A stretch of DNA of 64,000 nucleotides. It comes from Niveispirillum cyanobacteriorum (GTDB lineage Bacteria > Pseudomonadota > Alphaproteobacteria > Azospirillales > Azospirillaceae). Made by a program: the position numbers and the translations under genes. The stretch is taken from NCBI RefSeq assembly GCF_002868735.1, contig NZ_CP025611.1:490501-554500 (forward strand). The letters run 5' to 3'. Below the pieces are notes generated by a model that was not told the DNA's origin, ran no database searches, and was given only the letters and a program-made list of their open reading frames with translations. Positions within the stretch are counted from its first letter, which is position 1, and each line of letters starts with the position of its first letter. Shown here piece after piece: positions 1 through 64,000 of this stretch.

Positions 1-511
1 CCTCGTTCAACTTGATCAGTTTGTTGATATCTTCCTGAAACTTGTAAAACAGCGGCGTCTGCTGATCACGCATCATTGCACTGGCTTCCTCAGACTTGTT
101 TTGCCTGGACAGTGCATGGACAGATTTCCAGTTAGCCATATAGGCAGCCCATTTCGACATCGCGCTGTCGTAGATGTCCTTTTCATCTTTGGAGCTTATC
201 AATTGCTCATAGTTTTTCCGGGATTGTTCGAATTCCTTCTGCGCACCTTCCATCCGCCCCTCAAGGTAATCCATTTCCTTTTCATTCAGGGCCAGTACGT
301 GCTGGTATTGATTGACCCTGGTTCGCAGTGCGGACGTGAAGATATCCTCGATTTCCTTGATCGAAGGCAGCGCATTCGTTCCGATGACGGTGCCGTTATT
401 TGCCACGCTATTCATACGGTTCAGGGATAGAAGGCCCAGCATCAGCGTCAGGGCCAGGACAATTCCAAAGGCCGCCATGACGCGTGTGCGAATGGAGATA
501 TTACTGAACAT
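1..511 (-). CDS. Methyl-accepting chemotaxis protein, N-terminal part (cut by window edge)
   Basis: The minus strand encodes 170 residues from an ATG at 511, preceded by a strong AGGAGG-type ribosome site (514-521), and is still open at base 1. It starts MFSNISIRTRVMAAFGIVLA, a cytoplasmic stub followed by a first membrane segment (about residues 9-30). A helical periplasmic four-helix-bundle sensor region follows. The N-terminus is clearly paralogous to the complete chemoreceptor at 728-2410, sharing VIGTNALPS, an NQYQH.LA segment and an INKLI.LNE segment. The HAMP and signalling domains must lie outside the window. By family knowledge it would sit in the inner membrane and signal through CheW/CheA. 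The ligand is unknown. The assignment rests on the paralogy and the membrane/sensor layout. Confidence 0.85.
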   Translation of the reverse strand, partial: MFSNISIRTRVMAAFGIVLALTLMLGLLSLNRMNSVANNGTVIGTNALPSIKEIEDIFTSALRTRVNQYQHVLALNEKEMDYLEGRMEGAQKEFEQSRKNYEQLISSKDEKDIYDSAMSKWAAYMANWKSVHALSRQNKSEEASAMMRDQQTPLFYKFQEDINKLIKLNE

Positions 512-669
512 ATTCCCTCCTAAAGGACCCGCCACTCTAAAAGAACTATACCAAATGTCATATGCCTGTATGTCGCGCTGAACAATCTATGCGTTAGGAT
601 AGTAATTAAGGTTACGAAATACCGGTGGTGCGGGAGGGGCGTCTGTTCCTGCGTCTTCCGGGCAAAGAA

Positions 670-699
670 AAGGCCCGCCCCCATGAAGGGGCGGGCCTT
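670..699 (-). terminator. Rho-independent terminator of the chemoreceptor gene
   Basis: A perfect 12-bp GC-rich stem (670-681 with 688-699, loop 682-687) lies 29 bases past the stop of the minus-strand chemoreceptor. On that strand it is followed by TTCTTT. Confidence 0.85.
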
Positions 700-727
700 G
701 TCGGAAACAGATTTCAGGGCTTTATGA

Positions 728-2410
728 TCAGGCGGCGCGGATGTCGGCCAGGAACTGTTCGACGCGTGCGCGCAGATGCTCTGCCTGCTGTGACAGTTCC
801 TTGGCCGCCCCCAGCACCTGGGTGGCGGATGCCCCGGTCTGTGCAGCGGCTTCGGTCACCTGGCTGACATTGGCCGACACTTCCTGGGTGCCGGTTGCGG
901 CCTGGGTGACATTGCGGCTGATCTCGGAGGTTGAAGCCCCCTGCTGTTCCATGGCGGCGGCGATGGAGGCACCAATCTCCGACACGGACTGGATGGTGGT
1001 GCCGATGGAGCGGATGGCGGAGACGGAACTGTCGGTCGCCTGCTGCACCGAATTGACCTGTGCCGCGATCTCCTCCGTTGCCTTGGCCGTCTGGTTGGCC
1101 AGGGCCTTCACTTCCGATGCGACCACGGCAAAGCCCTTGCCGGCCTCTCCGGCCCGTGCCGCCTCGATGGTGGCGTTGAGCGCCAGCAGGTTGGTCTGGC
1201 CGGCAATATCCTGGATCAGCTGCACCACGGCGCCGATCTTGCCCGCCGCCTCGGCCAGACCCGCGACGGTATGGTCAGTCTGGCGAACCTCGGTGAAGGC
1301 GCGGTCGGAAATGGTCTTGGAGCGGTTGACCTGGGTATTGATCTCGGTGATGGAGGCGGCCATTTCCTCCGCAGCGGCGGCGACCGTCTGGACATTGGCG
1401 GTCGTCTGCTCGGCAGCGGCGGCAGCGGCAGCAGCCTGCCGGTTGGTTTCCTCGGCAATGGCGCTCATGCTTTGCGCGGTGGCGTCCAGTTCGGTGGCGG
1501 CGGAACTGACGGTGCGCAGGACCGCGGAGGATTGCTCATCGAAGGCCTTGATCAGGTCATTGACGCGGGCCGCACGGGCCTCCTTGGCGGCCTGTTCCTG
1601 TTTCTGCACCTCGGCCAGACGGTCAGCCTCGATCAAGCCATCCTTGAACACCTGCACCGCGCGGGCCATGTCGCCGATCTCGTCACCCCGGTCGCCGCCT
1701 TCAACGGCCACTGTCAGCTCATGCTTGGCCAGACGGTTCATCGTGTCGGTCATGCTGCGCACCGGCTTTACAACACCGCTAATCAGTGACCAGCCGGCGG
1801 CGATGGCCAGGGCCATGGCCAGACCCAGCATCAACCCGATCAGCAGCAGGGAGGTGCTGGCATTCCGGTCCAGGTCCCCGACCAGTTCCTCTGAAGTGCG
1901 TTCGTTCAGTTGGATCAGCTTGTTGATCTCAACCTGCATCTCCTGGAACTTCGGGGTTAGCACATCGCGCATCATGTTGCCGGCTTCGACATCCTTTTCC
2001 GCTGCCGACAGGGCGCTGACCTGCGTCCAGAGCTGCATATTCTCATTCCACAGGGCGCTGACCCGGTCAAAAATCGCCCTTTCATCACTGTCGTTGATCA
2101 GCGCCGCATAGCTGGATTTTGCCGTTTCCAGATCCTTCAGCGCGCCCTCCATACGTGTTTCAAGCGTCTTCCGCTGCTCATCGTTGGTGGCCAGGATATG
2201 CTGGTACTGGTTCATGCGGGCACGGACAGCCGATGTATAAATGTCGCCGGCAAATTTCACTGAAGGTAGAGCGTTGGTGCCAATCACCATCCCATCGCTC
2301 GACATTTCATTCATCCGTACCAGCGAAAGCACGCCGAGAGCCACGGTCAGGGCGAGAATGATCCCAAACGCCGCGAGAACGCGGAGTTTGATCGACAAAT
2401 TTTTAAACAT
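728..2410 (-). CDS. Methyl-accepting chemotaxis protein
   Basis: A complete 560-residue chemoreceptor. The ATG at 2410 was chosen because it has a GGAGAG ribosome site and aligns with the start of the paralogue at 511; a longer reading exists in the frame. Layout: membrane segment about 9-30, four-helix-bundle periplasmic sensor about 35-180, second membrane segment about 190-212, HAMP with [14 protein letters not shown], then a long coiled-coil signalling domain. The highly conserved hairpin tip is visible ([20 protein letters not shown]). The C-terminus (LADIRAA) lacks a CheR/CheB-binding pentapeptide. By family it controls CheA through CheW. Tandem position with the partial paralogue upstream indicates a recent duplication. 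The ligand cannot be read from sequence. Confidence 0.95.
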
Positions 2411-2580
2411 TATTGCTCTCCGGATTAGCGGATTGAAAGATTTGGGGGAATGCGTTGGAAGCGTAATAAGGTTAATGAGAAAACTATTAAAATTCAATCA
2501 ACGTCCCGGTATGACAAGGGGCATTGACCAATCGTTTTTGGGCGATGAAAACTATCACAAGGATATAGGACAGATTGAAA

Positions 2581-2611
2581 CCGCCATTATCCGCCTGTCG
2601 GATAATGGCGG
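2581..2611 (-). terminator. Probable terminator after the histidine kinase
   Basis: A perfect 12-bp inverted repeat (2581-2592 with 2600-2611, 7-base loop) lies 17 bases beyond the stop of the minus-strand kinase. On that strand it is followed by TTTCAATCT, a weak U-tract. Confidence 0.6.
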
Positions 2612-2627
2612 CGAATGCTACCGGCGG

Positions 2628-3848
2628 TTACTGAGTGGCCGCGCCGGGAGCGTCCGGGGGCAGGCGCACGCTGACGACCGTTCCCTGGCCCGGAACGGAC
2701 GAGATATTCAAGGCGCCGCCCAGCATCTCCACGAAACGGCGGGTCAGGGGCAGGCCCAGGCCCGTTCCCTTCGGATGAGGCTTGTCGGGTTGACGCACCT
2801 GACCAAAGGGCTTCATGGCGGTGGCGATATCCTGGTTGGCGATGCCCACCCCGGTATCACGGATCACCAGGATGACAGCGCCACCATCATCCAGCCCCGC
2901 CACCTCCACCGTGACGCGGCCACCGCGCGGCGTGAACTTGATGGCGTTGGAGGCGAGGTTGATGACGATCTGGCGTACTTTTTCAGGATCGGTGCGGATG
3001 CGCAGTGGCACGTCCGGCACCTTGATATCCAGGGTGATGCCGGTACCTTCCGCCAGCTGCCGCAGCATGCGCGCGCTGTCCTGCACGGTGCGTCCGATAT
3101 CGATGTCCCGGATATCCAGCGGATCGGCCCCGGCCTCTGCCCGTGCCAAATCCAGGGTGCCATCGACAATGGCCAGCATATGGGTCGCGGCCTGATGGAT
3201 ATCGACGGCATATTCGGGATAGCGGGGGTCCGTATGGGCCCCGTGTGCGGCATCGCGGATCAGTTCGGAAAAGCCGATGATGGCATGCAGCGGTGTCCGC
3301 AGCTCATGCGAGGCGTTGGCGATCATTTCTGTCGTGGTGCGGCTGTCGCGCGGTGCCGGTCTTTGTTCCAGCAACCGCCGCTCGGCGATCTTCAGCAACT
3401 CCATCGCCTCGGTCAGGCGCTGGTTGCGCTCCGCGGCGGCCAGTTCCGCCTTGATCAACCGGTCACGCAGCCGCAGATGGGCCAGCAGGCGGGTTTGCAG
3501 CTCCGCCAGCGTTTCTGGCCGTTCCATCACCTCCAGCACGCCCAGTTCCACGGCGGTGGTCCGTTGATGCGGCAAAACATCGTCGCCGATCATGATGATG
3601 GTCGGTTCCACCGGCAGTTCCGCCGCCCTGACATTAGCAATCAGGCCCAACGGCGTGCCCACGCCGTCCAGGTCAAGCACCAGCAGGGCAGGCCGCCGCG
3701 ACCGGCATGAGGCCAGCAATTCCTCTTCCGATTTCAAAAGGCGCAGGTCGACCTGGGGCGACAGCCGTTTCAGCGCGGCTGGCGCCGGATAGCGGGATTT
3801 ATCCCCGCCAACGACCAGGATCGTGGCGGGATCGTCCTTTACATGCAT
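2628..3848 (-). CDS. Soluble hybrid-like histidine kinase with N-terminal receiver-like domain
   Basis: 406 residues with no membrane segment or signal peptide, so probably cytoplasmic. Residues about 8-125 resemble a response-regulator fold (ILVVGGDKS, LLVLDLDG, a late KxxxRPETL-like region) but the usual acidic pocket is poor, so it may be a pseudo-receiver. A coiled-coil linker (about 128-165) leads to HisKA with H181 in NASHELRTPLHAIIGFSE. HATPase boxes follow: N-box INLASNAIKFTP, G1 DTGVGI, G2 GTGLGL. It probably autophosphorylates on H181 and passes phosphate to an unlinked regulator. There is no partner gene next to it, and the input signal is unknown. Confidence 0.88.
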   Translation of the reverse strand: MHVKDDPATILVVGGDKSRYPAPAALKRLSPQVDLRLLKSEEELLASCRSRRPALLVLDLDGVGTPLGLIANVRAAELPVEPTIIMIGDDVLPHQRTTAVELGVLEVMERPETLAELQTRLLAHLRLRDRLIKAELAAAERNQRLTEAMELLKIAERRLLEQRPAPRDSRTTTEMIANASHELRTPLHAIIGFSELIRDAAHGAHTDPRYPEYAVDIHQAATHMLAIVDGTLDLARAEAGADPLDIRDIDIGRTVQDSARMLRQLAEGTGITLDIKVPDVPLRIRTDPEKVRQIVINLASNAIKFTPRGGRVTVEVAGLDDGGAVILVIRDTGVGIANQDIATAMKPFGQVRQPDKPHPKGTGLGLPLTRRFVEMLGGALNISSVPGQGTVVSVRLPPDAPGAATQ

Positions 3849-3965
3849 GTCAATGCGGGCGAAGTTTCACTGTTCCTAATATTTGGCACAGGTAGTTTCG
3901 CTTGTCGCCTGCAACCTTGCCGCCCCCACCGCATGGGCGATACGAATTGCCGGTGGGTGTTACCT

Positions 3966-4439
3966 CTAACGGTCAGACCAGCGGTCAGCGGCATTCTGAT
4001 CGCTGTGACGCGCATCGACCCAGCGCTGGCCCGCATCACCCGTCTCTTCCAGCTTCCAGAATGGCGCCTTGGTTTTCAACCAGTCCATGATGAAGCGGCA
4101 GGCATCGAACGCCGCCTCGCGATGGGCCGATGCACAGGCGACCAGGACGATGCGTTCCCCTGGTTCCATCCGGCCATACCGATGGATGATCAGGCAGGCC
4201 GACAGGGGCCAGCGTTCCCGCGCCTCTGCCTCAATGGCTTCCAGCTGCCGTTCGGTCATGCCGGGATAATGTTCCAGCGTCAGGGCGCGGACGGTGCCCG
4301 GCCCTTCGCCGGCCTGCGGGTGCAGGTCACGGACCAGACCGGTGAAGCTGCACACACCGCCGATCCCGGTATCGCCATCGGACAAGGTCGCCAGTTCGGC
4401 CCCGATGTCGAAATCATCCCGCTGGACCCTGACCGCCAT
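3966..4439 (-). CDS. moaE: Molybdopterin synthase catalytic subunit MoaE
   Basis: 157 residues, normal for the large subunit of molybdopterin synthase. The enzyme moves sulfur from MoaD thiocarboxylate to precursor Z (cyclic pyranopterin monophosphate) in the cytoplasm. Recognisable parts are GGVCSFTGLVRD near residue 28, LEHYPGM, IIHRYGRMEPGE, and the C-terminal block FIMDWLKTKAPFWKLEE carrying the conserved lysines (K-T-K and the later W-K). The start codon overlaps the moaD stop by one base (TGATG), so the two are translationally coupled, as expected for a fixed-ratio complex. The C-terminal tail after WVDARHSDQ is slightly longer than usual. Confidence 0.96.
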   Translation of the reverse strand: MAVRVQRDDFDIGAELATLSDGDTGIGGVCSFTGLVRDLHPQAGEGPGTVRALTLEHYPGMTERQLEAIEAEARERWPLSACLIIHRYGRMEPGERIVLVACASAHREAAFDACRFIMDWLKTKAPFWKLEETGDAGQRWVDARHSDQNAADRWSDR

Positions 4440-4693
4440 CAGCCGCCCGTCACCGGCGGGAACAGGGCCACCTCGTCCCCGGCCGCGACGGGGTGGGTGA
4501 GAGGCACATATTCCTGGTTCACGGCCACCTTGACGACATCCAGATTGGCCAACGCCTCGGCATAACCATCGCCGCGATCGCGCAGCCAGCCGATCAGGCC
4601 CGCCACATCCGTCACCCCATCGGGCACGGCAACCCGTTCTTCCGCGATGCCGATCTTGGTGCGCAACCAGGCGAAATAGAGCAGCTTCAGCAT
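4439..4693 (-). CDS. moaD: Molybdopterin synthase sulfur-carrier subunit MoaD
   Basis: 84 residues with a ubiquitin-like beta-grasp fold. It ends in the diagnostic FPPVTGG, whose C-terminal GG is adenylated and thiocarboxylated by MoeB-type enzymes and then inserted into MoaE. It starts MLKLLYFAWLRTKIG, typical for the family. It lies 4 bases downstream of pgsA and overlaps moaE by one base. The uvrC-pgsA-moaD-moaE order is common in alphaproteobacteria. Together with mobA at 45852-46523 it shows that the host makes molybdenum cofactor. Confidence 0.96.
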   Translation of the reverse strand: MLKLLYFAWLRTKIGIAEERVAVPDGVTDVAGLIGWLRDRGDGYAEALANLDVVKVAVNQEYVPLTHPVAAGDEVALFPPVTGG

Positions 4694-4697
4694 AAGA

Positions 4698-5270
4698 TCA
4701 CCCCTGTGGGTTCAGCATATGGCGCAGGCCGGCGCGCAGATAATCCCATCCGGTCAGCAGGGTCAGGGCGGCAGCCAGCCACAGGCCCACCTCCCCGATC
4801 AGGGTGACGGGCCAGCCCTCCGGCCCGTCGGCACCGACGATCAACCAGCCAATAGCCCCCATCTGGATACCCGTCTTCCATTTGGCAAGCTGGCTGACGG
4901 GAACGGAGACGCGCAGGCCGGCCAGGAATTCGCGCAGGCCCGACACCATCACCTCCCGCAGCAGGATGATGATGGCGGGAATAACGGCCAGCCCCGCGAT
5001 CTTGCCCACCGCCGCTAGCATCATCAGGACAGCGGCCACCAGCAGCTTGTCGGCGATGGGGTCCAGGAACTTGCCGATCAGGCTTTCCTCCCGCCAGATG
5101 CGGGCCAGATAGCCATCGAACCAGTCGGTGATGCAGGCCGCCGCATAAAGGCCCAGCGCCGTCCAGGCGCTCCATTTCCCCGGAAAGAACAGCAGGGCCA
5201 CGATCACGGGGATCACGGCGATGCGCGACAGGGTCAGGATATTGGGCAGGCTGGTCAGCATGGGTGCCAA
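4698..5270 (-). CDS. pgsA: CDP-diacylglycerol--glycerol-3-phosphate 3-phosphatidyltransferase
   Basis: 190 residues, a polytopic inner-membrane protein with about 4-6 hydrophobic segments. It carries the CDP-alcohol phosphotransferase signature D-G-x2-A-R-x8-G-x3-D-x3-D, seen as FDGYLAR followed by GKFLDPIADK (about residues 50-76). It makes phosphatidylglycerol phosphate from CDP-diacylglycerol and sn-glycerol-3-phosphate, the committed step to phosphatidylglycerol and cardiolipin. An alternative start at the second Met (MLTSLPNILTLSR) removes three residues and is equally plausible. It lies 50 bases downstream of uvrC on the same strand. Confidence 0.95.
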   Translation of the reverse strand: MAPMLTSLPNILTLSRIAVIPVIVALLFFPGKWSAWTALGLYAAACITDWFDGYLARIWREESLIGKFLDPIADKLLVAAVLMMLAAVGKIAGLAVIPAIIILLREVMVSGLREFLAGLRVSVPVSQLAKWKTGIQMGAIGWLIVGADGPEGWPVTLIGEVGLWLAAALTLLTGWDYLRAGLRHMLNPQG

Positions 5271-5320
5271 GTCGGAATGGTGAAGGGGCCGGCGCCTGGG
5301 GAGGGCCGGTGGCGCGCATC

Positions 5321-7264
5321 CTATCCTTCCCCGTGGAAGTGATCATAGATGATTCTGGCGACAGCCTCGCTGATCCCCTCCACGGCCTGGAGATCGGCCA
5401 GCCCCGCGCGCGACACGGCGCGGGCGGAACCGAAATGCAGCAGCAAAGCCTTCTTGCGGCGGGGTCCGATTCCCTGGATCTCGTCAAGGGGCGAGGCGCT
5501 GATGGCCTTTTCCCGTTTGGCCCGGTGCGTACCGATGGCGAAGCGGTGCGCCTCGTCGCGCAGGCGCTGCAGGTAATAGAGGACGGGGCTTTTATGCTCC
5601 ATGCCAAACGGCGGGCGGCCTGGCATGAAGAAACGTTCCCGCCCGGCATCACGGTCCGGCCCCTTGGCAATGGCGACCAGAGGCACGTCTTCGATGCCCA
5701 GTTCGGCCATCACCTCCATCACCACACCCAGCTGTCCCTCGCCACCGTCGATCAGCACCAGATCGGGCCAGGTTTCGCCGGCCCGCTCCGGGTCTTCCTT
5801 CAGGGCACGTTCGAATCGGCGGGTAAAGACCTCGCGCATCATGGCGAAATCGTCGCCGGCAGCTTCGGGCGCCTTGATGTTGAATTTGCGATAGGCGTTC
5901 TTGATGAAGCCGTCCGGCCCCGCCACGATCATGCCGCCGATGGCATGCGCGCCCTGGATGTGGCTGTTGTCATAGACCTCAATGCGCTTGGGCGGATCGG
6001 AAAGGCCGAAGGCTTCCGCCACCCCGGCCAGCAGTTTGGCCTGACTGCCCGTCTCGGCCAGACGGCGGCCATGCGCATCGCGGGCATTGGTGATGGCGTG
6101 ATCGACCAACCGCTTCTTGTCACCGCGCTTGGGCGCGTGCAGTTCCACCTTCGACCCGGCGCGCACACTCAGCGCCTCCTGCAACAGCGCCTCTTCGGTC
6201 AGATCATGGCTGACCAGTATCAGCGGCGGGGCGGCCTTGTTGTCATAGAACTGGGCGATGAAGGAGGCCAGGACCTCCTCCACCTCCAGCACCTTGTCAT
6301 GACTGGGGAAATAGGCGCGGTTGCCGTAATTGCGCCCACCCCGGAAGAAGAAGACCTGGATGCAGGTGCTGCCCCCTTCCTGATAGGCGGCGATGATGTC
6401 GGCATCATCCACGCCCTCGACATTGATATCCTGATGCGCCTGGATGGCGGTCAGGGCGCGGATACGGTCGCGCAGCTTGGCGGCGCGTTCAAAATCCAGC
6501 GCTTCTGCCGCCGCCTGCATATCGGTGGCCAGCGCCGTCTGAATGTCGCGGCTGCGCCCTTCCAGGAACTGTTTGGCCTCCTTGACCTGATCGGCATATT
6601 CAAACGCCGTTACCTTCTCCACACAGGGTGCCGTACAGCGTTTGATCTGGAATTGCAGGCAGGGGCGGGTGCGGCTGTTGAAGATGGTGTCAGCGCAGGT
6701 GCGCAGCTGAAACGCCCGCTGTAACGCCGTCAGCACGCGGTTCACGGCCCCGGCGGACGCGAAGGGGCCATAGTAGGACCCTGCCTCCGTCCGCGTGCCC
6801 CGATGCTTGGTTAGCTGCGGATAATCCTGCCCGCCGGTAATCAGGATATGCGGGAACGTCTTGTCGTCGCGCAGCAGCACATTATAGCGCGGCATCAGCT
6901 TCTTGATCAGATTCGATTCCAGCAGCAGGGCCTCCACCTCGGTATGGGTGGTGACGAACTCCATCTGCGTGGTCTCGGCGATCATGCGTTGCAGCCGGAT
7001 CGGCAGCTTGACCGGCATCGTATAGTTGGTGACGCGCTTTTTCAGGCTGCGCGCCTTGCCGACATACAGCGCGTCCCCCTCATCATTCAGCATCCGATAG
7101 ACGCCCGGCCGGTCGGGCAGGGTGCGCAGATAGCCCTTGATGATCTCCACCCCCCGGTTCAGATCGGCCACGGCGCGTTTGCGCTTGCCCGGCGCCGTCG
7201 TGGGCGCTGCGGCGTCGGCGGGGGGCAGGGGGGCGGGTGGATTGTGGTCGGCATCGTCGATCAT
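5321..7264 (-). CDS. uvrC: Excinuclease ABC subunit C
   Basis: UvrC makes both incisions around bulky DNA lesions in nucleotide excision repair together with UvrA/UvrB. The start used is the ATG at 7264 ([10 protein letters not shown]), giving 647 residues; 12 further codons are open upstream. An N-terminal GIY-YIG nuclease domain is seen as [23 protein letters not shown] motif follows ([18 protein letters not shown]), then the RNase H-like domain with DNSHIQG and [11 protein letters not shown]. Paired helix-hairpin-helix motifs close the protein ([20 protein letters not shown]). The alanine/proline-rich N-terminal extension before the nuclease domain is lineage-specific. Confidence 0.96.
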
Positions 7265-8109
7265 GGTCCAGCATGTGGCGCATCCGGCCCCGCCGGTCAA
7301 TCACCCGCTGAAACGCAACGCCTGCACCCCTCTGCCGCTGCCGGAGGTCATAGAGCATATCCGGAAGCGGTACCGGTAACCGGGACCGGCCACCCATCCG
7401 GTCAGCCGATGATGGGTGGGGACGGCTGGAGATGATTTCCACGAAACCTGTGGATAAGTCTATGGACAAGTACTGGGGAGGATGGTGTGAAGCCAGGGGT
7501 TCTGCGGGTTCCATCGTATTGCCCAAAAAATAGGCACGAAAAATCATTGCATTGATTTTATTGAGTTTTTTGGAAGTCAAGCAGACACCGAACTGTCATG
7601 AAGGCTATTCCGGGGCTTGACAGCGCCAAGAATCGGTTTGTAGCGCGGCCTGTTGTCTGCCTGTGCAAAAAACCTAGGACCATGAACGCAGCCGGCAGGA
7701 CGCAATTCGTCCCGGCCTGGGAACCGCTCCCCCGACTATGGCGTTAAGACTTCGTTTACGGTTGGCGCCTGTCCCTATCCGGCCCCTACGTAAGACCGGT
7801 GCCCTGTCCTGCGGATCGCGTTCTTTGCGACCCGCCTTATCGTCCTGTTGCTGGGAATGTGCACCCAAATCTGCTGCCGAAGCCATTTGCCTTCACCGGT
7901 CGGGGATGGCAGCCATGTTCACACGCCAATCTATCGGACCGAAACAGGCAGATGCTTGATTTGCCAGTCATATTGTGCGCTGCAACAAAGAAGTTGACGA
8001 AAAAAGCGGCAAAGGGCATTATTACGACCGGATATGTTGCGACGCAGCAGGACGTTCCAGGCTGCGCGCCGATCCGGCGACACTGACGACAGACACATTG
8101 GGGAAAGCC
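7265..8109. other. 845-base intergenic region upstream of uvrC and the phasin
   Basis: No convincing gene was found in either strand; the small open frames lack ribosome sites and recognisable composition. The middle (about 7500-7580) is AT-rich. The right end must hold the phasin promoter and the left end the uvrC promoter. I see no tRNA or tandem repeat here. Confidence 0.5.
7973..7988. promoter_or_regulatory. Possible PhaR-type operator upstream of the phasin
   Basis: TTGTGCGCTGCAACAA has TTG/CAA ends around a TGCGCTGCA core, resembling the TGC-rich operators bound by PHB-responsive PhaR repressors in front of phasin genes. It lies about 120 bases before the phasin start. This is inference from pattern and position only. 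Confidence 0.3.
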
Positions 8110-8583
8110 ATGGCCACCAAGAATCCGTTTCTGGACTTCGATCCGACGAAGTTCTTCGACATGAACCGTCTGACCGACTTCCAGAAGGCCTTCACCGAAT
8201 TCAAGCTGCCCAGCCCCGATTTCGAGGGTGTGGTTGCTGCCCAGCGCCGCAATGTGGAAGCCATCGTCGCCGCCAATCAGCTGGCCGTCGAAGGCTATCA
8301 GGCTGTCGCCCGTCGTCAGGCCGAGATCATCCGCCAGTCCTTGGAAGAGACCTCGACCATCATCAGCGAGCTGATGACCCCCGGTACCCCGGAAGACAAG
8401 GTGGCCAAGCAGGCCGCCCTGGTGAAGGCTTCGTTCGAGAAGGCCTCCGCCAATCTGAAGGAACTGTCCGAGCTGGTGGCCAAGTCCAACAGCGAAGCGG
8501 CCGAAGTGCTGTCCAAGCGCGTCAAGGAAAGCATCGAAGAGCTGCAGGGCGTTCTGGCCAAGGTTACGCCCAAGAAGGGCTGA
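8110..8583 (+). CDS. Phasin family protein (PHB granule-associated)
   Basis: 157 residues starting MATKNPFLDFDPTKFFDMNR; the frame is open further upstream but this ATG matches the family N-terminus. The protein is almost wholly helical and rich in A, E and K. It contains the phasin-2 pattern FQKAF...AQRRNVEAIVAANQLA..GYQAVARRQAEIIRQSLEE, followed by a predicted coiled coil and a lysine-rich tail. Phasins coat polyhydroxyalkanoate granules and control their number and size. It is monocistronic, with a strong terminator 30 bases after the stop. The presence of a phasin implies that the organism stores PHB, although phaC/phaA/phaB are not in this window. Confidence 0.92.
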   Translation: MATKNPFLDFDPTKFFDMNRLTDFQKAFTEFKLPSPDFEGVVAAQRRNVEAIVAANQLAVEGYQAVARRQAEIIRQSLEETSTIISELMTPGTPEDKVAKQAALVKASFEKASANLKELSELVAKSNSEAAEVLSKRVKESIEELQGVLAKVTPKKG

Positions 8584-8605
8584 TCCCAGTCAAACGTCAC
8601 TGACG

Positions 8606-9832
8606 TCAGTTGAAGGCCGCCCCCCGTGGGCGGCCTTTTTCGTCGATGGGGAAAGGGATGACGCGGCTGTTGCCGGTGGGTGTGTGACGACCCTCCTGTC
8701 GCTGCCGCTTATCGGCATACATGGCCTGATCGGCATGGCGCAGCAGGCTGTCAATGTCCCGCCCATCCCGTGGGGCCAGGGCGGCCCCCAGGCTGATCCG
8801 CACCGGCTCGACATCATCGCCCAGCACGATGGGGCCCTCGACCATCTGGCGCAGGCGCAGGCAGGCCGTGTCCAGCCCCTCGCCATTATCCAGATTGCTG
8901 AACAGCACCACGAACTCGTCCCCGCCGATGCGGGCGGCCTCATCGCTACTGCGAAGCCCGTCACGCAGACGGTCGGCGACGGCGCACAGCATGGCATCGC
9001 CGCCACCGTGGCCATAGCGGTCATTGATCGACTTGAACTGATCCAGATCGAAGAAAGCCAGCCCGAAGCCGGGTCCGCCTCGCCCTAGCCGGGCAAGGGC
9101 GCGGCCCAGCACCGCCTCCAGATGCCGGCGGTTGGCCAGTTCTGTCAGCGGGTCGATCTGGCTGACGGCCTGCACCTGCTGGCGCACCCGCATATTAACG
9201 GACAGCATCAAGCCAAAGACCCAGCCAAGGCCGCACAGGGCGACAATTGTGAAGATCATGCTGTTGACGGCGAGATAGGGGAATTTCTCCCCCTCTTCCA
9301 GGGTCAGCGCCACGATCCAGCGCCAGCCGGCCGCCGCCGCCATCAGCAGCATGAAGGCAGCCGCCATTCCATGGACCAGCCGCTCATGCGAGGCGGTCCG
9401 CCACATCATGACCAGGGCTGTGCCCGTCAGGCACAGGACACAGATCGCATCGTGCCAGAGGTAACGGCGTGTCACGACCTCCCGGTTCAGAAGAGAGATG
9501 GCGACAGCGGTCAGCATCGCCGCCAGCACCAGCAGGCGGCGGGCGTCCGCCCGCCCGAATCCCCGGAACCGCAACGCGCCTTCCAGCATCAAGATCATAG
9601 AGGCCAGGTTGAGTGAATTGTTAAGCACCGTATAGATCGGACCTGTCATCACCTGCTGGATGACCATCACGGACAATACCCAGGCGCTGACATGCAGCGT
9701 CTGCGACAGGCTCCAGACATCCAGACCATCCACGCCTGGATTGATCCGCCAGACCAGAACCAGGGCAAACGCATTGATGACGGCAAGCGCCGCCACCACC
9801 GTTGACATGGTGAAGAAATCAAGCCCAGGCAT
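8606..9832 (-). CDS. Membrane diguanylate cyclase (GGDEF)
   Basis: 408 residues. The N-terminal half holds about six hydrophobic segments (residues about 10-210), the first including VVAALAVINAFALVLVW, and looks like an unnamed MASE-type membrane sensor. The C-terminal GGDEF domain has an intact active site (RIGGDEFVVL) and an intact inhibitory RxxD site (RSSD, five residues before GGDEF), so it should make c-di-GMP from GTP and be product-inhibited. No EAL or HD-GYP domain is present. The neighbour at 9914-11125 is a full-length paralogue with the same start (M-FFT-ST), which supports the ATG at 9832. The last residues are encoded by the phasin terminator. Confidence 0.93.
   Translation of the reverse strand: MPGLDFFTMSTVVAALAVINAFALVLVWRINPGVDGLDVWSLSQTLHVSAWVLSVMVIQQVMTGPIYTVLNNSLNLASMILMLEGALRFRGFGRADARRLLVLAAMLTAVAISLLNREVVTRRYLWHDAICVLCLTGTALVMMWRTASHERLVHGMAAAFMLLMAAAAGWRWIVALTLEEGEKFPYLAVNSMIFTIVALCGLGWVFGLMLSVNMRVRQQVQAVSQIDPLTELANRRHLEAVLGRALARLGRGGPGFGLAFFDLDQFKSINDRYGHGGGDAMLCAVADRLRDGLRSSDEAARIGGDEFVVLFSNLDNGEGLDTACLRLRQMVEGPIVLGDDVEPVRISLGAALAPRDGRDIDSLLRHADQAMYADKRQRQEGRHTPTGNSRVIPFPIDEKGRPRGAAFN
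8613..8641 (+). terminator. Rho-independent terminator of the phasin gene
   Basis: A perfect 10-bp stem (8613-8622 with 8628-8637) runs into T6 (8636-8641). It lies inside the last codons of the opposing diguanylate cyclase gene, so those codons double as terminator sequence. Confidence 0.88.
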
Positions 9833-9913
9833 CGCCCCGCCCGCCTGTATACAATTGCCCCGTGTTAACCATATGTCGGTGCGGCGGCCCCGCCAAGCGG
9901 CTTTCCCTATCCG

Positions 9914-11125
9914 TCAGGATGGGGTGGGATCCTGCAATTCCGCTGTCAGCTCCGTTGTCAGCATGGAGGACAGCAATTCCGGCGCCTGCCGTGCGCGCTT
10001 ATGCTCGTACATGCTGCTGTCGGCCCGGCGCAGCAGGTCCTCTGCGACCTCCCCATGCAACGGCGCCAGCGCTGTTCCCATGCTGACCCTGATATCCACG
10101 CTGCCCTGGTCCAGCAGCAGCGACCCCTCCACAGCCTTGTGCAGACGACGCGCCACGGTTTCCAATGCTGCCGGCTGCTCCAGCCCCGGCAGCAATACGA
10201 CAAACTCGTCCCCGCCGATGCGGGCCGCCAGATCCTGCGTCCGCATGTCCTGACGCAACCGGTCGGCCACCGCCATCAGGACAGCATCGCCGACGGCATG
10301 ACCCCAGCGGTCATTGATCGGCTTGAACCGGTCGAGGTCGAAATAGACCAGGCCCAGCAGATCACCGGTCCGTGACCGCTGCGCCAGGGCGCGGATCAGT
10401 TCCTGTTCCAGGGCGCGGCGATTATCCAGGCCCGTCAGCGGGTCGATCAGCCCTGTCAGGATCACCTGCCGTTTCGCCTCGGCATTGATCGATAGGATCA
10501 GGCCATAGAGGGTGCCCAGGCAGCACATGGCCACGCCACCGAACAGCGCGAAATTGAACGATCGGCTGCCCATCTCCGTCCAGCCCTGAGTGATGGCCCC
10601 TGCCAGCCCCCAGCGGGCCAGGTAGATCGCGGCTTCGGCCAGCAGATAAAAGGCGGCCATGCCATGGGCCAGCCGTTGATGCGGCGCCATGCGCCACAGC
10701 ATGCCCCCGGCCGCTCCGGACAGAAGCAGGGCCGCGACAGCATCATGAAACAGGTAACGCGCGATGTCGTTGCTGCGGTTCACATAAGACAGGGTGACGA
10801 CAATCACCATGACCAGCAGCATCCAGGGCAGACGTAGCCGCCCCTGGCCGATGCCCCGGAACCGCAATGTTCCTTCCAGCAGCAACAGCATGCCACCCAG
10901 GTTCATGCTGTTATTATAAACGGTGAAGAAGGGGTCGTTCAGGACACCCATATTCACAAACAGGCTGGGCAGCCAGCCCAACATGAAGGCCGATTGCGAT
11001 GCCACCCAGAAGCGAAGGCCCGGCATTCCGGCATGAATGCGCCATACGATGATGATGGCGATGCTGTTGATCAGGGCGACAGCCCCGATCAGCGTGGACA
11101 GAGTGAAGAATTGCTGTGTCGTCAT
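9914..11125 (-). CDS. Membrane diguanylate cyclase (GGDEF), paralogue of the neighbour
   Basis: 403 residues from MTTQQFFTLSTLIG; an ATG five codons upstream is also possible. It shares layout and many blocks with the gene at 8606-9832: six or so membrane segments (residues about 10-210), the sequence NNSMNL, the block LLLEGTLRFRG and a GGDEF domain. The active site RIGGDEFVVLLPG and inhibitory site RTQD are intact, so it should be an active, feedback-controlled cyclase. The pair most likely arose by tandem duplication. They are separated by 81 bases on the same strand and may be co-transcribed, but each could have its own promoter. Confidence 0.92.
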   Translation of the reverse strand: MTTQQFFTLSTLIGAVALINSIAIIIVWRIHAGMPGLRFWVASQSAFMLGWLPSLFVNMGVLNDPFFTVYNNSMNLGGMLLLLEGTLRFRGIGQGRLRLPWMLLVMVIVVTLSYVNRSNDIARYLFHDAVAALLLSGAAGGMLWRMAPHQRLAHGMAAFYLLAEAAIYLARWGLAGAITQGWTEMGSRSFNFALFGGVAMCCLGTLYGLILSINAEAKRQVILTGLIDPLTGLDNRRALEQELIRALAQRSRTGDLLGLVYFDLDRFKPINDRWGHAVGDAVLMAVADRLRQDMRTQDLAARIGGDEFVVLLPGLEQPAALETVARRLHKAVEGSLLLDQGSVDIRVSMGTALAPLHGEVAEDLLRRADSSMYEHKRARQAPELLSSMLTTELTAELQDPTPS

Positions 11126-11219
11126 GCCCACCGCCAGCATCTTCGGCCGGTCATCCGGTCGATATCAGTATAGGCATGCAACCAACGATGTCATGGACAA
11201 ATCAGCGTCGATGCAAACA

Positions 11220-11248
11220 AAAGGCCCCGCCAATATGACGGGGCCTTT
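11220..11248 (-). terminator. Rho-independent terminator of the HTH/low-complexity gene
   Basis: A perfect 10-bp stem (11220-11229 with 11239-11248) lies 31 bases beyond the minus-strand stop at 11280. On the minus strand it is followed by TGTTTGC. The other side carries CTTTGCTTTCT, so it may act in both directions. Confidence 0.8.
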
Positions 11249-11279
11249 GCTTTCTGATCACTAACCTAAACTGCCCGGA

Positions 11280-12545
11280 TCAGCCGCGCGACTGTTGCGG
11301 TGGGGGCAGATTGGTGCGATAGGAGGGGAAGGGGATCGGGCGCAACTCTTCCTTGCGGCTGGCTGAAATCTCGATCTCCATGCGGGCAATGACCTTGCGC
11401 AGCTCATGCAACGCATCGGTCAGGCCCTGTACGCCGCCACCGGTCTGGCCCTTCCAGGCCTTATAGGCCTCGGCGCAGGCCTTGGCTGCTGCATCCATAC
11501 GCTCATCAGCGGGCGTGGTCGGCGTTTCCGCCGCTTCCAGCCGGGCCGGATTGCGCTGCTGCTGGCGATAGGGATAGACGACGTCCATCGGCCCTTCGCT
11601 GGGGGCCATGTCGACAGGCGCGCGTTCCACCCGGCCCTCGCCGCCCTGCGGACGGTCGAAGTCACGCGGGGGACGGGCTTCCAGCCGGTCGCGGCCCAGA
11701 CGCTCGCCACCAAACCGCTCACGCTGGGGGCCGGGCTGGCCCCCCTGCGGGAAGCGGGGCACATGGCCCTGGCGGCGGTCGCCATTCTGGTTGCGGTCCT
11801 GACCACGGTCGCCGCGATCCTGCAAACGGTCACCACGATCCTGGCGCGGCTCGCCCCGGAACTCACCCCGGTCAGGACGGCCCTCACGGGCTTCCTGCGG
11901 GAAACGCTCACCGCGTTCGGGACGATCAATACGCTCACCCCGCTCGGGGCGGCCTTCACGAGCATCACGTGGCGGACGGTTGTCACGCCCCTCAAACCGG
12001 CGGGGGCCTGCTTCGCCCGCACGCCCACTATCGTGATGGAACGGCGATTCACGATTCGGCTCAACCGTCGCCTCGGCAGCAACCGATGCCTCGACGGGGG
12101 CGGCGACCGGTGCCGGTGTCGCCTCAACCACCGGGGCGGGTGCCGCGGCCTGCGTCACCTCTTCGGCGATGACCGGTGCGACGGCCCGGGGTGCGCGGCG
12201 TGCACGGGGGGCCGGCTCCGCCGCGACAGGGGCAGCGATCTCTGCTACCGGCGCGGGGGCGGCGGCCACCGGTTGTGCGGGAGCCGGTGCTGCTTCCACC
12301 GTTCCCTCTTCGCCATCGCCGGTCAGGCCAGAGGCCTCCGCCTTGCGGACGATGTAGGAAATGGCGCTGGGCGTGCAGTCGAATTCACGCGCGATTGCGG
12401 ACAGGGTTGCCCCTGCCTTGTAGCGCTCAAGAATTCGGGGCCAAGCGGATTGCGGAATTCTGCCCCGACGCTTCGGGGAGTCCGCATCACCTTCATTTTC
12501 GGCGTTCAAGATATCACTCGGTTGCCAGAGAGGCTCTTGCGTCAT
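11280..12545 (-). CDS. HTH protein with long Ala/Pro and Arg/Gly-rich low-complexity region
   Basis: 421 residues with no named family that I recognise. Residues about 25-72 form a helix-turn-helix of the Hin/resolvase-like type (LERYKAGATLSAIAREFDCTP). An Ala/Pro/Val-rich linker follows (about 80-165), then a strongly charged, disordered stretch rich in RGE, RGD and RPER repeats (about 165-300). The last about 80 residues look folded and helical (ACAEAYKAWKGQTGG, then ELRKVIARMEIEISASRKEEL). The layout suggests a nucleic-acid-binding protein, with the Arg/Gly region like RNA-binding segments, but the function is unknown. A long plus-strand open frame across this gene is a composition artefact. 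The gene is monocistronic with its own terminator. Confidence 0.75.
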   Translation of the reverse strand: MTQEPLWQPSDILNAENEGDADSPKRRGRIPQSAWPRILERYKAGATLSAIAREFDCTPSAISYIVRKAEASGLTGDGEEGTVEAAPAPAQPVAAAPAPVAEIAAPVAAEPAPRARRAPRAVAPVIAEEVTQAAAPAPVVEATPAPVAAPVEASVAAEATVEPNRESPFHHDSGRAGEAGPRRFEGRDNRPPRDAREGRPERGERIDRPERGERFPQEAREGRPDRGEFRGEPRQDRGDRLQDRGDRGQDRNQNGDRRQGHVPRFPQGGQPGPQRERFGGERLGRDRLEARPPRDFDRPQGGEGRVERAPVDMAPSEGPMDVVYPYRQQQRNPARLEAAETPTTPADERMDAAAKACAEAYKAWKGQTGGGVQGLTDALHELRKVIARMEIEISASRKEELRPIPFPSYRTNLPPPQQSRG

Positions 12546-12870
12546 GCAGCGGGTTCACAGTCTGGGACAGACCCGCCGCACGTAAAAGGCTTTTGCAGGG
12601 GCCAGGGAGGGCCACGGCATGCCGATCGCAAGGGGACTGCCAGGATTTGTGAACCAAGATATGGGGGAATTGTCAGAGAATTGAAAGAGAAACTGCGACC
12701 CTGCTGCAAAAAATCGCGGCATGGGGCCCATGCCGTCATGGCTGGCGGCCGGGACCGGATCGGATTGGTAATGAAATCACAGGGCGGCAGGGCCGGCCCC
12801 ACTTGCGGGGTGTTGCGGCTTGGGGCACAGTCGCGCCCATCCAAACCCGTTACAGCCGGACCCTATCCGC
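12546..12870. other. Divergent promoter region, 325 bases
   Basis: Lies between two divergent starts (12545 minus, 12871 plus). No open frame with support and no recognisable operator. An AG-rich stretch at about 12660-12700 is the only lower-GC part. Confidence 0.4.
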
Positions 12871-13518
12871 ATGTCCTTCTTCCGTCAGGCCGTCCGCGCC
12901 ATCGGCGCTTCCGCCCTTGCTACCCTGATTGCGGCGTCGCCCGTGCTGGCCGCAGCACCCGCGTCCAAGGGGCCTTGCTATACGGTGCCGGAATTTGCCG
13001 CCGAACAGGGCATCCGTCTGCATACCGAACTGATGGTCATCGGTCTGACTTGCCAGTACCTGGATGCGCCGGGGCAGATCAGCCTGTTCAACCAGTACAA
13101 GCAGTTCACCTTGAAGCACCAGTCACGCATCCAGGACTGGGAAAAGACCCTGGTCGGCTATTTCAAGCGGACGACCAAGGGCAATGCGACCCGCGGCTTT
13201 GACAGTTTCCGCACGCGTCTGGCCAATGAAACCTCACAGCGCGCCATCGCCCTGACCACCCCGGTCTTCTGTGGCACCCATGCGCCACTGGTCGCGCAGG
13301 CCATGGCGGCCAGCCTGGCCGAGATTGAAGGCGGCCTGTCGCCGGACGCGGCGGGTGTGCGCATGGCCAATGCCCCGCGCTGTGACAAGCCGGCCCCCAC
13401 CGTGCTGATGGCCGATGCTGCGGCTGCGGCCAATGCCGCCCCGCCGCGCGCTCCGTCCGCCGGCGTCTCCGGTGCCGCCGCCGGCGCCAAGCCGAAGGTC
13501 AAGTCGAAGGCGGAGTAA
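12871..13518 (+). CDS. Secreted protein of unknown function
   Basis: 215 residues from MSFFRQAVRAIGASALATLI, a clear signal peptide ending near VLAAAPA (about residues 28-31); an earlier in-frame start would bury it. The mature part has three or four cysteines (PCYTVPEF, LTCQYL, PVFCGTHAP, APRCDK), probably paired in the periplasm. The middle (residues about 55-150) is helical. The tail is Ala/Pro-rich and ends in a basic KPKVKSKAE. I do not recognise the family. The stop codon abuts a 13-bp hairpin and a structured repeat also found near 33.3 kb. Confidence 0.75.
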   Translation: MSFFRQAVRAIGASALATLIAASPVLAAAPASKGPCYTVPEFAAEQGIRLHTELMVIGLTCQYLDAPGQISLFNQYKQFTLKHQSRIQDWEKTLVGYFKRTTKGNATRGFDSFRTRLANETSQRAIALTTPVFCGTHAPLVAQAMAASLAEIEGGLSPDAAGVRMANAPRCDKPAPTVLMADAAAAANAAPPRAPSAGVSGAAAGAKPKVKSKAE

Positions 13519-13549
13519 TGCCAACGGTCATAATTTATGACCGTTGGCA
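13519..13549. terminator. Hairpin directly abutting the stop codon
   Basis: A perfect 13-bp inverted repeat (13519-13531 with 13537-13549, loop AATTT) begins at the base after the TAA stop. It has no U-tract, so it may protect the 3' end or act with the following repeat rather than terminate by itself. Confidence 0.55.
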
Positions 13550-13622
13550 CGGCGGCGACTGCCGCCGCGCCGCACATGCGGCGTAGCCAAGCCAGCGGAT
13601 GCTGACGCCGGCGATTGAGGGG
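13548..13622 (+). repeat. Structured intergenic repeat, copy A
   Basis: Three small hairpins in a row: 13551-13566 (GGCGGC/GCCGCC), 13568-13583 (CGCCGC/GCGGCG, loop ACAT) and 13593-13604 (CAGC/GCTG, loop GGAT). A block reading CGCCGGCGATTGAGG follows. The same arrangement occurs at 33283-33362 with different stem sequences but the same GGAT loop and end block. A shorter form lies at 32494-32534. Confidence 0.7.
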
Positions 13623-13657
13623 CATGAAAGATTGACCATCGGTCAAGATTTCATGCC
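13621..13657. repeat. Long inverted repeat with symmetric GA/GA internal loop
   Basis: Arms of 9 bp (13621-13629 with 13649-13657) and 6 bp (13632-13637 with 13641-13646) are separated by GA facing GA, with the tri-loop ATC. It lies between convergent genes and follows copy A of the structured repeat. Confidence 0.6.
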
Positions 13658-13688
13658 GCTGGAATAAGGGCGAAAGCCGGGGTCTGGT

Positions 13689-14726
13689 TCAGCTGCGGTT
13701 GAACAGCCAGACCCCATCCTCCCGGCGCTGCCGCACCAGACGGCCCTGGCGTTCCAGGTGGTTGAGATGGGCCAGGGCTTCGCCGGCGGCAAAGCTCATC
13801 TGGTGGGTGTCGAGCGCACGGTTGAACATCAACCGCGTGATCTCCGCGATGGTGCGCGGCCCCTCACCACAGAAGCCGACCGCCTCATTCAATCGCTCTG
13901 CATGATGGTGGGTCAATTCATCGATGCGTCCCAGCAGGCTGCTGAACGGGCTGCCATGGGAGGGCAGGACCAGCGTGTCGGCGCGCAGGGTCCGCAGCCG
14001 CGCCAATCCGCCCAGAAATTCCGCCAGCGGATCGGCAAAGGGTTCGGCGGGCCAGACGCTGACATTCGGGCTGATGCGCGGCAGCACCATGTCACCCGCG
14101 ATCAGCACCCCATCCTCGGCACTATAGAGGCAGGCATGTTCGGGTGAATGCCCGCCAGACGTGATAATTGTCCATTCGCGATCTCCGATGCGCAACGTGA
14201 TGCCATCTGCCAGCCGGTCGAAGGTGGCGGGCACCATGGGGACGCCGCGCGCATAGGCATTGCCGCGCACTGTCAGGGCCGCCAGCATCTCGTCATCTAG
14301 CCCCATGGCGCCATAGAAACGGCGGCCCGCCTCCGCGATCTCATCGGAGCTATCCAGGCTTAGCATGCGGGCCAGCAGCCATTCCGTCCGGGTCATGCGC
14401 AACGGCGCATCGAACCGCCGGCACAGCCAGTCGGCAAGGCCAATATGGTCGGGATGGAAATGGGTGACGATCACCTGCCGTACCGGCCATCCCCGCATGA
14501 ACTCGGCGGCCACCTGTTCCCAGATGCCCCGCGTCAGGCTACTGGCCACGCCCGTGTCAATCAGGGTCCAGGCCGGGCTGCCATCGGGCATCCGGTCTTC
14601 CAGAAGCCAGACATTGATGTGGTTCAACTGAAACGGCAGGGGCAGACGCAGCCCGTGGAGTCCGGTTGCCACCTGGGTGATCTGCAGGGCCTGCGGCTGC
14701 GGCGTGGTCGGGGCCGGGTTGGTCAC
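13689..14726 (-). CDS. MBL-fold metallo-hydrolase
   Basis: 345 residues starting at a GTG (MTNPAPTT). The metallo-beta-lactamase fold is shown by LIDTGVAS and the zinc signature THFHPDHIGLADWL (HxHxDH) at about residues 110-125. Further metal-ligand candidates are GGHSPEHACLY, AGDMVLP and VLPSHGSPF. The C-terminal about 80 residues form a winged-helix-like tail (HLNHLERQGRLVRQ) as in the RNase-Z-like and LACTB2-like hydrolases. The substrate cannot be told; thioester hydrolysis or a nuclease-like role are both possible. No signal peptide is seen. It is convergent with the secreted protein gene. Confidence 0.88.
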   Translation of the reverse strand: MTNPAPTTPQPQALQITQVATGLHGLRLPLPFQLNHINVWLLEDRMPDGSPAWTLIDTGVASSLTRGIWEQVAAEFMRGWPVRQVIVTHFHPDHIGLADWLCRRFDAPLRMTRTEWLLARMLSLDSSDEIAEAGRRFYGAMGLDDEMLAALTVRGNAYARGVPMVPATFDRLADGITLRIGDREWTIITSGGHSPEHACLYSAEDGVLIAGDMVLPRISPNVSVWPAEPFADPLAEFLGGLARLRTLRADTLVLPSHGSPFSSLLGRIDELTHHHAERLNEAVGFCGEGPRTIAEITRLMFNRALDTHQMSFAAGEALAHLNHLERQGRLVRQRREDGVWLFNRS

Positions 14727-14902
14727 GGGGTGGCGGACCTTTCTTCAAAAGAATGATGTCGCGTCATGCTGCAATCAAAAGACATAGGACATGTCGCCGA
14801 TCTTTGCCATGCCGCACCGCATTGTCACCTCATGCGTGGTGGAAACCGTCATCTTTACCGATGTATTGGCGTGGCGGGACATCAAGGCCGGAGTCTGTAC
14901 CC

Positions 14903-15088
14903 ATGCATGCGCAAACGGGCACAATTGTTGAGATTGAAGAAGAACCGCTTGGACTTCTGGTGCTTACGGAGGAGGAGTTCGTGTTTCATGCCGTCCATCC
15001 AGCCGTGCAGCGGCTGCATGGCAAGCGCTTTGCCGACGGCATATCCGCAAGGCGGGAAGCCGTAAAAGCCTTTCGCAGCGCGGCGTAG
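14903..15088 (+). CDS. Small conserved-looking protein, unknown function
   Basis: 61 residues, MHAQTGTIVEIEEEPLGLLV onward, with a GGAG ribosome site about 10 bases before the ATG. It looks like a small soluble domain with a beta-rich first half (IVEIEEEPLGLLVLTEEEFVFHA) and a basic helical tail. The codon use is normal for the replicon. No family recognised. Confidence 0.5.
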   Translation: MHAQTGTIVEIEEEPLGLLVLTEEEFVFHAVHPAVQRLHGKRFADGISARREAVKAFRSAA

Positions 15089-15321
15089 AACAAACGCAAA
15101 TTCTGGTTCACCATTGTTTAGCCTTATGGGCTAGTATGTTTGTCCAGCAAGTTGCCACCTTGAGTCGGGCGCACAATTTCTGTAAGTCTGGTGTGACCGG
15201 GCTGCGCTGGCTTTTGCCTTGCTGCCCCGTGAGACAACAGATCGCCACCGGGATCCTCGCCTTATCAACCGGGTTCCGTCCGTCAAGGTGATCGCCCAAG
15301 GGCCCATAAGGAGAATGAAAG

Positions 15322-16392
15322 ATGAAACTGCACCATTTGCTGATGGGAACTGCACTGGCTCTCGTCCTGCCCGTGGCCGCCACGGCGCAGACCCTGCCGG
15401 AAGGGCCGTATATCGGGTCCCAGATCGGCGTGAGCTGGCTGCAGGATCTTGATCTGAAGACCGCCACCGCCACCAACAAGGTGAATAACAAGGAGACCAT
15501 CGCCGCCGTGTTCGAAACCGGCTATCAGTTTGGCGATGGCCTGCGCCTTGGCGTTGAAGGCGGTTATTCCATTCATCAGGTCGACACCATCAAGGGTGGC
15601 CCCGTGGGCAACCCGATCGGTGACACCACCACCTTCACCCTGATGGGTGTGGTGCAGAAGGAATTCGACGTCGGCTCGCCGTTCCGTCCCTATGTCAGCG
15701 CCGGTCTGGGCTGGGGCTGGGTTGACACGGACAATGTCGGTCCGGTGTTCTCCAACGGCTACTATTCCAACGCCGCGCAGGACAATTTCGCCTATCAGTT
15801 GGGCGTGGGCGTTGCCTATGCGCTGACCCCCGATCTGGACCTGACCTTCGGCTATCGCTACCAGGGTATCGATGATCTGAAGTTCAAGAGCGAGAACCCG
15901 CGCTACAAGAGCAACTACAACTCCCACTCCGTGCTGATCGGCGTTCGCACCGTGTTCGGTTCAGCCCCGGCGCAGCCGGTGCAGGCCACGACCGTGGTTG
16001 CTCCCCCGCCGCCCCCGCCGGCCCCCGCGCCGGCCCCGGCTCCGGCTGCCGCCCCGACCATCACCCGCAACTTCACGGTCTTCTTCGACTGGGATCGTTC
16101 GGTGCTGTCGGCTGATGCGCAGCAGGTCCTGCAGAACGTCGCCCGCGACGCCAAGGCTGGTAAGATCGTGCAGATCAATGTGGCTGGCCATGCCGACACG
16201 TCCGGTCCGACCGACTATAACCAGAAGCTGTCGCAGCGCCGCGCCGAGGCTGTGCGGGAGTATCTGGTGAGCCAGGGTCTGCCGGCCAATCAGGTTTCCG
16301 TGGAAGCCAAGGGTGAGGCGGATCTGCTGGTTCCGACCGCCGATGGCGTTCGTGAGCCGTCGAACCGCCGCGCCGTGATCGTGTTCCCCTGA
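15322..16392 (+). CDS. OmpA-family outer-membrane protein
   Basis: 356 residues with an AAGGAG ribosome site. Signal peptide residues 1-22 (cleavage after ATA-QT). Residues about 25-215 form an eight-strand beta-barrel of the OmpA/Omp25 type (YIGSQIGVSWLQ, FGYRYQGIDDLKF). A proline/alanine hinge follows (about 222-245). The C-terminal OmpA domain has the peptidoglycan-binding signature (FFDWDRSVLS, then NVAGHADTSGPTDYNQKLSQ and RAEAVREYL, ending SNRRAVIVF). It should anchor the outer membrane to the wall non-covalently. It is monocistronic with a strong terminator after a second, UUCG-capped hairpin at 16411-16437. Confidence 0.95.
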   Translation: MKLHHLLMGTALALVLPVAATAQTLPEGPYIGSQIGVSWLQDLDLKTATATNKVNNKETIAAVFETGYQFGDGLRLGVEGGYSIHQVDTIKGGPVGNPIGDTTTFTLMGVVQKEFDVGSPFRPYVSAGLGWGWVDTDNVGPVFSNGYYSNAAQDNFAYQLGVGVAYALTPDLDLTFGYRYQGIDDLKFKSENPRYKSNYNSHSVLIGVRTVFGSAPAQPVQATTVVAPPPPPPAPAPAPAPAAAPTITRNFTVFFDWDRSVLSADAQQVLQNVARDAKAGKIVQINVAGHADTSGPTDYNQKLSQRRAEAVREYLVSQGLPANQVSVEAKGEADLLVPTADGVREPSNRRAVIVFP

Positions 16393-16443
16393 TCATCTGA
16401 TCGGATGACACCTGCCGGCCCTTCGGGGTCGGCAGACGGTACG

Positions 16444-16476
16444 AAAAAGGGCCGCTATTCGCAGCGGCCCTTTTTT
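16444..16476 (+). terminator. Rho-independent terminator of the OmpA-family gene
   Basis: Stem 16449-16456 with 16463-16470, extended by A/T pairs (16444-16448 with 16471-16475), ends in T6. Confidence 0.9.
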
Positions 16477-16524
16477 ATTTGGATTATATTGATTTTTACG
16501 AGAATTTGTTTTTGTTTTCACGTG

Positions 16525-17193
16525 TCAGGCCATTGGCGCGATGCCATGTTCCATGGCCCAGATGGCGGCCTGGGTGCGGTTGCCGGCGTTGATCTTCCGC
16601 ATGGCATTCTTGAAATGCATCTTCACGGTGCTTTCCGTGATCGACAGGCGCCGGGCAATGGCCTTGTTGGAATGGCCGCTGATGACACAGGCCAGAATCT
16701 GGGTTTCGCGGGGTGATAGGTCGGCGCTGCTTGCCGTGTCGCCAGCGGTTTCGGTCTGGGGGGCTGTCGATGTCTGGGCCTGCCCCATTCCCTGCGTGGC
16801 CGTTGACGGATAGACAGCCTGCCCCATCAGGATCAGGCGTACGGCCCGCAGCACGGCGTTGAACGATGCCCCCTTTGAGACATGGCCGTGTGCGCCGGCC
16901 GACAGGCTGCGGTTCAGGGCCGGCGGCGCCAGATCAGCGGACAAGACCAGCAGTCGCGTATCCGGCGCCAGGGCGCGTAGCCGCGTCAGCGGGTCGCCAT
17001 CATCGTTACGGTCCAGGCCCGAGGGGTCAGTGATGATCAAGGCGGGCTTGGTCCCGTTGGTCAGGACCTGTTCGGCGGCGGTTAGCGAGGGCAGGGGGGA
17101 CTCCACCGCCATGCCTTCTTCTTCCAGCAAGGCGGCCAATGCCGCGCTGAACAGCTGATCATGGTCAATCAGCATCACCGATCCAGATGTCAT
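16525..17193 (-). CDS. NarL/LuxR-type response regulator
   Basis: 222 residues from MTSGSVMLIDHDQLFSAALA; a longer reading is open but lacks the right start of a receiver. The receiver (about 5-115) has the acidic pair in LIDHD, a likely phospho-acceptor in IITDPSG and the conserved lysine in VSKG. A Gln/Thr-rich linker (about 125-150) leads to a LuxR HTH: LSPRETQILACVISGHSNKA, then ESTVKMHFKNAMRKI. The cognate kinase is not adjacent. It is divergent from another LuxR-type regulator at 17524 with a similar HTH, so the two may cross-regulate. Confidence 0.9.
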   Translation of the reverse strand: MTSGSVMLIDHDQLFSAALAALLEEEGMAVESPLPSLTAAEQVLTNGTKPALIITDPSGLDRNDDGDPLTRLRALAPDTRLLVLSADLAPPALNRSLSAGAHGHVSKGASFNAVLRAVRLILMGQAVYPSTATQGMGQAQTSTAPQTETAGDTASSADLSPRETQILACVISGHSNKAIARRLSITESTVKMHFKNAMRKINAGNRTQAAIWAMEHGIAPMA

Positions 17194-17523
17194 GCCCCCA
17201 TACCCCCTGTGATCCAGCCAATTCCCATCGCCGCTGAACCAGGCGCATGTCGCATCCGACGGGAATTTTTCCCATGATTCCAAGCCTTTTGGGCCTGTCG
17301 CTGAAAGTTTGGTTAAAATACAATCGATAGATCGAGATGCGAAGTAACTGCCAAGGATAAAAGCTTCGAATTTCGATCTAATTTCATAACAGCTTGGTTC
17401 CTGAGAATAATATAAACAGATTCTCATGGAATTGAACAGAAGGAGGTTGCGAGAAGACTTAATCCGTATGAATATGTACGAGAGGTTAACACCGGGCTGG
17501 ATGCCCCTTTGCTGGAGGTCGGG
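17194..17523. other. Divergent regulator promoter region, 330 bases, AT-rich
   Basis: Clearly lower in GC than its flanks, especially 17310-17480. It contains an AAGGAGG-like box near 17440 with no start codon after it. No gene is supported. It probably holds promoters and operators for both regulators. Confidence 0.45.
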
Positions 17524-18282
17524 ATGACCATCGCCGTGCGCCGGGGCGGCAGCCCGTTACGTGTTGTGACCACGGACTCCTACGCCCGCCCTAGCGGGGT
17601 TGATGGCGTTTCCGGTGTGCGCCGCCGCTGTTTCCTGATCATCGATCCGCAGGCCCTGGTCCGTCATGGGCTGGCGCTGACGCTGGCCTCCCTGCATGAC
17701 GGGGCGCAGACATGGCAGGCCGGTACGCCGGCGGAGGCGCTAGGCCTGTTGTCGCAAGCCACCAACGTTCCCGATGTGGTGCTGATGGATGCCGATGGGC
17801 TGGGCACCGAACGGATGACCGCCATCGCCGATTTCCTGGCCAAGGTGCAGGGTGTCCCGGCTATCATCATGTCGTCTGCGTTCACCCCGGCGGAAACCCG
17901 TACGCTGCTGACGGCGGGTGCCGTCGCCTGCCTGCTGAAAAGCGATCCCAGCGCTGTTCTGGCCGAAGCGGTGGCCCTGGCCCTGACGCGCGAAGGCTAT
18001 GTCCAGATGCCCTATGGCATGCTGACCACCGCCGTCGCCGTGCCCGCGGCGGAGGATCGGGCGGACTTCGCCTCGGTTTCCCGCCTGACCAACCGTCAGC
18101 GCGATATTTTCCGCTTGCTGCTGTCCGGCTGTTCCAACAAGGAAATCGCCCGTCAGTTGGGCGTGCTGGAAGGCACCGTAAAGGTCCATGTCCGCGCCAT
18201 GATGCAGAAGCTGGGCGCGCGTAACCGCACCCAGATCGCCATTCTGGCCGCCCGCACTGGCTTCCGCGCTGAATGCGCCTGA
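17524..18282 (+). CDS. NarL/LuxR-type response regulator (second, divergent)
   Basis: 252 residues from MTIAVRRGGSP, preceded by GGAGGT four bases before the ATG. An N-terminal basic leader of about 35 residues precedes a receiver (about 38-150: CFLIIDPQALVRHGLALTLA, VVLMDADGL, AIIMSSAFTP, CLLKSDPS). The first acidic pocket residue appears as IIDPQ, so phosphorylation may be weaker than usual. The LuxR HTH is canonical (LTNRQRDIFRLLLSGCSNKE, then GTVKVHVRAMMQKL). The HTH resembles that of the divergent neighbour at 16525. The target genes are unknown. Confidence 0.9.
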   Translation: MTIAVRRGGSPLRVVTTDSYARPSGVDGVSGVRRRCFLIIDPQALVRHGLALTLASLHDGAQTWQAGTPAEALGLLSQATNVPDVVLMDADGLGTERMTAIADFLAKVQGVPAIIMSSAFTPAETRTLLTAGAVACLLKSDPSAVLAEAVALALTREGYVQMPYGMLTTAVAVPAAEDRADFASVSRLTNRQRDIFRLLLSGCSNKEIARQLGVLEGTVKVHVRAMMQKLGARNRTQIAILAARTGFRAECA

Positions 18283-18305
18283 TACGGTTTTTGGGTTGAG
18301 AAAAT

Positions 18306-18341
18306 AAAAAGGCCCGGTGGTTGATACCACTGGGCCTTTTT
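18306..18341. terminator. Bidirectional terminator between convergent genes
   Basis: A 15-bp stem (18306-18320 with 18327-18341) with one G-T pair is flanked by A5 on the left and T5 on the right. It serves the regulator at 17524 and pmbA at 18362. Confidence 0.9.
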
Positions 18342-18361
18342 ATTGGCAGATACTACTGCCT

Positions 18362-19714
18362 TCACATGCCGGCGACCGTCATCCCATCGATCCGGATGGT
18401 GGGCGCGTCGATGCCATAGCGCAGGCGCAGATCGCTGGCCGGCACGATGCGCCGGAACATATCCTTCAGATTGCCGGCAATGGTGATCTCGCTGACGGGA
18501 TAGGCGATCTGGCCATTCTCGATCCAGAAGCCGGCGGCCCCACGCGAATAATCGCCGGTGACCCCGTTCACGCCCTGGCCCATCAGCTCCGTGACATACA
18601 GCCCATCCTGGATATCGGCCATCAGTTCGGTGGGCGACAGGGGGCCGGGGGCCAGATAGACATTGGTGGGGCTGGGCGATGGCGGGCCGCTGGTGCCGCG
18701 CGTGGCATGGCCCGTGGGCGTCAGGCCCAACTGGCGCGACGACCGCAGGTCCAGGATCCAGGTGGTCAGCACCCCATCCTCGATCAGGTGGCGGCGATGG
18801 TTGGGCAGACCTTCTGCATCGAATGGCTTTGACCGCAGGCCGCGCCGCACATGCGGGTCCTCCACCACCTGGATGCCGGGGGCAAATACCGACTGGCCCA
18901 GCTTGTCCTTCAGGAAGCTGGTGCCGCGCGCGATGGCGGCACCGGAAATGGCCCCGCAGAGGTTGCCCAGGAACCCGCCCGACAGGCGCGGATCGAAGAT
19001 CACGGGCACCGTCTGGCTTTTCACCTTGCGGGGGTTCAGCTTGGCCACAGCCTTGCGGCCGGCGCGCGCGCCAATCTCCGCGGGGCTTTCCAGGTCGCTG
19101 CCATAGACCGTGGAGTGATAGGCATAGTCGCGTTCCATGCCGGTGCCTTCGCCGGCCAGGACAGAGACGGACAGCGACCGGCGCGACACGCCGTAACCGC
19201 CGGCAAAGCCATTGCTGGCCACCAGGGTCACGGCGCTGCGGCTCCAGCTGGCATCCGCACCGTCGGAATTGGTGACGCCGGCGACCGCGCGGGCCGCATC
19301 CTCCGTGGCCTTGGCGGCGTCGATCAGGGCATCGGCGCTGGGCTCATCCGGGTCGTTCAGGTCCAGGTCGATCCAGGAATGGGTGATCTGGCCCGGCTCT
19401 GCGATACCGCAGAACGAATCCTCCGGCACGGCGCGGGCCATGGCCACGGCCCGCTCCGCCAGTTCGGCGATCATGCGCGGGCCACGGTCGGTGGAAGAGA
19501 CCACGGCCATCCGCCGCCCCACAAAGACGCGCAGGCCCAGATCGCCCGCTTCCGACCGTTCCAGCCCTTCCGGCTTGCCCAGGCGCGTGGACAGCGACAG
19601 CGACGCCCCATCGACCAGCAGCGCATCGGCGGCATCAGCCCCGGCGCGGCGGGCGCGCTGGATCAGGTCGTCCAACAGGTTAGCGGCGTCTTGGTCGAAG
19701 GACGGTTTGGTCAT
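18362..19714 (-). CDS. pmbA: Metalloprotease PmbA/TldE
   Basis: 450 residues from the ATG at 19714; a GTG one codon earlier is also possible. Full-length match to the TldE/PmbA subfamily: N-terminal FGLAxR-like region (GDLGLRVFVGRRMAVVSSTD), the central VIFDPRLSGGFLGNLCGAIS block, GLPNHRRHLIEDGVLTTWIL, and the C-terminal GVTGDYSRGAAGFWIENGQI and NLKDMF. TldE works with the metal-bearing TldD in a cytosolic protease known to trim microcin and other peptide precursors and to degrade CcdA. The HExxxH zinc motif is on TldD and absent here, as expected. No tldD is in the window. Confidence 0.95.
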   Translation of the reverse strand: MTKPSFDQDAANLLDDLIQRARRAGADAADALLVDGASLSLSTRLGKPEGLERSEAGDLGLRVFVGRRMAVVSSTDRGPRMIAELAERAVAMARAVPEDSFCGIAEPGQITHSWIDLDLNDPDEPSADALIDAAKATEDAARAVAGVTNSDGADASWSRSAVTLVASNGFAGGYGVSRRSLSVSVLAGEGTGMERDYAYHSTVYGSDLESPAEIGARAGRKAVAKLNPRKVKSQTVPVIFDPRLSGGFLGNLCGAISGAAIARGTSFLKDKLGQSVFAPGIQVVEDPHVRRGLRSKPFDAEGLPNHRRHLIEDGVLTTWILDLRSSRQLGLTPTGHATRGTSGPPSPSPTNVYLAPGPLSPTELMADIQDGLYVTELMGQGVNGVTGDYSRGAAGFWIENGQIAYPVSEITIAGNLKDMFRRIVPASDLRLRYGIDAPTIRIDGMTVAGM

Positions 19715-19972
19715 CACTTGATCCTGTCAACTGCCCGGCAAGGGCCTGTGTGCAGACATCTAGCACCCGTACCCCGGCCCGCAAAGGCCCAAAGCGGTCC
19801 CGCGACAGCCCGTACCTGTGCCCTTCGTGCAACAGAGGACAGGCGTTACCGATGCGAAACCTGTCCGTGACAATATTAAACGTTTGCATGTTAAAGAGTC
19901 GCTTATATAGTCAGCTCATCGGGTATCGGGGCGATGCCCAGGATCAACATCCAGCCTTTAAGGGAGGCCGTA

Positions 19973-20134
19973 ATGCGTGAAGCGACGAATTTTAAGCAGC
20001 GTGCCGCCATGGTCCTGCAAGCCCTGGTCCTGGCCGGTCTGTTCGTGGTGGCGGCCATGTCCGCCGGGGAACAGGCCCATGCCGGCGATGGGCCGACCGT
20101 GGCCCATAATCAGGTGAGCATGGCGAAGGGCTGA
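19973..20134 (+). CDS. Small secreted or membrane-anchored protein, unknown
   Basis: 53 residues from MREATNFKQRAAMVLQAL with a good AGGGAGG ribosome site. Residues 12-30 are hydrophobic (LQALVLAGLFVVAAMSAG), followed by a possible signal-peptidase site (QAHA-GD) and a short polar tail. No family recognised. Confidence 0.5.
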   Translation: MREATNFKQRAAMVLQALVLAGLFVVAAMSAGEQAHAGDGPTVAHNQVSMAKG

Positions 20135-20220
20135 CCCGTTTTCGGGGAAGGGTGACGGGCGGGGATGGCTGGTGCTAATGTGTGGCCAGCTTTTCAAACC
20201 GTACCCGGAACCTTTTCCCC

Positions 20221-20712
20221 ATGCCCACCTTTGATATCGTCTCCAAGACCGACATCGCCGAAGTGAACAATGCCGTGCAGGGTGTGCTGCGCGAATTGCA
20301 GACGCGTTTCGACTTCAAAGGCTCCAAATCCACGATGGAGCTGAAGGAGAAGGAGAACGAAATCCACATCCATACCGAGGACAGCACCAAGCTGGCGCAG
20401 CTGACGGAAATGCTGAAAGGCTATTTCGTGCGGCGCAAGCTGGACCCCGGTTGCCTGGATTGGGGCAAGGAAGAAAACGCCGCCGGCGGCACCCTGCGTC
20501 AGACCGTGAAGGTTAAGCAGGGTATCGACCAGACCCTGGCCAAGCAGATCAACAAGGCCATCAAGGACAGCAAGATGAAGGTCCAGGCCTCCATCCAGGG
20601 TGATGAGCTGCGCGTACAGGGCAAGAAGATCGATGACCTGCAGGCATGCATTGCCCTGGTCAAGGGGCTGAAGATTGAACAGCCGCTGCAATATATCAAT
20701 TTCCGCGACTGA
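20221..20712 (+). CDS. yajQ: YajQ family nucleotide-binding protein
   Basis: 163 residues starting MPTFDIVSKTDIAEVNNAVQ, the hallmark N-terminus of the family. Two ferredoxin-like domains are present. Conserved blocks are RFDFKGSKSTMELKEKENEI, the sequence KVKQGIDQ, the block IKDSKMKVQASIQGDELRVQ and a terminal QYINFRD. YajQ proteins bind nucleic acids or nucleotides, and members in Xanthomonas bind c-di-GMP. With two diguanylate cyclases nearby a c-di-GMP link is possible but not shown. The upstream in-frame extension is rejected because the family starts at MPTFD. Confidence 0.96.
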   Translation: MPTFDIVSKTDIAEVNNAVQGVLRELQTRFDFKGSKSTMELKEKENEIHIHTEDSTKLAQLTEMLKGYFVRRKLDPGCLDWGKEENAAGGTLRQTVKVKQGIDQTLAKQINKAIKDSKMKVQASIQGDELRVQGKKIDDLQACIALVKGLKIEQPLQYINFRD

Positions 20713-20720
20713 TCGGTGCG

Positions 20721-20745
20721 ATGCGGGGGATCACTTCCCCCGCAT
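20721..20745. terminator. Bidirectional hairpin between yajQ and djlA
   Basis: A perfect 10-bp stem (20721-20730 with 20736-20745). The TGA stop of djlA lies in the 5-base loop. No long U-tract on either strand. Confidence 0.6.
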
Positions 20746-21501
20746 GTCCCGTTCCAGCTTCTCATAGGCGGCGTTCAGCGCCGCCGTTTTTTCATGCGCC
20801 AGATCGATGAATTCCTGGGGCATGCCCTTGGCGATCAACGCGTCGGGGTGGTTTTCGCGCATCAGCTTGCGATAGGCAGCCTTGATCGTGTCGAAATCTG
20901 CGTCCTTGGGCACGCCCAGGATGGCATGGGGATCATCCTCGGGTGCGTTCGCCCCCTCGATCCTTGTGCCATGCTGGCGCCAGACCTGTTCGAACTCGTC
21001 GGGCGGAAAGCCGAAAATCTCCGCCACGCGGCGCAGAAAGGCCAGTTCGGCCAGATGCACGATATCGTCGGCCACCGCGATGTGGAACAGGCCGGCCAGC
21101 AACTCTTCCAGCACTTCCGGCCTGTCCTGGAACATCTGCGCCAGCTGTTTGGCGTAGGTCTCGAACCCGGCGCTGTCGCGCTTGGCCGCGTCGAACAGGC
21201 GGCCGACATTGCGCAGCTCATGGTCGGGCACATGGAAGATGCGTTTGAACGCCTCGATTTCCACCCGGTGGACCACGCCATCGGCCTTGGCCATCTTCGC
21301 TGACAGCACGATGACGCCGACGGTGAAGGCGATGGTCTGCGTCTGGTCGGGGCGGCCCTGATCATCGCTGCCGCGCGGGGTCTGTTCGGCACCCCGGAAT
21401 TCATCCACGGCGTGACCGGCCAGGGCGCCCAGCAGGCCGCCCAACGGCCCCCCCATCGCGAAACCTGCCGCCCCGCCGATGACCTTGCCCCAGATGCTCA
21501 T
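20731..21501 (-). CDS. djlA: DjlA-like co-chaperone (TerB + J domain)
   Basis: 256 residues from MSIWGKVIGGAAGFAMGGPL. The glycine-rich hydrophobic N-terminus (about 5-30) probably inserts in the membrane. A TerB-like helical domain follows (about 55-165: AKMAKADGVVHRVEIEAFKR, then VADDIVHLAELAFLRRVAEI). A C-terminal J domain (about 190-256) has the HPD triad in MRENHPDALI. This order is that of DjlA, which stimulates DnaK at the inner membrane. A much longer in-frame reading upstream is rejected because it has no family support. Convergent with yajQ. Confidence 0.93.
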   Translation of the reverse strand: MSIWGKVIGGAAGFAMGGPLGGLLGALAGHAVDEFRGAEQTPRGSDDQGRPDQTQTIAFTVGVIVLSAKMAKADGVVHRVEIEAFKRIFHVPDHELRNVGRLFDAAKRDSAGFETYAKQLAQMFQDRPEVLEELLAGLFHIAVADDIVHLAELAFLRRVAEIFGFPPDEFEQVWRQHGTRIEGANAPEDDPHAILGVPKDADFDTIKAAYRKLMRENHPDALIAKGMPQEFIDLAHEKTAALNAAYEKLERDMRGK

Positions 21502-21750
21502 GATATCCGCCTGTCGCCGATGTCTGTCCGCAGGATAGCGGCGGTGGGAAAGGATGCAACGATGTTGGTGCAGCCATCGCCGGTGCTGCGTTTCCGGCAT
21601 GGCTGCCCAAATCTTCACAGCCGCGCATTCACCCCTTATATTGCGCTGCACAAGAACAATCCGCCACCTCAGACGGCTGGTGGGCACAGATCCTGGGGGA
21701 GGGGACGCGGAAGGGGCGCATTGTCCGTTTGTCCCGAGGTTTGTTCCGTC

Positions 21751-22290
21751 ATGACCGTGTTCCGCCCCCTGCTGCCCGCCGAGGCTGCCCGTTACACCGC
21801 CCATCTGCTGCGCCTGTCCGCATCCGACCGCCGCGCCCGTTTCATGGGCGGTCTTTGTGATGATGCTGTGCGCGCGCATGTGGGCCGGATTGACTGGAGC
21901 CAGTCCATCATTCTGGCGGCCATCGTCGGTGGCGAGGTTCGGGGCGCTGTGGAGCTGCGTCTGGCGGGTGCCCGCGCCGAGTTGGCGATCACCATTGAAA
22001 CGGACTGGCAGAACCAGGGTCTGGGCGGCATGCTGGTCCGCCGTGCCTTCACCATGGCCCGCAACCGGTCTGTCCGGGGGATTGAGCTTTACTGCCTGGG
22101 CGATAATCACCGCATGCTGCGCATCGCGGGCCGTCTCGCGGCCCTGGTCAGCTTTGATGGCGGGGAGGTGCATTGCGACTTCCAACTGGCACCCGCCGAC
22201 GCCTTCTCCCTGGGGCTGGAGGCGATGGATCGGGGCGGGTCGGCGCTGACCATGATGCTGGAACCGGCGGGATTGCCGCGCGCCGCTTGA
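21751..22290 (+). CDS. GNAT-family N-acetyltransferase
   Basis: 179 residues from MTVFRPLLPAEAARYTAHLL. GNAT features: the substrate-side N-terminus LLRLSASDRRARFMGG, central strands IILAAIVGGEVRGAVELRL, and the acetyl-CoA loop at WQNQGLGGMLVRRAFTMARN (Q/R-x-x-G-x-G/A pattern). The C-terminal half is extended and ends in AGLPRAA. The acceptor substrate is unknown. It is divergent from djlA with a 250-base gap. An 11-bp hairpin follows the gene at 22306-22331. Confidence 0.85.
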   Translation: MTVFRPLLPAEAARYTAHLLRLSASDRRARFMGGLCDDAVRAHVGRIDWSQSIILAAIVGGEVRGAVELRLAGARAELAITIETDWQNQGLGGMLVRRAFTMARNRSVRGIELYCLGDNHRMLRIAGRLAALVSFDGGEVHCDFQLAPADAFSLGLEAMDRGGSALTMMLEPAGLPRAA

Positions 22291-22305
22291 CCCCGTGCGT
22301 TTCAC

Positions 22306-22331
22306 GCTTCGCGAAACAGATTTCGCGAAGC
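22306..22331 (+). terminator. Hairpin after the GNAT gene
   Basis: Perfect 11-bp inverted repeat (22306-22316 with 22321-22331, loop CAGA), 16 bases after the stop. No U-tract, so termination is uncertain. Confidence 0.5.
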
Positions 22332-22421
22332 ACGCCGGCGGTTGCACGAAGCCGCTGTTTACCGGTCCTGGCTGTTTGGGGGATGGGATGTCCATCCACA
22401 TCAGCCACGGGACCTTCATAG

Positions 22422-22844
22422 ATGCGCCGCGTCTTGCTTTCCGCTTTCGCCCTTTCCTTTCTCGCCGCCGCCATGGCCCCGGCGTCGATGGCCGCCGATG
22501 TCACGGTGATTGTCTCCGACGCCGAACCCAATGGCCGTGGCGTGTTCGTGCAGCTCTGCACGCAGGAGGAATTCCTGAAACGCTGCACCCTGCGCGACAA
22601 GGCGGCGGCGAAAGACGACAAGGTCACGTTTGTCTTTAAGGACGTGCCGCCGGGCGCCTATGCCGCCACCGCCTTTCAGGACGTGAACGACAATGCCAAG
22701 CTGGACCGGGGCATGTTCGGCGCGCCCAGCGAACCCTGGGCCGTCAGCCGGGATGCCAAGGGCCGCATGGGGCCGCCCGTCTTTGAGGATGCCAAGGTGG
22801 AGGTCACTGACAAGCCCCTGACCCTGGAAATGGACCTGGATTGA
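22422..22844 (+). CDS. DUF2141 secreted protein
   Basis: 140 residues with a signal peptide (MRRVLLSAFALSFLAAAMAP, cleavage near SMAA-DV). The mature part is a beta-sandwich of the DUF2141 type, showing GRGVFVQLCTQEEF, the sequence VTFVFKDVPPGAYAATAFQD and then NDNAKLDRGMFGAPSEPWAV. The function of the family is not established; the fold is transthyretin/prealbumin-like and periplasmic or cell-surface. It is followed by a short CTTGTC/GACAAG hairpin at about 22848-22863 and then the racemase gene. Confidence 0.88.
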   Translation: MRRVLLSAFALSFLAAAMAPASMAADVTVIVSDAEPNGRGVFVQLCTQEEFLKRCTLRDKAAAKDDKVTFVFKDVPPGAYAATAFQDVNDNAKLDRGMFGAPSEPWAVSRDAKGRMGPPVFEDAKVEVTDKPLTLEMDLD

Positions 22845-22931
22845 GCTTGTCGTCAGGACAAGTTCGCCATTGCGGTGGACGCGTATCCAGGCCAAGCAGA
22901 AGGCATCCACCCTTTCGGCAAGGCAGTCCCC

Positions 22932-23627
22932 ATGCGGCGCATCGGTATCATCGGCGGCATGAGCTGGGAATCCACCCAGCTTTACTATCGGCTGATCAAT
23001 GAACGGGTGCGCGCGGTGCAGGGGGGCCTTTCTTCGGCCCCGCTGCTGGTCCATTCAGTTGATTTCGCCCCCGTCGCCGCGATGCAGGTGGCGGGCGACT
23101 GGGATGGGCTGACCGCCATGATGGTGGGGGCCGCGCGCGACCTGAAGGCGGCGGGGGCAGGGGCGCTGGCCATCGCCACCAACACCATGCACAAGATGGC
23201 GGATGAGGTGGTGGCCGCCACCGGCCTGCCGCTTATCCATATCGCCGATGTGACGGCAGCGGCGGTCCGCGCCGCCGGCCTGTCGCGTGTGGCGCTGCTG
23301 GCCACCCGTTTCACCATGGAACAGGATTTCTACCGCACCCGCCTGTCCGCCGGCGGCCTGGATATCCTGACCCCGGACGAGGCCGACCGGGCGGAGGTTC
23401 ACCGCGTCATCTATGAGGAACTGTGCCGGGGGGAGGCCAAGGACGCTTCCCGCGACAGCTACAGACGCATCATCGCGGGACTGCGGGCGGCAGGCGCCCA
23501 GGGGGTGATCCTGGGCTGTACCGAAATCACGATGCTGATCGGGCCGCAGGACACCGACCTGCCCCTGTTCGACACGACCGCCATCCATGCGGCGGCGATT
23601 GCCGATTGGATTTTCAGTACTGAATAA
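22932..23627 (+). CDS. Aspartate/glutamate racemase family protein
   Basis: 231 residues from MRRIGIIGGMSWESTQLYYR. The two active-site blocks are ATNTMHKM and LGCTEITMLIG. The first catalytic position is T83 rather than Cys and the second is C196. This Thr/Cys pair is the arrangement described for the E. coli L-Asp/Glu-specific racemase (YgeA type), which differs from classical Cys/Cys Asp racemases. It is therefore likely a cytoplasmic amino-acid racemase of that subgroup, with substrate unproven. The longer frame upstream is rejected since the family begins at the RIGIIGG strand. It is 87 bases after the DUF2141 gene on the same strand and may be co-transcribed. Confidence 0.93.
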   Translation: MRRIGIIGGMSWESTQLYYRLINERVRAVQGGLSSAPLLVHSVDFAPVAAMQVAGDWDGLTAMMVGAARDLKAAGAGALAIATNTMHKMADEVVAATGLPLIHIADVTAAAVRAAGLSRVALLATRFTMEQDFYRTRLSAGGLDILTPDEADRAEVHRVIYEELCRGEAKDASRDSYRRIIAGLRAAGAQGVILGCTEITMLIGPQDTDLPLFDTTAIHAAAIADWIFSTE

Positions 23628-24017
23628 TAGAGTATATTTTCAATATAGTGACATATTTGCTGCGACTTTGCCCCATGTGTCCTTTACGAGCAGCGGACAT
23701 ATTGTGAGTGGTATGGGAAGATTTAAGATTGGTTCAGATGGGGGTGGGTGGTTTGGTTAATTGGGAAGTAGTATTGTCCTAAAGCTACCTGGTGTATATT
23801 TGTCATACATATGTCTGGCTTTGGGCTGCCAGTTGTCGGAGAGCTTTCCAAGCTTGCCTATATCCTGTCGCATACATGTCCATAAGTGTACGGTATAAGA
23901 TTGCCTTCTCGAGCTTTTAGCCTAGCATATTGAAAGGTGGATTTTGGAGGCTGTGAGTGCCGGAATGTCTGACTGTTGACTCTCCTGAACTCGCCTCCTA
24001 CAAAGGAGATAAGTTCC
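23628..24017. other. AT-rich intergenic region at island left edge
   Basis: The sequence drops sharply in GC straight after the racemase stop and stays AT-rich to about 25.1 kb. No gene is supported in these 390 bases; a minus-strand open frame at 23858-24040 lacks a ribosome site. It probably holds the promoter of the two small genes that follow. Confidence 0.5.
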
Positions 24018-24311
24018 ATGTGTGACAACTCTAAAGACAAGGACTCCCCAATGAATGCAACGTTATGCGATTTAGTGGGTGGTGGGGTTCAGAATGATCC
24101 CTCCCCATCTCCCGTTAGGGTTGCAAAAAAAGTTGACTTGGTTAAAATAAAGGGAGAAGTGCTATTGGGTTCTGATGCTTCTAGCGATGGAAGTTCGTTT
24201 AGCGAGATACGTCAAGGGGCGCATTTAAGAAGTAAGGAAATACTTAGTCGGTTTATTGTGAAAAAAAATGCAGAATTTCGCGCGAAAAATTTGAATATCG
24301 ACAGTAGATAG
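24018..24311 (+). CDS. Unrecognised small protein in AT-rich island
   Basis: 97 residues from MCDNSKDKDSPMNATLCDLV with a clear AAAGGAG ribosome site nine bases before the ATG. The protein is polar and probably partly disordered at the N-terminus, with a basic helical C-terminal half (LRSKEILSRFIVKKNAEFRA). No family recognised. Its AT-rich codon use differs from all flanking genes, a sign of recent transfer. It is followed after 37 bases by the 204-residue gene and is likely co-transcribed. Confidence 0.6.
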   Translation: MCDNSKDKDSPMNATLCDLVGGGVQNDPSPSPVRVAKKVDLVKIKGEVLLGSDASSDGSSFSEIRQGAHLRSKEILSRFIVKKNAEFRAKNLNIDSR

Positions 24312-24348
24312 GTTTATAGATATTAGTGCTGATTGTTTGGGGAATATT

Positions 24349-24963
24349 ATGAGGCGTCCCGTTAAGATAAGTGAAGATGTTGTTGGTTTTTTATTTAGGG
24401 ATGCGATATCTGAGGCAAATAATGCAATCGCATTGATGGAAGAGTTTCAGGAAATTGTGCGGTCTCTTCAAATGAAGGGGCAGAGGGCTGAAATTCTTGA
24501 CATAAATAACAGTGCCTTTGGTGTGTATTTTCTGCCAGTGTTTCACAATATTGTGAATCTGCATGAGAGCAAGTTGGCAGATCGGATTGCCCGGGCTCGC
24601 AGGGAAAATCGGCTTTCCTGCTGCTTGTTCACTACGAGTGACTTTCAAAGCACACGATGCGCATCGTATTTGCTTGCTGCGATGTGCCAAAAGCCGCCAA
24701 CAAACTTGATGTCACCCTTTTTCGTGAAGAATGACGAGACCGATGCGCTTTTCTCACAGCTTATTGAAATTATTTCAATTTGCTTTATCACAAAAATCAT
24801 CGGCTTGTCGTTCGATGTTCGGGGGAAAGGCAATTTTGACAAGACGACTGCTTATGAAAATCTACAGAAATTTGTCGTTGAGAGGGCATGGCGTAGGGAG
24901 CTGAATGCAAATGAGCATCTCAAGCTTAATTCATTGATCGGTGAGCTTGCAGCGAAAATATAA
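24349..24963 (+). CDS. Unrecognised protein in AT-rich island
   Basis: 204 residues from MRRPVKISEDVVGFLFRDAI, with GGGGAA just upstream; a TTG four codons earlier is possible. Mostly helical and soluble, with a few cysteines (LSCCLFTTSDFQSTRCASYL) and a C-terminal basic segment WRRELNANEHLKLNSLIGEL. No signal peptide, membrane segment or known motif. Codon use is AT-rich and foreign to the replicon. It is likely an accessory gene brought in by transfer; function unknown. Confidence 0.65.
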   Translation: MRRPVKISEDVVGFLFRDAISEANNAIALMEEFQEIVRSLQMKGQRAEILDINNSAFGVYFLPVFHNIVNLHESKLADRIARARRENRLSCCLFTTSDFQSTRCASYLLAAMCQKPPTNLMSPFFVKNDETDALFSQLIEIISICFITKIIGLSFDVRGKGNFDKTTAYENLQKFVVERAWRRELNANEHLKLNSLIGELAAKI

Positions 24964-25114
24964 ATAAAACCCGTTTGGCGGGATGAACCTCAATGGGTCG
25001 ATTTGCACCACATTCGAAGGTCGCGGCTTTTCTTCTACGACTGCGATAAGTTCCAGTCTTGGATTTTGAATTCTGACTTACGCGCAATATGATCAGATTT
25101 GAAGCGAATTTATT

Positions 25115-26050
25115 TTAGGCACGGGGGTGTGCCTTCGCATAAACAGCCAGCAATTTCTCCGTATCGACATCGGTATAGCGCTGGGTGGTGGACAGGCTGG
25201 CATGGCCCAACAGGTCCTGGATGGCGCGCAGGTCGGCGCCACCGCCCAGAAGATGGGTCGCGAAACTGTGGCGCAGTGCATGCGGCGTGGCGCTGTCGGG
25301 CAGTTGCAGGGCACCGCGCAGGGCCTGCATCTGCTTGCGCGCCACAGACGCGTTCAGTCGGTCGCCCCGGCTGCCCACAAAAATCGCCTCGCTTCCCCGC
25401 CAGGGGCAGGCCTCCAGATAGGTTGCGACGGCCTCATTCACCGCCGGCAACACCGGCACCTGCCGTTCCTTCGATCCCTTGCCCAGCACGCGCACTGTGG
25501 CCGCCCCCGGCGGCAGGTCGTTGCGGTTAAGCGCCAGTGCCTCGGAAATACGCAGGCCACAGCCATAAAGCAGCGTGAATAGCGCCCGGTCGCGTAATCC
25601 GATCCAGGGAGCATCGGGCAGGCTGGCCGCCTCATCCAGCAAGGCCCCCATATCTTTCTCATGCAGCGGACGGGGCAGCGATGATTTCAGTTTGGGGGCC
25701 TTCAGCGCCCCAATATGGGGATTATGGACGATGCCGTGACGGTCCAGCCATTTGAAAAGATTGCGTACGCCGGAGATGCCGCGCGCCCGTGTGACGGCCT
25801 TCGCCCCGTCCATGGCGCGGGCCGATAGCCAGGCACGGAGCTCCGTCAGGGAGATGTTGCCCAGGTCATTCAGGCCCGGCTTGCGTTCCCGATACTCGGC
25901 CATAAAGGCCAGAAATTCGGCAAGGTCGGTATTATAGGCGCGGATGGTCGCAGGGCTGGCGCCCTTCTCCGTGCTCAGCCACCGCTGCCACCGCGTGATG
26001 GCCTCCTGCAGGTCGGCCTGCGCCGCAAAGCCCAGGCTGACGCTTACCAT
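25115..26050 (-). CDS. xerC: Tyrosine recombinase XerC
   Basis: 311 residues. N-terminal SAM-like core-binding domain (ITRWQRWLSTEKGASPATIR) and C-terminal catalytic domain. The tetrad is intact: R in GCGLRISEALAL, K in GKGSKERQVPV, HxxR in ATPHALRHSFATHLL, H in LGHASLSTTQRY with the nucleophile tyrosine. It resolves chromosome dimers at dif with XerD and FtsK. The link with DUF484 upstream (7-base overlap) is the usual chromosomal xerC context, so this is the housekeeping enzyme. It nevertheless borders the AT-rich island, where a phage or island integrase might be expected. Confidence 0.93.
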   Translation of the reverse strand: MVSVSLGFAAQADLQEAITRWQRWLSTEKGASPATIRAYNTDLAEFLAFMAEYRERKPGLNDLGNISLTELRAWLSARAMDGAKAVTRARGISGVRNLFKWLDRHGIVHNPHIGALKAPKLKSSLPRPLHEKDMGALLDEAASLPDAPWIGLRDRALFTLLYGCGLRISEALALNRNDLPPGAATVRVLGKGSKERQVPVLPAVNEAVATYLEACPWRGSEAIFVGSRGDRLNASVARKQMQALRGALQLPDSATPHALRHSFATHLLGGGADLRAIQDLLGHASLSTTQRYTDVDTEKLLAVYAKAHPRA

Positions 26051-26769
26051 GCCGGGTCCAGATAGGCGGCGATGACCCTTTCCACCACGCCCGACAGAAA
26101 CAGCAGCAGGTCCGTCGCCTGCCCAGGGTGGAACGTCTCGGGTTCGGCGGAACCAAAGGCCAGCAGGGCGGACGCGGCTTCTTCCCCGTCGCCCAAGCGC
26201 AGGCGGACCAGCGCCTGGCTGCGGATCAGGCCCGCCTGATGGCCCCAGACCTCGACGGAACCCAGAATATCCGATTGTAGGGCCACATCGGCCCGGCCCA
26301 TGACGCGGTTGATGGTGCCATGATGGGCCATGCCCAGGCCGGCGGGGCCGATGGTGGCGATGGGGCCTTCGGGCTGTTCCACCACCAGGGCCGCTCCATC
26401 CAGATCCAGCAGGACCGCCAGATCGCCGGTGATGGCCTGCACCATCGCCTCCAGTCCCCGGCAGGACAGAAGATGCAGGACGGCGGCATGAACGCGCCGC
26501 AAATTCATCATGTTGGCGCGGGTCGTGTCGACCAGCAATTGCTGCTGATCCGACAGGCGCCCCACCTCACCGCGCAGTTTTTCCAGGATGCGTTCGCGGA
26601 TATCGACGATACCCTGGCCCATATCGGGGCCGGTGGGGGCCAGGAGATGGCGCAGCAGGTCGGGCCGCCGCGCCAGAAAATCAGGATGGTCCATCAGAAA
26701 GGCCGCCACATCCTCGGCCGTCAGTTCATCCATCGGGTTGGTGGTGATCTGTCCGGGTCCGGTGGTCAT
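26044..26769 (-). CDS. DUF484 family protein
   Basis: 241 residues. It shows the DUF484 pattern VAAFLMDHPDFLARRPDLL near the N-terminus, then a coiled coil (RERILEKLRGEVGRLSDQQQ) and a GAF-like C-terminal domain (VQAITGDLAVLLDLDGAALV). It overlaps xerC by 7 bases and is probably translated with it. The family is often found between dapF or transaldolase and xerC; its function is not established. No catalytic residues are evident. Confidence 0.92.
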   Translation of the reverse strand: MTTGPGQITTNPMDELTAEDVAAFLMDHPDFLARRPDLLRHLLAPTGPDMGQGIVDIRERILEKLRGEVGRLSDQQQLLVDTTRANMMNLRRVHAAVLHLLSCRGLEAMVQAITGDLAVLLDLDGAALVVEQPEGPIATIGPAGLGMAHHGTINRVMGRADVALQSDILGSVEVWGHQAGLIRSQALVRLRLGDGEEAASALLAFGSAEPETFHPGQATDLLLFLSGVVERVIAAYLDPAW

Positions 26770-26828
26770 GCGGCCTTTCCTCCATCCTTATTTATTATGG
26801 TTATTGAAGCCCGACCTTCCGCGCGGGA

Positions 26829-27509
26829 TCAGCCGCGCTTGGGCAGGGGCTGGTCCAGGATGGACTGGCCGGTCTTGGCCCAGTCGGACACGAACGTGGC
26901 CAGACCCTTGTCGGTCAGCACATGATTGCCCAACTGACGGATGACGCTGGGCGGCATGGTGGCGACATGGGCGCCCATGCGCGCCGATTCCACGACATGG
27001 ATCGGGTTGCGCACCGACGCGACCAGCACTTCCGTGGTGAAGGCCGAGTAGTTGGAATAGATCTCGACGATTTCCTGGATCAGGTTCAGGCCGTTCTGGC
27101 CGATATCATCCAGACGACCCACGAAGGGGGAGATGAAGGCGGCGCCGGCCTTGGCGGCCAGGATGGCCTGTGCGGCGGAGAAGCACAGGGTCACATTGAC
27201 CATGGTGCCTTCATTGGCCAGCGTGCGGCAGACCTTCAGGCCGGCCGGGGTCAGCGGCACCTTGACGGCCACGTTCGGGGCGATCTGAGCCAGATAGCGG
27301 CCTTCCTTCAGCATCGTGTCGAAATCGGTGGCGGCCACTTCGGCACTGACCGGGCCTTCAACGACGTCGCAGATCTCGGCGATCAGTTCCACGAAGTTGC
27401 GACCGGCCTTGGCGACCAGCGACGGGTTGGTGGTGACGCCATCCAGCAGGCCGGTATCGGCCAGATCGCGGATTTCGGCGAGGTCGGCGGTATCGACGAA
27501 GAACTTCAT
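26829..27509 (-). CDS. Transaldolase / fructose-6-phosphate aldolase family
   Basis: 226 residues from [20 protein letters not shown], the short (TalC/FSA-type) form of the family. The Schiff-base lysine is in [13 protein letters not shown]. Other blocks are [26 protein letters not shown], the sequence [16 protein letters not shown] and ALATFVSDW. It either transfers dihydroxyacetone units in the pentose phosphate pathway or cleaves fructose-6-phosphate; sequence alone does not decide. A longer frame extending to 28025 is an artefact. The gene lies 59 bases upstream of DUF484-xerC on the same strand. Confidence 0.94.
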
Positions 27510-27740
27510 GGGAGCGGGTCCTGACGGGCGATGAAAGGGGCGTCCGGGCCGCACGCCCGAACATGCGCGGGAAACTACCAATATCCCGCCCCCGTCGCCA
27601 GCCTGGGCGGTCCCTGTTGCGCGCATGGGTGGGCGGCGATGGAGATTCTGACAAAAGCCGGGCCTGCCATCAAGGGCTTGTCCTTGGCAAGCGCCCGGTA
27701 CCCCCGTATTTTGTCGGCGAATGCTGGTGGAGAGATGACG

Positions 27741-28187
27741 ATGAGTGCGGCGGTACGGCTTCGGGCAGTGGATGCGGATGATCTCCGGGTGGTTTCCGCC
27801 CTGTTGCAGGACGCGATCATCTCCATCGCTGATCTGGCCTTTCTGCCCGAAGACCGGATGTTCGTCCTGATGGCCAGCCGGTACCAGTGGGAAGGCCCGG
27901 CGCCCGATGGCGGCCCCACGCCCGATGAAGGCGGGGAGGGGCCGACGCGCATCCGCTGCGCCGTTCGTTTCACGGGTGTTGAGAAGGTGAGACGGCGCGG
28001 GGTGGACCTGACCCGGCGCGGACAATTCCTGTCGCTGCTCGCCCTGGAGCCGTTGGAGGGAGCGCTGCTGCTGCGCCTGTCAGGTGACGCCGACATCCGG
28101 CTGGAGGGTGGCGCCATCGAATGCCGGATCGAGGACCAGGGCGAGCCTTGGCCTGCCTCCCGCCGTCCGGACCACCCCGTCGCCTGA
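27741..28187 (+). CDS. DUF2948 family protein
   Basis: 148 residues from [20 protein letters not shown]; the GGAG box (27729-27732) is spaced better for this ATG than for the one two codons earlier. The DUF2948 pattern is visible: [20 protein letters not shown], then ASRYQWE, the block [20 protein letters not shown] and a C-terminal [19 protein letters not shown]. The family is confined mainly to alphaproteobacteria and often lies next to hisD. Its function is unknown. It is divergent from the transaldolase. Confidence 0.85.
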
Positions 28188-28225
28188 TCCGGGTCACTTG
28201 GCCTGACTGTGGCCGCTATGTGATA

Positions 28226-30748
28226 TCAGAACAGGCTGAGGATACGTTGCTGCTGCTGTGTCATCAGGCTGACCATGGTTGTTGCCAACTGGCGGCGAAG
28301 GTCGGCGGTCAGGACCTTAACGCTTTCATTATTTTCATCGGCAACGACCAGCTTGCGCGACCCATCCCGCAGCACCTCGGAAAACTCACTGGTGAAGTCG
28401 GCCCGGGTTTTCAGGATGTCCATATTCACATCCAGGCTGCGCAAGGAAGACATCAGACGGATATTGGCGCGCTCCAAGTCGTTGATGGCAAGGTTCACAT
28501 CGCTGCGATCGCGCCAGCCATTGGCCGCATTGTCGATGCCAAGCCCCAGCGGCCCGCTGCCAAGATTGACGGCCTTGATTTCCAAAGCACTGCTGCCATT
28601 GGCGTTCAGGTTGACCGTAAGGTCGTTCTCCGCGGTGCCAACACTGACTTGGTCGGTCGTCATGGTGGCTTTCTCCCCCAAAGAGATGCTGCGTACTGTC
28701 AGTTCTGCGGCCCGGCTGGCCGTGCTGTTCATGGCGGCGACGCGCCACGAATAATTGTTGGCGCCTGTGCTTGCATCGAACTGGATTTGGGCGCCGCTTG
28801 ATAATGTAAAGCCTGTCGGTCCCGCGGCATTGCCGATGGTCAGATTGTCGGTCACGCCGATGCTGCCATCCATGGCCGTATGTGTGACGGACACGGCCCG
28901 CAGGCCCAGGCCCCCGCTGTTGCTGGCACCGATGGAGACGCTGATATTGCTGTCGGTACCGATCCCCGACCATCCAGCCAGACTGTCGAAGCTGCTGGCA
29001 GCAGCCGTAGTGGCGTCATCGGCCACAGCGTAGCTGTTCAGCCCCACATGGACATCGATAAAGCGGCTGCCGGCGCCGCCACTCTTGTTAAACAGGCCGA
29101 TGGTGGCGCCGTCATTGACGCCGCCCGCAAGGCGGATAACCACGGGCTGACCATCGCCTTTATCGGCCACGGTGCCGTTGAAGCTTCCGCCTAGTCCGTC
29201 CGTGATGCTTACCGTACGGCGCCCGTTCGATACCGCGCCATAGGTCAGGGATAATTGTGCACTTTGCTGCCAACCCTCGGTGTAGGGGTTGGCGAACTCA
29301 CCAGCGTCGAAATCGCCATCGGCGATCGTGGTCAGGCCTCCGCTACCGGCACTACGGTTATAAAGAAACACCGCATTGGCTGTCTTCCCGGCCAGGGCAC
29401 CGGGTGCAACAACGATTTCACCTTTGCTGGCCAGCGGATTATTGCCCCCGATTGTCACAATTCCATGATTTGCATTGAGCTGCGACCACGTCTGTGCACC
29501 GCCGCCAACGCTGGTATATTGATTGAAAGCCACGGCACCGGCACCGAAGCCTGATCGGGCGACCTCCAGCTTGACGGCGGTATCCGCCAGATCTTCGGTT
29601 GTCGGACGACCAAGCTCAATGGCGCCCGTCAGTGACCCCAGGTCACCGGTAATCCCCCCGCTCGTCTCTGCTGCGCCCTGGATAGTCTTCGGGTCGATCT
29701 CTAGGCGGACAGTGCCAGCCGGAAACCGGAAGCTGTTCTCTCCGGCCTGAAGACGCATCGAAGTATCCTGCGTAGCGGCACTGCGCTCCAGCGTCACCCC
29801 CTCGTTATTGGTCACGCTGATGCTCAGGTCGACATCGCGGGTAAGGCTGGCTTTTTTGACCCCGCTTGCATCAAGCGCTTGCGCCATCATTTTGCCGTCA
29901 ATCAACAGATTGAGCTGCGCTCCGGAGTTGAAGCTGTGGCTGACGGCCAGTTTGTTGCCGGACTCTGCCAAGGCCTTCAGTTCAGATTGGCTGTAGCTGG
30001 TTGTCCAGCTTTCATCCCCGTCCAGCACGACCAGCTTTGCATCCCTTCCGGGCTTGCCGTAGAGTTCGAACTTGATATCGTCAAATCGGCCTTCGGTCGT
30101 GCTGTTGAGACCGGAGAGATTCAACTGTGCCAGACCGATTGTGTCCTGCACCCGCAACAGGTCGGTCGCGTCGGTGGAAATCGCGCCATTGCCGCTAACA
30201 GACACACGATAGCCGTTGGCCGATGTCACGCTGCTGATCGCGGCTTTTCCAATGCCGGTGATATTGCCGACATTGCTCACGCTTTTGTCGGTGGCGGCGA
30301 AGCTGGGGGGGCGGGACATCAGCAGGTTCTTGCCGCCATAGGAACTGTCTGACACAAACTTGTCGATCTGCCGCAGGATACCGTCAAATTGTTCGGCCAG
30401 TTCACGTCGCATGGATATGGCCGACGGGGTGTTATCCAGGGTAGCCAGCGTCACCGTGGTCAGGCCCCGCGCCTGATCCAGCAGGCCCTTGACCGACGTA
30501 ACGCCGGCACTGGCCGCCTGCACGGTTGAAATGGCTTGCGCCATTCCGGATTTCAGTCCGTCGAGATCACCCGCACGCTGGTTCAGCCCGCGCGACGCGA
30601 AAAACTGCTGCGGTCCCTGGATAGATGTATTGATTTTCAGCCCGCTGCCCAAGCGGGAAAGGGACGTTTCGCGGTCAGCCGTAAGGGTTTGCAGCATCGA
30701 TATCGTGCTGCGCAATGATGCCGGCATATTGACCGACATTTGCCCCAT
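28226..30748 (-). CDS. Very large flagellin
   Basis: 840 residues, about two to three times a usual flagellin. The conserved N-terminal domain (about 1-140: LRSTISMLQTLTADRETSLS, RLGSGLKINTSIQGP, then AISTVQAASAGVTSVKGLLD) and C-terminal domain (about 745-840: ANIRLMSSLRSLDVNMDILK, then ADLRRQLATTMVSLMTQQQQ and ILSLF) form the filament core. Between them lies about 600 residues of variable beta-rich, Gly/Ser/Thr-rich sequence that would be exposed on the filament surface. No other flagellar gene is adjacent, so it may be an accessory filament protein. The start could also be three codons later (MSVNMPAS). The plus-strand frames across it are shadows. Confidence 0.9.
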   Translation of the reverse strand: MGQMSVNMPASLRSTISMLQTLTADRETSLSRLGSGLKINTSIQGPQQFFASRGLNQRAGDLDGLKSGMAQAISTVQAASAGVTSVKGLLDQARGLTTVTLATLDNTPSAISMRRELAEQFDGILRQIDKFVSDSSYGGKNLLMSRPPSFAATDKSVSNVGNITGIGKAAISSVTSANGYRVSVSGNGAISTDATDLLRVQDTIGLAQLNLSGLNSTTEGRFDDIKFELYGKPGRDAKLVVLDGDESWTTSYSQSELKALAESGNKLAVSHSFNSGAQLNLLIDGKMMAQALDASGVKKASLTRDVDLSISVTNNEGVTLERSAATQDTSMRLQAGENSFRFPAGTVRLEIDPKTIQGAAETSGGITGDLGSLTGAIELGRPTTEDLADTAVKLEVARSGFGAGAVAFNQYTSVGGGAQTWSQLNANHGIVTIGGNNPLASKGEIVVAPGALAGKTANAVFLYNRSAGSGGLTTIADGDFDAGEFANPYTEGWQQSAQLSLTYGAVSNGRRTVSITDGLGGSFNGTVADKGDGQPVVIRLAGGVNDGATIGLFNKSGGAGSRFIDVHVGLNSYAVADDATTAAASSFDSLAGWSGIGTDSNISVSIGASNSGGLGLRAVSVTHTAMDGSIGVTDNLTIGNAAGPTGFTLSSGAQIQFDASTGANNYSWRVAAMNSTASRAAELTVRSISLGEKATMTTDQVSVGTAENDLTVNLNANGSSALEIKAVNLGSGPLGLGIDNAANGWRDRSDVNLAINDLERANIRLMSSLRSLDVNMDILKTRADFTSEFSEVLRDGSRKLVVADENNESVKVLTADLRRQLATTMVSLMTQQQQRILSLF

Positions 30749-30905
30749 CTTCCGTGCCCGCCTTTGGCCGACTTTTTGCCCCTCCGGCTTTCATTGGTGC
30801 TGAAAACCGGTGTCAACGGCGCGAGACTTTTTCCCATCAACGTTAACCACATATGTCTACCTAGAAGGTGGTAGTTTGTCCAGTGTCCGTCTTTAGGTCG
30901 CGCCC

Positions 30906-30938
30906 TGTCCGAAATCGGACACTGTTCGTTTCCGAACA
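30906..30938. promoter_or_regulatory. Two tandem palindromes, probable enhancer-binding-protein sites
   Basis: TGTCCGAAATCGGACA (30906-30921) and TGTTCGTTTCCGAACA (30923-30938) are perfect 6+6 palindromes with 4-base centres, set 17 bases apart. They end 44 bases before the sigma-54 promoter. Closely similar sites lie upstream of both peptide clusters at 51991 and 53018. They fit dimer sites for a sigma-54 activator. Confidence 0.75.
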
Positions 30939-30982
30939 ATCGCACAAATCGAACAATACATTGAAAATAAACAAAATTCTTA

Positions 30983-30998
30983 TTGGCACGCCCCTTGC
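30983..30998 (+). promoter_or_regulatory. Sigma-54 promoter of the peptide/exporter operon
   Basis: TTGGCACGCCCCTTGC is a perfect match to the -24 TTGGCACG and -12 TTGC elements with the required 4-base spacer. Transcription should start about 12 bases downstream, about 45 bases before the 47-residue peptide gene. Confidence 0.88.
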
Positions 30999-31054
30999 CA
31001 GTAGAAACCCGAAACGCCGGCGACGGGACCGACGGCAAGGGATGGGGATTGATC

Positions 31055-31198
31055 ATGCGTCAGGCGCAGCAGCAGTTGGAATTGATCACTGAAGGAACGG
31101 ACCTGATGGACCGGGTGGAGGACGCGGTTGTCAGCGTTAATCCGGACCTCTGGCTCGCCGGCCTGATGCTGGCCGTGCTGATCAACTGGCTGGCCTGA
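31055..31198 (+). CDS. 47-residue hydrophobic-tailed peptide heading the exporter operon
   Basis: Starts MRQAQQQLELITEGTDLMDR, with a purine-rich AAGGGATGGGGA box upstream. A polar, acidic N-terminal half of about 28 residues precedes a hydrophobic C-terminus (LWLAGLMLAVLINWLA). The stop lies 32 bases before the adaptor gene, and the sigma-54 promoter at 30983 should drive both. The layout (polar half, a D-x-M motif, hydrophobic tail of about 18 residues) resembles the 50-residue peptides at 51.5-52.8 kb, which share its promoter and activator-site type. It could be an exported peptide, a small regulator of the transporter, or a membrane microprotein. Family unknown. Confidence 0.7.
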   Translation: MRQAQQQLELITEGTDLMDRVEDAVVSVNPDLWLAGLMLAVLINWLA

Positions 31199-31230
31199 CC
31201 GGCACCAAACAAGGGTAGGGAGTGGGCATC

Positions 31231-32493
31231 ATGGCGATGGATCGCCGGATCGAGAAGACGGGTCTCCAGAAGCACAAGAAGGCCATTGCCGGGGCGGCCA
31301 TCGCCCTGCTGGTGGGGGCCGGCGGCCTTTATATGGCTTTCGGTGGTACGGGTGGGCAGACGGTGCGCGTGGCGGAAGATCGCCTGATCGTCTCCACCGT
31401 CAATCAGGGCCAGTTTGAGGATTTCATCCCCGTGCGCGGTTCGGTTGAACCGCTGACCAGCATCTTCCTGGACAGTGTTGAGGGTGGCCGTGTGGAACGC
31501 CGCTTCGCCGAGGCCGGGCAGTTCGTGAAGGCGGGCCAGCCCTTGCTGGAACTGACCAATACCGACTTGCAGCTGGAGGTGATCAGCCGTGAAGCGCAGG
31601 TGATCGAGCAGCTGAACCAACTGCGCACGGTGGAACTGAACCTGGAGGTCTCCCGCCTCAACAACCGCCAGGCGCTGGTGGAGGTGGAATACAAGCTGGT
31701 GCAGTTGAAGCGCACGCTGGACCGCCGCGCCGAACTGATCAAGACCAAGGCCATCAGTCAGGCGCAGTATGACGAGGCCCAGGACGAATATACCTACCTT
31801 CAGCGCCGCCGCGAGGTCCTGAAGGAGACACAGACCGTCACCGACCGCCTGCGCGATGAACAGTTCGGCAAGCTGAAGGAGAGCACCGGGAAATTGCAGG
31901 AGAACCTGGAATTTGCCCGCCGCAACCTGGACAACCTGATCGTCAAGGCGCCGGTCGACGGCCAGCTGACCTCGCTGGAGGCCGAAGTCGGCCAGAACAA
32001 GACGCGCGGTGAGCGTCTGGGCCGCATCGACCGGATGGACGGGTTCAAGGTGGTGGCGCAGGTCGATGAATTCTACCTGCCGCGTCTGGCCACAGGCCAG
32101 ACGGCGGAAGCCGCCATCGGGTCCGGCACTTACATGCTGCGCGTGGCCAAGATATTCCCGCAGGTGCGCGATGGTCAGTTCAAGGTCGAACTGGAATTCG
32201 CCAGCGAGGCGCCCAAGGACATCCGTCCGGGTCAGAGCCTGCAACTGCGTCTGAAGCTGGGTGACACGACCACGGCGCTGCTGATCCCCAACGGTGCCTT
32301 CTATCAGGATACGGGCGGGGCCTGGCTGTTCGTCGTCGGTTCCGACGGCAAATACGCCACCAAGCGCTCTGTGCAGTTGGGCCGCCGCAATGCCCAGGTG
32401 ATCGAGGTGAAAAGCGGTCTGGACAAGGGTGAACGGGTGGTCACGTCAGCCTATGGCGACATGATCCGCATGGACCGTATCCAGTTGAATTGA
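31231..32493 (+). CDS. Periplasmic adaptor (HlyD/MacA-type) of the ABC exporter
   Basis: 420 residues from MAMDRRIEKTGLQKHKK; the ATG at 31231 has a GGGAG box ten bases upstream, better than the GTG at 31222. One N-terminal membrane segment (about 20-42, AIAGAAIALLVGAGGLYMAF) is followed by a barrel-sandwich domain, a long helical hairpin (about 105-225, containing VIEQLNQLRTVELNLEVSRL and later RRREVLKETQTV), the second half of the sandwich (NLIVKAPVDGQLTSLEAEVG) and beta-barrel domains. MacA-type adaptors join an inner-membrane ABC pump to an outer-membrane channel. Genes for the pump follow at once; no TolC gene is in the window. Confidence 0.93.
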   Translation: MAMDRRIEKTGLQKHKKAIAGAAIALLVGAGGLYMAFGGTGGQTVRVAEDRLIVSTVNQGQFEDFIPVRGSVEPLTSIFLDSVEGGRVERRFAEAGQFVKAGQPLLELTNTDLQLEVISREAQVIEQLNQLRTVELNLEVSRLNNRQALVEVEYKLVQLKRTLDRRAELIKTKAISQAQYDEAQDEYTYLQRRREVLKETQTVTDRLRDEQFGKLKESTGKLQENLEFARRNLDNLIVKAPVDGQLTSLEAEVGQNKTRGERLGRIDRMDGFKVVAQVDEFYLPRLATGQTAEAAIGSGTYMLRVAKIFPQVRDGQFKVELEFASEAPKDIRPGQSLQLRLKLGDTTTALLIPNGAFYQDTGGAWLFVVGSDGKYATKRSVQLGRRNAQVIEVKSGLDKGERVVTSAYGDMIRMDRIQLN

Positions 32494-32534
32494 GGCTTGG
32501 TGCCGCCGGATGGCGGCGCCCGGCGTTTGACGGC
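32494..32534 (+). repeat. Structured intergenic repeat, short copy C
   Basis: Starts at the base after the adaptor stop. The GGAT-loop hairpin is GCCGCC/GGCGGC (32502-32507 with 32512-32517), and the end block reads CCCGGCGTTTGACGG. It matches the right half of copies A (13548) and B (33283). Confidence 0.6.
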
Positions 32535-32564
32535 AAACGAAGTCTTACAGGAAGGAACAAGGGA

Positions 32565-33245
32565 ATGTTGAAGCTGGTCGATCTGGTCAAGGCCTACCGC
32601 ACCGAGGAAGTGGAAACCACGGCGCTGAATTCGGTGAACATCCATGTTCGTGACGGCGAGTTTGTCGCCATCATGGGTCCGTCGGGCTGCGGCAAGTCCT
32701 CGCTGCTGAACATTGTCGGCATGCTGGATACGCCCAGCAGCGGCCAGTACTGGTTCAATGGCGAGGAAGTGTCGAAGTACGGGGAGCGCAAGCTGGCCGA
32801 TATCCGCAAGAAGAATATCGGTTTCATCTTCCAGAGCTTTAACCTGATCGACGAGCTGACGGTGTTCGAGAATGTCGAACTCGCCCTGCTCTATCACGAC
32901 ATCCCGGCGCGTGAACGCAAGGAACGCGTGAAGGCCGCCCTGGAGAAGGTGAATATCGGCCATCGCGAAAGCCACCTGCCGCAGCAGCTGTCCGGTGGTC
33001 AGCAGCAGCGTGTGGCCATCGCCCGCGCCGTCGTCGCCAAGCCCAAGATGCTGCTGGCGGACGAACCGACCGGTAACCTGGACAGCGCCAATGGCGACGA
33101 GGTCATGCGCATGCTGACCGACCTGAATGCCGAAGGCACGACCATCGTTATGGTCACCCACTCCATGCCGCACGCCCAGTATGCGACGCGCATCATCAAC
33201 CTGTTCGACGGACAGGTCGTGGCCGAGAACCTGCGCGCGGCCTGA
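32565..33245 (+). CDS. MacB/LolD-type ABC transporter ATPase
   Basis: 226 residues from MLKLVDLVKAYRTEEVETTA. All ABC motifs are intact: Walker A GPSGCGKSS, Q-loop FIFQSFNLIDELTVFENVEL, signature LSGGQQQRVAIARA, Walker B MLLADEPTGNLD, and the H-loop VTHSM. This subfamily (MacB, LolD, FtsE) powers mechanotransmission by FtsX-fold permeases rather than transport through a channel. It is the only ATPase for five permeases downstream, so it is presumably shared. It lies between two copies of the structured repeat. Confidence 0.95.
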   Translation: MLKLVDLVKAYRTEEVETTALNSVNIHVRDGEFVAIMGPSGCGKSSLLNIVGMLDTPSSGQYWFNGEEVSKYGERKLADIRKKNIGFIFQSFNLIDELTVFENVELALLYHDIPARERKERVKAALEKVNIGHRESHLPQQLSGGQQQRVAIARAVVAKPKMLLADEPTGNLDSANGDEVMRMLTDLNAEGTTIVMVTHSMPHAQYATRIINLFDGQVVAENLRAA

Positions 33246-33253
33246 GGACACTT

Positions 33254-33276
33254 CCCGATAAGTCCAGCTTGTCGGG
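33254..33276. repeat. Hairpin after the ATPase gene
   Basis: A 9-bp stem with one T-G pair (33254-33262 with 33268-33276), 8 bases after the stop, just before copy B of the structured repeat. Copy A has a different hairpin in the same place. Confidence 0.5.
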
Positions 33277-33282
33277 ACCTGT

Positions 33283-33362
33283 CACGGCGGCGACCGCCGC
33301 CGCGGCACCCCATGGTGCCGTGAGCCAAGCTGCCGGATGGCAGCGCCGGCGCTTGAGGCGCC
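33283..33362 (+). repeat. Structured intergenic repeat, copy B
   Basis: Same plan as copy A: a GGCGG/CCGCC hairpin near 33286-33300, a second hairpin 33303-33320 (CGGCACC/GGTGCCG, loop CCAT), the shared string GAGCCAAGC, the GGAT-loop hairpin 33329-33344 (GCTGCC/GGCAGC), and the block CGCCGGCGCTTGAGG. Stems differ from copy A but remain paired. Confidence 0.7.
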
Positions 33363-33386
33363 TGCAAGACCCCGGGGGGATCTGCC

Positions 33387-35870
33387 ATGTTGAAGAACTA
33401 TCTGATGGTTGCCCTGCGCAACCTGCTGAAACACAAGCTTTATTCGGCGATCAACGTCACGGGTCTGGCCGTGGGTCTGGCGACCTGCGTCCTGATCCTG
33501 CTATTCGTGCGCAACGAGACGTCCTACGATCGCTTCTTCACCGACAATGACCGCATCTATCAGGTGGCGTTCCGGGCCCAGTTGCCGGGCCGTCAGGTGG
33601 ATCATTTCGCTGCCTCCATGCTGCCCCTGGCCGCCGCCATGAAGGAAGGGTTGCCGGAAGTGGAGATGACGGCCCGGGTGATCCAGAACAGCGTCGTCAT
33701 CAAGCAGGGCGGCGAAAGCTTCTCTGAAACCGCCCGCGCCGTGGACCCCGACTTTTTCCGGATTTTCGACTTCACCTTCCTGCGCGGCGACCGCATGGCG
33801 GCCCTGGACGATCCCAACAGCATCGTCCTGACCGAAAGCATGGCGCGCAAATATTTCAAGGATCAGGACCCGCTGGGCCAGACCCTGGATATTGACGGTT
33901 CGGCCCCGGCCAAGGTGACGGGCGTCATCCCCGACATGCCGTCCAACACGCATTTCGATCTGGACATCATCCGCCCCTATGCGGCGGTGGCCCAGGCCAT
34001 GCGTGGTATCGAGACCAACTGGGGTGCCGTCTGCTGCGAAACCTATGTCCGCCTGAAGCCCGGTGTGGATGGCAAGGCGCTGAGCGACCGGATGCCCGCC
34101 TGGTTCAAGAATACGGCCCCGACGCTGAATTCCCCCACCGGCAATGTCGTGCTGGGTGAGATCTTCACGCCGCGCCTGCGCAATCTGAAGGACATCCATA
34201 CCGACCCGGTGATGACCTCTATGCGTCCGGCCACGTCTTATGCGGAGATCATCACCTTCGCGGCGGTGGCGGCCCTGGTCCTGGCCATTGCCTCGATCAA
34301 CTTCATGAACCTGGCCACGGCGCGGGCCACCCAGCGCGCCCGCGAGGTCAGCGTACGCAAGGTGGTGGGGGCGTCCCGCAGCCAGATCATCATGCAGTTC
34401 ATCGGTGAATCGCTGCTGTTGACCGTGATCGGTCTGGTTCTGTCCATCGCCTTGGTCGAACTGGCCCTGCCGGCCTATTCCGCCTTCCTGGACAAAAAGC
34501 TGAGCTTCAACCTGTTCACCGATCCGCTGCTGGGTCCGGCCCTGCTGGGGCTGGCGCTGGTGGTGGGTGTCGCGGGCGGTGCCTATCCGGCCTTCTTCCT
34601 GTCGGGTTTCAATCCGGCCCGCGTGCTGAAGGGCGCATCGTCCGGTGTCGGCGGTGGTTCGGGCCGGCTGCGCATGGCGCTGGTGGTGGTGCAGTTCGCC
34701 ATCTCCATCTCCCTGATGGTCGCCACCTCCGTGGTCTATGGTCAGCTTCTCTATGCCCAGAACAAGAATCTGGGGTTCGAGAAGGAAAACACCCTGGTCC
34801 TGCGCGGCTTCCCGCGTTCCGTCGATCAGGCCCGTCAGCAGACGCTGGTAGAGGCGCTGGCCAAGCTGGATGGGGTTGTCGCAGCGGCCGGCAGCAGCAG
34901 CACCCCCGGCGATGGCAGTGAGAACAACACCAATGTCCGCCTGCCGGGCGCCAACCCGGATCAGATGCTGGTCCTGCGTCAGGGTGGTGTTGATTGGGAC
35001 TTCGTGAAGGCGCTGGGCCTGCAACTGGTGGCTGGTCGTGAATTCGACCGCAACCGCCCCGCTGACCAGTTGCCGCCCCTGGCTGACCCGGCACAGGTGC
35101 CGGCTGGTGACACGGCGGCCCGCACCTATGCCGGCTCTGTCATGATCAATGAGGCTGCCGTAAAGCGTCTGGGCTTCGCCAGCAACGAGGATGCCATCGG
35201 CAAGCAGTTTGAGGTCGGGGCCGATGATGATGGCACGAACAAGCTGACCATCATCGGTGTCGTGGCGGATTTCCACTTCCGTTCCGTCCATGACCCGATC
35301 CCGCCGGCCCTGTTCGTCATCAACCGCGACCGTTTCTCCGACGTGCTGGTCCGTCTGAAGCCCGGCAACGTGCAGAAGACCCTGGTGGAGATCGAGCGGG
35401 TGTGGCGCGACATGTTCCCGAACCGTCCGCTGAACCGCGAATTCCTGGATGACCGTATCCAGGCCCAGTATGTGCGGGAGGCCAAGACCTCGCAGATGTT
35501 CGCCGCCTTCTCGGGTCTCGCCATCCTGATCGCCTGCTTGGGCCTGTTCGGTCTGGCCAGCTTCACGGCCGAACGCCGGACCAAGGAGATCGGCCTGCGC
35601 AAGGTGCTGGGCGCCAGCGTGATGGACATTGTCCGCCTGCTGGTCTGGCAGTTCTCCAAGCCGGTTCTGGTGGCAAACCTGATTGCCTGGCCCGTGGCCT
35701 GGTACTTCATGGATCAGTGGCTGAATGGCTTCAGCTTCCGCATCGACCTGAACCCGCTGCTGTTTGTGTCGGCCGGTGCGGTGGCGCTGCTGATCGCGTG
35801 GGCCACCGTCGGCCTGCACGCGGCCCGCGTGGCCCAGGCCAAGCCGGTGACGGCGCTGCGATACGAGTGA
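33387..35870 (+). CDS. MacB-like FtsX-fold ABC permease 1
   Basis: 827 residues from MLKNYLMVALRNLLKHKLYS. Two repeats of [periplasmic MacB-PCD domain + FtsX domain] with about eight membrane segments: about 20-42, 283-305, 335-360, 382-405, 430-452, 685-708, 738-758 and 775-798. The conserved coupling motif occurs twice (REVSVRKVVGASRSQII and KEIGLRKVLGASVMDIV). First of five tandem paralogues that share one ATPase. Its 3' 200 bases are almost identical to those of permease 2, indicating recent duplication or conversion. Exports or extracts an unknown, probably peptide or lipid-linked, substrate. Confidence 0.93.
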   Translation: MLKNYLMVALRNLLKHKLYSAINVTGLAVGLATCVLILLFVRNETSYDRFFTDNDRIYQVAFRAQLPGRQVDHFAASMLPLAAAMKEGLPEVEMTARVIQNSVVIKQGGESFSETARAVDPDFFRIFDFTFLRGDRMAALDDPNSIVLTESMARKYFKDQDPLGQTLDIDGSAPAKVTGVIPDMPSNTHFDLDIIRPYAAVAQAMRGIETNWGAVCCETYVRLKPGVDGKALSDRMPAWFKNTAPTLNSPTGNVVLGEIFTPRLRNLKDIHTDPVMTSMRPATSYAEIITFAAVAALVLAIASINFMNLATARATQRAREVSVRKVVGASRSQIIMQFIGESLLLTVIGLVLSIALVELALPAYSAFLDKKLSFNLFTDPLLGPALLGLALVVGVAGGAYPAFFLSGFNPARVLKGASSGVGGGSGRLRMALVVVQFAISISLMVATSVVYGQLLYAQNKNLGFEKENTLVLRGFPRSVDQARQQTLVEALAKLDGVVAAAGSSSTPGDGSENNTNVRLPGANPDQMLVLRQGGVDWDFVKALGLQLVAGREFDRNRPADQLPPLADPAQVPAGDTAARTYAGSVMINEAAVKRLGFASNEDAIGKQFEVGADDDGTNKLTIIGVVADFHFRSVHDPIPPALFVINRDRFSDVLVRLKPGNVQKTLVEIERVWRDMFPNRPLNREFLDDRIQAQYVREAKTSQMFAAFSGLAILIACLGLFGLASFTAERRTKEIGLRKVLGASVMDIVRLLVWQFSKPVLVANLIAWPVAWYFMDQWLNGFSFRIDLNPLLFVSAGAVALLIAWATVGLHAARVAQAKPVTALRYE

Positions 35871-35879
35871 GCGACTACC

Positions 35880-35913
35880 CCTTGCGGGTCCGGTGGGGAC
35901 CGGATCCGCAAGG
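35880..35913. repeat. Strong hairpin between permeases 1 and 2
   Basis: CCTTGCGG/CCGCAAGG (35880-35887 with 35906-35913) and TCCGGT/ACCGGA (35889-35894 with 35899-35904) form a 14-bp stem with a one-base mismatch. It begins 9 bases after the stop and has no U-tract. It may tune expression or mRNA stability within the operon. Confidence 0.6.
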
Positions 35914-35954
35914 ATTTCCTGTTTCAGGGATGGGGCTACCAAGAGGGGGTAGAA

Positions 35955-38447
35955 ATGCTTCGCAACTGGATCATGGTGGCTCTGCGCACGCTGATGCGTC
36001 ACCGTCTGCACGCCATATTGAACCTGTCAGGCCTGGCCGTGGGGCTGGCCGCGTGCCTGTTGATCCTGCTGTTCGTGCGCAACGAGACGGGCTATGACCG
36101 GTTCTTCAAGGATGCCGACCGCATCTATCAGGTGACGCTGGAATGGCGGGTGCCCGGCCGCAAGCCTGAGCGCGGAGCCTATACCCAGATGGGTTTTGGT
36201 CCCGCCTTTAAAAATGCACATCCAGATGTGCAGGATTTCACCCGCTTCATCCAAAGCCGCGCCATCATCTCCACGGGTGACCGGCAATTCTATGAATGGA
36301 CCTTCACGGTCGATCCCACCTTCCTGCAAATCTTCGATTTCCCGCTGCTGGCGGGGGATGCTGCGACGGCACTGACCGATCCCTATTCGGTGGTCCTGAC
36401 CGAAGAGATGGCGCGGAAATATTTCGGCGATACGCCGGCCCTGGGCCAGACGTTGAGCCTGGACCATAAGCACGCATTGAAGGTCACGGCGGTGGTCGCC
36501 AGCCTGCCGGCCAACACGCATCTGGATTTCGGCATTCTGCTGCCCATGGGTCATCCTGCCGGGACCTGGATGATCGACCAGGAAAAGAACTGGGGCAACA
36601 CACAGGGCCAGACCTATCTGCGCCTCAAGCCGGGTGCGTCGGTGGCGCCGTTGCTGGCCGGTATCCCGGATTGGGTCAAGCGTACCTTCACGCCGATCCA
36701 GACGCCGAGCGGCCCGATCGATCTCTCTGCCCTGGCCTTCCCGGATCTGCGCCCCCTGACCAGCATCCATACTGATCCGACGGCGGGCGATGTGACGCCG
36801 GGTATCAGCCGGGCGGAATTGACCACCTTCACGGCGGTCGCGTTCCTGGTGCTGATTATCGCCTGCATCAATTTCATGAACCTCGCCACCGCGCGCGCCA
36901 CCCAGCGGGCGCGGGAGGTCAGCGTGCGCAAGGTGGTGGGCGCCAGCCGGACACAGTTGGTGACGCAGTTCCTGGGCGAAAGCCTGTTTATGGCAGCGTT
37001 GGCGCTGATTGTGGCTATTGCACTGGTTGAAATCGCGCTTCCCGGATTCAGTTCTTTCCTGGGTAAGGAACTGACGCTCGATTTCGCGCGGGATTCAATG
37101 CTGTTGCCGATGCTGATCGGGTTGGCGCTGCTGGTCGGTGTGGGCGGCGGGGCTTATCCGGCCTTCCTGCTCTCCTCCTTCAATCCGGCCCAGACCATGA
37201 AAAGCGCGTCCGGCGGCACCAGTGGCGGGTCCGGCCGGCTGCGCGCGGTGCTGGTGGTGGTGCAGTTCGCCATCTCCATCGCGCTGATGGTGGCCACCTC
37301 GGTCGTCTATGGTCAGTTTATTTATGCCCAGCATAAGAACCTGGGCTACGACACCGAAAATGTCGTGATCATCGGGCATTTCCAGGATGAAGGCGTGCGG
37401 GAGAAGACGCAGACCTTCATCGACATGCTGCGCGCCGATCCCAATGTGGCCGGTGTGGGCGTGGCGGGCCATATTCCGGGCGATGGCGGCGAAAACAACA
37501 CCATGATCACGCCGCTGACCGGGACCAAGCCCGAAAACCATGTCATGCGCCAGGACAGTGTCGGCCCCGGCTTCTTTGAAGCCTTGGGCATGCGCATGAT
37601 TGCCGGTCGCGCCTTCGACCAGACCCGGCCCACCGATCTGGTGCAACGTCCGGATTGGATGAAACAGAACCAGCCGCCGCCGGAGAGCACCAAGGAACTG
37701 CTGCTGCCCATGGGTGTCGTGCTGAATGAAAGTGCCGTGAAGGCCCTTGGCTATGAAAGCCCGGCGGCAGCGCTGGGTCAGCAGGTGAAGATCATGGACA
37801 ACATGACCACCTTCCTGATGGGTACTGTCATCGGCGTGGTGGCGGATTTCCACTACCGCTCCGTCCATGAACCGATCCGCGCTGTCATGTATATCAGCGA
37901 CGAAGGTCGCCACCATGCCATGGCCGTGCGCGCCAAGGCCGGGCAGATGCAGGCGGTGGTGGACAAGATTGACCGCGTCTGGGCCGAACTGGTTCCCGAC
38001 CGCCCGATCGAGCGCAGCTTCTTCGATATCAACATCGCCAACCAGTATCAGCGCGAACAGAAGACCTCGCAGATGTTCGCGACCTTTGCCGGGCTGGCGA
38101 TCTTCATCTCCTGCCTGGGTCTCTATGGTCTGGCCAGCTTCACTGCCGAACGCCGGACCAAGGAGATCGGCCTGCGCAAGGTGCTGGGCGCCAGTGTGCC
38201 GGACATTGTCCGCCTGCTGGTCTGGCAGTTCTCCAAGCCGGTGCTGGTGGCAAACCTCATCGCCTGGCCCGTGGCCTGGTTCTGCATGGACCGCTGGCTG
38301 TCGGATTTCACCTACCGGATCGACCTGAACCCGCTGCTGTTCTTAGGCGCCGGATCAGTGGCGCTGGCCATCGCCTGGGTGACGGTCGGCCTGCATGCGG
38401 CCCGCGTGGCACAGGCAAAGCCGGTGAAGGCATTGCGTTACGAGTGA
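35955..38447 (+). CDS. MacB-like FtsX-fold ABC permease 2
   Basis: 830 residues from MLRNWIMVALRTLMRHRLHA, with GGGGG upstream. Same double MacB-PCD/FtsX layout as permease 1, with motifs REVSVRKVVGASRTQLV and KEIGLRKVLGASVPDIV. It is closest to permease 1 over the whole length, including long stretches of near-identical DNA at the 3' end (about 38120-38280). The two periplasmic domains (about residues 45-280 and 455-690) diverge most, which is where substrate or adaptor contacts are expected. It lies 84 bases after permease 1, with the hairpin at 35880 in the gap. Confidence 0.93.
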   Translation: MLRNWIMVALRTLMRHRLHAILNLSGLAVGLAACLLILLFVRNETGYDRFFKDADRIYQVTLEWRVPGRKPERGAYTQMGFGPAFKNAHPDVQDFTRFIQSRAIISTGDRQFYEWTFTVDPTFLQIFDFPLLAGDAATALTDPYSVVLTEEMARKYFGDTPALGQTLSLDHKHALKVTAVVASLPANTHLDFGILLPMGHPAGTWMIDQEKNWGNTQGQTYLRLKPGASVAPLLAGIPDWVKRTFTPIQTPSGPIDLSALAFPDLRPLTSIHTDPTAGDVTPGISRAELTTFTAVAFLVLIIACINFMNLATARATQRAREVSVRKVVGASRTQLVTQFLGESLFMAALALIVAIALVEIALPGFSSFLGKELTLDFARDSMLLPMLIGLALLVGVGGGAYPAFLLSSFNPAQTMKSASGGTSGGSGRLRAVLVVVQFAISIALMVATSVVYGQFIYAQHKNLGYDTENVVIIGHFQDEGVREKTQTFIDMLRADPNVAGVGVAGHIPGDGGENNTMITPLTGTKPENHVMRQDSVGPGFFEALGMRMIAGRAFDQTRPTDLVQRPDWMKQNQPPPESTKELLLPMGVVLNESAVKALGYESPAAALGQQVKIMDNMTTFLMGTVIGVVADFHYRSVHEPIRAVMYISDEGRHHAMAVRAKAGQMQAVVDKIDRVWAELVPDRPIERSFFDINIANQYQREQKTSQMFATFAGLAIFISCLGLYGLASFTAERRTKEIGLRKVLGASVPDIVRLLVWQFSKPVLVANLIAWPVAWFCMDRWLSDFTYRIDLNPLLFLGAGSVALAIAWVTVGLHAARVAQAKPVKALRYE

Positions 38448-38480
38448 CATTTCAAGGGATTGAGTGGGGAGGGCGATATC

Positions 38481-40949
38481 ATGCTGAAGAACTGGGTCCT
38501 GGTGGCCATCCGTAATCTGCTGCGGCACAAGCTGTACACGGCCATCAATGTCATCGGTCTGGCCGTGGGTCTGGCCAGTTGCCTGATGATTATGCTGCAT
38601 GTCCGGGACGAACTGTCCTATGACGCCTGGGTGCCCGATGCCGACCGCATCGTGCGTGTCCATACCAGCTATGAGATACCGGGCCGCGCCCCCTTCAATA
38701 CCGTCCGCTCGGCGGGCAAAATGATGGAGGCCCTCACCACCGCCTATCCCGAACAGGTGGAGGTGGCGGCCCGCATGTTCCCCTATGATACCTCCATCCT
38801 GCGCGACGGTACCGTCATTCCGCAGACCGTGACCTATACGGACCCGGCGGCCCTTGCCATTTTCGGCCTGAAATTCCTGGAAGGTGATGCGGCAACGGCC
38901 CTGTCGGACCCGTCATCGCTGGTGTTGACGCAAAGTGCGGCGCGCAAATATTTCGGCGACGCCGATCCCATCGGTCGCACCCTGACCATCTGCTGTATCG
39001 GTCCCGACCGGTATGACCACCGTGTCACGGCGGTGATCGCCGACCTGCCGCTCAACACGCATCTCAAGGTGGAGATGCTGGCCCCCGTGGTGCCGCAGCG
39101 TCTGGCCGCCTTTCCCCAGGTCCTGGACACCTGGACCTCGGTGAACGTCTTCACCTATCTGAAGCTCCGCAGCACCAATGACATCGCCCGGCTGGCCGAC
39201 GACAATGCCGCCTTCATCGACCGGATGATCCCCAACAAAAACAACAATGTCCGCACCTCTGACAGCACGCGCCAGCATTTCATGCCCATCCGCGATATCC
39301 GCCTGCACGCCAAACAGCAGGCCGGCGATATCGGCGACATGAAGCCAGCGGGCGATGCCGGTCTGGTGACGGCCCTCTCCATGGTGGCCCTGCTGATCCT
39401 GGCGCTGGGCTGCGTGAACTTCACCAACATGGCTATCGCCCGTTCCTCCCTGCGCGGGCGGGAGGTGGCGGTGCGCAAGGTACTTGGCGCACGCCGCCGC
39501 TCCCTGGTGGCACAGTTCCTGACCGAAGGGTCGGTGATGGTGGTGCTATCCATCCTGGTGGCGTTGGGCCTGATGGAACTGGCCCTACCGGCGTTCAATG
39601 GCGTGACGGGCAAGGACCTGTCGATCCCGCTGCTGGACCCGCTGTTCCTGTCGGCGCTGCTGGGCCTGTCGCTGCTGGTCACCCTGCTGGGGGGTGCCTA
39701 TCCGGCGCTGTATCTGTCGGGGTTCCAGCCGGCCCGCATCCTGAAGGGTGAAGACGCCGCCGATGGCGGTGGCGCGCGGCTGCGGCAATTGCTGGTGGTG
39801 ATGCAGTTCGCGGTGGCCATCGGCCTGTCGATCATCACCCTGGTCGTCTATCGCCAGACCATTTTCGCCACCAATGCCGAACTGGGTTTTGACCGGCAGC
39901 ATGTGCTGGCCCTGCGCAACCTGGGCGGGGCGGGGTTCCAGTCGACGCGGGAAGCCGTGATGGAACAGGTGCGCCGCCTGCCCGGCGTGACGGCGGTCGC
40001 CCTGTCCTCCGACGTGCCGACCGACAATAACGAAAACAACATGATCTTCACGCTGGAAGGCTCCGGTGAGAAGGGGCAGGTGTTGAATTACCAGAGCCTG
40101 GGTGACGGGTTCATGGAACTGTACAAGGTCGCCCCCGTGGCCGGCCGCGTCTTCAACCCCTCCTTCGGCACCGATCTGATCCGCCCGCCGGCAGAGGGCG
40201 AAACGGGTCAGGCCACGGCCATGATCAACGAGGCGGCGGCCCGCCTGCTGGGCTTCGCCACCAATGCCGATGCGCTGGGCCGTGTCCTGAAGACCAAGAC
40301 GTTGGGCAACGCACCTTTCGACCTCACCATCGTCGGCGTCATCCCGGATATCCGGTTCCGGTCCCTGAAATACGGGATACAGCCGACCGTAATATTCCAG
40401 GCCGAACGCCAGTTCGACACGCTGTCCATCCGTTTCGATGGGCGCGACCCGTCGGCGCTGCTGTCGCAGGTGCAGTCGCTCTGGGCCCGCATGATCAATG
40501 ACCGGCCTTTCAACGCCGCCTTTGTCGAGGACATGATCGCCGCCCAGTATAATGAGGAGCGGGTGCAGGCCACCGTCTTCGCCGCCTTCTCCGGCCTTGC
40601 CATTCTGGTCGCCTGCCTGGGTCTCTATGGCCTGTCCGGCTTTGCGGCCCGGCGGCGGACCAAGGAGATCGGCCTGCGTAAGGTGTTCGGTGCCACGGTG
40701 GCACAGATCGTGGCCCTGCTGGTCTGGCAATTCTCCCGCCCCGTCATGATCGCCAACCTCGTCGCCTGGCCCATCGCCTGGTGGCTGCTGCGCGGCTGGT
40801 TGGACGGGTTCGAACAGCGTGTGGACCTGTCGCCGGCCTATTTCGTAGCGGCGGGTCTGACGGCACTGATCATCGCCTGGGTCACCGTCGCCGGCCACGC
40901 CGCCACCACCGCCATGGCCCCGCCCATCAAGGCGCTGCGGCACGAGTAA
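38481..40949 (+). CDS. MacB-like FtsX-fold ABC permease 3
   Basis: 822 residues from MLKNWVLVAIRNLLRHKLYT; the ATG follows a GGGGAGGG box, while the TTG at 38460 is less likely. Same topology as its paralogues, but the most divergent of the five: motifs REVAVRKVLGARRRSLV and KEIGLRKVFGATVAQIV, and FAARRRTKEIG where the others have FTAERRTKEIG. It carries a CCIGPDR insertion in the first periplasmic domain with two adjacent cysteines. It lies 33 bases after permease 2, so it is co-transcribed. Confidence 0.92.
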   Translation: MLKNWVLVAIRNLLRHKLYTAINVIGLAVGLASCLMIMLHVRDELSYDAWVPDADRIVRVHTSYEIPGRAPFNTVRSAGKMMEALTTAYPEQVEVAARMFPYDTSILRDGTVIPQTVTYTDPAALAIFGLKFLEGDAATALSDPSSLVLTQSAARKYFGDADPIGRTLTICCIGPDRYDHRVTAVIADLPLNTHLKVEMLAPVVPQRLAAFPQVLDTWTSVNVFTYLKLRSTNDIARLADDNAAFIDRMIPNKNNNVRTSDSTRQHFMPIRDIRLHAKQQAGDIGDMKPAGDAGLVTALSMVALLILALGCVNFTNMAIARSSLRGREVAVRKVLGARRRSLVAQFLTEGSVMVVLSILVALGLMELALPAFNGVTGKDLSIPLLDPLFLSALLGLSLLVTLLGGAYPALYLSGFQPARILKGEDAADGGGARLRQLLVVMQFAVAIGLSIITLVVYRQTIFATNAELGFDRQHVLALRNLGGAGFQSTREAVMEQVRRLPGVTAVALSSDVPTDNNENNMIFTLEGSGEKGQVLNYQSLGDGFMELYKVAPVAGRVFNPSFGTDLIRPPAEGETGQATAMINEAAARLLGFATNADALGRVLKTKTLGNAPFDLTIVGVIPDIRFRSLKYGIQPTVIFQAERQFDTLSIRFDGRDPSALLSQVQSLWARMINDRPFNAAFVEDMIAAQYNEERVQATVFAAFSGLAILVACLGLYGLSGFAARRRTKEIGLRKVFGATVAQIVALLVWQFSRPVMIANLVAWPIAWWLLRGWLDGFEQRVDLSPAYFVAAGLTALIIAWVTVAGHAATTAMAPPIKALRHE

Positions 40950-40979
40950 TAGATCAACGTCAGGATTGGAAGGTGGGGC

Positions 40980-43421
40980 ATGGTAAGGAACTGGCTGATG
41001 GTGGCGGTGCGCAACCTCATGCGTCACCGGCTTTATACGGCGATCAATGTCCTGGGGCTGACGGCGGGGTTGGCGGCGGCCTTGCTGATTGCCGTGTTTG
41101 TCCGGCATGAGCTGTCGTTCAATGACCGGTTCGCCAATGTCGACAGTACATGGCGCCTCAACCGCATCCTGCTGATCAATGGCCGCGCGCCGGAGCCGAC
41201 GGCGTCGCAGGCCATCCCCCTGGCCCCCGCCCTGAAACAGAGCTTCCCGGAGGTGGTACAGGCGGTCCGTGTGGCCCGCGTGCGCGAAGTGGTGCGCCGG
41301 GACGGGGACAGCCTTTACCAACTGTTCTCCGCCGTCGATCCTGACTATTTCGACATTTTCGACTGGCGCTTTCTGGCCGGTGATCCGGCATCGGCCCTGA
41401 CACAGCCCAACAGCGCCGTCCTGACGGTGGCGACGGCGGAAAAGCTGTTCGGCACCACCAATGTCCTGGATCGGACCATCGAGCTAGGGTCCGGCATCAC
41501 CCTGCGCGTGACGGGCGTGATCGAAAATCCGCCCGTCAATGTCACCCACAAACCCGAAGCGCTGATCGCCCTCTCCACACCGCTGCCCTCCATCGACCGG
41601 GCGCGGGATCATTGGAACTGGAACTGGATCGACACCTATGTCCGCCTCGCCCCTGGCACCGATGTGGCCCGGCTGGAGGCGGCCTTGCCCGACTTCGTGC
41701 GCCGGAACAATCCCAACGCGGTGGAGGATGAAGGCCAGGGTGACCGCAATGTCCTGACACTTCAGAAACTGCGCGACGTCCATACCGCCCCCTTATCTGA
41801 TGACGAGGGGACCAGCATGGCCGTTATCACCAGCCTGACGGCGCTGGCCGCCGTCATCCTGGCCATCGCCGCGGTGAATTTCGTCAATCTGGCGACGGCG
41901 CGGGCCAGCATGCGGGCGCGGGAGGTGGCGATGCGCAAGGCGCTGGGCGCGCCGCGCCGGCTGCTGGTCCTGCAATTCCTGGGGGAAAGCCTGCTGCTGA
42001 CCTTCCTGTCGGGCCTGATGGCCCTGGCTTTGGTGGAGGTGACGCTGCCTTTGTTTCAGGATGCGATGTCGGTCTCCATCGATCCCGCCTATCGTGAGCT
42101 TTGGGCCATGGCCGTCATCGTGGCCGCCCTGTCCTTCGCGCTGGGTATTCTGGGCGGCCTCTATCCGGCCCTGGTCCTTTCGGGCTTCCGGCCCGCCCAT
42201 GTCTTGCGCGGCAACAGCAAGGGCAATGCGGGCAGCGGGCGGCTGCGCACCATCCTGGTGGTGGCACAGTTTGCCGTGGCCATCGCGCTGACCGTCGGCA
42301 CCCTGGTCGTGCTGCAACAGGCGCGTTATGCCAGCAGTCAGCAATTAGGTTTCGACAAGGATAATGTCGTCCTGCTGCGCGGGGCCGACAACAAGGCCGT
42401 GAAGCCGAAACTGGCGGCGCTGAAGCAGCGGCTGCTGGCTGATCCCGGCGTGATTGCGGTGGCGGGTGCCCCCTGGGTTCCGTCGGATGGGGCCGAAACC
42501 ACCAGCGCCTATCGCCGCACCGATGACGGACAGAATGTCAGCGTCACCATCCGCACCGACAATGTCGATTACGGCTATTTCGAAGCGCTGGGTGCCCGCC
42601 TGCTGGCTGGCCGCACCTTTGATGAGAAATACGGGGCCGAAGCCGCCGCCGATGTACCATCGGGACAGCGGATGGAGGGCCGCACCGCGTCCGCCCTGCT
42701 GTCCCTGTCGGCGGTGCGACAGCTGGGCTGGGCCAGTCCGCAGGACGCCATTGGCCGGACATTGCTCTATCCACAGGATGAGGGCGATGTGACCCTGACC
42801 ATCGTCGGCGTCGTCGATGATCTGCAATACCGCACGGCGCGCGACCGCACCGTTGCGTCCGTCTATCAGATCGACCAGGGCCAGATCGGCACCCTGATGG
42901 TGCGGATCAAGCCTGATGCCGCACCCGCCGTGCTGAACCGCATCGATGCGCTGTGGCGGGAGATGGTGCCCGAGGTACCGATACGCCGGCAGTTCCTGGA
43001 TGAACGGATCGAGCAGCTTTACGCGCTGGATGTCCGGCAGGGCAAATTGTTTGCGGCCTTCGCGGGGCTGGCCGTGATCATCGCCTGCCTGGGCCTGTTC
43101 GGTCTGGCCAGTTTCACCGCCGAACGCCGGACCAAGGAGATCGGGATCCGGAAGGTGCTGGGTGCCAGCGTCGGGGACCTTGTGCGCCTGCTGGTCTGGC
43201 AGTTCTCGCGCCCCGTGCTGATCGCCAATCTGGTCGCCTGGCCGCTGGCCTGGTTTGGGCTCAGCCGCTGGCTGGAGGGGTTTGCCTATCGTGTGGCGCT
43301 TGACCCGCTGCTGTTCGTGGCGGCGGGGCTGGGGGCCTTGATCATCGCCTGGGCCACGGTCGCGGGCCATGCGGCGCGGGTGGCGGCGGAAAAGCCGGTT
43401 CGCGCGCTGCGGTACGAATAG
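40980..43421 (+). CDS. MacB-like FtsX-fold ABC permease 4
   Basis: 813 residues from MVRNWLMVAVRNLMRHRLYT with a GGAAGG box. Two MacB-PCD/FtsX repeats, motifs REVAMRKALGAPRRLLV and KEIGIRKVLGASVGDLV. It groups with permease 5 by shared segments (VNLATARA.MRAREVA, QQARYASSQQLGFDKDNVVL and LFAAFAGLAVIIACLGLFG). The second periplasmic domain has a disordered-looking loop (DEKYGAEAAADVPSGQRMEG). It is 30 bases after permease 3. Confidence 0.93.
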   Translation: MVRNWLMVAVRNLMRHRLYTAINVLGLTAGLAAALLIAVFVRHELSFNDRFANVDSTWRLNRILLINGRAPEPTASQAIPLAPALKQSFPEVVQAVRVARVREVVRRDGDSLYQLFSAVDPDYFDIFDWRFLAGDPASALTQPNSAVLTVATAEKLFGTTNVLDRTIELGSGITLRVTGVIENPPVNVTHKPEALIALSTPLPSIDRARDHWNWNWIDTYVRLAPGTDVARLEAALPDFVRRNNPNAVEDEGQGDRNVLTLQKLRDVHTAPLSDDEGTSMAVITSLTALAAVILAIAAVNFVNLATARASMRAREVAMRKALGAPRRLLVLQFLGESLLLTFLSGLMALALVEVTLPLFQDAMSVSIDPAYRELWAMAVIVAALSFALGILGGLYPALVLSGFRPAHVLRGNSKGNAGSGRLRTILVVAQFAVAIALTVGTLVVLQQARYASSQQLGFDKDNVVLLRGADNKAVKPKLAALKQRLLADPGVIAVAGAPWVPSDGAETTSAYRRTDDGQNVSVTIRTDNVDYGYFEALGARLLAGRTFDEKYGAEAAADVPSGQRMEGRTASALLSLSAVRQLGWASPQDAIGRTLLYPQDEGDVTLTIVGVVDDLQYRTARDRTVASVYQIDQGQIGTLMVRIKPDAAPAVLNRIDALWREMVPEVPIRRQFLDERIEQLYALDVRQGKLFAAFAGLAVIIACLGLFGLASFTAERRTKEIGIRKVLGASVGDLVRLLVWQFSRPVLIANLVAWPLAWFGLSRWLEGFAYRVALDPLLFVAAGLGALIIAWATVAGHAARVAAEKPVRALRYE

Positions 43422-43432
43422 GGGGGGTGGAT

Positions 43433-45874
43433 ATGCTGAAGAACTGGATCATGGTGGCGTTGCGCAACCTGCTGCGCCACAAGCTTTATACCAGCATCAA
43501 TGTGCTGGGGCTGGCCGCCGGACTGGCGGCGGCCCTGCTGATCACGGTCTTTGTGCGCCATGAACTGTCGTACAACAGCCTGTTCACCGATGCGGACAAG
43601 ACGCTGCGCGTCGTTCGCACTGAATATCTGCCGGGTCGCCCGCCCGCAACCCATGCCGCCATGTCCATGCCCACGGCAGCAGCCCTGAAACAGGAATTCT
43701 CCGAGATCGAAACGGTCGTCCGTTTCGGGCGCACGCGGGAGATTGTGCGCCGGGGCGATGAAAGCCTCTATGTCAGCTTTCATGCCGTGGATGTCGATTA
43801 TCTGCGGCTGTTCGACTGGCCGTTCCTGTCGGGTGATCCGCGCACGGCCCTGTCGCAGCCCAACAGCACCGTCCTGACCCAGGCGCTGGCCACCAAGATT
43901 TTCGGGGCACAGGAGGCGGTGGGCCGCACCGTAACCCTGATCGATGGCCGCACGCTGACGGTCACGGGCGTTATCCAGGACCCGCCCTCCAACGTGACGG
44001 ACGAGGTGGAGGCACTGGTCTCCATCGCCACGCCGTTGCCCTTCCTGGAACGGCAGCGGGAGAACTGGGGCAGCAACTGGCTGCACATCTATCTGCGGCT
44101 GGCGCCCGGTGCCGATGTTGAGCGGTTGAAGACTGATCTGAAGGGCTTTATGGCCCGTGTGCGCCCGAGCGCCAACCCGCAGGATGATGGTGGCTACCGC
44201 GCCGAACTCAGCCTGCAGCCGCTGCTGGACATTCGTACCCATCCGCTGCCCGGCGGCATCGGCACCAGCATGGCGGTGATCACCGGCCTAATCGCGCTGG
44301 CAGTGTTGATCATGGCCATTGCGGCCATCAATTTCGTCAATCTCGCAACGGCGCGGGCCACCATGCGGGCGCGGGAAGTGGCCCTGCGCAAGACGCTGGG
44401 CGCACCCCGCCGCCTGATCATCTTGCAGTTCCTGGGCGAAAGCCTGCTGCTAACCCTGCTGGCCGGTCTGCTGGCCATGGCCGTGGTGGAACTGGGTCTG
44501 GACCCGTTCCAGTCGGCCCTGGGGATCAAGATGGACCCGGCCTTCCATGCCATGGGCCTGCTGGGGGCCATCACGCTGGGCCTGTCGGTGCTGCTGGGCC
44601 TGCTGGGCGGGCTTTATCCGGCCTTCGTCCTGTCGGGTTTCCGTCCGGCACAGGTTCTGCGCTCTAACAAATCCGCCGGTGTCGGTGGCGGGCGGTTGCG
44701 CGCAGCCCTGGTGGTGGCACAGTTCGCGGTGGCCATCGGCCTGACAGTGGGCACGCTCGTCGTGCTGCAACAGACCCGCTATGCCAGCAGCCAGGAACTG
44801 GGCTTCGACAAGGAGAATGTCGTCCTGTTGCGCGGATTTGAGTATGAAGCCGCGCGGTCCAAGCTGGAAACCTTCAAGACGCGGCTGCTGGCCGATCCGG
44901 CGGTGGTGTCGGTGGCGGGTGCGCCATGGGCCCCGTCCGACCCGTCCGAACGTACCTCCACCTACGGTGTCATCACGGGCGACCGGAACGAGACGATGAC
45001 GGTTCGCACCGAGCCGGTGGATTTCGGCTATTTCGAAACGCTGGGCGCCACCATGCTGGCGGGCCGCAGCTTCGACAAGGCACGCGGCGCCGATGAGGCG
45101 AAATTCGTCCCCGAAGGCAGCAGGCTGGAGGGGCGGGCCGCCGCCACCATCATCTCCGCGACCGCGGTACAGCAGTTCGGCTGGGGCAGCCCGGCAGAGG
45201 CCATCGGCCGCACCATCAATTTCCCGCAGGATGAAGGCGACATCACCTTGCAGGTAGTCGGCGTCGTCACCGACCTTCAGTATAAATCCGCCCGCAACAG
45301 CACGGTTGCCACCATCTATCACGCGGAACCGTCGGAGGCGCGGGTGCTGATGGTTCGCATCCGTCCGGGCGACGTATCTGCCACCTTGAACCGCATCGAC
45401 AGCCTGTGGCGGGAGATGGTGCCCGATGTGCCGGCGCGTCGGCATTTCCTGGATGAACGGGTGGAGCTGCTTTATGCCGACGATATCCGCCAGGGCAAGC
45501 TGTTCGCGGCCTTCGCGGGGCTGGCCGTGATCATCGCCTGCCTGGGCCTGTTCGGACTGGCCAGCTTTACCGCCGAACGGCGGACGAAGGAGATCGGCAT
45601 CCGCAAAGTGCTGGGCGCGTCCGTCCTGCAATTGGTGCGGCTGCTGGTCTGGCAATTCTCCCGCCCCGTACTGATCGCCAACCTGATCGCCTGGCCCGTC
45701 GCCTGGTACGGACTGAACCGCTGGCTGCAGGGCTTCGCCTATCGCGTGGACCTGGACCCGCTGCTGTTCCTGGCCGCTGGTCTGGGGGCCATGGTGATCG
45801 CCTGGGCCACTGTGGCCGGACATGCGGCACGCGTGGCCGTGGAAAAGCCGGTCAAGGCCCTGCGCTACGAATAA
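43433..45874 (+). CDS. MacB-like FtsX-fold ABC permease 5
   Basis: 813 residues from MLKNWIMVALRNLLRHKLYT; the ATG at 43433 follows a G-rich box (a GTG two codons upstream is possible). Motifs REVALRKTLGAPRRLII and KEIGIRKVLGASVLQLV. It is the closest relative of permease 4. It ends the operon, and its last 23 bases overlap the convergent mobA gene. No terminator is visible between them. Confidence 0.93.
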   Translation: MLKNWIMVALRNLLRHKLYTSINVLGLAAGLAAALLITVFVRHELSYNSLFTDADKTLRVVRTEYLPGRPPATHAAMSMPTAAALKQEFSEIETVVRFGRTREIVRRGDESLYVSFHAVDVDYLRLFDWPFLSGDPRTALSQPNSTVLTQALATKIFGAQEAVGRTVTLIDGRTLTVTGVIQDPPSNVTDEVEALVSIATPLPFLERQRENWGSNWLHIYLRLAPGADVERLKTDLKGFMARVRPSANPQDDGGYRAELSLQPLLDIRTHPLPGGIGTSMAVITGLIALAVLIMAIAAINFVNLATARATMRAREVALRKTLGAPRRLIILQFLGESLLLTLLAGLLAMAVVELGLDPFQSALGIKMDPAFHAMGLLGAITLGLSVLLGLLGGLYPAFVLSGFRPAQVLRSNKSAGVGGGRLRAALVVAQFAVAIGLTVGTLVVLQQTRYASSQELGFDKENVVLLRGFEYEAARSKLETFKTRLLADPAVVSVAGAPWAPSDPSERTSTYGVITGDRNETMTVRTEPVDFGYFETLGATMLAGRSFDKARGADEAKFVPEGSRLEGRAAATIISATAVQQFGWGSPAEAIGRTINFPQDEGDITLQVVGVVTDLQYKSARNSTVATIYHAEPSEARVLMVRIRPGDVSATLNRIDSLWREMVPDVPARRHFLDERVELLYADDIRQGKLFAAFAGLAVIIACLGLFGLASFTAERRTKEIGIRKVLGASVLQLVRLLVWQFSRPVLIANLIAWPVAWYGLNRWLQGFAYRVDLDPLLFLAAGLGAMVIAWATVAGHAARVAVEKPVKALRYE

Positions 45875-46523
45875 ACCCTTCAGCCATGGCCAGATCGTCC
45901 GGGCCATTGATGTTGAAAAACGGGTCGATGCCGTCCGGTCCGGCAGGGAAGGGGACATCGACCCGCCCATGCCGGGCGGCAAAGACCCCAACCTTGCGCA
46001 GCCCCTCGTCCCGCAAGGCGGTGCGTAGGTCCTCGCGCAGGCTGACGGGCCACAGGGCGACGGTCGGGTGCCGAACGCCATCCGGCCCCACGGCCATGGC
46101 CACCGTCCCTCCGCCACCGGCCAATGCAGCCGCCAGTGCGGGATAAAGATTGGCAGGCAGAAAGGGCGTGTCACAGGGTACGCACAGGATATGTGTACTG
46201 TCTGGCCGATGTGTGGCGGTCCAGTCCATGGCCGCCAATATCCCGGCCAGCGGTCCTGGCCGGTCCGGCACATTGTCCGTCACCACGGTCAGGGACCCTA
46301 ACCCCGGCACATCGCTGAAACGACCCGGGTCATCATTGGCGGACAGCAGGACAGCATCACTCCACAACCTCGCCTGTGCCATGATATGGCCCAGCAGCGG
46401 GATACCAGCCAGCAGCCGCAACCCCTTGTCGCCACCGCCCATGCGGCTGGACCATCCGCCCGCCAGGATAATGGCAACGGGCAGTCGGACAATCTCTTGT
46501 GTTTCTGGCGCGCTACCCCTCAT
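45852..46523 (-). CDS. mobA: Molybdenum cofactor guanylyltransferase MobA
   Basis: 223 residues. The nucleotide-binding signature is LAGGWSSRMGGGDKGLRLL (about residues 20-38), followed by GPLAGILAAMDW, VPCDTPFLPANLY and the C-terminal FFNINGPDDLAMAEGF. MobA joins GMP from GTP to molybdopterin to give the bis-MGD cofactor. The gene is convergent with, and overlaps by 23 bases, the last exporter permease, so it is probably a core gene beside the accessory locus rather than part of it. moaD/moaE of the same pathway are 41 kb away. Confidence 0.94.
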   Translation of the reverse strand: MRGSAPETQEIVRLPVAIILAGGWSSRMGGGDKGLRLLAGIPLLGHIMAQARLWSDAVLLSANDDPGRFSDVPGLGSLTVVTDNVPDRPGPLAGILAAMDWTATHRPDSTHILCVPCDTPFLPANLYPALAAALAGGGGTVAMAVGPDGVRHPTVALWPVSLREDLRTALRDEGLRKVGVFAARHGRVDVPFPAGPDGIDPFFNINGPDDLAMAEGFIRSAGP

Positions 46524-46621
46524 GGAATGACTTCCGTTTCTATACGCGCATTCATGGTGTCAGACACAATGATCGGTAACAAATCTGAGATGTATCGCAT
46601 TGCAACTCGCTCTAATTTTGC

Positions 46622-46637
46622 GGCATGCATTCATGCC
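46622..46637. promoter_or_regulatory. Perfect palindrome in the borosin promoter region
   Basis: GGCATGCATTCATGCC is a 6+6 palindrome with a 4-base centre, about 90 bases before the borosin start and about 100 bases from the mobA start. It fits an operator for a dimeric repressor. No sigma-54 element or TGTCCG-type site was found in this region. Confidence 0.4.
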
Positions 46638-46724
46638 TCGAATGCGTTAGGGTCATGGCGCCTTCGGCGTAGCCCGTTTGGAAATTGACCAATCTCAGAT
46701 CCGTACCCAGGGGGACCAAGGACG

Positions 46725-48383
46725 ATGCCCAATTCCTTCGATCTGTCCAAGCCGATTGTGACCGGCCAGACCCATGGCAGCCTGACAGTCGTCGGCACGG
46801 GTATCCGGTCGATCTCGCATTTCACGCAGGAGGCCATCGGCCATATCCGTGATGCCGATGTCGTGTTTTTTGGTGTTCCTGATGGTGTTACGGCCAGTTT
46901 CATCCGCGAACTGAACCCCAATTCCTATAATCTGGCCCTGCATTATGGCGAGGACAAGCGCCGCCTGATTACCTATGTGCAGATGGCTGAACTGATCCTG
47001 CGCGCCGTGCGCGAGGGCAAGCGCGTCACCGCCGTTTTCTACGGCCACCCCGGCTTCTTCGTGTCGCCCGCCCGCCGCGCCCTGAATATCGCGCGCAAGG
47101 AAGGCCACCGGACGGAGATGCTGCCCGGCATTTCCTCCACCGACTATCTGTTTGCCGACCTGCGCATTGATCCGTCCGTCCATGGTTGCCAGATACTGGA
47201 TGCGACGGACCTGCTGTTGCGTAATCGGCCAGTCGTGACCTCAAGCCACGTCGTGCTTCTGCAGGTGGGTTCCGTTGGCGACAGTTTCTTCTCCGCCACG
47301 GGCTTCAAGAACAGCAAGCGGGCCATCCTGTTTGAGCGGCTGATCGAGATTTATGGCGAGAACCATCCCGCTTATCACTATGTCGGCGCCACGTTCCCTG
47401 GTCTCGACAGCCAGATCATCCGTCGGCCCTTGAAGGCCTATCGTGACCCCAAGATATTGGCTTCGGTACATTTCGCTTGTTCGGTCTATCTGCCGCCGGC
47501 AGAGGTTCTGCCTGTGGATGCCGCGATGGCGGAGCGCATGGGCGTCACGCCGCCGGGCAGCTTGGCCGCCCGCGTCGGTGATAATCTGGAAAAGGTTCCC
47601 GCGGGCGATTACGGCCCGTTCGAACTGGACGCCATCGCCCGACTGGACAAGGAACCAGTCGGTGGGCAGGAACGCCGGACCTCGAAGGCGCTTTACCGTA
47701 TCCTGTCCCAGATGTCCGCCAATCCCAGTGCTGCCGAGGCGTATCGCCGCGATCCCAAGACCTATGTCAGCCTGTTCGCCGGTCTGACGGATGATGAGAA
47801 GCAGGCGCTGACCGGTCGTAGCGCGGGGGCGCTGCATACGGCGTCTCTGCAGATTGTGCGCGCGCCGGCTGTCGTGGCCGCCCCGATCCCGGCCGGCGAT
47901 GTGCCGTCTTCTCCCATCAATGCCGTCACGGCCAGCGACCCTGCTGAACTGAACGATCCGGTCGAACAGAATGATGGTGGCGAACTGAACGACGCCGCCG
48001 AACTGAATGATCCCAGTGAGCTGAACGACGCCGCCGAGTTGAACGACGCTGCTGAGTTGAACGACGCTGCTGAGTTGAACGACGCCGCCGAGCTGAACGA
48101 CGCTGCTGAGTTGAACGACGCCGCCGAGCTGAACGACGCTGCTGAGTTGAACGACGCCGCCGAGCTGAACGACGCTGCTGAGTTGAATGACGCCGCCGAG
48201 CTGAACGACGCTGCTGAGTTGAACGACGCTGCTGAGTTGAATGACGCCGCCGAGCTGAACGACGCTGCTGAGTTGAACGACGCTGCTGAGTTGAACGACG
48301 CCGCCGAGCTGAACGACGCTGCTGAGTTGAATGACGCTGCCGAGCTGAACGACGCTGCCGAACCTGTTGATCACAAGAAGTGA
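46725..48383 (+). CDS. Fused borosin: alpha-N-methyltransferase with binding domain and hexapeptide-repeat core
   Basis: 552 residues. Residues about 18-262 are a tetrapyrrole-methylase-fold SAM enzyme with the features of borosin methyltransferases such as fungal OphMA and bacterial SonM: SLTVVGTGIRS, a Tyr/Arg cluster (Y74, R80, Y84), VFYGHPGFFVSPARRAL, the motif EMLPGISSTDYLFADL, then DATDLLLRN and LLQVGSVGDS. In that family the enzyme methylates backbone amides of a precursor peptide. Residues about 318-372 form a helical domain (ILSQMSANPSAAEAYRRDP, then LFAGLTDDEKQALTG) like the borosin-binding/clasp region. A linker rich in Pro/Ala (373-407) leads to 23 hexapeptides (408-545) and the tail EPVDHKK. 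So enzyme and substrate appear fused. No protease or cyclase is adjacent. Modification of the repeats is inference. Confidence 0.88.
   Translation: MPNSFDLSKPIVTGQTHGSLTVVGTGIRSISHFTQEAIGHIRDADVVFFGVPDGVTASFIRELNPNSYNLALHYGEDKRRLITYVQMAELILRAVREGKRVTAVFYGHPGFFVSPARRALNIARKEGHRTEMLPGISSTDYLFADLRIDPSVHGCQILDATDLLLRNRPVVTSSHVVLLQVGSVGDSFFSATGFKNSKRAILFERLIEIYGENHPAYHYVGATFPGLDSQIIRRPLKAYRDPKILASVHFACSVYLPPAEVLPVDAAMAERMGVTPPGSLAARVGDNLEKVPAGDYGPFELDAIARLDKEPVGGQERRTSKALYRILSQMSANPSAAEAYRRDPKTYVSLFAGLTDDEKQALTGRSAGALHTASLQIVRAPAVVAAPIPAGDVPSSPINAVTASDPAELNDPVEQNDGGELNDAAELNDPSELNDAAELNDAAELNDAAELNDAAELNDAAELNDAAELNDAAELNDAAELNDAAELNDAAELNDAAELNDAAELNDAAELNDAAELNDAAELNDAAELNDAAELNDAAELNDAAEPVDHKK
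47946..48359 (+). repeat. 18-base tandem repeat encoding 23 hexapeptides of the putative borosin core
   Basis: Twenty-three in-frame 18-base units: ELNDPV, EQNDGG, ELNDAA, ELNDPS, then nineteen ELNDAA. Units differ by synonymous changes only in the later part (GCC/GCT, CTG/TTG, AAC/AAT), in patterns that suggest duplication of multi-unit blocks. Each unit carries one Glu and one Asp, giving about -46 net charge. Confidence 0.95.
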
Positions 48384-48422
48384 TGCATCCACCATGCCGC
48401 TCTGCGCGGGCATTTAACTAAC

Positions 48423-48470
48423 ACCAACCGGCGCCGTGGTATGCTTGCATGCTGCGGCGCTATTGGTTTT
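48423..48470 (+). terminator. Probable terminator of the borosin gene
   Basis: ACCAA and GCGCCG pair with CGGCGC and TTGGT (left arm 48423-48436, right arm 48454-48466) around a 17-base loop, ending in TTTT. It lies 39 bases after the stop. Confidence 0.6.
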
Positions 48471-48609
48471 GCGTCTCGCCTTTGGTTTGAATAATGATAT
48501 GGAGGGAGGGGCGCATTTGTTCATCTGATCCCTGCCTTCGTCGTCTGGAAAGGACGACCATACTTTGGTTAGTCTTTGTGAACCCTCGAATGGTGCATTG
48601 CGGAGTCCA

Positions 48610-51486
48610 ATGCGTAACATCGTGACAGACTTCTTCGGGCGTCCGGACGATATCGCTTGGTTGCTGGCGAATATCGACCAGGAGCAGGACTTGTTTCAGT
48701 CCTGTCGGCACAGGGTCGTCTTGGCGTGGTATCTGAGGCAGCGTGATACCGCTGCGGCCCTTTCGATTCTCGATGGGCTGGATAAGGAAGACTTTCTCGC
48801 CGTGCTGGAGGCGACACCGGCCTTGCGGGGGCTCTGGTACTTGGCGCGCATCGACTGTCTGCGTCTCCTGGCGCAGGTACCGGAGGCGCTGCGTCTGCTG
48901 CCCTACGCGCAGGCAGCTTTTCAGGAGGCCGGTGATCTTGTGGGTCTGGGTGATTGTGCTTTCGCGGCCGCAGAACTCTGTCTGACACAAGGCGATGCTC
49001 AAGGAGCATCGCACCTGCTTGAACGTGCCGTGGGTCTCTATCAGGAAGGCGGGGATGCCAAGCGTTCATTGATCGCTGCTGGTTGGCTGGCCTATCAGCA
49101 AAGCTATCTTGATGCCAAAGCGGCGGACGGACGTTGGGCCGAGGCGCTGGCCGCCAATAATTGGCTGGGCGATCCGGCGGTGGAGGCCTATGCCCGTACC
49201 TTCCATGGCGGCATTGCCTTTCAGTATGGGGATTTCCCTGCATCAATCCGCCACTGGCAAGAAGCTTATGATCATGCCCAGGCGGCGGGAGCGGTGTGGC
49301 TGGCCATCATCCTGGCGACGGTGACGGGGTCGGCCTATGCTAACCTGTTCGACCTTCCGACCGCGCTGGAATGGAAGGAGAAGGCCTATGCCTTGGCCAA
49401 GCCTACGGGCTGGCCTGAGGCACTGGGAACCACCTTGTCGTCAATGGCGGAGACAACGACCAGCCTGGGCGATCATGCGCGGGCGGGCTCCCTGTTTGAG
49501 GAGGCGCTGCCTTATCTGGACCGGCTGACCAATACCCGCCGTCATTTCATCGCCTATTCCGCCTATGGGCGGCTTTGCTTGGAAACCGGGGTGCCGGAAC
49601 GGGCGGTTGAGTGGTTTGAAAAGGCGGGTGTCATCGCCCGTAATCTTGGTCATCCTGATACGGAACGCTTGCACAGCAGTGCGATGACGTCGGCTCTGCT
49701 CAAACTGAACCGCGTCGGCGAGGCCGAGGCGATGATCATGGGCACGCTCAATCAACCGGGTTTCCGCGGAAATCCCTATTACGAGGTCGAAGCGCTGCGG
49801 TCCTTGGCGGCCGTGCGGCGTGCGCAGGATGGGGGCGATCCGTCGCGGGCGATTGCCATACTGGAACAGGCGGTGGCCAAAGGCACCAGTATGGACGGGC
49901 TCACCATCCGGGCCGATATCTATACTGAACTCGCCCGTGATTATGAGGCGGCAGGTGACTATCGTCAGGCCCTGCACTATGAGCGCTGCGCCCGGGCAAG
50001 CTGGCAGCGCAATTTCGACCAGCAGAATGGTTCCCGCATCCAGGCCTTGCAGGTTCGTTTCGACACAGCCCGGGCCAAATCCGACGCAGAGCATCACCGG
50101 ATGCTGGCCGGGGCGGAGGCTGCGCGCGCCGTCGAACTGGACCGTGCCAACCAGACGCTGGAACGGCTGGGTGTCATCGGACAGGAGATCACGGCGCGGC
50201 TGGACAGCGAGTCCGTTTTCACAACCTTGTCGCGCCATCTGCATGACCTGATGCCCACCAACACCTTGTTCGTGGGGCTGAAGGACGAGGCCAATGAGGT
50301 CATCGACATCCGGTACCGGATGGAGGATGGCAAGCGCCTGCCGTCGCGTCAGGTGCCGCTGGCATCCGACAATCTGTCCGCCCGCTGCGTGCGCGACAGC
50401 GAGGAAATCCTGGTGGCCTGGGGGGAGCGGACCAACCCCAACTCCGTGCCCGGCACCCGTCATATGCGCACAGTCCTGTTCCGCCCTCTGACCCTGGGGG
50501 ACCGGGTACTGGGGGTGGTGTCGGTGCAGAGTGACAAGCCCGATGCCTATGGCCCCCGCGAATTGCTGATCTTCCGGACCATCTGTGCCTACGGCGCTAT
50601 CGCCATGGCCAATGCGGAGGCGTATCAGCAACTGGACCGCGCCGTCGCCGAAACGCGGGAGGCGTTGCAGCGCCTGGTGCAGCAGGAAAAGATGGCTGCC
50701 CTGGGCCAGCTTGTCGCCGGTGTGGCGCATGAGGTGAATACGCCGCTGGGTGTTACGCTGTCGGCTGTGTCGCAACTGAACGACAGCGTCCGCCATCTGC
50801 GTGACCTGATCAAGCGCGGCAGCCTCACCCGCGCCCTGCTGACCGAGACGCTGGATAATGGACAGGATCTGGCCGCCCTGGCCCAGCGCAACGTGGTCCG
50901 CGCCGCCGACATGATCCGCACATTCAAGGGCGTGGCCGTTGACCATGGCAGTGACGAACGCCGCATCTTTGATTTGGATGAATACCTGACCGAGATCATG
51001 TCCCTGGTCCGTGCTCGGGTCACAGGCAATGGCAACCGGCTGGAGCTTGATGTCGTCTCGGTTCAGATGGACACCTATCCCGGCGCGCTGGCGCAGGTGA
51101 TCACCAATCTGGTGACCAATGTTGCCGACCATGCCTATGCGCCCGACCGTCCGGGCCGCATCCTGGTGCAGGCAAGGCGGATCGATTCAATGGTGGTGGA
51201 AATTGCGGTGCAGGATCACGGTGCCGGCATTCCGCCCGATATCCTGCCAAAGGTTTTCGACCCGTTCTTCACGACCCGCCGCGCATCGGGCAGCATGGGT
51301 CTGGGTCTGCATGTCGCGTTCAATCAGGTTACACAGCGTTTGAATGGCAATATCGTCATCGACAGTGTGCCGGGGCGCGGCACCGTGGCCATTCTGCGCA
51401 TCCCGCGCGAGGTATCGGGTCACATCCCGACCCGCATCCTGCCCACGCCGGCAGGTGCTGAGATGGATATCACACCAGCGCGTTGA
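48610..51486 (+). CDS. Soluble TPR-GAF histidine kinase
   Basis: 958 residues from MRNIVTDFFGRPDDIAWLLA, with GGAG six bases upstream; a TTG start 15 codons earlier is possible. Residues about 30-480 are TPR-like helical repeats (e.g. ALRLLPYAQAAFQEAGDLVG). A coiled coil precedes a GAF domain (about 525-670: FTTLSRHLHDLMPTNTLFVG). A dimerisation coil carries the phospho-acceptor H707 in LVAGVAHEVNTPLG, then HATPase with NLVTNVADHAYAP, DHGAGIP and GSMGLGLHVA. No membrane segment, so it senses a cytoplasmic signal or protein. No response regulator is adjacent. It lies between the borosin and the peptide cluster and its 3' end overlaps the first peptide gene by 17 bases, convergently. Confidence 0.9.
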   Translation: MRNIVTDFFGRPDDIAWLLANIDQEQDLFQSCRHRVVLAWYLRQRDTAAALSILDGLDKEDFLAVLEATPALRGLWYLARIDCLRLLAQVPEALRLLPYAQAAFQEAGDLVGLGDCAFAAAELCLTQGDAQGASHLLERAVGLYQEGGDAKRSLIAAGWLAYQQSYLDAKAADGRWAEALAANNWLGDPAVEAYARTFHGGIAFQYGDFPASIRHWQEAYDHAQAAGAVWLAIILATVTGSAYANLFDLPTALEWKEKAYALAKPTGWPEALGTTLSSMAETTTSLGDHARAGSLFEEALPYLDRLTNTRRHFIAYSAYGRLCLETGVPERAVEWFEKAGVIARNLGHPDTERLHSSAMTSALLKLNRVGEAEAMIMGTLNQPGFRGNPYYEVEALRSLAAVRRAQDGGDPSRAIAILEQAVAKGTSMDGLTIRADIYTELARDYEAAGDYRQALHYERCARASWQRNFDQQNGSRIQALQVRFDTARAKSDAEHHRMLAGAEAARAVELDRANQTLERLGVIGQEITARLDSESVFTTLSRHLHDLMPTNTLFVGLKDEANEVIDIRYRMEDGKRLPSRQVPLASDNLSARCVRDSEEILVAWGERTNPNSVPGTRHMRTVLFRPLTLGDRVLGVVSVQSDKPDAYGPRELLIFRTICAYGAIAMANAEAYQQLDRAVAETREALQRLVQQEKMAALGQLVAGVAHEVNTPLGVTLSAVSQLNDSVRHLRDLIKRGSLTRALLTETLDNGQDLAALAQRNVVRAADMIRTFKGVAVDHGSDERRIFDLDEYLTEIMSLVRARVTGNGNRLELDVVSVQMDTYPGALAQVITNLVTNVADHAYAPDRPGRILVQARRIDSMVVEIAVQDHGAGIPPDILPKVFDPFFTTRRASGSMGLGLHVAFNQVTQRLNGNIVIDSVPGRGTVAILRIPREVSGHIPTRILPTPAGAEMDITPAR

Positions 51487-51622
51487 ACGTGGCGGCCAGG
51501 AACAGGGCAACCGACAGGACCGTGGCAATCTCAAAGGCGCTGGCGCCATCCTTGATGAAGCTGCCGAAGCCGGAGAGGACTTCATCGGCGTCATGGGCGG
51601 CGGCGTTGATATAGGCGGACAT
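51470..51622 (-). CDS. 50-residue peptide, type A (copy 1)
   Basis: Encodes MSAYINAAAHDADEVLSGFG and on to ATVLSVALFLAATFNALV: a short helical polar head with acidic residues, then a hydrophobic C-terminus of about 18 residues. GGAG lies 8-11 bases before the ATG. It is one of five genes in 1.4 kb that all encode exactly 50 residues. It follows the type-B gene at 51666 on the same strand and should be read from the sigma-54 promoter at 51861. The 3' end overlaps the kinase gene by 17 bases. It resembles copy 52323 in almost every residue. Function unknown. Confidence 0.8.
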   Translation of the reverse strand: MSAYINAAAHDADEVLSGFGSFIKDGASAFEIATVLSVALFLAATFNALV

Positions 51623-51665
51623 GGGCTTTCTCCGTAAATCCGGTGGTGTTTCGCGTTGCTGCGGA

Positions 51666-51818
51666 TCAGAGCATCGTGTGCAGGGCCAGGGTCAGCAGAC
51701 CACCGATAGCCAGTGCCGTCGCCGCTTCGATCAGATCGGCAGCTGTGGGCAGAGAGGCGAACAGGCTGCTCAGGATGCTGTCATCGGCGGCATTGATCTG
51801 GCTCGTCAGGCTCGTCAT
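51666..51818 (-). CDS. 50-residue peptide, type B (copy 1)
   Basis: Encodes MTSLTSQINAADDSILSSLF and on to ALAIGGLLTLALHTML. GGAG precedes the start by 6 bases. It is first in the unit driven by the sigma-54 promoter at 51861. Its counterpart at 52692 differs at a minority of positions, and the DNA changes between them are largely third-position, so the protein is under selection. Layout: N-terminal polar helix, an S-L-P-T break at residues 28-31, hydrophobic C-terminal helix. Candidate secreted or membrane-active peptide; no family recognised. Confidence 0.8.
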   Translation of the reverse strand: MTSLTSQINAADDSILSSLFASLPTAADLIEAATALAIGGLLTLALHTML

Positions 51819-51860
51819 TTTCATCTCCGTGGGTTCGTGTCTTTCGATAACCCTGTAAGA

Positions 51861-51876
51861 GCAAAGGATGTGCCAA
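51861..51876 (-). promoter_or_regulatory. Sigma-54 promoter of peptide unit 1
   Basis: On the minus strand TTGGCACATCCTTTGC: the -24 element with one deviation (A for G), 4-base spacer and -12 TTGC. It lies about 43 bases before the type-B start. The downstream leader is nearly the same as in unit 2, including GACACGAACCCACGGAG. Confidence 0.85.
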
Positions 51877-51990
51877 GTGCCTTTTTGCCGTATTCTGGAA
51901 AATAATCGAGGGTGGTTGGCGCTGTTCAGCCTACAAAATGGCGAAAAAGACGATTAGTGGTCGAAATTGAGACCGGATATAGGTTTGTAC

Positions 51991-52006
51991 TGTCCGAAAA
52001 TGAACA
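51991..52006. promoter_or_regulatory. Upstream activator palindrome of peptide unit 1
   Basis: TGTCCGAAAATGAACA matches the exporter-operon palindromes at 30906 (TGTCCG, 4-base centre, yGrACA). It lies about 115 bases upstream of the -24 element, almost the same distance as in unit 2. Confidence 0.65.
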
Positions 52007-52120
52007 GCGATGATGGCGCTACTGTTCGCCTGTGGACGCTGCCGGTGGGGCAGCCGCGTTCCCCTTTATGGATGTCGATGCAGGCCCGCCACGTGTTCGC
52101 GTCTCAACATTCCTGAAACG

Positions 52121-52146
52121 CAAAAAGCCCGCCGGACGGGCGGGCT
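52121..52146 (-). terminator. Terminator of peptide unit 2
   Basis: Stem AGCCCGCC/GGCGGGCT (52126-52133 with 52139-52146) is followed on the minus strand by TTTTG. It lies about 180 bases past the stop of the last gene of the unit. Confidence 0.75.
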
Positions 52147-52322
52147 GTGCGGCTGCGCGGAGGGGCCGTGATCGGCGGTCGCGCATGATGTGGGCTTTGA
52201 GTAGTGGGTGCCTTGGGGCTGCCCCGGTGCCGGCGATGCGGCGGTCAGCGGTTTCATCGTGCCGGGCCATCCCGGCCACTCCCTTCTTCCCTTCCGCTGA
52301 ATACAGGGGGAAGGGAGGGGGA

Positions 52323-52475
52323 TCAGATCAGGGCGTGCAGGATGGTCGCGATAAAGGCGGCGACGGACAGGACCGTGGCAGCTTCGACAGTGCTGACGCC
52401 ATCCTTCACAAAGGCACCGAAGCCGGACAGGACTTCATCGGCATCGTGGGCGGCGGCGTTGATCATGGCGGACAT
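52323..52475 (-). CDS. 50-residue peptide, type A (copy 2)
   Basis: Encodes MSAMINAAAHDADEVLSGFG, then AFVKDG and a hydrophobic end ATVLSVAAFIATILHALI. A GGAGAG box lies upstream. Closest relative is the peptide at 51470, sharing NAAAHDADEVLSGFG and the K-D-G turn. Last gene of unit 2, downstream of the A-prime and B peptides. Confidence 0.8.
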   Translation of the reverse strand: MSAMINAAAHDADEVLSGFGAFVKDGVSTVEAATVLSVAAFIATILHALI

Positions 52476-52506
52476 GGGGGAACTCTCCTTCAGGCGGGTG
52501 GGGGGA

Positions 52507-52659
52507 TCAGAACAGGGCGTTCAGCAGGACAGCCATGAAACCGGCGACAGCGACGATGGCAACGGCTTCGACAGCATGGCTCAGCGTGGGAAGGGAAGCG
52601 CGGAAGCCGGACAGAACGTCGTTGGCGTCATGGGCGGCGGCATTGAGATAGGCAGACAT
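52507..52659 (-). CDS. 50-residue peptide, A/B hybrid type
   Basis: Encodes MSAYLNAAAHDANDVLSGFR, then ASLPTLSHAVEAVAIV and ends VAGFMAVLLNALF. The head is of type A and the middle ASLPT...VEA is of type B, so it looks like a recombinant or intermediate. An AGAGAAA purine box precedes the ATG. It lies 31 bases from the type-A gene and 32 bases from the type-B gene, in one presumed transcript. Confidence 0.8.
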   Translation of the reverse strand: MSAYLNAAAHDANDVLSGFRASLPTLSHAVEAVAIVAVAGFMAVLLNALF

Positions 52660-52691
52660 AATTTTCTCTTTCTCTTCAGTGTGTTGGTGGA

Positions 52692-52844
52692 TCAGAGCAT
52701 CGTGTGCAGGGCCAGCGTCAGCAGGCCGCCGATGGCCAGGGCCGTCACAGCTTCGATCATTTCTGCGGCCGTCGGCAGGGAGGCCAGGAAGCTGCTCAGC
52801 ATGTTCTCGTCGGCGGCTTCGATCTTGTTCGTCAGGTCGGTCAT
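52692..52844 (-). CDS. 50-residue peptide, type B (copy 2)
   Basis: Encodes MTDLTNKIEAADENMLSSFL, then ASLPTAAEMIEAVTA and ends LAIGGLLTLALHTML; the last 15 residues are the same as in copy 1 at 51666. GGAG lies 6 bases before the start. First gene of unit 2, about 42 bases after the perfect sigma-54 promoter at 52887. The polar head resembles the start of the exporter-operon peptide at 31055 in charge pattern only. Confidence 0.8.
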   Translation of the reverse strand: MTDLTNKIEAADENMLSSFLASLPTAAEMIEAVTALAIGGLLTLALHTML

Positions 52845-52886
52845 TTTCATCTCCGTGGGTTCGTGTCTCTCGATGACCCTGTATTA

Positions 52887-52902
52887 GCAAGGGGCGTGCC
52901 AA
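52887..52902 (-). promoter_or_regulatory. Sigma-54 promoter of peptide unit 2
   Basis: On the minus strand TTGGCACGCCCCTTGC, a perfect -24/-12 promoter. It is base-for-base the same 16-mer as the exporter-operon promoter at 30983. Confidence 0.9.
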
Positions 52903-53017
52903 GTGAGTTTTTGGCGCATTCTGGAAAATACAAGGCTGATCGAGAGGCGTTGATGTTTAGAAAGTGGTGAATTTGGCGATAAGTGGTTTGGATTGCGACA
53001 ACATCGGGGCGGCGACT

Positions 53018-53033
53018 GTCCGGAAATGGACAA
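53018..53033. promoter_or_regulatory. Upstream activator palindrome of peptide unit 2
   Basis: TGTCCGGAAATGGACA: TGTCCG, 4-base centre, TGGACA. About 117 bases upstream of the -24 element, matching the spacing in unit 1. Confidence 0.7.
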
Positions 53034-53132
53034 GGATCGGGGCCGGGATGTCCGCTGGCGAACGATTTACGCCTGTCCCGGCTCGACATGCGTGATTTGC
53101 ATCACATGGCGAAGCAGGTATGCGTCAGATGC

Positions 53133-53164
53133 AAAAACCCCCGCCGGAGCGATCCGACGGGGGT
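53133..53164 (-). terminator. Terminator of ccrM
   Basis: A 12-bp stem with one G-T pair (53137-53148 with 53153-53164) is followed on the minus strand by TTTTTGC. It lies about 65 bases after the ccrM stop. Confidence 0.85.
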
Positions 53165-53227
53165 GGAACAGCAATAATGACTGGATGAAATCAGGTCGGC
53201 GGGGCAATCGCCCGCCTTGCTCTAAAA

Positions 53228-54412
<1,185 letters not shown>

Positions 54413-54414
<2 letters not shown>

Positions 54415-55045
54415 AGAGAGTTAGAGCAAGTTGTTCGGAAACTGGTGCAAAAGAACGCCGGTGATGCGGCGTCGGACCAAGGCTTTTGATGGCGGCGCGA
54501 TGGGCGGCGGTGCCATAGCCCTGATTGCGTTCCCAACCATATCCGGGGTGTTGGATGGCCAACTGCCCCATGATCTTGTCCCGCGTCACCTTGGCGACGA
54601 TGGAGGCGGCAGCGATGGACAGGGACAATGCGTCGCCTTCGACCAGTGTTTCCACTTGGCAACGAAGCTTAGGCGGACGATTGCCGTCCACCAGTGCCAG
54701 GGATGGCATACGACCGATTTTTGTGGCCAGTTCGTCCACGGCGCGGGCCATGGCCAGGAAAGTGGCCTGTAAAATGTTTACCGCGTCGATTTCCTCTACC
54801 GACGCGATGCCGACGCCGAACGGGGCATTGGCGATGATGCGCTCGAACATCGCCTCCCGCTGCGCCTGCTTCACCTGCTTGCTGTCGTTGATGCCCGTAC
54901 ACCAGTCGGGGATGGCGTCATGGGGCAGAAGGACGGCACCCGCGACCACGGGACCGGCGAGCGGACCACGCCCCGCCTCGTCCACACCGCAGACCGGGCA
55001 ATCCGGGCCATGGCCCAGGCGAATTTCGTGCGAAAGATCAGGCAT
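54413..55045 (-). CDS. rnhB: Ribonuclease HII
   Basis: 210 residues from MPDLSHEIRLG; a longer reading to 55219 lacks support. The RNase HII signature is GVDEAGRGPLAGPVVAGAVL with the catalytic D-E pair (about residues 20-22). LINDSKQ-type sequence appears as GINDSKQVKQAQRE, the third acidic residue in ALVDGNR, and SIVAKVTRDKIM supplies the last. It removes ribonucleotides and RNA primers from DNA. It is followed by ccrM on the same strand with a 93-base gap that contains the GANTC cluster. It is divergent from hemN. Confidence 0.96.
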
Positions 55046-55196
55046 GTGCCCTGTGTGGCAAAAGCCGGCTTTCTGTGCAAGTCCGTCATGCCGGGCGTGA
55101 TGGCCGCATTTGCGATGGATCAAGGCGGCATCGGTGCGGCGGGCGCAATGTTCGGCCCATCCGCGATCCGACCGAAGCCGTCTCAGAGGTCCCGTC

Positions 55197-56549
55197 ATGC
55201 GTCCTGACCTTGTCGCCAAGTACCGTCACCAGCGCGTGCCCCGCTACACCTCCTATCCGGCTTCCCCGCATTTCACCGATGCGGTGACGGTGGACACCTA
55301 CCGGAACTGGCTGCGGGAGACGGACCCCGGTTCGTCCCTGTCACTTTATCTGCATCTGCCCTTCTGCAAATCCATGTGCTGGTATTGCGGTTGCCACACG
55401 ATGGTCGTGCGACATGAGGACCCGATCTGGTCCTATCTGGCGGCCCTGTCGACCGAACTGCGCAGCGTGGCGGCCCTGCTGCCCGACGGCCCCATCGTCC
55501 GGCATGTGCATTTCGGCGGCGGTACGCCCACCCTGCTGCCGGTCCAGGGCTTCCGGGCCTTGATGGCCGAGTTGCGCACCCGCTTCCGCATTGCCCCCGA
55601 CGCGGAAATCGCCATCGAGATTGATCCCCGGACGCTGACTGCCGACATGGTGGAGGCGCTGGGCGATGTCGGCGTCACCCGCGCCTCGCTGGGTGTGCAA
55701 AGCTTTGATCCTGATGTGCAGGCGGCCATCAACCGCATTCAGCCCTTCGGCATGACGGAGAATGCGGTCACCAGCCTGCGCGCCGCCGGCATCCAGGGCA
55801 TCAACCTGGACCTGATCTATGGTCTGCCGCGCCAGACCGTGGCGTCCTGCGTGGAAACGGTGCGGCAGGCGATCAGCCTGAACCCCGACCGTCTGTCCAT
55901 CTTCGGCTATGCCCATATGCCGGGTTTCAAGGCCCATCAGGGCCGTATCGATCCCGAAACGTTACCTGACGCCGATGAACGCGTGGCGCAATTGCGGGCC
56001 ATGGAGATGGCGGTCATGGCGCTCGGCTATGTGCGGATCGGTATGGACCATTTCGCCCGCCCTGACGATGCCATTGCCATTGCCGCCGAACAGGGCACGC
56101 TGCGCCGGAATTTCCAGGGCTATACGACGGATGAGTCCGATATGCTGCTGGCTTTCGGCGCATCCGCCATCGGCAAGCTGCCCCAGGGCTATGTCGCCAA
56201 TATCCTGGCCTTGCCGGCCTATCTGAAGGCGATAGAGGCCGATGGCCTCGCCACCGCGCGCGGTTACCGGATGAGTTTGGATGACAAGTTGCGGGCTACC
56301 GTGATCGAGGCGCTGATGTGTCGTTTCGATGTCGATCTGGCCAAGGTAGCGGCTGCCTTTGACACCCCGCACGAGGCGATCATGCCCGATGCAAGGGCGC
56401 TTGCCGATCTGGCCGGCGATGGGGTGGCCCATTTACAGGGGACGCGGCTGGTCGTTCCCGATGCGGCACGACCGTTGGTGCGTTCCGTGGCGGCCTTGTT
56501 CGACCGGCATCTGGACCCCGAGGGCGGGCGGCATAGCAAGGCGATTTGA
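55197..56549 (+). CDS. hemN: Oxygen-independent coproporphyrinogen III oxidase
   Basis: 450 residues from MRPDLVAKYRHQRVPRYTSY, with AGAGGT seven bases upstream. Radical SAM cluster motif CxxxCxxC in LPFCKSMCWYCGCHT, followed by the GGGTP motif (HFGGGTPTLL) and ASLGVQSFDPDVQAAINRIQ. The HemN-type C-terminal domain is present. It converts coproporphyrinogen III to protoporphyrinogen IX without oxygen. Such genes are often under FNR control, but I found no convincing FNR box here. Upstream in-frame codons are rejected because the family begins near the YTSYP segment. Confidence 0.95.
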   Translation: MRPDLVAKYRHQRVPRYTSYPASPHFTDAVTVDTYRNWLRETDPGSSLSLYLHLPFCKSMCWYCGCHTMVVRHEDPIWSYLAALSTELRSVAALLPDGPIVRHVHFGGGTPTLLPVQGFRALMAELRTRFRIAPDAEIAIEIDPRTLTADMVEALGDVGVTRASLGVQSFDPDVQAAINRIQPFGMTENAVTSLRAAGIQGINLDLIYGLPRQTVASCVETVRQAISLNPDRLSIFGYAHMPGFKAHQGRIDPETLPDADERVAQLRAMEMAVMALGYVRIGMDHFARPDDAIAIAAEQGTLRRNFQGYTTDESDMLLAFGASAIGKLPQGYVANILALPAYLKAIEADGLATARGYRMSLDDKLRATVIEALMCRFDVDLAKVAAAFDTPHEAIMPDARALADLAGDGVAHLQGTRLVVPDAARPLVRSVAALFDRHLDPEGGRHSKAI

Positions 56550-56621
56550 CGGTCCACAATACTGGACAGGGCGGGATGGGCGCGGCATTGTCGGCGATCA
56601 ATCGACCGTCATAAAAGTGCA

Positions 56622-57527
56622 ATGAACATGCGATCCATCCGCGTCCTGTTGCTGGCGGCTTCTGCCGTTGCCCTCTCGTCCTGTTCCATCAATATCGGTG
56701 CCCGCGACGACAAGGCCCCGCCGCCCCCCGTCGCGGTCGCGCCGCCGCCGGCACCCGTGGTCGCCAAGCCAGGCCCGGAGGATGATCCGCGCCTGCTGGC
56801 CACGCTCTATATGCAGCAGGCCGAAGAACTGCGCCGCCTGTCGAAGCAGGCCTATGCCCTGGCCGCTGTCCGCCTGCCGGCCGCGCTGAAAAAGCCGGGA
56901 TCGTCGGCCCTGGAACAGACCGATGGCGGTAAGGGCAAGCCGCCCGCCGCGATCTTCGACGTGGATGAAACGGTGCTGGATAACAGCCCGCATCAGGCCC
57001 GCGCCATCCTGTCCGGCACCCGCAATTTCGATCTGGGCCAGTGGGACGAATGGGTTGGCGAGCGTGCGGCCACGCCCATGGCCGGTGCCGTCGATTTCGT
57101 GAAGGAACTGCGGCGGAACAAGGTGCGCGTGGTCTATATCACCAACCGTGAATGCCGCCCCCGCGCCACCAATCCCGGCGATCCCTGCCCGCAGCATGCC
57201 GACACGCTGGCCAATCTGAACGCGGTCGGCCTGGGCCCCGTGGCCCCGGAAGATCTGATGCTGAAAGGCCAGAATGGCTGGCCCAGCGACAAGGCCCCGC
57301 GCCGTCAGGAGGTCATCAAGACCCATCGCATCATCATGTCCTTCGGTGACCAGTTCTCCGACATGATGAGCGTGACGCGCAAGGATGACAGTGCGACCCG
57401 CGCCCGCATCGCGGCAGCGCATGAGGATCTGTGGAACACCCGCTGGATCGTCATCCCCAACCCAACCTATGGCCAGTGGGTCGATGTGCTGCCCGAACCG
57501 ATCAGCGGGTCCTTGCGCACGAAGTGA
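56622..57527 (+). CDS. HAD-superfamily acid phosphatase lipoprotein
   Basis: 301 residues. A lipoprotein signal peptide with lipobox LSSC (Cys at about residue 21) precedes a Pro/Ala-rich tether (about 30-52). The HAD domain of the class C acid phosphatase / e(P4) type has motif I IFDVDETVLDN (nucleophile D in DVDET), motif II VVYITNREC, a lysine region WPSDKAPRRQEV and motif III MSFGDQFSDM. Such proteins sit in the outer membrane and dephosphorylate nucleotides in the periplasm. An insertion RPRATNPGDPCPQHAD carries two cysteines. It starts 72 bases after hemN. Confidence 0.9.
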   Translation: MNMRSIRVLLLAASAVALSSCSINIGARDDKAPPPPVAVAPPPAPVVAKPGPEDDPRLLATLYMQQAEELRRLSKQAYALAAVRLPAALKKPGSSALEQTDGGKGKPPAAIFDVDETVLDNSPHQARAILSGTRNFDLGQWDEWVGERAATPMAGAVDFVKELRRNKVRVVYITNRECRPRATNPGDPCPQHADTLANLNAVGLGPVAPEDLMLKGQNGWPSDKAPRRQEVIKTHRIIMSFGDQFSDMMSVTRKDDSATRARIAAAHEDLWNTRWIVIPNPTYGQWVDVLPEPISGSLRTK

Positions 57528-57716
57528 GGCTCAGCGGGCGTCGTCAGACCGTTGACGGCGCCCGTACGATCCCCGATGCTATGGACAGTGCGCGCTGGGG
57601 CGCCTCCTGTCCGCGGCAAGGAAGCAAGCTTCCACCCATGTGAAAGTGGTTCGCGCTGTCGATCCGCTTCCTCCCGCCCGTTTCAGCGGACAAGGGCGCC
57701 ATGGGAAGGAAGAACC

Positions 57717-59423
57717 ATGTCCCGCACACTGACCCCCGCAACCAGTCTCGACATTCTGCGGCGTGAGGCCAAGCGCTGGCTGAAGGCCATCCGCGCTGGC
57801 GATGACACGGCCCGCGCCCGCCTGACCGCGATCACGCCCCAGGCCCCGTCCGATCCGGGCTTGCGCGATGTGCAGTTCGCCCTGGCCCGCGAATATGGTT
57901 TGCCGGGCTGGGCCGACCTGAAACAGGCGGTGGCCGACTTGACGTTCACAAGGCAGTCGCAGGCGTCCCTCGTTGACACCATCCTGCGCGCTGCCTGGGA
58001 TGGCGGCGACCGGGCGGCGGCGGCCCGCATCCTGGCACGCTGGCCCGATGTCGGTGCAGGCGATTTCCTGATGGACCTGCTGCGCGGTCGTCTGGATGCC
58101 GTGGCACGGCGGCTGACCGCTGATCCCGGTCTGGTGATCCGCAAGGCGGGTCCGCTGAACTGGGAACCGCTGCTCTATCTGGCCTACGCCCGGCTGCCCG
58201 CCGGCGCAGGGGTGGAGATGGCGCGTCTGCTGCTGGACCACGGGGCTGATCCGGACGCCCGCTTTGATGATGGTTGGGGCAATGCCTTCACGGTTTTGAC
58301 CGGCTTGATCGGGCAGGGGGAGGGCGACCGGCCCCCGCATCCCGACGCCCGCACTCTGGCGGCCCTGCTGATGGAACGCGGGGCCGATCCGTTCGACGCC
58401 CAGGCCCTTTACAACACCTCCATCTGCCGGGATGAGGTGGACTGGCTGGATGTCATCTGGTCCGCCTGTGCCGCACGCGGCCTGACGGGGGCTTGGCTGG
58501 AACGGCTGGAAAAGCCGCGGATCGGGGGCCGCTTCCCGCTGCCGGTGATCGATTACCTGCTGGGCAATGCCGTGGCGTACAACCATATGCACCGGGCCGC
58601 GTGGCTGCTGGATCACGGCGCGGATGCGGCCGGCATTCATGCCTATTCGGGCCGCCCGCTTGTTGTTGAGGCCTTGATCTATGGCCACCGTGCTATGGCC
58701 GATCTGCTGCGTCGCCACGGCGCACCCGAACCCGACCTGTCGCCGGCCATGGCGTTCCAGTCGGCGGCGATGGCACTGGACCGGGAACAGGCCCGGACCT
58801 TGGCACTGGCGCATCCAGGGGTGCTGCATGACCCGGCACCGCTGCACAATGCAGCACAGCAGGGCCGGCTGGGCGTGGTTGAATTGCTGCTGGACTTGGG
58901 CATGCCGGTCGATCTGGGCGACCGGCAAGAACAGCGGGCCCTCCAGTATGCCGTGATGGGCGGCAAGTTGGAGATGGTTCGCCTGCTGGTGGCACGCGGG
59001 GCGGATATCGACCGGCCCACGGCGACGGACTATGGTGGCGGCGCCATGGGCTTTGCCGCCCATTTCCGCCGCCATGACATCGCGGCTTTCCTGGCCCCGC
59101 TCAGCCGGGAAGTGTCTGAACTGGTCTATCTGGGCATGGTGGATCGGCTGGCGGACCTGTTCACCGCGGAGCCGGATCTGGTCAACGCCCGGCATCCCAA
59201 ATTCGGCATCCTGCCCCTGTTCGCCCTGCCAGACGGGGAGGAGGAAGCAGCCAGGATGGCCACCTTCCTTCTGACCCACGGTGCCGATCCCTCTACCGTC
59301 AACCAGGATGGTATCAGCGCCGAACAGGCCGCCCGCGACCGGGGCCTGATCGACGCCGCCGACCTGATCCGGGAGGCGGCGGAAGCGATCAATCCGCCAC
59401 GAAATCCAGCGCCACGCCGTTGA
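57717..59423 (+). CDS. Ankyrin-repeat protein
   Basis: 568 residues from MSRTLTPATSLDILRREAKR with AAGGAAG upstream. The N-terminal 100 residues resemble a segment often fused to ankyrins (LREAKRWLKAIRAGDDTARA, then EYGLPGWADLKQAV). Ankyrin units are scattered through the rest, e.g. MARLLLDHGADPDARFDDGW, RAAWLLDHGADAAGIHAYSG, LHNAAQQGRLGVVELLLDLG and VRLLVARGADIDRPTATDYG. No signal peptide, so it is probably a cytoplasmic protein-interaction scaffold. Partner unknown. Its last 35 bases overlap msrB on the other strand. Confidence 0.85.
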   Translation: MSRTLTPATSLDILRREAKRWLKAIRAGDDTARARLTAITPQAPSDPGLRDVQFALAREYGLPGWADLKQAVADLTFTRQSQASLVDTILRAAWDGGDRAAAARILARWPDVGAGDFLMDLLRGRLDAVARRLTADPGLVIRKAGPLNWEPLLYLAYARLPAGAGVEMARLLLDHGADPDARFDDGWGNAFTVLTGLIGQGEGDRPPHPDARTLAALLMERGADPFDAQALYNTSICRDEVDWLDVIWSACAARGLTGAWLERLEKPRIGGRFPLPVIDYLLGNAVAYNHMHRAAWLLDHGADAAGIHAYSGRPLVVEALIYGHRAMADLLRRHGAPEPDLSPAMAFQSAAMALDREQARTLALAHPGVLHDPAPLHNAAQQGRLGVVELLLDLGMPVDLGDRQEQRALQYAVMGGKLEMVRLLVARGADIDRPTATDYGGGAMGFAAHFRRHDIAAFLAPLSREVSELVYLGMVDRLADLFTAEPDLVNARHPKFGILPLFALPDGEEEAARMATFLLTHGADPSTVNQDGISAEQAARDRGLIDAADLIREAAEAINPPRNPAPRR

Positions 59424-59787
59424 TGCAGTAGCGCTGATAGGTCGGTGGCGGCCCATCCGGGAACACATGGCCCAGGTGAGAGCCGCACTGGCTGCAATGC
59501 ACCTCCACCCGCACCATGCCGTGCGACCGGTCGACGGTAGAGCCGACCGATCCCGGCAGCGGGTCGTTGAAGCTGGGCCAGCCAGTGCCGCTTTCAAACT
59601 TGTCGCCCGATTGGAACAGGGCCTGGCCGCAGCCGGCACAGCAGAATCGCCCCGGTCGCTTCTCCCGCAACAGACCGCAGGAGCCGGGCCGTTCCGTCCC
59701 ATGCGCCCGCATCACCCGGTATTGATCGGGCGTCAGGATGCGGCGCCATTCCTCGTCGCTGCGGGTGATGGGAAATGTCTCTGTCAT
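59389..59787 (-). CDS. msrB: Methionine-R-sulfoxide reductase MsrB
   Basis: 132 residues from MTETFPITRSDEEWRRILTP; a longer reading to 59889 has no family support. Zinc ligands are in CCAGCGQ and CSQCGSH, the catalytic cysteine in YCINGVALDF, and the block GTGWPSFNDPLPGSV is typical. It reduces methionine-R-sulfoxide in the cytoplasm with thioredoxin. The resolving position has Glu/Ser-like residues as in many MsrB forms. It is downstream of a GNAT gene on the same strand (13-base gap), so the two form a small operon. Confidence 0.95.
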   Translation of the reverse strand: MTETFPITRSDEEWRRILTPDQYRVMRAHGTERPGSCGLLREKRPGRFCCAGCGQALFQSGDKFESGTGWPSFNDPLPGSVGSTVDRSHGMVRVEVHCSQCGSHLGHVFPDGPPPTYQRYCINGVALDFVAD

Positions 59788-59800
59788 TGCACCCTCCGTT

Positions 59801-60244
59801 TCACACCCTTGCCATATGGATGAGCGGATAGGGTTTTCCAGCCTGATCGACGGGCGAGTGTCCGATCTCCATGAAACCCAGCGCCGCATAGAATTCCACG
59901 GCCCCCGGATTCTGCGCGTTCACATCCACGATCAACCGCCCGTTCAGCGCCACGGCATGGGTGATCAGCCGCCGGCCCACGCCATGCCGGTGCCATTCGG
60001 GATGCACGAACAGCGCCTCAATCTTCGGCCCCTCCAGCCCGATGAAGCCCTGCACCTCTCCCGTCGGCGACAGGGCCAGCCATTGCGGCTTGTGCGGCAG
60101 GTACAGCGTGGTCAGCAGATGTTCATAGAACGCGATATCCGCCGCCGCGACAAAGCCGTGCGTGGCATCCACCGCCGCCCGCCAGACGCGGTGGATGGTG
60201 ACAATGTCGGCAGGGGTGGACAGGCGGATATCGGCAGGCGGCAT
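59801..60244 (-). CDS. GNAT-family N-acetyltransferase
   Basis: 147 residues from MPPADIRLSTPADIVTIHRV; a GTG five codons upstream is a weaker alternative. GNAT motif A is seen in IEALFVHPEWHRHGVGRRLI (the RxxGxGxx acetyl-CoA loop is HRHGVGRRL), and motif B in VDVNAQNPGAVEFYAALGF. It acetylates an unknown small molecule or amine. It precedes msrB on the same strand by 13 bases. Confidence 0.88.
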   Translation of the reverse strand: MPPADIRLSTPADIVTIHRVWRAAVDATHGFVAAADIAFYEHLLTTLYLPHKPQWLALSPTGEVQGFIGLEGPKIEALFVHPEWHRHGVGRRLITHAVALNGRLIVDVNAQNPGAVEFYAALGFMEIGHSPVDQAGKPYPLIHMARV

Positions 60245-60261
60245 CACGGCGGGTTCCACGG

Positions 60262-60296
60262 AAAAGAAAGGGCCGGTCCCTTGCCGGGACCGGCCC
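60262..60296 (-). terminator. Terminator of the first M13 peptidase gene
   Basis: Perfect 11-bp stem (60270-60280 with 60286-60296), followed on the minus strand by TTTCTTTTC. It lies 26 bases after the peptidase stop. Confidence 0.88.
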
Positions 60297-60321
60297 CATG
60301 GTGACAGAGGACAGGGGGCCG

Positions 60322-62394
60322 TTACCAGACCTTGCAGGCCTTGTCGCCGCGGACCATCTTGTCGGTCGGCTGGCAGTTAAAGGCCTTGGCGAATTCCGGC
60401 ATGTTCGACAAGGTGCCGTTCACGCGGTATTCGGGCAGGGAATGCACGCCCGTCTGGGCCTGCAGGCGGCGGAATTCCGGCCGTTCCTGCGCACACCAGA
60501 CATTGGCCCAGCCATAGAAGAAGCGCTGTTCGGCGGTCAGCCCCCCGATTTTCTTCTTCATGCCCTTTTCGCCCAACCGGCGCTTCAGCGCGTCCAGCGC
60601 CACGGGCAGGCCGCCATTATCGGCGGTGTTCTCACCCAGCGTCTGCTTGCCATTCAGGTTCACGCCCTCCACAGCCTGGAAGCCGGAATACTGGTCCACC
60701 AGACATTGCGCACGCTCGGTAAAGCGCTTGGCATCATCCTCGGTCCACCATTCGGCCAGATTGCCATCGCCCGCGAACTTCCGGCCCTGGTCGTCAAAGC
60801 CATGGATGATCTCATGCCCGATCACCCCGCCGATGGCGCCGTAATTATAGGCGTCGTCGGCGGTGAAGTCGAAGAAGGGCGGCTGCAAGATGCCGGCGGG
60901 GAAGTTGATATTGTTCTGCTGGGGGGAGTAATAGGCATTCACCGTCGGCGGCGTCATGCCCCATTCCGAACTGTCGCGCGGCTGACCGATGCGGGCCAGA
61001 CGGCGGCGCTGTTCAAAGCTGTCGGCGCGGGTGACATTGCCCAGAAGGTCGCCCTTCACGATGGTCAGCGCCGAATAATCGCGCCAATTATCGGGATAGC
61101 CGATCTTGTTGGGCATATTGGCCAGCTTTTCATGCGCCTTGGCCTTGGTCTCCGGCCCCATCCATTCCAGATTGCTGATCCGGTCCTTCAGAGCGGCCTG
61201 CACATCGCCAACCATGGTCAGCATGCGCTTCTTGTGCTCCGGCCCGAACGCCTTCTCCACGAAATACTGGCCCAGATCCTCGCCAAGGGCATTGTCGGTG
61301 GCGGCCACACAGCGCTTCCAGCGCGGGCGCTGTTCCTTGGTGCCGTTCAGGGTGCGGCCATAGAAATTGAAGGCTTCCTCGCTGAACGCGGTCGGCAGCC
61401 ATTGCGCATTGGTGCGCAGCACATGCCAGGTCAGATAGGTCTTGATGTCGTCCAGGCTGGCCTGGGTCAGCTTGGCGTTCATCGCCTCGAAGAATTTCGG
61501 CTGGCCGACATTCATCTCGGTAAAGGCCGGTGTGCCGATGGCCGACAGATAGGCATTCCAGTCGATGGACGGTACGGCCTTGGCGAAATCGGCAAGGGCG
61601 GTCGGGTTGTTCTGCTTCTGCGGGTCGCGGCGTTCCAGGCGCGTCATCGACGCCTCGGCCAGGGCCGTCTCAAACGCCATAACCGCGTCGGCCTTGGCCT
61701 TGGCGGCGTCCGCCGGCGTGCCGGCCAGTTCGAACATTTTGGCCACATGCGCAACATAGGCGGCGCGCTGTTCCTTGGACTTGGCGTCATCCTTGAAATA
61801 GAAGTCGCGTTCCGGCAGGCCCAGACCACCCTGGCCCGCCGCCGCGATGGTCTGCACCGCATCGCTGAATTTCTGCATGCGGCCAAAGCCGAACAGGGTA
61901 TTCACGCCCTGGTCATGCAGATAGCCGACGACGGCGCCTAAGTCCTTCTTGTCCTTCATGCCGTTGATCCGGTCCAGCATGGGGGACAGCGGGGCCAGAC
62001 CTTTGGCATCCACGGCCGCCTCATCCATGCAGGACGCGTAGAAATTGGCGATACGGGCCGTCTTCGGATCGGGCTTGGCCACCGCCTCGTCCAGGATCTG
62101 GCGCAGCAGGGTCAGGTTCTTGTCGGCCAGGGCATTGAAATTGCCCCAACGTGCCTGATCGTCCGGGATCGGGTTCTCACGCTTCCACACGCCACAGGCA
62201 TGCAGGAAGAAATTGTCGCAAGGGGACACCGCGTCATCTAGCACCGGCAGGCCCGGTGCCGGCGGCTTGCCGGCCTTGGCCGCGGCGGGGGCGGCCTGGG
62301 CCACTTGCGTCTCGGCCAGTGCGCTGCCCGACAGCATGAACGACAATCCCAACGCCAGCAGGCTGCTGGCGCCCATCCCGATCCGTTTCATCAT
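60322..62394 (-). CDS. M13 family (neprilysin/PepO-type) zinc metallopeptidase
   Basis: 690 residues with a signal peptide (MMKRIGMGASSLLALGLSFM, cleavage near ALA-ET). Zinc-binding motif HEIIHGFDDQG, followed by the third ligand in LGENTADNGGLPVALDAL. The NAYYSPQQN motif and the C-terminal KMVRGDKACKVW are typical. M13 enzymes cleave short peptides at the N-side of hydrophobic residues, and with a signal peptide it should act in the periplasm or outside. It is a tandem paralogue of the gene at 62594, sharing the last 20 residues. The gene is flanked by its own terminator. Confidence 0.95.
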   Translation of the reverse strand: MMKRIGMGASSLLALGLSFMLSGSALAETQVAQAAPAAAKAGKPPAPGLPVLDDAVSPCDNFFLHACGVWKRENPIPDDQARWGNFNALADKNLTLLRQILDEAVAKPDPKTARIANFYASCMDEAAVDAKGLAPLSPMLDRINGMKDKKDLGAVVGYLHDQGVNTLFGFGRMQKFSDAVQTIAAAGQGGLGLPERDFYFKDDAKSKEQRAAYVAHVAKMFELAGTPADAAKAKADAVMAFETALAEASMTRLERRDPQKQNNPTALADFAKAVPSIDWNAYLSAIGTPAFTEMNVGQPKFFEAMNAKLTQASLDDIKTYLTWHVLRTNAQWLPTAFSEEAFNFYGRTLNGTKEQRPRWKRCVAATDNALGEDLGQYFVEKAFGPEHKKRMLTMVGDVQAALKDRISNLEWMGPETKAKAHEKLANMPNKIGYPDNWRDYSALTIVKGDLLGNVTRADSFEQRRRLARIGQPRDSSEWGMTPPTVNAYYSPQQNNINFPAGILQPPFFDFTADDAYNYGAIGGVIGHEIIHGFDDQGRKFAGDGNLAEWWTEDDAKRFTERAQCLVDQYSGFQAVEGVNLNGKQTLGENTADNGGLPVALDALKRRLGEKGMKKKIGGLTAEQRFFYGWANVWCAQERPEFRRLQAQTGVHSLPEYRVNGTLSNMPEFAKAFNCQPTDKMVRGDKACKVW

Positions 62395-62542
62395 CTCAAC
62401 CCTTGTTTTTGATCTATGTGCAGGATGCGGCCCTTTTGGGGCCTGTTGTTTATGCTTTAGAAATTATCACGGGTGCCGGCTTGGTTCCGGCATGGCTTTG
62501 TAACGTATGCGTAAATGCGTGTTGCACAATGGTTGCGCCATG

Positions 62543-62571
62543 AAAAAAGGGGCGGCCACACGGGCCGCCCC
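62543..62571 (-). terminator. Terminator of the second M13 peptidase gene
   Basis: Perfect 9-bp stem (62549-62557 with 62563-62571), followed on the minus strand by TTTTTTCA. It lies 22 bases after the stop at 62594. Confidence 0.88.
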
Positions 62572-62593
62572 CTCTGTTCTGATCATGGCGGGA

Positions 62594-64000
62594 TCACCAG
62601 ACCTTACAGGCCTTGTCCCCGCGCACCATCTTGTCGGTGGGCTGGCAGTTAAAGGCCTTGGCGAATTCCGGCATGTTGGCGACGGTGCCATTCACGCGGT
62701 GGCGCGGGGCCGAATGCGGGTCGGTCTGGGCGCGCAGCCGCTCATTCTCCGGCTTGGACGACGAACACCAGACACTGGCCCAGCCATAGAACAGCTTCTG
62801 TTCTGCCGTCACACCATTGGCATCCTTCGCGGCCAGTGCTGCTTCCCCGCCCTTGCGGTTCTTCAGCGCCATCAGCGCCAGACGCAACCCGCCATTGTCG
62901 GCGGTGTTTTCACCCAGCGTCAGCTTGCCATTCTGGTTGGTGTCACCGGCCACCTGATAGGAACCATACTGGTCCACCAGGCACTGGGCCTTGGCCTCGA
63001 ACTTGTGGCCGTCTTCTTCGGTCCACCAATCCTTCAGATTGCCAACCGCGTCAAAGGCGCGGCCTTCATCATCGAACCCGTGGGTCATCTCATGGCCGAT
63101 CACGGCCCCGATGGCGCCATAGTTCAACCCGTCATCCGCCTTGAAGTCAAAGAACGGCGGCTGAAGGATGCCGGCGGGGAAGTTGATGTTGTTCTGGCTG
63201 GGGTCGTAATAGGCGTTCACCGTCGGCGGGGTCATGAACCATTCGTTCTTGTCCACCTTCTTACCGATCTTGGCCATCTGATAGGCGTTCTCGAACTTGG
63301 CCGACCGGAACTGGTTACCGACCAGATCATCCTTCTTGACCTCCAGCGCCGTGTAATCGCGCCAGTTTTCGGGATAGCCGATCTTCTGCGCCATCATGGA
63401 CAGCTTCTCCAGGGCCTTGGCCTTGGTCTCTTCGCTCATCCAGTCCAACTGCTTGATATCCTCGGCATAGGCCGCGCGCAGATCGTCCAGCATGACCAGC
63501 ATGCGGGCCTTATGCTCGGGGCCAAAGGCGGCTTCGACGAAATGCTTGCCCAGATCTTCGCCCAGGGCGCTATCAGCCGCCGTGGTGCAGCGCTTCCAGC
63601 GCGGGCGGTTCTCGGCGGCACCCGACAGGGTCTTGCCATAGAAGCCGAAATTCTCATCCACGAAGCCCTTGGACAGCCAGGGCGCCGTGGCGCGCAGCGA
63701 CTGCCAGGCGAGGTAGGTCTTGATATCGTCCAGGCTGGTTTCGGCCAGGGCCTTGTCCAGGTTCGTGAAGAATCCCGGATCATTGACATTCATGTCGGTA
63801 AAGGCGGGCGCGCCCACGTCACGGACATAGGCCGCGAAATCCACAGCCTTTGCGCTGCCGGTGAAGGCGTCGAAGCTGGTGGGATTGTTCAGCTTGGCGG
63901 TATCGCGGCGGTCCACCTTGCCCATGGTGCCGGTGGCCAGCTTGGTCTCAAACGCCATGACGGCGGCGGCCTTCTTGTCCGCCATATCGGCCCCATCGCC
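62594..64000 (-). CDS. M13 family zinc metallopeptidase, N-terminus beyond the window
   Basis: 468 codons are visible and the frame is open at base 64000, so the N-terminal third (signal peptide and first lobe) is missing. The catalytic lobe is complete: IGHEMTHGFDDEGRAF (HExxH), LGENTADNGGLRLALMAL, NAYYDPSQN and the C-terminus AFNCQPTDKMVRGDKACKVW, shared with the neighbour at 60322. It is a second member of a tandem pair made by duplication. The role is presumably extracytoplasmic peptide cleavage. The Met at 63985 is internal and not the start. Confidence 0.93.
   Translation of the reverse strand, partial: GDGADMADKKAAAVMAFETKLATGTMGKVDRRDTAKLNNPTSFDAFTGSAKAVDFAAYVRDVGAPAFTDMNVNDPGFFTNLDKALAETSLDDIKTYLAWQSLRATAPWLSKGFVDENFGFYGKTLSGAAENRPRWKRCTTAADSALGEDLGKHFVEAAFGPEHKARMLVMLDDLRAAYAEDIKQLDWMSEETKAKALEKLSMMAQKIGYPENWRDYTALEVKKDDLVGNQFRSAKFENAYQMAKIGKKVDKNEWFMTPPTVNAYYDPSQNNINFPAGILQPPFFDFKADDGLNYGAIGAVIGHEMTHGFDDEGRAFDAVGNLKDWWTEEDGHKFEAKAQCLVDQYGSYQVAGDTNQNGKLTLGENTADNGGLRLALMALKNRKGGEAALAAKDANGVTAEQKLFYGWASVWCSSSKPENERLRAQTDPHSAPRHRVNGTVANMPEFAKAFNCQPTDKMVRGDKACKVW

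Follow-up and report, generated by a model that had tools for sequence, protein, structure and literature searches.

The locus described here raises the question of why a bacterial peptide methyltransferase carries, fused to its own C-terminus, a long run of acidic repeats, and what the repeats are for. The gene lies on the forward strand of the window, defined here as the entire 64,000-nucleotide stretch of DNA that was analysed.

The fused borosin and its repeat core

The open reading frame at 46725..48383 (+) begins with ATG and encodes 552 amino acids. It matches OphMA with an E value of 1e-73 over residues 16-372, the clasp included, and SonM with an E value of approximately 5e-36 over residues 18-276. 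The initial annotation had proposed a borosin-type methyltransferase, a clasp, and a C-terminal repeat core within one protein, and the OphMA match bears this out. Pfam labels the enzyme TP_methylase (E = 7e-18), and the best corrin methylase match has an E value of only 0.0014; in the profile comparison that the annotation had proposed, the borosins are far ahead of the tetrapyrrole enzymes.

The methyltransferase domain, approximately residues 16-258 (46770..47498, +), was delimited using Pfam, the OphMA alignment, and the reading of key sites. A helical, borosin-binding-like clasp region occupies approximately residues 299-377 (47619..47855, +), and is supported by the alignment to residue 372 and by helices at 299-377 in a structural model of modest confidence. 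The OphMA sites Y66, R72, Y76, Y98, S129, and Q172 are retained, while site 63 is Ala in the window protein. The equivalent KchMA sites (Y73, R79, Y83, Y105, S136, Q179, and Y70) are listed as important catalytic, SAM, and substrate residues (PMC11395268). Six of these seven are retained in 15 of the 15 array-clade proteins; at the seventh (OphMA Y63, KchMA Y70) the residue is Ala, Ser, or Thr. A Y70A change lowers KchMA activity only moderately (PMC11395268).

By sequence comparison the protein is firmly assigned as a fused bacterial borosin with the type III layout. Type III cores consist of acidic residues alternating with others and are fused C-terminally, and KchMA carries up to 11 methylations (PMC11395268). 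The window protein has the same feature, with the strict period as an extra. Because type III cores have been published as acidic, a long acidic core is not new in itself, and the hexapeptide array is a variant of it. The statement in the initial annotation that known fused borosins carry hydrophobic cores is therefore out of date.

Among the closest published proteins is KchMA of Kitasatospora cheerisanensis (WP_084224105.1; PMC11395268), in which a methyltransferase, a clasp, and a long acid-rich C-terminal core are likewise joined in one bacterial protein. Locus L022, which by its species name and residue numbering appears to be KchMA, is 41% identical in the matched part. It differs in having about 400 more residues ahead of the core, in a core that alternates but does not repeat, and in that no kinase was found within the region fetched. 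The domain order is the same as in OphMA (PDB 5n0o). Fungal fused borosins such as OphMA have a short hydrophobic core and a prolyl oligopeptidase partner, whereas the window protein has a 138-residue acidic array and no prolyl oligopeptidase neighbour.

Larger fused borosins were also seen. Two Niveispirillum genomes contain a second, longer copy of approximately 1016-1019 amino acids (L041:7669-10725 and L042:7501-10548) with a DDNDDN-rich poly-Asp/Asn stretch and a further C-terminal domain; the Y63 site is Tyr and the S129 site is Thr. A 1177-amino-acid ORF from outside the class (L085) is a large fused borosin whose acid-rich C-terminal end resembles that of KchMA.

The core array (47946..48359, +) consists of 23 hexapeptides at the C-terminal end, 20 of which are exactly ELNDAA; the other three are ELNDPV, EQNDGG, and ELNDPS. 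Tandem Repeats Finder reports an 18-nucleotide unit in 23.2 copies at 47946-48363. The array of the initial annotation was thus recovered both from the ORF and by reading it unit by unit.

The DNA of the units differs mostly at silent sites, which argues that the array has been kept as protein. All 23 units of the window were used in the count, since picking out the 20 identical peptides biases it. They contain 7 distinct synonymous and 6 non-synonymous changes against an expected synonymous share of 0.28 (p = 0.044, weak alone). The array of G023 has 12 synonymous and 3 non-synonymous changes (p = 5e-6), and that of G009 has 9 and 4 (p = 0.001). The array is under constraint at the protein level, and this is clearer in the arrays of relatives than in the window.

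Structure prediction, which the annotation had proposed for both clasp and repeat, yielded helices for the clasp and no structure for the array (pLDDT approximately 30). This AlphaFold2 model has a mean pLDDT of 50.9, was built on an alignment 6 sequences deep, and was kept out of fold searches.

Relatives and the linked kinase

The gene is present in 18 of the 82 family genomes: nine of 11 Niveispirillum, all seven of genus g2, and one each in g3 and g13. Three of the 385 genomes in the class sample match, two of these being Niveispirillum. In the phylum sample, 15 of 398 genomes match, nearly all with short split-type enzymes.

The repeat unit differs by lineage, with periods of 5, 6, 9, 10, and 13 residues. 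Units include ELNDAA; EQHDAT with EQHDVT; ENHDAG; EDHDAT; and TEEHDA, SEEHIA, with TEEHVA. Period-5 units are EQHET, EQHEA, and EQHVT, and longer ones are EELNEHNDV (9), EQDAAELSSA (10), TEDVQDQNVS (10), and PPSDTDLNVTENV (13). Several of the units contain histidine. Over its last 140 residues the window protein has a net charge of -44, and the other fused relatives read range from -54 to -19, with three of these stopping at a contig break. The arrays of G010 and G003 (loci L028 and L029) are broken by a common non-repeat stretch, SQWDYMLSAGKQ and SGTWDYLLSAAKA.

One relative (G012) is split. A separate ORF carries its core, made of 10 ELSGGELDVA units, and is followed by a methyltransferase with a clasp and then by a TPR-GAF kinase in which no HATPase_c domain was found at E 0.01. 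This pair is presumably RceM/RceA of Rhodospirillum centenum. It is the nearest known repeat core, and unlike the window core it is on its own protein. RceM/RceA has been named type V (PMC11395268).

The gene just downstream of the window borosin (48610..51486, +) encodes a TPR-GAF-HisKA-HATPase histidine kinase, identified using Pfam and proposed here as the cognate sensor; a TTG start at 48565 is possible. The initial annotation made no mention of this kinase or of its variable sensor half. The TPR superhelix covers approximately residues 28-450 (48691..49959, +), and the GAF and kinase domains, the output half, lie at 50209..51411 (+). No clear membrane segment was found in the window kinase. 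Between the two genes, a hairpin is followed by a T-rich stretch (48430..48461, +; fold z-score -3.25), a weak candidate for a terminator or attenuator. Five stretches were folded and three gave z < -2.9, with one cut off and showing nothing. The terminator scan gave 1 site against 1.7 expected in shuffles, which is not above chance. If real, the hairpin might lower kinase output relative to the borosin.

Based on ORF clusters from 17 fetched loci and the window, the kinase is the only neighbour common to all four genera. Three further clusters are common to g3 and g13 only. No cyclase, peptidase, or transporter is among the genes common across the four genera. A GAF-histidine kinase adjoins the borosin in 18 of the 18 family genomes that have one, 14 on one contig and four inferred across contig breaks. 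In these four (G003, G005, G006, and G010), the contig stops within the array, and a second contig carries the remaining end of the array with the kinase behind it. The sensor of the g2 linked kinase is a beta-propeller of two-component type. A search with the window's kinase domain, which distant kinases may escape, gave one weak match in 18 further borosin loci (14 of the phylum sample together with L022, L041, L042, and L043).

The two Niveispirillum genomes that lack the borosin, G001 and G007, lack the orthologous kinase as well; G001 has the paralogue. At the orthologous site of G001, the gene order FtsX, MobA, DNA methyltransferase, and RNase HII is preserved, and both the borosin and the kinase are absent from it. 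The 10 kb fetched for G007 contained, of these genes, the DNA methyltransferase and RNase HII alone. A candidate signal gene beside a sensor kinase, as in a pherotype-like pair, is found in all 18 family genomes that have the borosin, and both genes are absent from G001.

Other genes were noted around the locus. In a g2 locus (L037:5235-9435), genes for an oligopeptide-type binding protein (SBP_bac_5, E = 8e-44) and for a second GAF-kinase lie divergently to the borosin. When G023 and G101 are compared, identity is 58% for the binding protein and 71% for the second kinase, and approximately 98% for the borosin and first kinase. Just past the window kinase (51470-52850, -) are five ORFs of 50-52 amino acids in two related kinds (MSAYxxAAAHDA... 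and MKMTxLT...LPTAA...). Two of the five were scanned and had no Pfam match. Relatives of the MSAYxxAAAHDA kind occur downstream of the locus in G003, G005, G006, G008, and G010, more weakly in G009, and once at the empty site of G001. Upstream (35871-45871, +) is a row of MacB/FtsX-type permease genes, of which 43427-45871 was Pfam-scanned; relatives were seen only in Niveispirillum loci.

Divergence of the sensor half and its possible match to the array

The two halves of the linked kinase differ greatly in their conservation. Between the window genome (G000) and G010, identity is 96.1% in the kinase domain and 47.9% in the TPR, and the arrays are unlike. The corresponding values for a paralogous kinase are 97.2% and 98.0%. 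In 13 of the 28 pairs formed by eight Niveispirillum genomes, the TPR divergence of the linked kinase is more than twice its kinase divergence; for the paralogue in the same genomes, 0 of 28 pairs show this. This control is without G004 and G022; the G004 paralogue falls outside its group in the tree. A variable sensor half with a conserved output half is thus found, with the paralogue control, in Niveispirillum (g1). There is no clear swap in g2, where the sensors of G102 and G103 have diverged yet the array type is the same.

At the DNA level, the block that differs between the window and G010 extends over 47150..50180 (+) and takes in the second half of the methyltransferase, the array, the spacer, and the TPR. 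Its flanks are 92-100% and mostly 90-99% identical. Identity stays at 92-100% along most of the initial 420 bases of the methyltransferase gene, drops through the gene's second half and the array, is 40-76% across the TPR, and climbs to 94% at approximately 50139-50229, the TPR/GAF boundary. Comparable profiles are seen for G008/G003, G008/G006, and G003/G006.

Trees from the different segments are in conflict. TPR residues 1-480 group G010 with G008 (100/100), and a G000 and G010 grouping is rejected (p = 1.5e-5). The GAF-kinase tree places G000, G005, and G010 together (96/97) and rejects G010 with G008 (p = 6e-7). Methyltransferase residues 1-180 group G000 with G010 (100/100) and also reject G010 with G008 (p = 6e-5). 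The clasp tree has no resolved grouping. The groups were named after the distances were known, so the p values are indicative.

The arrays appear to follow the TPR. G010 and G008 have EQH units in common, with array ends EQHVTEK and EQHVTDK. G000 and G005 have ELNDAA and the array end EPVDHKK in common; G005 also resembles the window in sensor type, and the end of its array is AELNDAADLNDAAELNDAA. In a post hoc comparison of nine genomes (36 pairs), the three pairs with TPR identity of at least 0.73 also have the three most similar arrays, whether k is 2, 3, or 4; by our own count, one matching in 1260 would give this if the labels were free. Two of these pairs are also close kin, which leaves G010 and G008 as the informative pair. 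Of seven pairs with kinase identity of at least 0.85, two have like TPRs and like arrays and five have unlike TPRs and unlike arrays. Over all pairs, array similarity and TPR identity show no significant partial rank correlation once kinase identity is taken into account (r 0.02-0.08, p 0.32-0.44), because TPR identity levels off near 0.4-0.5 in all but the like pairs. The change of both repeat unit and sensor half between species suggests a candidate matched signal-and-sensor pair.

The TPR model is a superhelix with a mean pLDDT of 78. The folds that it matches best are peptide-bound LGN/Pins domains (E 2e-8; TM-scores normalised to the model 0.37-0.49), with many TPR proteins next in the list. 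LGN/Pins domains bind Inscuteable or NuMA peptides, and the likeness to them is one of fold only. LGN holds an extended peptide through Asn residues that contact its main chain and Arg residues that contact Glu-X-Glu (PMC3438535). Judging from this fold resemblance, N-methylation would be expected to matter to a sensor that recognises the amides of the main chain. A focus of variation on the TPR groove was not found, concave helices exceeding the outer ones (A > B) in two of 28 pairs. Nor was a positive charge that would suit an acidic ligand, the window TPR having 46 K+R and 61 D+E.

Candidate roles of the array

The reading favoured here, at roughly even odds (probability about 0.5), is that the kinase next to the borosin recognises the N-methylated array as a ligand specific to the lineage. 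The borosin would N-methylate its own array of acidic hexapeptides and, by analogy with OphMA, two chains may methylate each other's arrays. The array, whole or cut, would then bind the TPR sensor of the adjacent kinase, so that the two genes would act as a signal-and-sensor pair. Each lineage would have its own array type with a matching sensor, and the block that holds both could be swapped as a whole, as happens in the pherotype loci of peptide signalling systems.

In the agr and ComQXP pherotype loci, the signal and the sensor half vary together and the output half is conserved. The window system resembles them in its variable candidate signal and sensor half and its conserved output half. 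It differs in that the signal would be a backbone-methylated repeat protein and in that the Niveispirillum sensor is a soluble TPR and not a membrane domain.

The array may instead enter a usual RiPP pathway. It would be cut into many short N-methylated peptides that leave the cell and affect other organisms, while the kinase only controls production and takes its cue from elsewhere. Regulators often adjoin biosynthetic genes, and the binding protein and second kinase of the g2 locus would suit such a pathway. Borosins are, moreover, RiPPs by definition (PMC11395268). A peptidase, cyclase, or transporter is, however, not common across the genera, and this pathway leaves unexplained why hypervariability is restricted to the sensor half and why like arrays occur with like sensors. 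It is considered unlikely, with a real chance of being correct.

The block may also simply be prone to recombination or diversification, with the array and TPR changing for separate reasons and travelling together by adjacency alone. Since the two are adjacent, linkage could move both without any interaction. The variable block is continuous and takes in the clasp and spacer, and the rank correlation given above is not significant. Against this, the block stops at the TPR/GAF boundary and is centred on the core and sensor, and the kinase has been retained beside the borosin in all 18 family genomes that have this gene and is gone with it from G001. Co-travel alone is a doubtful explanation, with a small share of the probability.

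An array that is a material, that is, an acidic, disordered, or metal-binding polymer for storage, buffering, or decoy, with methylation only shielding it from proteases, is improbable. The strongly negative charge, the histidine in several units, and the lack of structure in the model are in keeping with such a polymer, while the linked kinase and the apparently type-matched sensor are left unexplained.

The initial annotation raised a structural beta-helix as an alternative for the repeats, since the unit loosely fits the hexapeptide pattern, and Pfam labels the domain TP_methylase. Such a helix on an ordinary tetrapyrrole methylase is very improbable: the OphMA match (1e-73) leaves the corrin enzymes, at E 0.0014 or worse, far behind, the array is unstructured in the low-depth model, and the relatives' units (EQHET, for example) and periods of 5, 9, 10, and 13 depart from a constant six-residue period with an aliphatic position.

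Within the favoured signal-and-sensor reading, the locus may represent a class of signalling pair in which a self-modifying enzyme makes a backbone N-methylated repeat polypeptide whose main chain and methylation are recognised by a TPR kinase, with lineage types exchanged as a cassette and the borosin having a physiological role within its producer. This wider proposal is tentative, and is held with somewhat less than even confidence. The papers found on borosins with a histidine kinase, quorum sensing, or a tandem repeat do not, at the level of abstracts, describe the present system, and a prior mention is possible.

A product or a role is known for only a few borosins. A core that changes between species, apparently together with the sensor half of the kinase beside it, provides a directly testable candidate role for bacterial backbone N-methylation, and the units ELNDAA, EQHDAT, ENHDAG, EEHDAS, and others are natural alleles with which it may be tested.
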